Positions 1-21,990 of a DNA stretch of 21,990 nt are shown in pieces; the stretch's first letter is position 1, and every line of letters starts with the position of its first letter. This stretch comes from a virus, in IMG/VR virus record IMGVR_UViG_3300021964_000623, positions 1 to 21,990 of that record; one strand, written 5' to 3'. A program made the translations under genes and the position numbers. Below the pieces are notes generated by a model. That model was not told the DNA's origin and made no database searches. It worked only from the letters and a program-made list of their open reading frames with translations.

Positions 1-1626
1 ACGGGTGGCTTCACTACTATGGAAGCTGCCATGAAGTCTGCCAGAGAAGAATCTGGTCGTATGGCTGATGAGATTGAGCGACTTAATCTTGGCCTTCGGA
101 GTAATACTGAACTTAATCTCACCCGAGCCATCGCAGAGCAAACTAAGCGTGTAGCTGATGCGCAGGCCCTTGCAGAACAAGTTGCTGGCACGGATGGTGG
201 TTTTGTTGCGGAACAACGGCTGGCTCGTGAACAAGAAACTCTCCGTGAATACCAGCAGCAACTGCAAACCCTTAAAGATCAAGCTCAAGAGATTGACGAC
301 ATAAAAGAGGCACGAGAGCAAGAAGTTGAGAATGCACGAGAGCAGATTGAACTTCAGGAACAATATCGGGAAAGCCTACGTCGAACTCAAAGGCAACAGC
401 TAGAAGCTCTTCTGGAAGCTGGCCGAATTGCAGAAGAAGGTCGTCAGACACGAGAAGACATAGCCCGCAGTCTTGAGCGAGAGGCTGAACTCTACCGTGA
501 GATTGCTCGGTTTGGAGAAGATAGTGAGCAAGTAGAGGCTCTTCGCGCACAACAAGCTCGTGATGCACACCTAGCTCGTATCCAAGAGACTACGACAAAT
601 GAAGTGCTTATCCGTCAGGCAATGGAACGCTATGATGCGATGGTGCAAACTCGGGAAGAGGCTGACCGGGTTACCTCCGCCCTAAAACAAGTTGAGTCTG
701 CAAACTTAAGTTCTTTCAATGACCAAGTTCGTATGCTTGCAACCCTATTGGGAACAAGTGCTGACGAGGCTGCAAGGTTGTTGTCTAACATGCCCGTAGG
801 CATGACTTTTGGTAACACAGGTGCATTGTCGGGTTACAGTGGGGAAGAACTATTGCCTCCTGCCCGTAGACAACCTCGTGGTGCTGGCGGTCCAAACGCA
901 GTAGAGCGTCTACAGCAAGAGATTGCCTTCCGTCAGCGCACCCTTAATCTGTCGAAGGAAGAAAAGGCTCTACAGACCGAGATCTTCCGTATTACTAACG
1001 CTCTTGGTAAAGACCGCAACAAATACTCTTCCGACTTCATCGCTAACCTTGCACAACAGAACCTTGCGCTACAAGAGCAAGAGCGTATAATTGAAGAAGC
1101 CCGTCAAAGGCACGAGCAAATGGCTGATGTCATTGAAAATGGCATTGGGGATGCACTCATGTCTATGGTCGATGGCACCAAGTCTGTTAAGGATGCCTTC
1201 AAGGATATGGCACGACAAGTCATTGCTGAGTTGTATCGTATTATTGTCGTCCAGCAGATTGCTAATTCTCTTGCGGGGGCTATTATGGGCGGCTTTGGTG
1301 GTCCTACTCGGCCTGTAATGAACCCAAGACGAGCATCCGGCGGTTCTATGATGTCTGGTCGCCCCTACCTTGTCGGTGAACACGGTCCTGAGCTTGTCAT
1401 CCCCGGTCGTAGTGGGACAGTAATGAACGCTGACCTTACCCGTAAGTCTATGGGTGGATCTGATGCTGTTAATGTCGTCAATAACATCAATGTGACTGGT
1501 GGGACTGACCCTGCTGCTATCCGTATGGAAGTAGCTAAACTCATGCCCCAGATCACTAACGCAACTAAAACTGCTGTCATTGATGCTCGTCGTCGTGGTG
1601 GTCAAATGAGGGCTGCATTCCAATGA
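1..1626 (+). CDS. Tail tape measure protein, C-terminal part (5' end outside window)
   Basis: The reading frame is open from the first base, so the ATG at 19 is probably internal and the true start lies upstream. At least 541 codons are visible. The first 380 or so are highly charged, rich in Glu, Gln, Arg and Ala, and look like long coiled coil. Next come a short domain with GIGDALMSMVDGTKSVKDAF (about codons 379-398), a hydrophobic stretch (about 415-436), and the motif GRPYLVGEHGPELVIPG (about 453-470). That last motif, with a preceding Gly/Ser-rich linker, is typical of the C-termini of siphovirus tape measure proteins. The protein sets tail length and is ejected with DNA. Its place immediately before the distal-tail genes fits. 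It ends in an ATGA overlap with the next gene. Confidence 0.9.
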   Translation, partial: TGGFTTMEAAMKSAREESGRMADEIERLNLGLRSNTELNLTRAIAEQTKRVADAQALAEQVAGTDGGFVAEQRLAREQETLREYQQQLQTLKDQAQEIDDIKEAREQEVENAREQIELQEQYRESLRRTQRQQLEALLEAGRIAEEGRQTREDIARSLEREAELYREIARFGEDSEQVEALRAQQARDAHLARIQETTTNEVLIRQAMERYDAMVQTREEADRVTSALKQVESANLSSFNDQVRMLATLLGTSADEAARLLSNMPVGMTFGNTGALSGYSGEELLPPARRQPRGAGGPNAVERLQQEIAFRQRTLNLSKEEKALQTEIFRITNALGKDRNKYSSDFIANLAQQNLALQEQERIIEEARQRHEQMADVIENGIGDALMSMVDGTKSVKDAFKDMARQVIAELYRIIVVQQIANSLAGAIMGGFGGPTRPVMNPRRASGGSMMSGRPYLVGEHGPELVIPGRSGTVMNADLTRKSMGGSDAVNVVNNINVTGGTDPAAIRMEVAKLMPQITNATKTAVIDARRRGGQMRAAFQ

Positions 1627-2207
1627 GTATATCTTATCCCCTAGCACTCCCGACATCTATTGGGATAGCTGAAATTACTCTGTCGGCTAATAATGCTGTG
1701 GCTACAAGTCAGTCACCCTTTACGTTCCAACAGCAGATCATCCAGCATCCGGGTCAAAGGTGGACAGCTTCTGTTACTATCCCCCCTGTTCGTCGTGACC
1801 TAGCTGAGCCTTGGATAGCCTTCCTGCTGTCTCTGAATGGCCCTGTAGGCACCTTCCTCTTGGGAGACCCTAACGCTAAGGCTCCCCAAGGAACTGCCAC
1901 CTCAGCGACGATCTCAGGGGCTGCTGGAAGTGCTAGTCCTACTATTACCATGACTGGGACACTCTTGGCTGGTGACTACATCCAGATTGGCTCAGGTGCT
2001 ACAGCTACCCTGCATAAGGTCTTGGTCGATAGAAGTGGGACTGGGACGCTAGAGATCTGGCCTGCACTAAGGTCTACTGCATCCAGTGCGACAGTAACCC
2101 TGACAAACACTGTTGGTCGTTTCCGACTGTCAGGAACTCAGCAATCCTTTGGTATTAACAACGCTAGTGTCTATGGCATTAGCTTCGATTGTGTGGAAGC
2201 CCTATGA
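1623..2207 (+). CDS. Distal tail / minor tail protein (Dit-like position)
   Basis: A 194-aa structural protein whose ATG overlaps the tape measure stop (ATGA). The N-terminal half has the pattern PFTFQQQIIQHPGQRW, then PPVRRDLAEPWIAFLLSLNG, then TFLLGDP. This pattern is familiar from minor tail proteins of marine siphophages encoded right after the tape measure gene. The second half is Thr/Ser/Gly-rich beta-strand-like sequence, and the C-terminus (about residues 165-194) returns to a hydrophobic strand pattern. It occupies the slot of the GTA gp12 / distal tail protein that joins the tail tube to the hub. There are no catalytic motifs. The function is inferred from position and general resemblance, not from a firm family match. 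Confidence 0.65.
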   Translation: MSISYPLALPTSIGIAEITLSANNAVATSQSPFTFQQQIIQHPGQRWTASVTIPPVRRDLAEPWIAFLLSLNGPVGTFLLGDPNAKAPQGTATSATISGAAGSASPTITMTGTLLAGDYIQIGSGATATLHKVLVDRSGTGTLEIWPALRSTASSATVTLTNTVGRFRLSGTQQSFGINNASVYGISFDCVEAL

Positions 2208-2758
2208 GTAGAGATATCACCCCGACAGTATCTAATGCTTTAGATGATGCAGTAGTATCACCCTTCTTCGCTGTAGACTTAGACTTCGATAGTGGCTCCC
2301 TATACGTCTGGTCAGGCTATGGGGATCTTGTCATTGGCTCTAAGACTTATCTTGGTGCTGGACAACTCCTGAATATTTCCTCCGTCACTGAGACCACTGA
2401 GATGGACGCTAAGGGCGCTACTCTGTCTATGAGTGGTATCCCCTCCAGTTTCCTCTCAGTGGCCCTACAGGAGCCTTATCAGGGGCGTGAGTGTCGTATC
2501 TACTTTGGTATGACCAGTAACCCCTCAGCTTATGTAGAAGTGTTCTCTGGTGAACTTGACCAGATGAATATAGAAGAAAGTGCTGAGACTGCTGTTGTGT
2601 CAGTTACTGCTGAGAATGTGTTAGTTAAACTTGAGCGACCAGTTGTGAGACGCTTCAGTGACCAAGATCAGAAGTCTCGTTTCCCTAATGACAAGGGGTT
2701 AGAGTTTGTTGCCTCTCTTCAAGATAAAGACATTCTGTGGGGCAGAGTAGCATCGTGA
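2204..2758 (+). CDS. Tail protein resembling the DUF2163 N-terminal region (hub-associated)
   Basis: The start is placed at the ATG overlapping the preceding stop (ATGA at 2204-2207), not at the in-frame GTG/TTG candidates further upstream. That gives 184 aa. Visible features are SPFFAVDLDFDSGSLYVWSGYGDL near the N-terminus (shown here in two joined strands), TYLGAGQLLNISSVTET, a segment with MSGIPSSFLSVAL, and a C-terminal RRFSDQDQKSRFPNDKGLEF followed by WGR. This matches the style of DUF2163 tail proteins (GTA gp13 / baseplate hub). It is shorter than the roughly 290-aa GTA protein and seems to lack its C-terminal domain. Neighbours on both sides are tail genes. The stop overlaps the next start as GTGA. 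Confidence 0.65.
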   Translation: MSRDITPTVSNALDDAVVSPFFAVDLDFDSGSLYVWSGYGDLVIGSKTYLGAGQLLNISSVTETTEMDAKGATLSMSGIPSSFLSVALQEPYQGRECRIYFGMTSNPSAYVEVFSGELDQMNIEESAETAVVSVTAENVLVKLERPVVRRFSDQDQKSRFPNDKGLEFVASLQDKDILWGRVAS

Positions 2759-3204
2759 TTACTTATCAACAAGAGTCCTTGGTTACGACCAAAGAGGATG
2801 CCCGACCTCTGTTGGAAAAGCACTGGCAAGAGATTGCCCTAAACAAAGACACTATCAAACTGAACCCTGACTGGGATGCCTATGCTGACTTAGAAGATGC
2901 TGGAATACTTAAGATCTTTACGGCCAGATCTAATGGTATACTCATAGGCTACTTTGTCGTATTCGTTAAGGCGCATATCCACTACAAGGATCATCTGTTT
3001 GCCTACAACGACATCCTGTTCTTAGATAAAGAATATCGTAAAGGTTACACAGGTTCCAAGCTGATTAAGTTCGCTGAGAAGTGCCTTAAGGAAGATGGTG
3101 TGTCTGTTTGTGTCGTTAATACTAAGAGGCATAAGCCTTTTGATGTCTTGCTGAAGTGGCTGGGCTACAAGCATATTGAAAATATTTACTCGAAGGTGTT
3201 GTAA
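2755..3204 (+). CDS. GNAT-family N-acetyltransferase in the tail gene cluster
   Basis: About 149 aa from the GTG at 2755, which overlaps the preceding stop (GTGA) as other junctions here do. An in-frame GTG at 2737 is the alternative and neither has a strong ribosome binding site. The fold order looks like a GNAT: strands around residues 50-75, then YNDILFLDKEYRKGYTGSKL, where R95-KGYT-G100 is the acetyl-CoA pyrophosphate-binding loop in the form seen in phage GNATs. The helix KFAEKCLKEDG and the strand VSVCVVNTK follow, and the C-terminus has LLKWLGYKHIENIYSKVL. GNATs move an acetyl group from acetyl-CoA to an amine. The target here is unknown. The gene lies between two structural genes where lambda K-like or NlpC/P60 peptidases usually lie, so a role in tail assembly or in modifying a host protein is possible. 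Confidence 0.8.
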   Translation: MITYQQESLVTTKEDARPLLEKHWQEIALNKDTIKLNPDWDAYADLEDAGILKIFTARSNGILIGYFVVFVKAHIHYKDHLFAYNDILFLDKEYRKGYTGSKLIKFAEKCLKEDGVSVCVVNTKRHKPFDVLLKWLGYKHIENIYSKVL

Positions 3205-6056
3205 TGGCAGTATCAGCAGTAATGGCAGCTATTTCCACTGCGACAACTGTTGCATTTGGTGGCACACTCTTCTTTGGCAGTATCTTGGGCCACTTTTTGG
3301 TCACTACAGCTATGGGTGCTGCCCTTAATGCACTTACACCTAAGCCCAGCTTTAGTGCTGGTCAACAAGGCTACAGCCTCCGTGGAGAATCTGGTGCAGC
3401 ACTAGATCATCAGGTTATCTATGGTGAGGCTCGTGTGGGTGGCGCTCGTGTCTATGACTCAGCTACAGGTGACACCAATCAGTATCTCCATCGTGTCCTT
3501 GCATTTGCTGGGCATGAAGTAGACAGCTATCAAGAGATCTACCTAAATGATGAGGTCGTTACTGTTGATCCCATTACATTCCTTGTCACTGCCCCTGAGC
3601 AATACGCTAGTAAGGTCCGTATTAAGCAGTATATTGGGACTACGGCTCAAGCTGCCGACCCAGATTTAATATCTGATACTGAGGCTCAATTAGCTTCTGA
3701 TCCCACGTTTGAGGGTGTGTGGACTACTAATCACAAGCTGTCAGGTATTGCCTATCTGTATGTTCGCTTTGAATACGATGCTAACGCATTCCCCAATGGT
3801 GTGCCTTCTGTCTCAGCTAAGATCCGTGGTAAGAAGGTCTTTAATCCTGTTACTAGCACTACAGCTTGGAGCGACAACCCTGCACTATGTACCAGGGACT
3901 ACCTGACAAGTGACTATGGCCTCAATCAGCCTGCTGATCGTATTGATGACACCCTTGTTAGTGTAGCCGTTGGTGTCTGTAATCAGACGACAGAGGGTGA
4001 GAGCCGTTATACCTGTAATGGTGCTTTTAGGACTGGGGCTGCACCGTCTGACATCCTGACTAACCTCCTTACCTCTATGGGGGGTCTGTTGTGGTATGGT
4101 CAGGGTAAGTGGCGTATGAAGGCTGCTGCTTGGACCACTCCTACTGTGTCGTTTGATGAAGACGATCTTCGGTCAGCTATTTCTCTCTCCACTCGTCACT
4201 CTCGTCGTGACAACTTTAATTCTGTCAAGGGGGTCTTTGCTGGGGATGAGACAGATTGGCAACCGACAGACTACCCAGAGGTCACTGACCCTGCCTTCTT
4301 AATTGCTGACAATAATGTCCCTAACGTTCTGGACTTCCCACTGCCGTTTACTTCCTCTGATAAAACTGCACAAAGGGTAGCCCGTATTGCTCTTAATCGT
4401 AACAGGGAACAACTTACGTTCTCTGCTGCATTTGGTATGAGGGCTTTCCAAGTTCAAGTGGGCGACTTTGTTTACATCAACAACACCCGCTTTGGCTGGA
4501 CTAATAAGGCATTTGAGGTTGTCGAGTGGACCTTTGGTCTGACTGACGATCTGGACATCCAAGTAAACATGACCCTTCGTGAGATCAGCGAGGGCGTCTT
4601 TACGGGTGCAGATGGGGCGACATTTGAACAGAACAACACTACGTTTCCCAATCCGTCTGGTGGCTTGACCATCGCCAACCTCACAGCTTCAGGTGGTGGA
4701 ACTACTCAGGGTGACGGGACGTTCATTAACAGTGTCATCTTGGACTGGGATAATGTAAGTAATGCTTTCCTTGACTATTACGAAGTTGAATGGAAAGTCA
4801 CAACAGACAGTATCTACAGTGCTACGACAACAGAACAAAGTGGTATTGAGATTGTCCCTGTTGTAGATGGCCTTCTCTATGAATTTAGAGTTAGGGCTGT
4901 TACTGTCGCTGGCATCAAGGGGCCGTATGCTACTGTTCAGTTTACTGGTGGTGGGGATCAGACTGCACCCGGTCTGCCCACTAGCATTACAGCAACTGGC
5001 GGCTTTCAGTATATTACTATTAGTTGGACTAACCCTACAGATGCTGACCTGAATTATGTAGAAATCTGGGAAGCTGACACTAATAACTCAGGTGCAGCAA
5101 CTAAGATTGGTATTAGTGGTGGTAACAACTTCCAAAGGACTGGTTTGGGGCTAGAAGTAACCAAGTTCTACTTCCTCAAGTCGGTTGACTATAGTGGCAA
5201 CGCTTCGGCCTTCACGGCTGGTGTTAACGCGACGACCACTTTCATTGATGATGAAGACTTCGCCAACGGCATCTACAGCTTGTTCACCGACCAAGGGCTG
5301 TATGCGATTGAGGATGTGACCAGCCTGCCTGTCGCTGGAGACTTCGTAGGGCAGAAGGTCTTTAACCGCACAGATGGAAAGCTGTATTCTTGGACGGGAT
5401 CAGCGTGGGAAGCAACTGTTGCGGATGTTGCTCCCGGTTCCATCACCGCGACAGAAATTGCAGATAACGCAATCAGCACACCCAAGCTGCAAGCTAACGC
5501 TGTGGTTGCGAGTAAAATTGCAGGTAGCACTATCACAGGTGACAAGATTGTTGCCAACACGATCACAGGCGGTTTGCTGGCAACTAGCGGGATCATCACA
5601 AACTCGGCGCAGATAAATGATGCGGTTATTGTTAACGCTAAGATACAGAACGCTGCGGTTGATACGCTAAAAGTTGCTGGTCAGAGTATCACAGTAACTA
5701 GACTTGCTGGGCCTATAAGTGGCAATAACAACACTGGCGGTTCGTTACTTCTTAGTCTTAGTTGGACACCAACTCATACGGGGTCCGTATTTGTTGCCGC
5801 TGGTGGCTCTTTTGTTGATTTAAGTGACAACAATCCGGGACTTTATTTTGGGTACACATATGGCGGCGTTTCTTATCCTTTTTCAACTAACATAGCCAGT
5901 TACAACGCGACAGCATCTCTCACCAGATTTGATCCCGGATATATTTTTGAAACAACTGCTGGTGTTAGCGTAGGTATTCATCTTTACCGAACTGGTAGTG
6001 GTGGGACATTGGGGTATGAAAACGTCTATATCGCAGCATTTGAAAGGTTCCGCTAA
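3204..6056 (+). CDS. J-like tail hub / host-specificity protein with FN3 domains
   Basis: A 950-aa protein starting in a TAATG overlap with the acetyltransferase gene. Residues 1-45 are hydrophobic and Ala/Gly-rich, as in many phage hub proteins. Residues from about 55 to 470 form the hub-like region, including GEARVGGARVYDSATGD and later DEDDLRSAISLSTRHSRRDNF. Two fibronectin type III-like domains follow (about 485-580 and 582-680; motifs YYEVEWKVTT, LLYEFRVRAVT, ITISWTNPTDADLNYVEI). A region with GQKVFNRTDGKLYSWTGSAW follows (about 713-733). Next comes a repetitive stretch with ITATEIADNAISTPKLQANA (about 747-838), which is probably coiled or shaft-like. The last 110 residues are a separate beta-rich domain and the likely receptor-binding tip. 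It is the probable adsorption determinant. Confidence 0.85.
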   Translation: MAVSAVMAAISTATTVAFGGTLFFGSILGHFLVTTAMGAALNALTPKPSFSAGQQGYSLRGESGAALDHQVIYGEARVGGARVYDSATGDTNQYLHRVLAFAGHEVDSYQEIYLNDEVVTVDPITFLVTAPEQYASKVRIKQYIGTTAQAADPDLISDTEAQLASDPTFEGVWTTNHKLSGIAYLYVRFEYDANAFPNGVPSVSAKIRGKKVFNPVTSTTAWSDNPALCTRDYLTSDYGLNQPADRIDDTLVSVAVGVCNQTTEGESRYTCNGAFRTGAAPSDILTNLLTSMGGLLWYGQGKWRMKAAAWTTPTVSFDEDDLRSAISLSTRHSRRDNFNSVKGVFAGDETDWQPTDYPEVTDPAFLIADNNVPNVLDFPLPFTSSDKTAQRVARIALNRNREQLTFSAAFGMRAFQVQVGDFVYINNTRFGWTNKAFEVVEWTFGLTDDLDIQVNMTLREISEGVFTGADGATFEQNNTTFPNPSGGLTIANLTASGGGTTQGDGTFINSVILDWDNVSNAFLDYYEVEWKVTTDSIYSATTTEQSGIEIVPVVDGLLYEFRVRAVTVAGIKGPYATVQFTGGGDQTAPGLPTSITATGGFQYITISWTNPTDADLNYVEIWEADTNNSGAATKIGISGGNNFQRTGLGLEVTKFYFLKSVDYSGNASAFTAGVNATTTFIDDEDFANGIYSLFTDQGLYAIEDVTSLPVAGDFVGQKVFNRTDGKLYSWTGSAWEATVADVAPGSITATEIADNAISTPKLQANAVVASKIAGSTITGDKIVANTITGGLLATSGIITNSAQINDAVIVNAKIQNAAVDTLKVAGQSITVTRLAGPISGNNNTGGSLLLSLSWTPTHTGSVFVAAGGSFVDLSDNNPGLYFGYTYGGVSYPFSTNIASYNATASLTRFDPGYIFETTAGVSVGIHLYRTGSGGTLGYENVYIAAFERFR

Positions 6057-6469
6057 TGATGCGTGTTACATATTATCACAACAGGGATGGCAGAATTGTT
6101 TCTCGCGCAACACTTCTCAATGAACAAGAAGTAGAGCAAAATAAACCAGAGGGTTGCTCTTATGTGTTGGGGGACTACGAGCAAGAGGATGTGTGGTTCC
6201 CCGATGGGCAAATGCAAACTATCCCGCCTAAGCCTGACAGTTTTTACAACTTTGACTACACAACTGGGCAATGGGTTGCTGACAATACCGCAGCTATGCA
6301 AGCCCTTCGCAGAGAACGTAATCGTCGTCTCGCTGCCTGCGACTGGACCCAAGTTCCTGACGCGCCCGTAGATCAAGCCGCATGGGCTGTGTACAGGCAA
6401 CAGCTACGAGACCTGCCCGAAAACACACAAGACCCGAGAAGCCCAGTATGGCCCACACCACCCGCATGA
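6056..6469 (+). CDS. Phage tail assembly chaperone (PF16778-like)
   Basis: A 137-aa protein whose start overlaps the hub gene stop (TAATGATG; two adjacent ATG codons, at 6056 and 6059, either usable). The N-terminal half carries YVLGDYEQEDVWFPDGQMQT and FYNFDYTTGQWVADNTAAM. The C-terminal half has RRERNRRLAACDWTQVPDAP, followed by AWAVYRQQLRDLPE and a PVWPTPPA end. That C-terminal signature is characteristic of the small tail assembly chaperone / tail fibre assembly proteins encoded directly after fibre or hub genes. The protein probably assists folding or attachment of the 950-aa hub protein and may not be part of the finished virion. The next gene starts in an ATGA overlap. Confidence 0.8.
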   Translation: MMRVTYYHNRDGRIVSRATLLNEQEVEQNKPEGCSYVLGDYEQEDVWFPDGQMQTIPPKPDSFYNFDYTTGQWVADNTAAMQALRRERNRRLAACDWTQVPDAPVDQAAWAVYRQQLRDLPENTQDPRSPVWPTPPA

Positions 6470-6675
6470 AGACTTACAAGAGAGAACTAGCTGTCGCGCT
6501 ACTAGTCTTCTGGGGGTATTGTGTCGTTACACTTCCTGCTGACACAACGACAGCAATTACTCCTTGGGTCTTCCTTTACGTTCTTGGTGCATTTGGTATG
6601 GATTCTTATGCTAAGCAGGTTCAAGATAAACGACAAGAAGCGGGCATGTGCGATGAGGAAGAAGGGTTCAGATGA
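6466..6675 (+). CDS. Probable holin (two membrane segments)
   Basis: A 69-aa membrane protein from the ATG at 6466, which overlaps the chaperone stop (ATGA). An in-frame ATG at 6448 is a possible alternative start. There are two hydrophobic segments (about residues 8-24, LAVALLVFWGYCVVTLP; and about 32-46, PWVFLYVLGAFGMDS), a basic start MKTYKRE, and a charged C-terminal tail ending DEEEGFR. Size, two membrane spans, and the position immediately before an inner/outer spanin pair support a holin, which would make the hole that starts lysis. There is no sequence family I recognise, so the call rests on architecture and context. The stop overlaps the spanin start (ATGA). Confidence 0.6.
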   Translation: MKTYKRELAVALLVFWGYCVVTLPADTTTAITPWVFLYVLGAFGMDSYAKQVQDKRQEAGMCDEEEGFR

Positions 6676-6917
6676 TATTCCTAAAACTCATTCCCCTAAA
6701 GGCTTACCTGACAGCAGCAGCCCTCTTGGTTGTTACTATCGGTGGTTACTTGATGACCCAACACATAAAGACTATTGGACAGCAAGAGCTACAGATAAAG
6801 CAGCTACAGGACAGCCTACAGACAAGGAAACGGATTGATGCTGCGATCAGGAATGCTCCTAGTGACCGTGATGGCTCTCTCCGGGTGCTGGACGACTTTC
6901 TCTCTTCCCGTGAGTAG
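6672..6917 (+). CDS. Inner-membrane spanin (Rz-like)
   Basis: An 81-aa protein with a short basic start, one N-terminal membrane anchor (about residues 11-29, with AAALLVVTIGGYLM), and a helical periplasmic part rich in Gln, Lys and Glu (HIKTIGQQELQIKQLQDSLQ). This is the layout of i-spanins, which span the periplasm with an outer-membrane lipoprotein partner and fuse the membranes at the end of lysis. The partner is encoded in another frame from 6838 and overlaps the last 80 bases. It is shorter than lambda Rz (153 aa), but compact spanins are common. Start ATG overlaps the holin stop. A Gram-negative host follows from this pair. Confidence 0.75.
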   Translation: MIFLKLIPLKAYLTAAALLVVTIGGYLMTQHIKTIGQQELQIKQLQDSLQTRKRIDAAIRNAPSDRDGSLRVLDDFLSSRE

Positions 6918-7053
6918 TCCTATCTGTGAGGGGCTAGAGAACCCTCTGGTGGCCCATACAAAGGCTCTGGTGGACACACAAAAAGAAACCCCCGACCGTG
7001 TTCTACAGTCAGGGGCAACGCTCGTCCAAGCGTATAGGGCAGCGTGTGATTAA
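6838..7053 (+). CDS. Outer-membrane spanin lipoprotein (Rz1-like)
   Basis: A 71-aa protein from the ATG at 6838; a TTG one codon earlier is less likely. It has a signal peptide with hydrophobic core (MLLVTVMA) and a lipobox LSGC with Cys17 as the lipidation site. The mature chain would be about 55 residues, with Pro near its start and two more cysteines, at residue 32 or so and near the C-terminus (RAACD). The gene begins inside the i-spanin gene in a different frame and runs past it, the usual overlapping Rz/Rz1 arrangement. The protein would sit in the inner leaflet of the outer membrane and bind the i-spanin. It is the last gene of the + strand block and is followed by a terminator. Confidence 0.75.
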   Translation: MLRSGMLLVTVMALSGCWTTFSLPVSSPICEGLENPLVAHTKALVDTQKETPDRVLQSGATLVQAYRAACD

Positions 7054-7087
7054 AGTATAACTATAACAACTGAACAATTTCCACCTT

Positions 7088-7121
7088 GGGGGTGTCCTTT
7101 AGCTAGGGCATCCCCTTTTTT
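7088..7121 (+). terminator. Rho-independent terminator of the late (+) transcript
   Basis: The left arm GGGGGTGTCC (7088-7097) pairs with GGGCATCCCC (7106-7115) over 10 positions including two G-U pairs, with an 8-base loop, and is followed by six T (7116-7121). It lies 34 bases after the last + strand gene, exactly between the convergent blocks. On the other strand the hairpin is not followed by a T run, so it should act only on + transcripts. Confidence 0.88.
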
Positions 7122-7122
7122 A

Positions 7123-7335
7123 TTAATTTTCTGCCTGTTCGTCCATCAGGTGTGTTTCAACACAGACTAGGCCAGCGACATAAAGATCTGGTCGATTAGC
7201 CGCCATAAAATCAAGGCCAACAGTTAGGCTATTCATACAGGCAAACTCAGTAGGCTCCCCTACGCCCATGAAAGCCGCACACTGTATAGGGTTAGCAACA
7301 AGACACCCTAAGATGATAGGTGTGAATAACGTCAT
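7123..7335 (-). CDS. Small exported cysteine-containing protein of unknown function
   Basis: A 70-aa protein from the ATG at 7335, which overlaps the stop of the DUF3310 gene (TAATG). The same frame is open further upstream, but that part overlaps the DUF3310 gene and looks unlike coding sequence. The N-terminus is a plausible signal peptide (MTLFTPIILGCLVANPIQCAAF). Later features are GVGEPTEFACMNSLTVGLDF and ANRPDLYVAGLVCVETHL. It has four cysteines in all, two within the putative signal region and two that could form a disulfide in the periplasm. I recognise no function. It is the last gene of the - strand operon. Confidence 0.65.
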   Translation of the reverse strand: MTLFTPIILGCLVANPIQCAAFMGVGEPTEFACMNSLTVGLDFMAANRPDLYVAGLVCVETHLMDEQAEN

Positions 7336-7562
7336 TAGCCTTCCTCCATTCTCTGGATTATGCGGTCGATATACCAACGTGCCTTCTTCAGATCTTCTAG
7401 GCCGTTCTTGTAAGGCCATCGCCACAGATACTTGAAAGCGTTCTGCCAACAGTATGACACATGGGCATCTACCTCAGCACCCTCTACCATAGCCTCCATA
7501 GCGTCGATACACTCAATGCCAGCAGAGTTGTAGTGGGCAGGGTGGTTTACGTTGTCGATCAT
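7335..7562 (-). CDS. DUF3310 family protein
   Basis: A 75-aa protein from the ATG at 7562, chosen because it overlaps the PhoH stop (ATGA). An upstream in-frame start at 7592 would lie inside phoH. The signature is clear: VNHPAHYN at residues 4-11, GIECIDAMEAMV, then NAFKYLWRWPYKNGLEDLKK and ARWYIDRII. This matches the DUF3310 (SaV-like) family, common in phages, often next to nucleotide-metabolism or replication genes. Its biochemical role is not established. A Cys-containing middle segment (SYCWQNAFKYLWR) and conserved His residues suggest a small helical binding domain, but that is a guess. Confidence 0.85.
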   Translation of the reverse strand: MIDNVNHPAHYNSAGIECIDAMEAMVEGAEVDAHVSYCWQNAFKYLWRWPYKNGLEDLKKARWYIDRIIQRMEEG

Positions 7563-8257
7563 AGCTTCTCCTTGACGAATGTTTCGATCCACATCTTGGT
7601 CATGTCGCTCCTGACAATATCGTCTGTCGTGAACTCGACAATAGGAACTGGCAACATATGCTTCTTGATTAGGTGGACAATCTTACTCAAGCCATCCCCT
7701 TCCTTGAGATCCGACTGTTGCAGGTCTCCATTCAGGATCAGACTTGAGTTCTCGCCCACCCTAGTTACCAACATCTTAAGCTCATGGAAAGAGATATTCT
7801 GAGCTTCATCACAGATGATAAAAGCATTCTTGAAGGAACGACCCCTCATCAATGCTAGTGGTGCTACCTCTATATTGCCACTCTTAAGGCCAGTTTCAAC
7901 CACACCCTTGCCTAAATGCTCTTCTAGAACGTCTAGGACAGGCAATGCCCAAGGTGCTGACTTCTCTTCTAGTGTCCCCGGTAGATAGCCAATGTCCTTA
8001 CCTACGGCTACATGAGGGCGTGTGATGACGATCTTGTCAATGCTCTTCATGTGATACTGGTTAGCTGCAAAGGTAGACACACAGTAGGTCTTACCAGTCC
8101 CCGCAGGACCAAAGACGACAACCTGACTGTAGTTCTTAAGGGCTTGCAGGTAGTCAGCTTGTTTGTCGTTACGGGGGACTAGCTCTATAGCAACCTTCTT
8201 CTCGTCATGCTTGGTAGCTACACGACGGATTCGAGGTTTAGGCTTTTGCTGCACCAT
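7559..8257 (-). CDS. phoH: PhoH-like P-loop ATPase
   Basis: A 232-aa protein from the ATG at 8257. AGGA lies seven bases upstream of this ATG; a TTG at 8287 lies inside the preceding tiny gene and is rejected. The N-terminus is basic (KPKPRIRR). Walker A is GPAGTGKT (residues 50-57), a conserved strand IVITRPHVAVGKDIGYLPG lies at about 77-94, and Walker B is FIICDEAQN with D150/E151. The segment SSLILNGDLQQSDL is the usual PhoH sensor region. PhoH-like proteins are frequent in marine phages. Reported activities are ATPase and possibly RNA helicase-like, and the benefit to phage is unsettled. It is cotranscribed with the DUF3310 gene (ATGA overlap). Confidence 0.92.
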   Translation of the reverse strand: MVQQKPKPRIRRVATKHDEKKVAIELVPRNDKQADYLQALKNYSQVVVFGPAGTGKTYCVSTFAANQYHMKSIDKIVITRPHVAVGKDIGYLPGTLEEKSAPWALPVLDVLEEHLGKGVVETGLKSGNIEVAPLALMRGRSFKNAFIICDEAQNISFHELKMLVTRVGENSSLILNGDLQQSDLKEGDGLSKIVHLIKKHMLPVPIVEFTTDDIVRSDMTKMWIETFVKEKL

Positions 8258-8258
8258 T

Positions 8259-8327
8259 CTATGTCCTATACGACAAAAGAAACACAATTACACAAGATAC
8301 GACAATAGCGAGAATAAACTCTGTCAT
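8259..8327 (-). CDS. 22-aa single-span membrane peptide
   Basis: A tiny ORF read directly in the gap before phoH. It has an ATG start at 8327 in an ATGA overlap with the preceding 50-aa gene, and a TAG stop one base before the phoH ATG. The peptide starts MTEFILAIVVSCVIVFLL and ends SYRT, so it is one hydrophobic helix with an acidic N-terminus and a basic C-terminus. The exact fit between two genes supports a real gene. Length alone cannot exclude chance. A lysis-modulating or membrane-protein-regulating role is only a guess. Confidence 0.5.
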   Translation of the reverse strand: MTEFILAIVVSCVIVFLLSYRT

Positions 8328-8476
8328 CGCCCCTGCCCCCGATATGCCTTATGAGAACGCTTCTTGTTCTTGTTCATGCTGGAGAACTTGATGCTGGAAT
8401 TAGTATTACCCTGAGCAGTCTTCTTCCGCGTCTTCTCCGGCTTCCAAGCCGTAGCACCAATAGAGATCTTAGCCAT
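8324..8476 (-). CDS. Small basic protein of unknown function
   Basis: A 50-aa ORF read from the sequence between the endolysin and phoH genes. It begins MAKISIGATAWKPEKTRKKT and ends AYRGQGR, with about 16 Lys/Arg residues and few hydrophobic ones. The middle has SSMNKNKKRSHK. It starts two bases after the endolysin stop and ends in an ATGA overlap with the 22-aa peptide gene. Short, very basic phage proteins of this look occur next to replication genes. Nucleic-acid or ribosome binding is plausible from charge but not shown. Confidence 0.65.
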   Translation of the reverse strand: MAKISIGATAWKPEKTRKKTAQGNTNSSIKFSSMNKNKKRSHKAYRGQGR

Positions 8477-8478
8477 TC

Positions 8479-8991
8479 TTAAAACTCATCTGTTGTTCGA
8501 GGAAGATTGTTAGGTGTCATCTTAGGAAGTGGCCTTTTATTTTTACTGTAGGTAATAGGCCAAGTGCAACCTAAGAAGCGATCCTTAGAGATACGGACAA
8601 CATTGACACTGTTCCCCTGATTTCCACCTAGCACATAGTAGTCGGTAGCATCCTCACCAACGACAAACCCTACATGACCGCCCTTCCCACGAGCAAACAC
8701 GATGACAGCCCCGTAGCAAGGTTCTGTAGGCTTGCCAAACTTAAGCCAGTTCCTAGCCCAGTAAGGGTTCTTACCTACAGCCCCAGTAAAGGGTTCATCA
8801 GGTAGGCTGTTCTTGATTGCTGTCTCAGTATAGTCACCACACCAAGGAAGTGCTTTAGGATCGCCCAAGGCTTTACCATCACTACGGAGCCAAGCCTTAA
8901 GTTTAGCATTGTCGTTGATCTCATGCAGACCAAAGACCTTCTTCCCCTCTACAATCCAAGGAAGTTCTTTCCTGAATAAGTTACCGAACAT
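8479..8991 (-). CDS. Endolysin-like peptidase/amidase, TIGR02594 type
   Basis: A 170-aa protein with a Cys/His hydrolase layout of the NlpC/P60-CHAP superfamily. LPWCGDYTETAI holds the probable nucleophile Cys51, GKGGHVGFVVGE holds His106, and VLGGNQGNSVNVV lies at about residues 120-132. The segment GKNPYWARNWLKFG between them is typical of the TIGR02594 group. There is no signal peptide or membrane span, so it would need the holin to reach peptidoglycan. It lies on the - strand in the early-type block, away from the holin and spanins on the + strand. An AGGG lies about eight bases before the ATG at 8991. An alternative is a tail-associated cell-wall hydrolase. Confidence 0.8.
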   Translation of the reverse strand: MFGNLFRKELPWIVEGKKVFGLHEINDNAKLKAWLRSDGKALGDPKALPWCGDYTETAIKNSLPDEPFTGAVGKNPYWARNWLKFGKPTEPCYGAVIVFARGKGGHVGFVVGEDATDYYVLGGNQGNSVNVVRISKDRFLGCTWPITYSKNKRPLPKMTPNNLPRTTDEF

Positions 8992-9015
8992 ATTGCACCC
9001 TTATTGAATAAGATA

Positions 9016-9052
9016 AATCTGCGGAGAATACATAGGATAATCTCCGCAGATT
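9016..9052 (-). repeat. Perfect 12-bp inverted repeat between nrdJ and the endolysin gene
   Basis: AATCTGCGGAGA (9016-9027) and TCTCCGCAGATT (9041-9052) are exact reverse complements separated by 13 bases. The element fills most of the 67-base gap after the nrdJ stop. There is no T run on the - strand side (TATCTTATT follows), so as a terminator it is weak. It may be an attenuating or RNA-stabilising hairpin, or a protein-binding palindrome. Confidence 0.75.
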
Positions 9053-9058
9053 ACTGTT

Positions 9059-10963
9059 TTAGGTAAGATCTACAATCTCACAGACATCGCCACTACAGGC
9101 AAACGTCTGACTGGACTTAGTGCCATCCTCAGTCTCATACTCTGACAACTTAGCCCAGTTAATCTTAGTGGGCATCTTTTCCAGAAGGGCTTCATACTCC
9201 CCCTTCGTGATATCCTGATAAGGTGCCTGTTGGTAAGTGTGATCCGAGTGTGGCAAGAACGACACACCAGACATCTCGTCAAAGTATTTGTAGACAAAGG
9301 CACCGACCTCCATCCACTCTTCCTCTCGGACCGACACAGTGACAGAGGGTTTATGCTCACACCAGTAGCGTTGGTATGTAAGCCATGTCTCAAGCTGTTC
9401 AATAGCTGTCATGTCGTTACGGGTTACAGCCCCATCAGGTGACTTAACAGGGAAACTGAACACTGTCGTCGTCTCAGGCTTCATAACACAGGCTTCAGCA
9501 GGAACACCCATGTCTTTCATAAACTGTGTCAGTGGATCTTTGTTATCTCCTCGAACAGTGCGAATATAGTAAGGGCTGTGCCGTGCATGGATACCAGAAG
9601 CAGAATCGACCAACTGAGAGACGGTACCGGAAGGCTTAACACAAGTGATCGCAGCAGACCGAGGAATGCCAAGGCGGTCAGCCCACTCAGCATTAGTATC
9701 AACAGCGACATTGCGAAGATGCTCAAGGGTAGCCTCCAGTCCGTTGTTCTTGCTGGTCATCAGCGGGTTGTCCATAATGCCAGTCAGAGACACACCAAGC
9801 AGACGTTCCTCTTCCGTGTTGTCCTTCCACTTCTTCCGTAGGTAGGGGAAGTTAGTGTAAGTAGATTGGATCGTTCCCAAGATGGTAGCCAGCTTTACCT
9901 TATGCGACAGCGTCTCAATAGTGTCAGTAGCACGAACCACAACCTCAGTCAAGTTGCAGAACTGGTACGGACGCAAGATAATCTCTGAGCAAGGGTTGGT
10001 GCCAAATTCCCACTCGGGGTTACGACGACCATTCTTAGCTGCCTGCTTCTGACTTGCCTGACGGTTGAAGATGCCCCGTTCACCTGACTTACTCTCGACA
10101 AGAGCAGTCCACTCACGCAGGAACGTCTCCATGTCGGGCTTCTCAGTGTAGCTGGTCGAGTTGTTAGCCAAGGCCCGTTGAGCATTGTTCTCCCACCACT
10201 GACCACTCTTAGCGTGACGCATACGGTCATCCGAGAGGTTAGACAGAGAGATCATAGCTGACCGACGAACACCCCCGACAACGACAACCTCGCCAATCTT
10301 GCACATGATGTCGTGGCATTCGATGGACGACAACTTACGACCAGCAGCAGCCTTGAACTTGGCAATAGTAAAGTTAAACAACTCTACCAGAGGCGCTGGG
10401 CCTGATGCACGACCACCAAAGGTCTTGAGTTTAGCACCAGCAGGGCGAACCTTAGATACGTCCCACTTAGGCACTTCACCAGCCCACAGGAGGGCCAAGA
10501 GCTTGCGGTATGCCTTAGCCCAACCTTCCTTGCTGTCAGCCACTACAATGGTGTCCTCAGAGACAAACAGACGCTCAGGCACTTCAGGTAGCTTGTTGAC
10601 ATACTGGCGCTCTACAGAGAAGCCTACGCCCGTGCCACACAACAGGATGAACATAGCCTCATCGAAGGCTTTAGGGTCGTCTACAGGCAGGTAGCTACAG
10701 TTGTAGGCACAGGTGTTGTCACGCTCCAAGGCAGGACCAGAGGTCATCATAGCCCGCATAGAAGGCATTACGTCGAGATTAAGGATAGCCCCTTCAATTT
10801 CATCCACTACAATGTCGTCACGGGTCACATTAACGACAACATTGCTGATATAGCGGGAGACTGTCTCTCCCCAGTTCTCACGGCGGTTCTCTTCAGGTAG
10901 CCAGCGAGAGTAACGGCTGGTGTGGATGAAGGCTTGGTAGTCAGTAGGTAGATAGTTGTTCAT
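9059..10963 (-). CDS. nrdJ: Adenosylcobalamin-dependent (class II, monomeric) ribonucleotide reductase
   Basis: A 634-aa enzyme making deoxyribonucleotides from ribonucleotides with a B12-derived radical. Key features are NTCAYNCSYLP (Cys85/Cys89, one being the first redox cysteine), CGTGVGFSVE, VGGVRRSAMISLSNL, and FGTNPCSEI with Cys325 as the radical cysteine. FCNLTEV carries Cys336, exactly 11 residues later, as in the Lactobacillus enzyme. ITCVKPSGTVSQLVDSASG follows, and the C-terminal CSGDVC (Cys623/Cys628) is the shuttle pair. It is about 100 residues shorter than the Lactobacillus enzyme. No separate small subunit or NrdR site is seen. AAGAGGA lies just upstream of the ATG. With ThyX and the MazG-like protein it supplies dNTPs for phage DNA. 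It requires host B12. Confidence 0.93.
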   Translation of the reverse strand: MNNYLPTDYQAFIHTSRYSRWLPEENRRENWGETVSRYISNVVVNVTRDDIVVDEIEGAILNLDVMPSMRAMMTSGPALERDNTCAYNCSYLPVDDPKAFDEAMFILLCGTGVGFSVERQYVNKLPEVPERLFVSEDTIVVADSKEGWAKAYRKLLALLWAGEVPKWDVSKVRPAGAKLKTFGGRASGPAPLVELFNFTIAKFKAAAGRKLSSIECHDIMCKIGEVVVVGGVRRSAMISLSNLSDDRMRHAKSGQWWENNAQRALANNSTSYTEKPDMETFLREWTALVESKSGERGIFNRQASQKQAAKNGRRNPEWEFGTNPCSEIILRPYQFCNLTEVVVRATDTIETLSHKVKLATILGTIQSTYTNFPYLRKKWKDNTEEERLLGVSLTGIMDNPLMTSKNNGLEATLEHLRNVAVDTNAEWADRLGIPRSAAITCVKPSGTVSQLVDSASGIHARHSPYYIRTVRGDNKDPLTQFMKDMGVPAEACVMKPETTTVFSFPVKSPDGAVTRNDMTAIEQLETWLTYQRYWCEHKPSVTVSVREEEWMEVGAFVYKYFDEMSGVSFLPHSDHTYQQAPYQDITKGEYEALLEKMPTKINWAKLSEYETEDGTKSSQTFACSGDVCEIVDLT

Positions 10964-10986
10964 CAGATCCTCTTATTGTTCTGCGC

Positions 10987-11415
10987 TTATACAAGGTCGT
11001 TTAGATTTACTTTCGGGTAGTCTGGGTTCTTTAAGATCTTACCATCAGCCCGTCGCTGAATAGATCCATCAGGCTGAATACAACGCCCAAGATTATTTAC
11101 ATGCACTCGACGAACTGCTTCATCCAAGTCCCAACCCTTAGCGTTAGCGAAACCATAGACTACATAGACTAGGTCAGCCAATTCCTTGAGTTGCTCAGGG
11201 CCAGTATCACGCTGGTACTCAGAACGCCACTCGTCAGCTTCCTCAGCAATCAGTGCAGCATAGAGATAGGCTTCGGGTTTCTGCTGTGTCCTCTTGGCAA
11301 ATTCTTTGACCATGCTCATAGGTGTCATGTTAAGAACACGAGTGCGGGTCTTATAGTCAGATCCCCAGTAGCCATACAGGGTCTCGAAGGCTTCGATATC
11401 GTCGCTAGAAATCAT
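10987..11415 (-). CDS. MazG-like nucleotide pyrophosphohydrolase
   Basis: A 142-aa all-helical protein. The metal-binding motif is visible as EEADE (E58, E59, E62) followed by KELADLVYVVYG (E78, D81), the EExxE...ExxD pattern of the MazG/PRA-PH superfamily. The next helix has WDLDEAVRRVHVNNLGR, and the end DGKILKNPDYPKVNLNDL is common in phage members. These enzymes hydrolyse nucleoside triphosphates (or, in some phages, other nucleotides such as ppGpp or dNTPs) to monophosphates. Directly upstream of nrdJ in the same operon, it fits a nucleotide-pool role. The start overlaps the methyltransferase stop (TAATG). Confidence 0.85.
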   Translation of the reverse strand: MISSDDIEAFETLYGYWGSDYKTRTRVLNMTPMSMVKEFAKRTQQKPEAYLYAALIAEEADEWRSEYQRDTGPEQLKELADLVYVVYGFANAKGWDLDEAVRRVHVNNLGRCIQPDGSIQRRADGKILKNPDYPKVNLNDLV

Positions 11416-11954
11416 TAGATCATCCTTCCGTGGAAGTGTGTTTCAAAGCCACCACGGGCATCAAAGAGATACCAGCAGCAGTTGTCCTTACCAGTGCCTT
11501 TACTATCTTCAATCCACTTGACACGACCAACAGACACAACCTTACGGCAGTAAGTCATATACATAGCGGATTGCTTAGTGTGCATCCAGTCAGCATCAAA
11601 TAGTAGCCATGTGGGGCAGATGTCAAGCCAATGCTCTATGAAGGGGTGAAGAAAGTTTCTGTCCCACGGAGGATTGGTGATACATAGATCAACGACACCA
11701 TAGCCACCTAAGTCTAGCTGTAGGGCATCACATGTCTTAACACGAGGGTCTTGAGGTTCTATGTCGCCCATGTAGAGGCATTCCCCAGCACCCCCGGTCA
11801 GCTTAGTAATATGATCGACCAACCTACCGTCCCCAGCACAGGGTTCTACATAATCAAAACTATACGGCAGGTGGTCGATCAGAGGCTCCACAGCTTCGAT
11901 AGGTGTCGGGTAGTAATCTCTAGGCACCCTATCAAAGTTGGACCTCTTACCCAT
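11415..11954 (-). CDS. SAM-dependent methyltransferase with NPPW motif (DNA N6-adenine type)
   Basis: A 179-aa protein. YYPTPIEAVEPLIDHLP at the N-terminus is typical of phage-encoded adenine methyltransferases. VEPCAGDGRLVDH (EPCAGDG at 37-43) is the SAM-binding loop, and CITNPPWDRN (NPPW at 94-97) is the catalytic motif IV of N6-adenine or related amino-methyltransferases. The C-terminal part has WLLFDADWMHT and NCCWYLFD. No recognition domain or restriction partner is adjacent, so it is an orphan enzyme. It may modify phage DNA against restriction, but an RNA or protein target is not excluded. The start overlaps the 3' end of the preceding small gene by eight bases. Confidence 0.8.
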   Translation of the reverse strand: MGKRSNFDRVPRDYYPTPIEAVEPLIDHLPYSFDYVEPCAGDGRLVDHITKLTGGAGECLYMGDIEPQDPRVKTCDALQLDLGGYGVVDLCITNPPWDRNFLHPFIEHWLDICPTWLLFDADWMHTKQSAMYMTYCRKVVSVGRVKWIEDSKGTGKDNCCWYLFDARGGFETHFHGRMI

Positions 11955-12141
11955 TTACACGCACCCACAAACAAACATCAGACACCTTAAGTGGGTAGCC
12001 CAGAACCTCCGATTGTTCTTTCATGGCATCAGACATTTCTTTTGTGCTGGGCTTATGTGGAAAAGACTTAAAGACAACATTCTCAAGCCCACCCGGAATG
12101 TCGTAGGCAAGTATGTATTTTAGATTACCCATCTTAACCAT
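11947..12141 (-). CDS. Hypothetical small protein
   Basis: A 64-aa protein from the ATG at 12141, preceded by GAAGAAG. An internal ATG at 12132 is an alternative that would avoid overlap with the metallophosphoesterase stop. Visible sequence includes LKYILAYDIPGGLENVVFKS, HKPSTKEMSDAMKEQ and VCLWVRVNG. It appears to be a small alpha/beta domain with no signal peptide or membrane span. I recognise no family. It is coupled to both neighbours by short overlaps. Confidence 0.6.
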   Translation of the reverse strand: MVKMGNLKYILAYDIPGGLENVVFKSFPHKPSTKEMSDAMKEQSEVLGYPLKVSDVCLWVRVNG

Positions 12142-12910
12142 ACTGCTTCTTCAACCTCTCCATAGAGATAAACTCAGGCTCGTAGACACCGTTCTCAAGC
12201 TCACGCTTGACTACCACCCCATGCCACCACTCGTTGTTGGCTTGTCCTGCCCAGCCTTCTTCTGCCCCTTTGTAGCAGCCGACCACCATCCCAATGATCG
12301 GGTTAGGATATGCAGAGTCTTTAAAGTAGACAGAACGCTTATGACTGTGACCACAAGTAGAGCTATGGTTGCGGTTCTGGAGAACGGCATAAGCATGGTG
12401 TAGACCAGAAGTAGCTGTACCATAGTTACCAGAACTAAAGTAATGAGCGTATGATACCCCACAGTAATCAGCGATGGCGGGGGCGCTATTCCTGTATTCA
12501 TGGTATTCGTCGAACCAGACTTTTGTTTGAAGATGGCTGAAGGATACCCCGTACTTTTGTCCCTCCAATCTTGGGTCATGGGCGATAGCTTTCTTGATCC
12601 TGTTTTCATGGTTACCCTCAAAGCCTACCCAGAAGGGGCGCTTACGCTTGTGATACTTGAAGGGATGACGCAGACGCTCCTGAGCATCATTGTAGGTATT
12701 GATGTCTCCCTCGTAGCTCTGAGCGACAATAGACTGTGGGTAACGAGTGTCGTATGTGTTAAGCGACCGCATGTCAGCGCCATCACCCAAGTCAATCACC
12801 ATGTCAGGCTTTAGGTCATAGATAAAGCGACCCAACCAATCAAACCGCTCATTACTTACGCCGGGGTCACTGTGGGCGCAGGAGAACACTACTGTTGTCT
12901 TTTTAGTCAC
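12134..12910 (-). CDS. Calcineurin-like metallophosphoesterase with altered first motif
   Basis: A 258-aa protein. The GTG start at 12910 is chosen because GGAG lies seven bases before it; an in-frame TTG at 12916 is too close to that site. The fold motifs are in order: FSCAHSDPG (10-13 in place of the usual D-x-H), VIDLGDGADM (G42-D43), FEGNHENR (GNHE 99-102), VSYAHYF (His156), and CGHSHKRS (GHSH 187-190). Four of five metal-ligand motifs are intact, but the Asp of the first is Cys11. The middle has a basic stretch KYHKRKRPFW. Such enzymes hydrolyse phosphomono- or diesters, and the substrate is unknown. It sits in a cluster with nuclease and nucleotide genes, so a nucleic-acid end or nucleotide substrate is plausible. 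Confidence 0.85.
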   Translation of the reverse strand: MTKKTTVVFSCAHSDPGVSNERFDWLGRFIYDLKPDMVIDLGDGADMRSLNTYDTRYPQSIVAQSYEGDINTYNDAQERLRHPFKYHKRKRPFWVGFEGNHENRIKKAIAHDPRLEGQKYGVSFSHLQTKVWFDEYHEYRNSAPAIADYCGVSYAHYFSSGNYGTATSGLHHAYAVLQNRNHSSTCGHSHKRSVYFKDSAYPNPIIGMVVGCYKGAEEGWAGQANNEWWHGVVVKRELENGVYEPEFISMERLKKQYG

Positions 12911-13115
12911 TATCAATCTCCAGTGGCTCTATGTTGCTGTCGAAGTAGTATTTAACAGCTAAGGCTTCGTCTAGGGTCTGATACCAGAAGTTAGCTAAAC
13001 CAACGGCACCACCCTCTTCGATCTTACATACCAACATCCACTCGTAACCTTCGTCGATCCCCATATACTCAATGTCGTCTTCGGGAAAATCTTCTATGTT
13101 GTAGGGTCCATCCAT
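12903..13115 (-). CDS. Hypothetical acidic protein
   Basis: A 70-aa protein if started at the ATG at 13115, with GGGG four bases upstream. The frame is open to 13265 with possible starts at 13256 and 13250 (GAGGAG ten bases before 13256). That extension is Lys/Thr-rich, unstructured-looking, and overlaps the better-looking 65-aa gene, so the short form is preferred. The core has IEDFPEDDIEYMGIDEGYEW, then MLVCKIEEGGAVGLANFWYQ, then TLDEALAVKYYFD. It looks like a small alpha/beta domain, strongly acidic. No family is recognised. Its end overlaps the metallophosphoesterase start. Confidence 0.55.
   Translation of the reverse strand: MDGPYNIEDFPEDDIEYMGIDEGYEWMLVCKIEEGGAVGLANFWYQTLDEALAVKYYFDSNIEPLEIDSD
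12918..12921 (-). promoter_or_regulatory. Ribosome binding site deciding a GTG start
   Basis: GGAG on the - strand, seven bases before the GTG at 12910. It is why the metallophosphoesterase is started at GTG and not at the TTG six bases earlier. Confidence 0.7.
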
Positions 13116-13134
13116 GACACCCCAGATCAGGGTC

Positions 13135-13332
13135 TTAGGGGTCTTTGGCGTCTGACTTACCTTGCCAGTATCCTTCTTCCCAGAGTTGTCGTCCTGCTTC
13201 TTGAGCTTCCCTTTTACATTGTGCAATAGTCGCCCAAATACGGCCAGCATTTTCATGTTCGTCAATCTCCTCTGGGGTATATGGCGTAGATTTAGAAGCT
13301 ACTTTTTCATTTACCTTGTTCAGCAGTTTCAC
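13135..13332 (-). CDS. Hypothetical small protein with GTG start
   Basis: A 65-aa protein started at the GTG at 13332, because GAGGAG lies seven bases before it. It overlaps the endonuclease I gene end by 26 bases. The sequence includes KSTPYTPEEIDEHENAGRIW, CKREAQEAGRQLWEEGYWQG and a terminal KSDAKDP. It is predicted mostly helical and charged, with three Trp near the C-terminal half. No known family is evident. It is placed between the T7-like recombination genes and the metallophosphoesterase. Confidence 0.6.
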   Translation of the reverse strand: MKLLNKVNEKVASKSTPYTPEEIDEHENAGRIWATIAQCKREAQEAGRQLWEEGYWQGKSDAKDP

Positions 13333-13708
13333 TTAACCACTCCTCTGGGATCGTCTTGTCAGCATACAAGAACCCGTGCTTCTGACACCAATCCGCATAT
13401 GTTGACTTGGCCCCCTTGTGTAACTTAGCCTTAGAGTTACTGAAGACAAACCTGATGTCAAGGTCAGGGTGTTGCTGTTGCACTAGCAGGTGTTTCTTTC
13501 TGTCAGTAGCGACAAACCTGCCCTTGGTCTCGACAATAATGCCATTAGGGAGTCTAAAGTCTGGGGTGTACTTCCGTGTCTCATTAACCTGATACTCAAT
13601 CTTGAAGGTCTCATACTCGAAGCCAACCCCAGCTTCGTTCAGTTGGGCAGATACTTTTGACTCAAGGCCAGATCGGTAGCCATACTTTATACCTTGGGGG
13701 GTTCCCAT
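13307..13708 (-). CDS. T7-like endonuclease I (Holliday junction resolvase)
   Basis: A 133-aa protein from the ATG at 13708 (AAGGG just upstream). The upstream in-frame GTG at 13735 has no binding site. It closely follows T7 gp3: YRSGLESKVSAQL with Glu16, FEYETFKIEYQV, YTPDFRLPNGIIVETKG with Asp50, Glu60 and Lys62, then RKKHLLVQQQHPDLDIRFVF and YADKTIPEEWL. These are the catalytic E, D, E-x-K residues of the PD-(D/E)XK fold of T7 endonuclease I. The enzyme cuts branched DNA, resolves junctions before packaging and, in T7, helps degrade host DNA. It starts inside the end of the exonuclease gene. Confidence 0.93.
   Translation of the reverse strand: MGTPQGIKYGYRSGLESKVSAQLNEAGVGFEYETFKIEYQVNETRKYTPDFRLPNGIIVETKGRFVATDRKKHLLVQQQHPDLDIRFVFSNSKAKLHKGAKSTYADWCQKHGFLYADKTIPEEWLSETAEQGK
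13340..13345 (-). promoter_or_regulatory. Strong ribosome binding site for a GTG-started gene
   Basis: GAGGAG on the - strand, seven bases before the GTG at 13332. It lies inside the end of the endonuclease I gene and supports the overlap of the two genes. Confidence 0.65.
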
Positions 13709-14385
13709 ATCTCGCCCTTCTCTCGCCTTAGCCACAACAAACGAGCATTCTCTACTACACGTTCTTTGTCGCCATCATAAGCCTTCAGGACTGTCTCCCA
13801 TAGGCTCTTTTCACTCTTACAGTCTTGCAGCATCTTCTCAGCCTTGATTGGACCAACACGATAGAGACCCATGATATTGTCGGCTCTATCCCCAGTCAGG
13901 ATTTGTTTATAGAAGAAGCGCAATCCCTCGAACTCAGTAACTGTAGTCCACACACCAGTAGCAAAGTTAAAATGCTTGCAAGGGATCTGAAGCATGTCTT
14001 TGTCGATAGACGCAACGACAGTATCATGGCCGTAGTATGTAGCCGCAATAGCGATAAGATCGTCAGCTTCTTCACCCTCACTTACAGTAGCACCCCATTT
14101 ACTTACTAGTCGCCCTCTAGTCACAGATAGGTGGATAGGCTTTTCTACCCCACTCCTGTTTCCTTTGTAGGGGGCTGACTTTGCAATGTCGAACCTAAAG
14201 TTACCTGACCCAGTTAAGTAGACTTCATAGTCATCTGGAACAGGGAACATCAGTGTTTCCCCCAAGATGTAGTCCATAAGATCGTCAACCTTACTTTCTG
14301 CATCTTGAGGGAACATGTCCTGAGTTGAGAAGGCTGCTCTATACGCTACAATGTCACCGTCTACTAGCACCTTCCCTTGCATCAT
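13687..14385 (-). CDS. 5'-3' exonuclease (T7 gp6 / FLAP-like)
   Basis: A 232-aa nuclease with two consecutive ATG codons. The first (14385) has GGAG seven bases upstream. Features in order are VLVDGDIVAYRAA (Asp9, Asp11), FRFDIAKSAPYKGNR (Tyr73, Lys74, Arg77), SEGEEADDLIAI (Glu106, Asp108, Asp109), VASIDKDMLQIP (Asp128, Asp130), and QILTGDRADNIMGLYRVGPI (Asp166, Asp169) with the helix-hairpin-helix-like region after it. This is the metal-binding set of the phage 5'-exonuclease family. It would remove RNA primers, process recombination intermediates and degrade DNA from 5' ends. It is located between the ssDNA-binding protein and endonuclease I, as expected for a T7-type module. Confidence 0.9.
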   Translation of the reverse strand: MMQGKVLVDGDIVAYRAAFSTQDMFPQDAESKVDDLMDYILGETLMFPVPDDYEVYLTGSGNFRFDIAKSAPYKGNRSGVEKPIHLSVTRGRLVSKWGATVSEGEEADDLIAIAATYYGHDTVVASIDKDMLQIPCKHFNFATGVWTTVTEFEGLRFFYKQILTGDRADNIMGLYRVGPIKAEKMLQDCKSEKSLWETVLKAYDGDKERVVENARLLWLRREKGEIWEPPKV

Positions 14386-14406
14386 CTCGTCACTCCGTTC
14401 CTTAAC

Positions 14407-14607
14407 TCAGATCACACCAAACACTACTTCGCCATTGTCCTTCTCGAAGCCTGTGTTGACCACATATGAGAACCCGGCACCACGAACAGCATCCGTCAAG
14501 AACTGAGCCAACTCGTAGAGATCTTCGACTTCTTGGCGAGAGTGAGTGACGTAACCATCAACACCATCTACTTCTTTCTCAAATGAGAATGTGATCTGAA
14601 TATCCAT
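14407..14607 (-). CDS. Hypothetical small protein in the replication operon
   Basis: A 66-aa protein whose ATG overlaps the stop of the ssDNA-binding gene (TAATG). The sequence has alternating strands at the N-terminus (MDIQITFSFEKEVDGVDGYV), a helix EVEDLYELAQFLTDAVRGAG, and a final strand pair FSYVVNTGFEKDNGEVVFGV. That is a compact beta-alpha-beta domain with net negative charge. No family is recognised. Its position between ssDNA-binding protein and exonuclease suggests a replication accessory factor, but nothing in it shows an activity. Confidence 0.65.
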   Translation of the reverse strand: MDIQITFSFEKEVDGVDGYVTHSRQEVEDLYELAQFLTDAVRGAGFSYVVNTGFEKDNGEVVFGVI

Positions 14608-15149
14608 TACGCCACCTTAAACAGTTGATCGTCTTCACTCACCATTGGCACATACTCTACCAACTCAGTGATACCCACATTGACCAGACGGACACCAGCA
14701 CCACGGCTGTAGACCTCAAACTGGACCATAGCCTTAGAGCCATTACCGATAGCCCCGTCTTCTTCAAAGTCCCACAGACGCTTCTCAGGCAGGTTACGAA
14801 GATCCACCACGCCGGGTGCGCCACCGTAATTAACCTCGACCGACTTACCCTTGTTGTCGAAGGTCTTGATTACGTCAGGCAAGGGACGCTTTAGCTTAAG
14901 ATACTTACCGATACCATATTCAGCATTGCCGTTGATAATGCGAGGATGCCCATTGGACAACTCTTGCAACCCGTCGGCAAGAAGTTTGTCAATTTGTTCT
15001 TGATCTGTGAAGTAAGCATTGACGATATACTGACCACCTTTGTCATGGACAGCTTTTGCTGCAATACCCCCATCCGCGTCACCCATGTCAGCGTTCTCTG
15101 GGAATACCTTGGCGTATTCCAAAACCATTTCCATAGTGTATTTAGCCAT
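14607..15149 (-). CDS. Probable single-stranded DNA-binding protein (DUF2815 / gp2.5-like)
   Basis: A 180-aa protein with AAAGGA nine bases before its ATG, the first gene after a promoter-like element. Beta-rich segments include QYIVNAYFTDQEQIDKLLAD, KYLKLKRPLPDV, VEVNYGGAPGVVDL, a loop LWDFEEDGAIGNGSKAMVQF, and AGVRLVNVGITELVEYVPM. The GNGS-x-x-x-V-x-F and G-V-R-L-x-x-V-G pattern resembles the OB-fold phage SSB group containing DUF2815. The C-terminus has an acidic stretch (VSEDDQLFKVA) but not a typical acidic tail. It is in the place gp2.5 would take next to the polymerase, exonuclease and endonuclease I. The family assignment is by eye only. Confidence 0.65.
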   Translation of the reverse strand: MAKYTMEMVLEYAKVFPENADMGDADGGIAAKAVHDKGGQYIVNAYFTDQEQIDKLLADGLQELSNGHPRIINGNAEYGIGKYLKLKRPLPDVIKTFDNKGKSVEVNYGGAPGVVDLRNLPEKRLWDFEEDGAIGNGSKAMVQFEVYSRGAGVRLVNVGITELVEYVPMVSEDDQLFKVA

Positions 15150-15181
15150 GTGTTAGTCCTTTCATGTAGACTGTATTATAG

Positions 15182-15209
15182 TATAGGCACTTTTTTCCGC
15201 AGTTCACAA
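15182..15209 (-). promoter_or_regulatory. Promoter-like element copy 1, before the ssDNA-binding gene
   Basis: On the - strand this 28-bp element reads TTGTG, then eight variable bases including the spacer start, then AAAAAAGTGCCTATA. It matches copy 2 (19161-19188) at 22 of 28 positions with no gap. TTGTGA and TATACT are separated by 18 bases, so a sigma70-type -35/-10 reading is possible. It sits 33 bases from the gene start in the 88-base gap after the polymerase gene. The gap also holds CTTAAG, shared with the copy 2 leader. Confidence 0.7.
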
Positions 15210-15237
15210 GCAAACGACAGAAAAAATATCTTAAGTC

Positions 15238-17082
15238 TTAGTGAATGTCAGCGTAGGTGTTGCCGAACTGCACATCACACCCCAGAGGGACATTCAGTTG
15301 CAGCTTGTCGTTTACCTTACTGACAGCCTGTTTCATTACGTCTTGTGTCTTCTGCTCTTCCCCCAGAGGGACGACAGCAATGATTTCGTCGTGGAACTGC
15401 CCGATAGTCTTGACGCCATTGTTACGACAAATAGCCACCCAGCTATCGAAGCAGTAAACACCTGTGCCTTGGTTCAAGGTAGAGAAACGATCCTTGTCAG
15501 ACCGAAGGCTATACCAGAACTTAGAGACAGGGTTCTGAACCCACATGCCATTGTGAAGCTCTCTTACACGAAGTCCCTTAGCAATTTTATCGACAGACCA
15601 GTTGCGCTTCCAGAAGGCATCAAGGAGGGCTTTGGCTTCCCGCTCCGACTTACCCGTTTCCCTTGCGAGTTTAGCTGCCCCCACCCCGTAGGTTGCGCTG
15701 TAATTGACCACCTTATATGCTTTCCGCAGATGTTTGATATCTGGACGCGAACCATTGTTGTAGGCATCAATTTCCTCCTGTGTGATATCCCCTGCGAAGA
15801 GTGCAAGGTCAAGGTGTGGGTCGAACCCTTCACGAGACATCTCTTCCACATAGTCAGGGTCGAGAGGCTTCATGTAGTGTCGCTTAGTAGTATCCTCTAG
15901 AGAGGTCATATCTGAGCCACAGAGGGTGTATCCTTCAGGGCAGGTAAGCACACCCCTAATGACATCACCATAGGGCTTATCGACCCCCGGAAGGTTCACC
16001 AGAGGCTTCATGTGCTTGAACCTGAGCGTGTTGGTCAGACCAGCAATCTCAGCCTTAAGCCACCCGTCACGATGGCTCTCAAGGAAACCCTTTAGGATGC
16101 TTGCCCTGTGAGATAGGACAGTAAGACCATCAAGCAGCCCAACAGCAGGATCAGCATCAACCAAATCAAGAACACTTTCACATAGTTCTCCATCTTTACG
16201 GACCTGCTCAAGCATACGCTCTTGCCCAGTCTTGTTGTCTCGCACAAACTTCCAAGTCTTAGGTTTCCACCCTAGACCAAACAACCACTGCTTGACCTGA
16301 TCGGTAGAGTTAGGGTTGGCTCGTTCCTCACCTGACACAACAGTAAGAGACTGGACAGTATCGGGCATCTTCTGTTCTTTGCAGAGTGCTACCCAATTCT
16401 CTCCGTGGGATGACAAACTGCCATCTTTCTTGTGCATGTTCTTAGGTCTATTCTTGACCTGTGTCAGCACACGCTTAGGCATAGCATCAGCCAGTTGCTC
16501 TTCCTTCTCAACCTTGAGGTGCATAATTTCGTCGTAGGCTGCTTGAGCTTTCTCTACGTCTAATTTCCACCCAAGGGTCTCTTGCTCACGAGCGCAGTCC
16601 AGCTTGAACGACAGGTAGTCAATCAGTCGGTCTTTCTCTGCTGGGTCTTGGTAGAGCTTGTTGAGCTTCAGGTCCAGATCACGCCACAGTCGCCAGTTGA
16701 TCTTAACGTCCTCTTGGCAGCGGTGAGCGTAGTCTTCGTAGGTCAGGCTGTTCCAGTCCTTGATGACAGGCTTAGGCACTCCATAGTCCTCTCCGTAGCC
16801 CTCAAGACCATGCTTGATACGATGGTGGTTGAGATACCAAGACAGGGCCAGAGTATCTACCAGCCGTGCCTTAACCTTGATTCCCAAGATCTTTTCTACT
16901 GCCGGGATATCAAAGCGGATGATGTTGTGTCCTATGAGATAATGATGGGTATCAAAGAACTCACGCATCTCGTCGTAGTCGCCAGTAGAGACAATATCCT
17001 TCCCATCGTAGCTATACGACAGAACGTGGATCTTGGTCATCTCATCTAGTAGACCGTCAGTTTCAATATCGAATACTGTCAT
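15238..17082 (-). CDS. Family A DNA polymerase with 3'-5' exonuclease (T7 gp5-like)
   Basis: A 614-aa replicative polymerase. The exonuclease domain comes first: FDIETDG (Asp5, Glu7), HNIIRFDIP (Asp58), and RCQEDVKIN (Asp125). The polymerase domain follows: motif A LCGSDMTSLEDTTKRHYM (Asp391, Glu396), motif B LRKAYKVVNYSATYG (Arg453, Lys457, Tyr461, Tyr465), and motif C GQFHDEIIAVVP (His564, Asp565, Glu566). The usual Arg at the end of motif A (D-x-S-x-x-E-x-R) is replaced by Thr. Tyr461 aligns with E. coli Phe762 and T7 Tyr526. It is shorter than T7 gp5 (704 aa), so part of the T7 thumb insertion is probably missing. The ATG overlaps the endonuclease VII-like stop (ATGA). Confidence 0.93.
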   Translation of the reverse strand: MTVFDIETDGLLDEMTKIHVLSYSYDGKDIVSTGDYDEMREFFDTHHYLIGHNIIRFDIPAVEKILGIKVKARLVDTLALSWYLNHHRIKHGLEGYGEDYGVPKPVIKDWNSLTYEDYAHRCQEDVKINWRLWRDLDLKLNKLYQDPAEKDRLIDYLSFKLDCAREQETLGWKLDVEKAQAAYDEIMHLKVEKEEQLADAMPKRVLTQVKNRPKNMHKKDGSLSSHGENWVALCKEQKMPDTVQSLTVVSGEERANPNSTDQVKQWLFGLGWKPKTWKFVRDNKTGQERMLEQVRKDGELCESVLDLVDADPAVGLLDGLTVLSHRASILKGFLESHRDGWLKAEIAGLTNTLRFKHMKPLVNLPGVDKPYGDVIRGVLTCPEGYTLCGSDMTSLEDTTKRHYMKPLDPDYVEEMSREGFDPHLDLALFAGDITQEEIDAYNNGSRPDIKHLRKAYKVVNYSATYGVGAAKLARETGKSEREAKALLDAFWKRNWSVDKIAKGLRVRELHNGMWVQNPVSKFWYSLRSDKDRFSTLNQGTGVYCFDSWVAICRNNGVKTIGQFHDEIIAVVPLGEEQKTQDVMKQAVSKVNDKLQLNVPLGCDVQFGNTYADIH

Positions 17083-17495
17083 CCATTTCCCCTTAAATAA
17101 TTCACAGCCCTTTCCAACTTGTCAATATCGTCAGAAAAGCAACCTATACCACGGTTACATTTATGGCACAACCAACCCCTAAATTTCCCCGTTTTATGGT
17201 CGTGGTCAAGACACCAAGCGCCGTTCTTATTGTTACCAGAACCTTTAGCCTCTTCTTCAGTCGCTAGACAAATTGGACAAACGTAATCCTTAAGAGGGTG
17301 CGGAGTAGAATTACGAAGGTTTTGCCTCTCCAATGTTAGCTCGTTATTGCATTTTTTACATTCTGGTCGAAGATAATTTCCCCCACTTGTCCAACTAAAA
17401 CTGGAAAGTGGTAACTCTCTACTACACTTACTGCACACCTTACTGTCACCCTCTTGTATCTGATACTCAAGCGAAGTGAAAAGCTCAAACTGCAC
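17079..17495 (-). CDS. Endonuclease VII-like HNH nuclease
   Basis: A 138-aa protein from a GTG at 17495, overlapping the primase-helicase stop (TAGTG) and preceded by GGAGG. It has an N-terminal zinc-finger-like half, CSKC...CKKC (Cys21, 24, 46, 49), with RELPLSSFSW between. The C-terminal half is the endonuclease VII domain: VCPIC (Cys73, 76), WCLDHDHKTGKFRGWLC (DHDH 98-101), HKCNRGIG (Cys110, 113, Asn114). The His and Asn match the T4 enzyme's catalytic residues. The family resolves branched DNA, but members with an extra N-terminal CxxC pair also look like free-standing HNH homing nucleases. Parts are AT-richer than the flanking genes (35% GC at 17341-17400). Confidence 0.88.
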   Translation of the reverse strand: MQFELFTSLEYQIQEGDSKVCSKCSRELPLSSFSWTSGGNYLRPECKKCNNELTLERQNLRNSTPHPLKDYVCPICLATEEEAKGSGNNKNGAWCLDHDHKTGKFRGWLCHKCNRGIGCFSDDIDKLERAVNYLRGNG

Positions 17496-19069
17496 TAGAA
17501 CACCTCCCTCAGTGTAAACGTATCAGAGTTAAAGCGCATCTTACCAGCAGGGCCTTCCTCTGAACAGGGACGGTTCTTTTCCACTCTTAGGTATGTCGTG
17601 TTACGCTCTTCGTAGTCGGTAGCTTCTTTATCACGATCCAGATTGATGATGACACTAGCACGTTGACCAATCATCTTACAATACTTAGGGTCGCCATTCT
17701 CATTAGTGTGGGCAATAGTTACAATGCCTACATTCAATTCAGCAGCCAGCTTAGACAAGCGGATAGACAGGTCAGCCAACATGCTTTCCTTACTCTCCTC
17801 AGATGTCCCAGCCACTACGTCTTGGATAGGCTCGAAGAAGACAAACTTACAGCCACACGCCTGAGAGAAGAACCTAATCTGGTCGATAAGATCGTCAGCA
17901 CCTTGCCCATCACCCAAGTAGAACTGATACAGAAGTTCATCCTTAGTCAGTTCCTTGATAGCGTTAATAACAGTATCCTCTGCATTCTTGTCATCAATCA
18001 GGTCACGACGGGTTAGGTTGTCACTTACATGATACGACACAAGACCAAGTAGACTGCGTAGTTTAGTTTCTTCTAGGTGCCACGTGGCAATAGGAACACC
18101 TTTCTGGATCATATTGTATTCCAAGAAACGCATGACCTCAGTCTTACCAATACCTGTAGGTGCCTTAATGACTGTGAAGTGACCTTGCATCAGACCCATG
18201 ATCTTATCGTCTAGGGCTTGTATCCCTGTTGGGACATACTGATGCTCAGGCGTATCACGATACAACGACAGGAACTGATCAGTAGTATTCAGGACGTTCT
18301 CAGGGACATACTTCTGTGCGCCCCACCAAGCCGACATAAACTCCTTAGCCTTGCCAGCCTGTAGGAAGTCGTTAGCATCCTTGTAGTCCCCATGATCTAC
18401 ACGGTAGACCTTGTTGGGGAACATCTTAGCCATACGACTAGCTACAGCGTCACCAGCTTCATCCTTATCGACAGACAAGATAATCTGGTCAAAGCTATTG
18501 AGCCAATCTGAGCATTTCTCCCACAGCTTCTTAGATGGTGTAGCTGAAGGTAACGACACAACAGGGTTTATGTAACGATGGTCCATCATCTGGTAGATTG
18601 TTAAAGCATCCAACTCACCCTCAGTGACAGTCACCTTCTTGGCACTACCAGCAGGGAACAGGTTCATACCGAATAGCTCATCACCCTTGAAGCCATTCTT
18701 AGCATAGAAGCCTTTGTCCTCTAGGGTCCGAACCTTAATTCCCCCGCTAGGGTAGACATACTCCTGACGATCTTGGTAGGTCTTGACGTTGAAATTTTCC
18801 ATCGTCAGGGGTGCAATCCCCCGCATACTAACCCAATTTCCACTGTCGGGGGACTCAGGTTTGATAGCCTTTGGTGTGAATGTCATAACTGTATCTGACC
18901 CCCTCTTGGTTGGGTATTTGTCTTCTGCCCAAGGATAAAGCTCTCCCCTGTCCTTTGGGTAGTTTCCCTTGCACACATGGCAATATCCATTCTTGTCATC
19001 GACCCAATACTTGAAGGCATCACTTGAGCTACACGACACATATGGACATGGTTGATGGTTAAGCTCCAT
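17495..19069 (-). CDS. Bifunctional primase-helicase (T7 gp4-like)
   Basis: A 524-aa replication protein. The N-terminal zinc-binding primase finger has Cys8, Cys13, Cys30 and Cys33 (CPYVSC, YCHVC). A TOPRIM domain follows with VTEGELDALTIYQ (Glu150) and ILSVDKDEAGD (Asp201, Asp203). A DnaB-like SF4 helicase follows with Walker A KAPTGIGKTE (about 302-311), ATWHLEE, FVFFEPIQDVV as Walker B region, GIVTIAHTNENGDPKY, and VEKNRPC near the end. It unwinds the fork and makes primers for the T7-like polymerase. AGGAG lies five bases before the ATG. It is the first gene of the operon after the copy 2 promoter-like element and a 92-base leader. Confidence 0.93.
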   Translation of the reverse strand: MELNHQPCPYVSCSSSDAFKYWVDDKNGYCHVCKGNYPKDRGELYPWAEDKYPTKRGSDTVMTFTPKAIKPESPDSGNWVSMRGIAPLTMENFNVKTYQDRQEYVYPSGGIKVRTLEDKGFYAKNGFKGDELFGMNLFPAGSAKKVTVTEGELDALTIYQMMDHRYINPVVSLPSATPSKKLWEKCSDWLNSFDQIILSVDKDEAGDAVASRMAKMFPNKVYRVDHGDYKDANDFLQAGKAKEFMSAWWGAQKYVPENVLNTTDQFLSLYRDTPEHQYVPTGIQALDDKIMGLMQGHFTVIKAPTGIGKTEVMRFLEYNMIQKGVPIATWHLEETKLRSLLGLVSYHVSDNLTRRDLIDDKNAEDTVINAIKELTKDELLYQFYLGDGQGADDLIDQIRFFSQACGCKFVFFEPIQDVVAGTSEESKESMLADLSIRLSKLAAELNVGIVTIAHTNENGDPKYCKMIGQRASVIINLDRDKEATDYEERNTTYLRVEKNRPCSEEGPAGKMRFNSDTFTLREVF

Positions 19070-19081
19070 GCTTTCTCCTAT

Positions 19082-19143
19082 CTTAAGTATTATCTATAGT
19101 ATAATTATTATACTCAAGATGAATACTTAGGTTCATACTTAAG
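19082..19143 (-). promoter_or_regulatory. Operator-like repeats in the primase-helicase leader
   Basis: The leader between promoter-like copy 2 and the primase gene is AT-rich and repetitive. On the + strand, ATACTCAAG (19110-19118), ATACTTAG (19123-19130) and ATACTTAAG (19135-19143) are near copies 12-13 bp apart. The exact reverse complement CTTAAGTAT lies at 19082-19090. Between them AGTATAAT (19098-19105) and ATTATACT (19107-19114) form a perfect 8-1-8 palindrome that also contains TATAAT. It could be a regulator binding site or additional -10 boxes. Confidence 0.5.
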
Positions 19144-19160
19144 TAAGAGGGACACTTACC

Positions 19161-19188
19161 TATAGGAACTTTTTTCGTCGTTCCACAA
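19161..19188 (-). promoter_or_regulatory. Promoter-like element copy 2, before the primase-helicase operon
   Basis: On the - strand it starts TTGTGG and ends GAAAAAAGTTCCTATA. It matches copy 1 (15182-15209) at 22 of 28 positions, the shared core being GAAAAAAGTNCCTATA. The classical -10 hexamer is poor here (TATAGG), which argues that the conserved core is recognised by something other than, or in addition to, host sigma70. It begins one base after the stop codon of the sigma-like gene. Confidence 0.7.
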
Positions 19189-19189
19189 G

Positions 19190-19774
19190 TCACAAAATGT
19201 TACAGACCCGTAACCGTAGCTTGCGTAATGCCCTCACTTCTCTCAACGACACAGCTTGTTGTGTTAGTCCATATAGGTCAGCTACTTCATCTTGTGTCGC
19301 CTCCTCAAAATACCGAAGGATGATAATCTGAGATTCGTCATCGGTCAGTGCCTCAAGGATCATTCGTGTCAGTGTCTCACCTGTATCCTTGTTGATGAGG
19401 GTCTCTTCTGCCGTGGGTAGGTAGCTTTCTACTAGGTCATCCTCATACTCACCCCAGTCACTGCTGAGGGTCGTCCTCAGAAGCTCTAAGCCTCGGTCTG
19501 AGTAGTCATCTCTGTCGCTTATGTCGTGTCCCCTAGCAACAGCCCTAGCTGCGTCTGAGGCTGGCATTGAGAGGCCATGACAGTCGAAGTTGACATAGTC
19601 ATACATCCGCTTCCTTGCAGCCCTGTAGACGTTAGCTGGGTGAGTATCAGGAGTATCATGCAGCAGCTCAAGGGACTTAAGAACACCCTCACTGACCAGA
19701 TCTTCGTAGTGTTGGGGCCGACCCATCTTGCGGGCCAAACGTTCACACATTGTTACAACTGTTTCAGTGTTCAC
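19190..19774 (-). CDS. Sigma-70-like RNA polymerase factor
   Basis: A 194-aa protein from a GTG at 19774 with GGGGG about six to seven bases before it. The ATG at 19750 has no binding site. The N-terminal part resembles a reduced sigma region 2: YEDLVSEGVLKSLELL, then NVYRAARKRMYDYVNFDCHG and LSMPAS. After an acidic linker, the C-terminal part is a region 4-like domain: LTDDESQIIILRYFEEATQ, then DEVADLYGLTQQAVSLREVR and ALRKLRLRV, a helix-turn-helix at about 161-183. It could direct host RNA polymerase to phage promoters. It lies directly upstream of promoter-like copy 2. An alternative is a sigma-related DNA-binding regulator that no longer supports initiation. Confidence 0.75.
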   Translation of the reverse strand: MNTETVVTMCERLARKMGRPQHYEDLVSEGVLKSLELLHDTPDTHPANVYRAARKRMYDYVNFDCHGLSMPASDAARAVARGHDISDRDDYSDRGLELLRTTLSSDWGEYEDDLVESYLPTAEETLINKDTGETLTRMILEALTDDESQIIILRYFEEATQDEVADLYGLTQQAVSLREVRALRKLRLRVCNIL

Positions 19775-20000
19775 TGTTACCCCCAGTATAATAAGGATCT
19801 TTCTTGAGTTTCTCTAGTGCTTCCTTAGACGTAATCTCCGCTAGAACCATCGCATGAGTAGCCAACAATTCAATCATAGTCTCTGCCTCTTCAAGACCAT
19901 CCTCAAGATTGTTAATCTTACGGCTCATAAGAACATGCGAAGCAATTAGAAAGAGTGTCCCAAAAAGACAGCCGACCACCAACAAATCAAGAACAGTCAT
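19764..20000 (-). CDS. Small membrane protein with cytoplasmic/periplasmic helix
   Basis: A 78-aa protein from the ATG at 20000, overlapping the thyX stop (ATGA). Upstream in-frame codons fall inside thyX. One hydrophobic segment lies near the N-terminus (about residues 4-22, LDLLVVGCLFGTLFLIASH). It is followed by SRKINNLEDGLEEAETMIEL, an acidic coiled-coil-like helix, and a tail KLKKDPYYTGGNSEH. The layout resembles small phage proteins of unknown role with one anchor and a helix. It overlaps the sigma-like gene start by 11 bases, so the two are translationally linked. Confidence 0.7.
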   Translation of the reverse strand: MTVLDLLVVGCLFGTLFLIASHVLMSRKINNLEDGLEEAETMIELLATHAMVLAEITSKEALEKLKKDPYYTGGNSEH

Positions 20001-20704
20001 ACTGCATCCTCCGTAGAGCCACTGAGAGGCACCAAGGAAGCCCAACTCACGGGGAAGAGGTCTCCCAGCACCTTAGACACCTGCTCGGCCACTACACGGG
20101 TCTCATATTGAGTGTCAGAGGGTAGGCGTAGATTACACATACGAGCGAAGGCATCTAGTGATCCACTCCACCACCACTCAGTCATTGTGCTTTGAGGCAA
20201 AGTCATTCGTGCCATTTCGGGTGCCACTCCTTCATCAAGCAGTTGGTTATACAGACCGAGAGATTGAGCGTTATAGTATAACATATTTGCATTGCTCTCG
20301 ACCACACCCTCAGACCCCTGCTTCTTGTCAGCACTACGTCCACGCCATGTGTCAGGCACATAGAACTCAGGTTCATCATCTACATACCGACGACTGATTT
20401 CATTCCAGCGCAGGAACTTGTGCTTGACCAGTTGACGTGCCACGAACACAGGTGCCTTCACATGGAAGCTGGCAAAGACATGGCCGAAGGGACTGATGTG
20501 ATTGTGCTTGGCAAGGTAACGGATCAGCTTCTGGTCACGTTCATCCAGCACAGCGATAAGATCACCACAGCGAGAGCCATCCTCGTAGTCATAGTTGAGC
20601 CATGCGGCAGGTTGAGATTCCTTACCGAAGGATACCCGTGCAGCATTAACGACAGTAAGATCTGAACCCATGTGGTCTTTAAGAGTAGCCTTGATGTTAC
20701 TCAT
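19997..20704 (-). CDS. thyX: Flavin-dependent thymidylate synthase
   Basis: A 235-aa enzyme methylating dUMP to dTMP using FAD, NADPH and methylenetetrahydrofolate. Motifs are HNHISPFGHVFASFHV (about 67-82), PVFVARQLVKHK, and the ThyX signature in the form KHKFLRWNEISRRY (94-107), a conservative variant of RHRxxSxNExSxRY. Later come DEPEFYVPDTWR, LLDEGVAPEMARMTLPQSTM, and TEWWWSGSLDAFARMCNLRL with the substrate-binding Arg region. Its length is within the family's range. It is in one operon with the MazG-like and nrdJ genes further downstream, all for dNTP supply. The ATG overlaps the end of the preceding small gene by eight bases. Confidence 0.95.
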   Translation of the reverse strand: MSNIKATLKDHMGSDLTVVNAARVSFGKESQPAAWLNYDYEDGSRCGDLIAVLDERDQKLIRYLAKHNHISPFGHVFASFHVKAPVFVARQLVKHKFLRWNEISRRYVDDEPEFYVPDTWRGRSADKKQGSEGVVESNANMLYYNAQSLGLYNQLLDEGVAPEMARMTLPQSTMTEWWWSGSLDAFARMCNLRLPSDTQYETRVVAEQVSKVLGDLFPVSWASLVPLSGSTEDAV

Positions 20705-20915
20705 GGTGGTCTTTCACTCCGTGTTTATCAATGTCATGCAGCATGAGCATAAGGGATTTCTTTATGTCCTCAATACTCTCGCCTGTCACGTCTACAGGGT
20801 TCTCTGTCCATGCTGGTCCATCCTGTAGCTCATAGTATTCGTGAACAGCATAATATTCTTCGCCTGAACGTAGGTTCTTGTGCTTCATCAGTTGGTAATG
20901 CCAGTGGCTGCTCAT
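20697..20915 (-). CDS. Hypothetical conserved-looking phage protein
   Basis: A 72-aa protein from the ATG at 20915, overlapping the previous stop (TGATG). The sequence has HYQLMKHKNLRSGEEYYAVH, EYYELQDGPAWTENPVDVTG and ESIEDIKKSLMLMLHDIDKH. The order is a short strand pair (Y-Y-A-V-H-E-Y-Y), a W-T-E-N-P motif, then a long helix. Small phage proteins of this pattern are widespread without a known function. It is His-rich at the C-terminus (DKHGVKDHHE). It is immediately upstream of thyX. Confidence 0.7.
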   Translation of the reverse strand: MSSHWHYQLMKHKNLRSGEEYYAVHEYYELQDGPAWTENPVDVTGESIEDIKKSLMLMLHDIDKHGVKDHHE

Positions 20916-21061
20916 CAGAGGTATCCCTTAAGGTAAATAGCAATGATACTCCAACGAATGTGACCCATCTGTTTTACCACTATTCGGTCCCCCTCGAAGG
21001 TCTCGTTGACTAGCCAGATGCCATCTCCATCGAAGTCTAGTGTGATGTTGTTAATATCCAT
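20915..21061 (-). CDS. 48-aa hypothetical protein
   Basis: A short ORF that fills the gap between two other - strand genes exactly. ATG 21061 overlaps the stop of the 99-aa gene (TGATG), and its own stop overlaps the next ATG (TGATG). The sequence begins MDINNITLDFDGDGIWLVNE and ends IIAIYLKGYL. It is beta-like at the start with a Trp-containing C-terminal helix (IRWSIIAIYLKGYL). The perfect tiling supports a real gene. Function unknown. Confidence 0.65.
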   Translation of the reverse strand: MDINNITLDFDGDGIWLVNETFEGDRIVVKQMGHIRWSIIAIYLKGYL

Positions 21062-21360
21062 CAGAACACCTGATCCATCATTTTATCCCAAGCCTTGTTC
21101 ATAAGCTGGCTTTCCTCATTATAATAGCCAACAGTGTAAAACTTCAGCACACGAATGGTAGCCTTGCCATCATGGTAGAGTTCATTCAAATCTGTGTGCT
21201 GGATGTCTGATAGGTCTTTGATATTTACCATACGTTCTACCTCAGCACAGATTGTCTCAAGGCTATCCTCTAGACCAACTACTACAAACTCAGTGAATAT
21301 GTCATCACTACCCTCAAGCAGTCGCTTCACCAGTTTTTCTTTAAGTGTTGTCAGTGCCAT
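21061..21360 (-). CDS. Hypothetical protein
   Basis: A 99-aa protein from the ATG at 21360, with AAGGA about ten bases upstream. The TTG at 21366 is too close to that site. The N-terminal helix is basic (LTTLKEKLVKRLLEGSDD). Next come a strand FTEFVVVGLED, a helix SLETICAEVERMVNIKDLSD, and a C-terminal part KATIRVLKFYTVGYYNEESQ and WDKMMDQVF. It is probably cytoplasmic with no recognised motif. The gene overlaps its upstream neighbour by 20 bases and couples to the 48-aa gene downstream. Confidence 0.65.
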   Translation of the reverse strand: MALTTLKEKLVKRLLEGSDDIFTEFVVVGLEDSLETICAEVERMVNIKDLSDIQHTDLNELYHDGKATIRVLKFYTVGYYNEESQLMNKAWDKMMDQVF

Positions 21361-21655
21361 TGCCAAATTCCTTCTCTATGTCATCAGCCGTGTAGGGTCC
21401 GTCAATCTCGTCGCTTCGCTCCTTGCCCCAAGGCTCTTTGCCAAACTCTTTGCCGTAGTCCATCAGAACCTGTAGTGCATCCTGTATATCTAAACCATAA
21501 GCAGCACAAGTCAGGATAAGTTCGATACCTAACTCAGCCATCTTCTTGCTGGACGCATCATCCATGTCGAAGGTGTAGGTGGCTGAACCATCCTCGTGTT
21601 CAGTTACTTCGGTGATTACGATAGTGCTTAGTTCTTCACTTCGTTGGTCAGTCAT
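21341..21655 (-). CDS. Hypothetical acidic protein
   Basis: A 104-aa protein with GGAG six bases before its ATG. Sequence features are STIVITEVTEHEDGSATYTF (two strands), a helix SKKMAELGIELILTCAAYGL, DIQDALQVLMDYGKEFGKEP, and an acidic, likely flexible C-terminus (DEIDGPYTADDIEKEFGNG). The HEDGSATYTFD and helix pattern is familiar from short phage proteins of unknown role. It has no membrane span. The start overlaps the 111-aa gene by eight bases. Confidence 0.65.
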   Translation of the reverse strand: MTDQRSEELSTIVITEVTEHEDGSATYTFDMDDASSKKMAELGIELILTCAAYGLDIQDALQVLMDYGKEFGKEPWGKERSDEIDGPYTADDIEKEFGNGTDNT

Positions 21656-21983
21656 TTTTCACTCCTTTGCGGATGGCAGCAAGCGCCGCGTCGATCTCGG
21701 CTTTCGATCCGCCGCATGACCTACCCAGCCAGAAGCCACGTTCGACCGCTGCCTGCACCAGATCGTCTTGCTGGGCCAATAGTGCTTCGCACTTAGATAG
21801 CTTTGCCTCTGCCGCCAACTGCGCTTGGTATGCCTCTGATGCCTGACCGAGAGCAGACAGTTCTTGGAGGGCAGACTTGCGCAGCTTGGCTTCCAGTTCC
21901 TCGATGCGGTCGGCAGCTTCACGCATCAGTGCGCTGTCACTCCCCCAAGCAAGTTTTTCCCACATCTCTATATCACGGGCCAT
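21648..21983 (-). CDS. Coiled-coil protein of unknown function, GC-rich
   Basis: A 111-aa protein with ATG at 21983, seven bases from the window edge, so the binding site and any upstream extension cannot be judged. It is mostly helical: MREAADRIEELEAKLRKSAL, then SEAYQAQLAAEAKLSKCEAL, then VQAAVERGFWLGRSCGGS and a final helix EIDAALAAIRKG. The A-A-D-R-I-E-E-L-E-A-K-L segment is a common coiled-coil start in small phage proteins. G+C is visibly higher than in the neighbours (38 of 60 bases at 21661-21720, against 31 of 60 at 21541-21600), suggesting a different origin. No function can be assigned. Confidence 0.65.
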   Translation of the reverse strand: MARDIEMWEKLAWGSDSALMREAADRIEELEAKLRKSALQELSALGQASEAYQAQLAAEAKLSKCEALLAQQDDLVQAAVERGFWLGRSCGGSKAEIDAALAAIRKGVKND

Positions 21984-21990
21984 AATTTTA

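What the first reader, a model, noticed from the sequence alone, without database searches (positions are those of the whole stretch)
2755..3204. Acetyltransferase encoded inside the tail tip gene cluster
A GNAT enzyme takes the slot between the DUF2163-like gene and the hub gene, where GTA-like and lambda-like clusters carry a NlpC/P60 peptidase. It is translationally coupled to both tail genes, so it is expressed with structural proteins. It may acetylate a tail protein during assembly, be a virion component, or act on the host.
Basis: partly seen in the sequence, partly recalled or inferred. Interest (0 to 1): 0.55.

Follow-up and report, generated by a model that had tools for sequence, protein, structure and literature searches.

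The report
Acetyltransferase-fold protein in tail-tip operon
A group of uncultured long-tailed phages carries an acetyltransferase-like gene between two tail-tip genes, in a place where related phages carry a different small protein, which suggests that it helps to build or chemically finish the tip of the tail.

Summary
Window 2755-3204 (+) encodes a 149-aa GNAT-fold protein (AlphaFold pLDDT 92.9) between a hub gene and a J-like gene, overlapping both. The place is conserved and selected: J follows the GNAT in 80 of 80 fetched viral contigs, the hub precedes it in 74 (6 start at a contig edge), and dN/dS is 0.04-0.06 (5 of 12 pairs measurable). Of 42 loci fetched with the hub protein, 27 have the GNAT in the slot, 14 another protein (DUF6950 in the 4 tested), and 1 is cut off. 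None of 23 long contigs tested carries both. In two SAR11 phages and 80 related contigs the slot protein is HlyC-like (RTX-toxin acyltransferase family). GNAT homologues in podophages lie in the T7-gp13 position, before putative ejection-protein genes. Best reading: a tail-tip assembly factor acting on J, probably by acetylation; a non-catalytic chaperone is a serious rival, because the acetyl-CoA loop lacks its central glycine in 48 of 48 relatives. Host-directed and virion roles fit less well but are not excluded. An apparent N-terminal motif shared by downstream proteins proved mostly generic in a control. Substrate and activity are untested.

The parts
2755..3204 (+). GNAT-fold protein, 149 aa (GTG start; the longer ORF opens at 2737)
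   Evidence: conserved start and place
1..1626 (+). tape measure protein, C-terminal part (cut by window edge)
   Evidence: phrog_10574 4.6e-12 and others
1623..2207 (+). distal tail protein (Dit)
   Evidence: phrog_1302 2.9e-30
2189..2758 (+). hub protein of the phiJL001 Gp84 / DUF2163 type (longest ORF; true start may be the ATG at 2204)
   Evidence: phrog_2048 1.5e-43; PF09931 6.3e-4, below cut-off
3204..6056 (+). J-like central tail protein with an uncharged hydrophobic N-terminus; candidate partner or substrate
   Evidence: phrog_5616 2.2e-86, phrog_31 1.7e-77; N-terminus
6056..6469 (+). tail/fibre assembly chaperone-like protein
   Evidence: PF16778 2.3e-18

Best explanation
The gene encodes a tail-tip assembly factor built on the GNAT fold and made, apparently by translational coupling, just before J. 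It takes the place that other siphophages give to DUF6950. It most likely acts transiently on newly made J (perhaps also the hub), transferring an acetyl group to the J N-terminus or to a J lysine, so that J with its hydrophobic N-terminus folds or assembles correctly. Shown: gene, fold, fixed place, purifying selection, no co-occurrence with DUF6950 in the contigs tested. Inferred: J as target, acetyl transfer, transient rather than virion role.
For: Fixed place directly before J in 80 of 80 contigs. Purifying selection. GNAT fold at high confidence, with N-alpha- and protein acetyltransferases among the matches (RimI, NatC, Ard1, HP0935); a profile of 48 relatives finds N-alpha-acetyltransferase 30 at 2.1e-4, second after an uncharacterised acetyltransferase. 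E26, G65, Y66 and R95 identical in 22 of 22 diverse rows; D86 in 48 of 48 siphophage rows, 16 of 22 diverse rows. Replacement by DUF6950, without co-occurrence. A second acyltransferase-family protein, HlyC-like, in the same place in SAR11 phages. Podophage homologues also in a structural operon, before putative ejection-protein genes. J N-terminus uncharged over residues 2-30 in 95 of 100 GNAT loci.
Against: Position 4 of the acetyl-CoA loop (recalled consensus Q/R-x-x-G-x-G/A) is never Gly in 48 siphophage relatives and is Gly in 3 of 22 diverse rows. No substrate evidence. In 5 of 100 GNAT loci J does not have Ala at residue 2 (2 Gly, 1 Gln, 1 Phe, 1 Val), against a strict N-terminal-Ala substrate. 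The likeness of podophage downstream N-termini to J is mostly generic. The HlyC-like slot proteins seem to lack the N-terminal catalytic His of HlyC (that His is recalled). J differences between slot types may be plain ancestry.
Confidence: 0.4

Rival explanations
1. Non-catalytic assembly chaperone: the GNAT fold is kept as a binder of the J N-terminus or the hub, without acetyl transfer, and the unrelated slot families do one chaperoning job.
For: Atypical CoA loop in 48 of 48; replacement by DUF6950 or an HlyC-like protein in the same place; DUF6950 rows keep an Asp-Cys pair but show no invariant His, and HlyC-like slot proteins seem to lack the recalled catalytic His, so all three may be worn enzymes.
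Against: E26, Y66 and R95 identical in 22 of 22 diverse rows and D86 in 48 of 48 siphophage rows, more than a plain scaffold needs; SAR11 HlyC-like proteins still match PF02794 well above cut-off.
Confidence: 0.28
2. Host-directed enzyme: an acetyltransferase acting on host proteins late in infection that happens to be encoded in the tail operon.
For: Roseophage GNATs have been read this way (PMC6918029, passages read); GNATs act on many substrates.
Against: One match per contig in 19 of 19 long contigs and the same place before J in 80 of 80; a free cargo gene would be expected to move. The podophage homologues are also in structural operons.
Confidence: 0.15
3. Virion component: the protein is a minor part of the tail tip.
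For: Place among structural genes.
Against: Relatives replace it by an unrelated protein; the gp13 homologue of T7-like phage phiPsa17, in the position analogous to the podophage GNAT, is not listed in its virion proteome table (PMC4517105, passages read). Both are indirect.
Confidence: 0.12

Closest known systems
phrog_1249 phage acetyltransferases of Zobellviridae and other podophages (e.g. Vibrio phage 1.253.O; cobavirus GNAT)
   Same: Homologous GNAT (25-45% identity in 24 records), late structural operon
   Different: They sit in the T7-gp13 position, not between hub and J, in the 17 of 24 records whose context was read
DUF6950 (PF22262, phrog_2134) tail slot proteins
   Same: Same place between hub and J in CRP-406, CRP-811, CRP-6, CAjan, PY54 (with an extra ORF before it) and Loki
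   Different: Unrelated sequence; no GNAT match in the 4 DUF6950 contigs searched
HlyC / RTX toxin acyltransferase family (PF02794) in Pelagibacter phages HTVC112P and HTVC026P
   Same: Same place between hub and J; acyltransferase family
   Different: No sequence relation found to this GNAT
T7 gp13 (PF11090)
   Same: Position analogue of the podophage GNATs; morphogenesis role suggested in PMC6775973 (passages read)
   Different: No sequence relation to this GNAT
RcGTA / lambda tail NlpC/P60 protein (recalled)
   Same: Slot between hub gene and J/megatron (recalled)
   Different: NlpC/P60 not found in the window record or in 23 contigs

Membership tests
GNAT superfamily | GNAT fold | tested here: met
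   Model pLDDT 92.9; PDB matches
GNAT superfamily | Curated profile cut-off | tested here: inconclusive
   Window protein below Pfam cut-offs; five relatives above PF00583's; phrog_1249 4.6e-11
GNAT superfamily | Acetyl-CoA loop Q/R-x-x-G-x-G/A (recalled) | tested here: not met
   Position 1 R in 48 of 48; position 4 Gly in 0 of 48; position 6 Gly or Ala in 45 of 48. A motif departure; does not undo the fold
GNAT superfamily | Acetyl transfer | not testable with these tools
   Needs biochemistry
NlpC/P60 tail peptidase | PF00877 match in the record | tested here: not met
   Window record 0 matches; 0 of 23 contigs
T7 gp13 (PF11090) | Sequence relation to T7 gp13 | tested here: not met
   No PF11090 hit; hhalign probability 0.3%; T7 gp13 itself matches PF11090
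HlyC (PF02794) | Sequence relation to HlyC-like slot proteins | tested here: not met
   No PF02794 hit; hhalign probability 0.1%
Virion protein | Presence in purified particles | not testable with these tools
   Needs virion mass spectrometry

The most novel reading that the evidence does not exclude
The slot before J is a docking place for acyl-transfer enzymes that mature the tail tip: a GNAT acetylates J in one phage group, an HlyC-type enzyme acylates J in SAR11 siphophages, and the podophage GNAT does the same to the ejection protein encoded next to it. Phages would prime their membrane-penetrating protein by acylation, as a haemolysin is primed by the acyltransferase encoded beside it.
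Probability: 0.2. Interest if true: 0.8.

Novelty: new variant of a known kind. Interest (0 to 1): 0.5.

Why it matters
It points to a small exchangeable slot in the tail-tip operon whose occupants (GNAT, DUF6950, HlyC-like) have no tested function in any paper that my ten literature searches turned up (open-licence papers only). If the GNAT or HlyC-like protein acylates J, it would be, as far as I know, a new step in tail maturation, and some phage GNATs now read as host-metabolism genes (as in PMC6918029) would need a second look. If it is a chaperone, it is a candidate assembly partner of J.

Tried and rejected
N-terminal motif convergence. The gene after the GNAT in podophages starts much like the window J (both the window J and the Vibrio phage 1.253.O protein begin MAVSAVMA). 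In 17 podophage-type loci the downstream gene ranked first by a GNAT-slot J N-terminus profile in 13 of 17 (Fisher p 8.9e-7), but a DUF6950-slot J profile did so in 11 of 17 (p 2.1e-6) and an HlyC-slot J profile in 2 of 17 (p 0.04). I treat it as mostly a generic Ala-rich hydrophobic start. Zobellvirus VPMCC5, whose 97-aa slot protein has no acetyltransferase PHROG hit, has a downstream protein with a different start, MGIETV: one case only.

T7 gp13 homology: none by sequence. DUF6950 as NlpC/P60: its model was poor (pLDDT 53), PDB sequence searches gave nothing useful and Pfam NLPC_P60 reached only E=0.1 in CAjan, so it is not claimed to be a peptidase. Search of bacterial genomes with the GNAT alignment: 51 candidates, no relative confirmed. 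Near-identical phages: no megablast match. Viral scans with one podophage GNAT and one downstream protein confirmed no relative. dN/dS: 12 pairs tried, 5 gave a value (0.050, 0.041, 0.040, 0.049, 0.061), 7 were saturated. Catalytic-residue expectations for GNAT, HlyC and NlpC/P60, and the GTA/lambda slot content, are recalled, not from a call.

Full report
What is there. Window 2755-3204 encodes a 149-residue protein in the order tape measure - Dit - hub - GNAT - J - assembly chaperone. Pfam GNAT models match only below their cut-offs, but five relatives pass PF00583's. A model from an alignment of 48 siphophage sequences has pLDDT 92.9. The PDB matches listed are nearly all named acetyltransferases: aminoglycoside acetyltransferases, RimI, NatC, Ard1, HP0935, Ta0374. 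The fold does not tell the substrate.

Conservation of the place. A scan of IMG/VR with the protein gave 143 relatives, of which the best 80 were kept. J follows the GNAT in 80 of 80; the hub precedes it in 74, and the other 6 start at a contig edge. GNAT stop and J ATG lie -1 to +4 bases apart in 80 of 80. Where synonymous sites were not saturated (5 of 12 pairs) dN/dS is 0.04-0.06. This is a selected part of the tail-tip operon.

What else fills the slot. A scan with the hub protein gave 42 loci: 27 with the GNAT before J, 14 with another gene there, 1 with J off the contig (some lie on contigs already fetched and were not removed). Of the 14, the slot proteins of L103, L111, L114 and L122 were tested and are DUF6950; the other ten resemble these by eye. 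Among named phages the slot holds DUF6950 in Roseobacter phages CRP-406, CRP-811 and CRP-6, Escherichia phage CAjan, Yersinia phage PY54 (with one extra ORF before it) and Acinetobacter phage Loki. In Pelagibacter phages HTVC112P and HTVC026P it holds an HlyC-family protein (PF02794, E=3e-16 and 7.1e-13). A scan with the HTVC112P protein found 129 relatives and kept 80: 78 have hub before and J after, and two are cut by contig ends. HlyC-family proteins also occur elsewhere: in an early region of HTVC103P and among unnamed genes in HTVC115P.

Exclusion test. In 19 long GNAT contigs there is one GNAT match each and no DUF6950 or NlpC/P60 match; in 4 DUF6950 contigs there is one DUF6950 and no GNAT. 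The contigs are not known to be complete, so absence is provisional.

Podophage relatives. tblastn found the GNAT in 24 phage records at 25-45% identity. I read the context of 17 (one, VPv81, has no annotation and was read from its ORFs). By annotation none lies between a hub and J. Twelve of the 17 are Zobellviridae, where the GNAT is followed by a small gene with a hydrophobic start and then a very large gene; the gene before it is a tubular protein B, a head-closure protein or unnamed. This is the T7 gp13 position. PMC6775973 (passages read) already suggested that the cobavirus GNAT corresponds to T7 gp13. I find no sequence relation to T7 gp13. The gp13 homologue of T7-like phage phiPsa17 is not listed in its virion proteome table (PMC4517105, passages read), which fits a non-virion role in that position.

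Catalysis. E26, G65, Y66 and R95 are identical in 22 of 22 diverse rows; D86 in 48 of 48 siphophage rows but 16 of 22 diverse rows. Against this, position 4 of the acetyl-CoA loop is not Gly in any of the 48. The other two slot families may also be incomplete as enzymes, by recalled criteria. I put acetyl transfer to J at 0.40 and a non-catalytic chaperone at 0.28.

Target. J is the natural candidate because its gene follows the GNAT in every contig examined. J starts differ with slot type: residue 2 is Ala in 95 of 100 GNAT loci, and residues 2-30 are uncharged in 95 of 100; Ala-Lys starts 31 of 49 DUF6950 loci, where 8 of 49 are uncharged over residues 2-30; Gly-Gly starts 80 of 80 HlyC loci, where none is. 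Redundant loci are counted; distinct 12-residue starts number 54, 24 and 22. This may be plain ancestry. The likeness to podophage downstream proteins is mostly generic.

Exchange in place. In L092-L097 and L101 the hub is 64-76% identical to the window's but the GNAT only 40-41%, while L009 has hub 65% and GNAT 93%. The GNAT seems to have been replaced by a distant relative without leaving the slot.

Literature. Ten searches of an open-licence library found no study of this slot. PMC6918029 (passages read) reads the GNATs of roseophages CRP-4 and CRP-5 as possible regulators of host metabolism; the fixed structural place argues against that for the window family, without excluding it.

Noticed in passing
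L126:6555-6941, L211:5986-6399, L130-L209: HlyC-family (RTX toxin acyltransferase) genes sit between hub and J in SAR11 siphophages; J there starts Met-Gly-Gly in 80 of 80 loci.
   Followed up: partly
L108:3344-3862: A second, different GNAT-like gene (PF00583 E=0.0039, below cut-off) lies between Dit and hub in a contig that also has the slot GNAT.
   Followed up: no
22 loci between Dit and hub, e.g. L012:2284-3006, L043:4256-6442, L068:3915-5966: Extra genes are inserted between Dit and hub; most begin with a protein starting M-x-D-K-K-I-S/T-x-L-T, of very variable length.
   Followed up: no
L277:2561-2854: Vibrio virus VPMCC5 has a 97-aa protein of unknown function where related Zobellviridae carry the GNAT.
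   Followed up: partly
window 8479-8991 (-): A 170-aa protein matches the C-terminal part of a baseplate hub/tail lysozyme family (phrog_1259, 1.3e-32), perhaps the endolysin.
   Followed up: no
L092-L097, L101: The slot GNAT is only 40-41% identical to the window's although the hub is 64-76% identical: exchange within the slot.
   Followed up: partly
L006 (PQ492659.1, Limnohabitans phage DC33): The record is labelled Inoviridae although it is 39 kb and carries a podophage-type GNAT neighbourhood; the label looks wrong.
   Followed up: no
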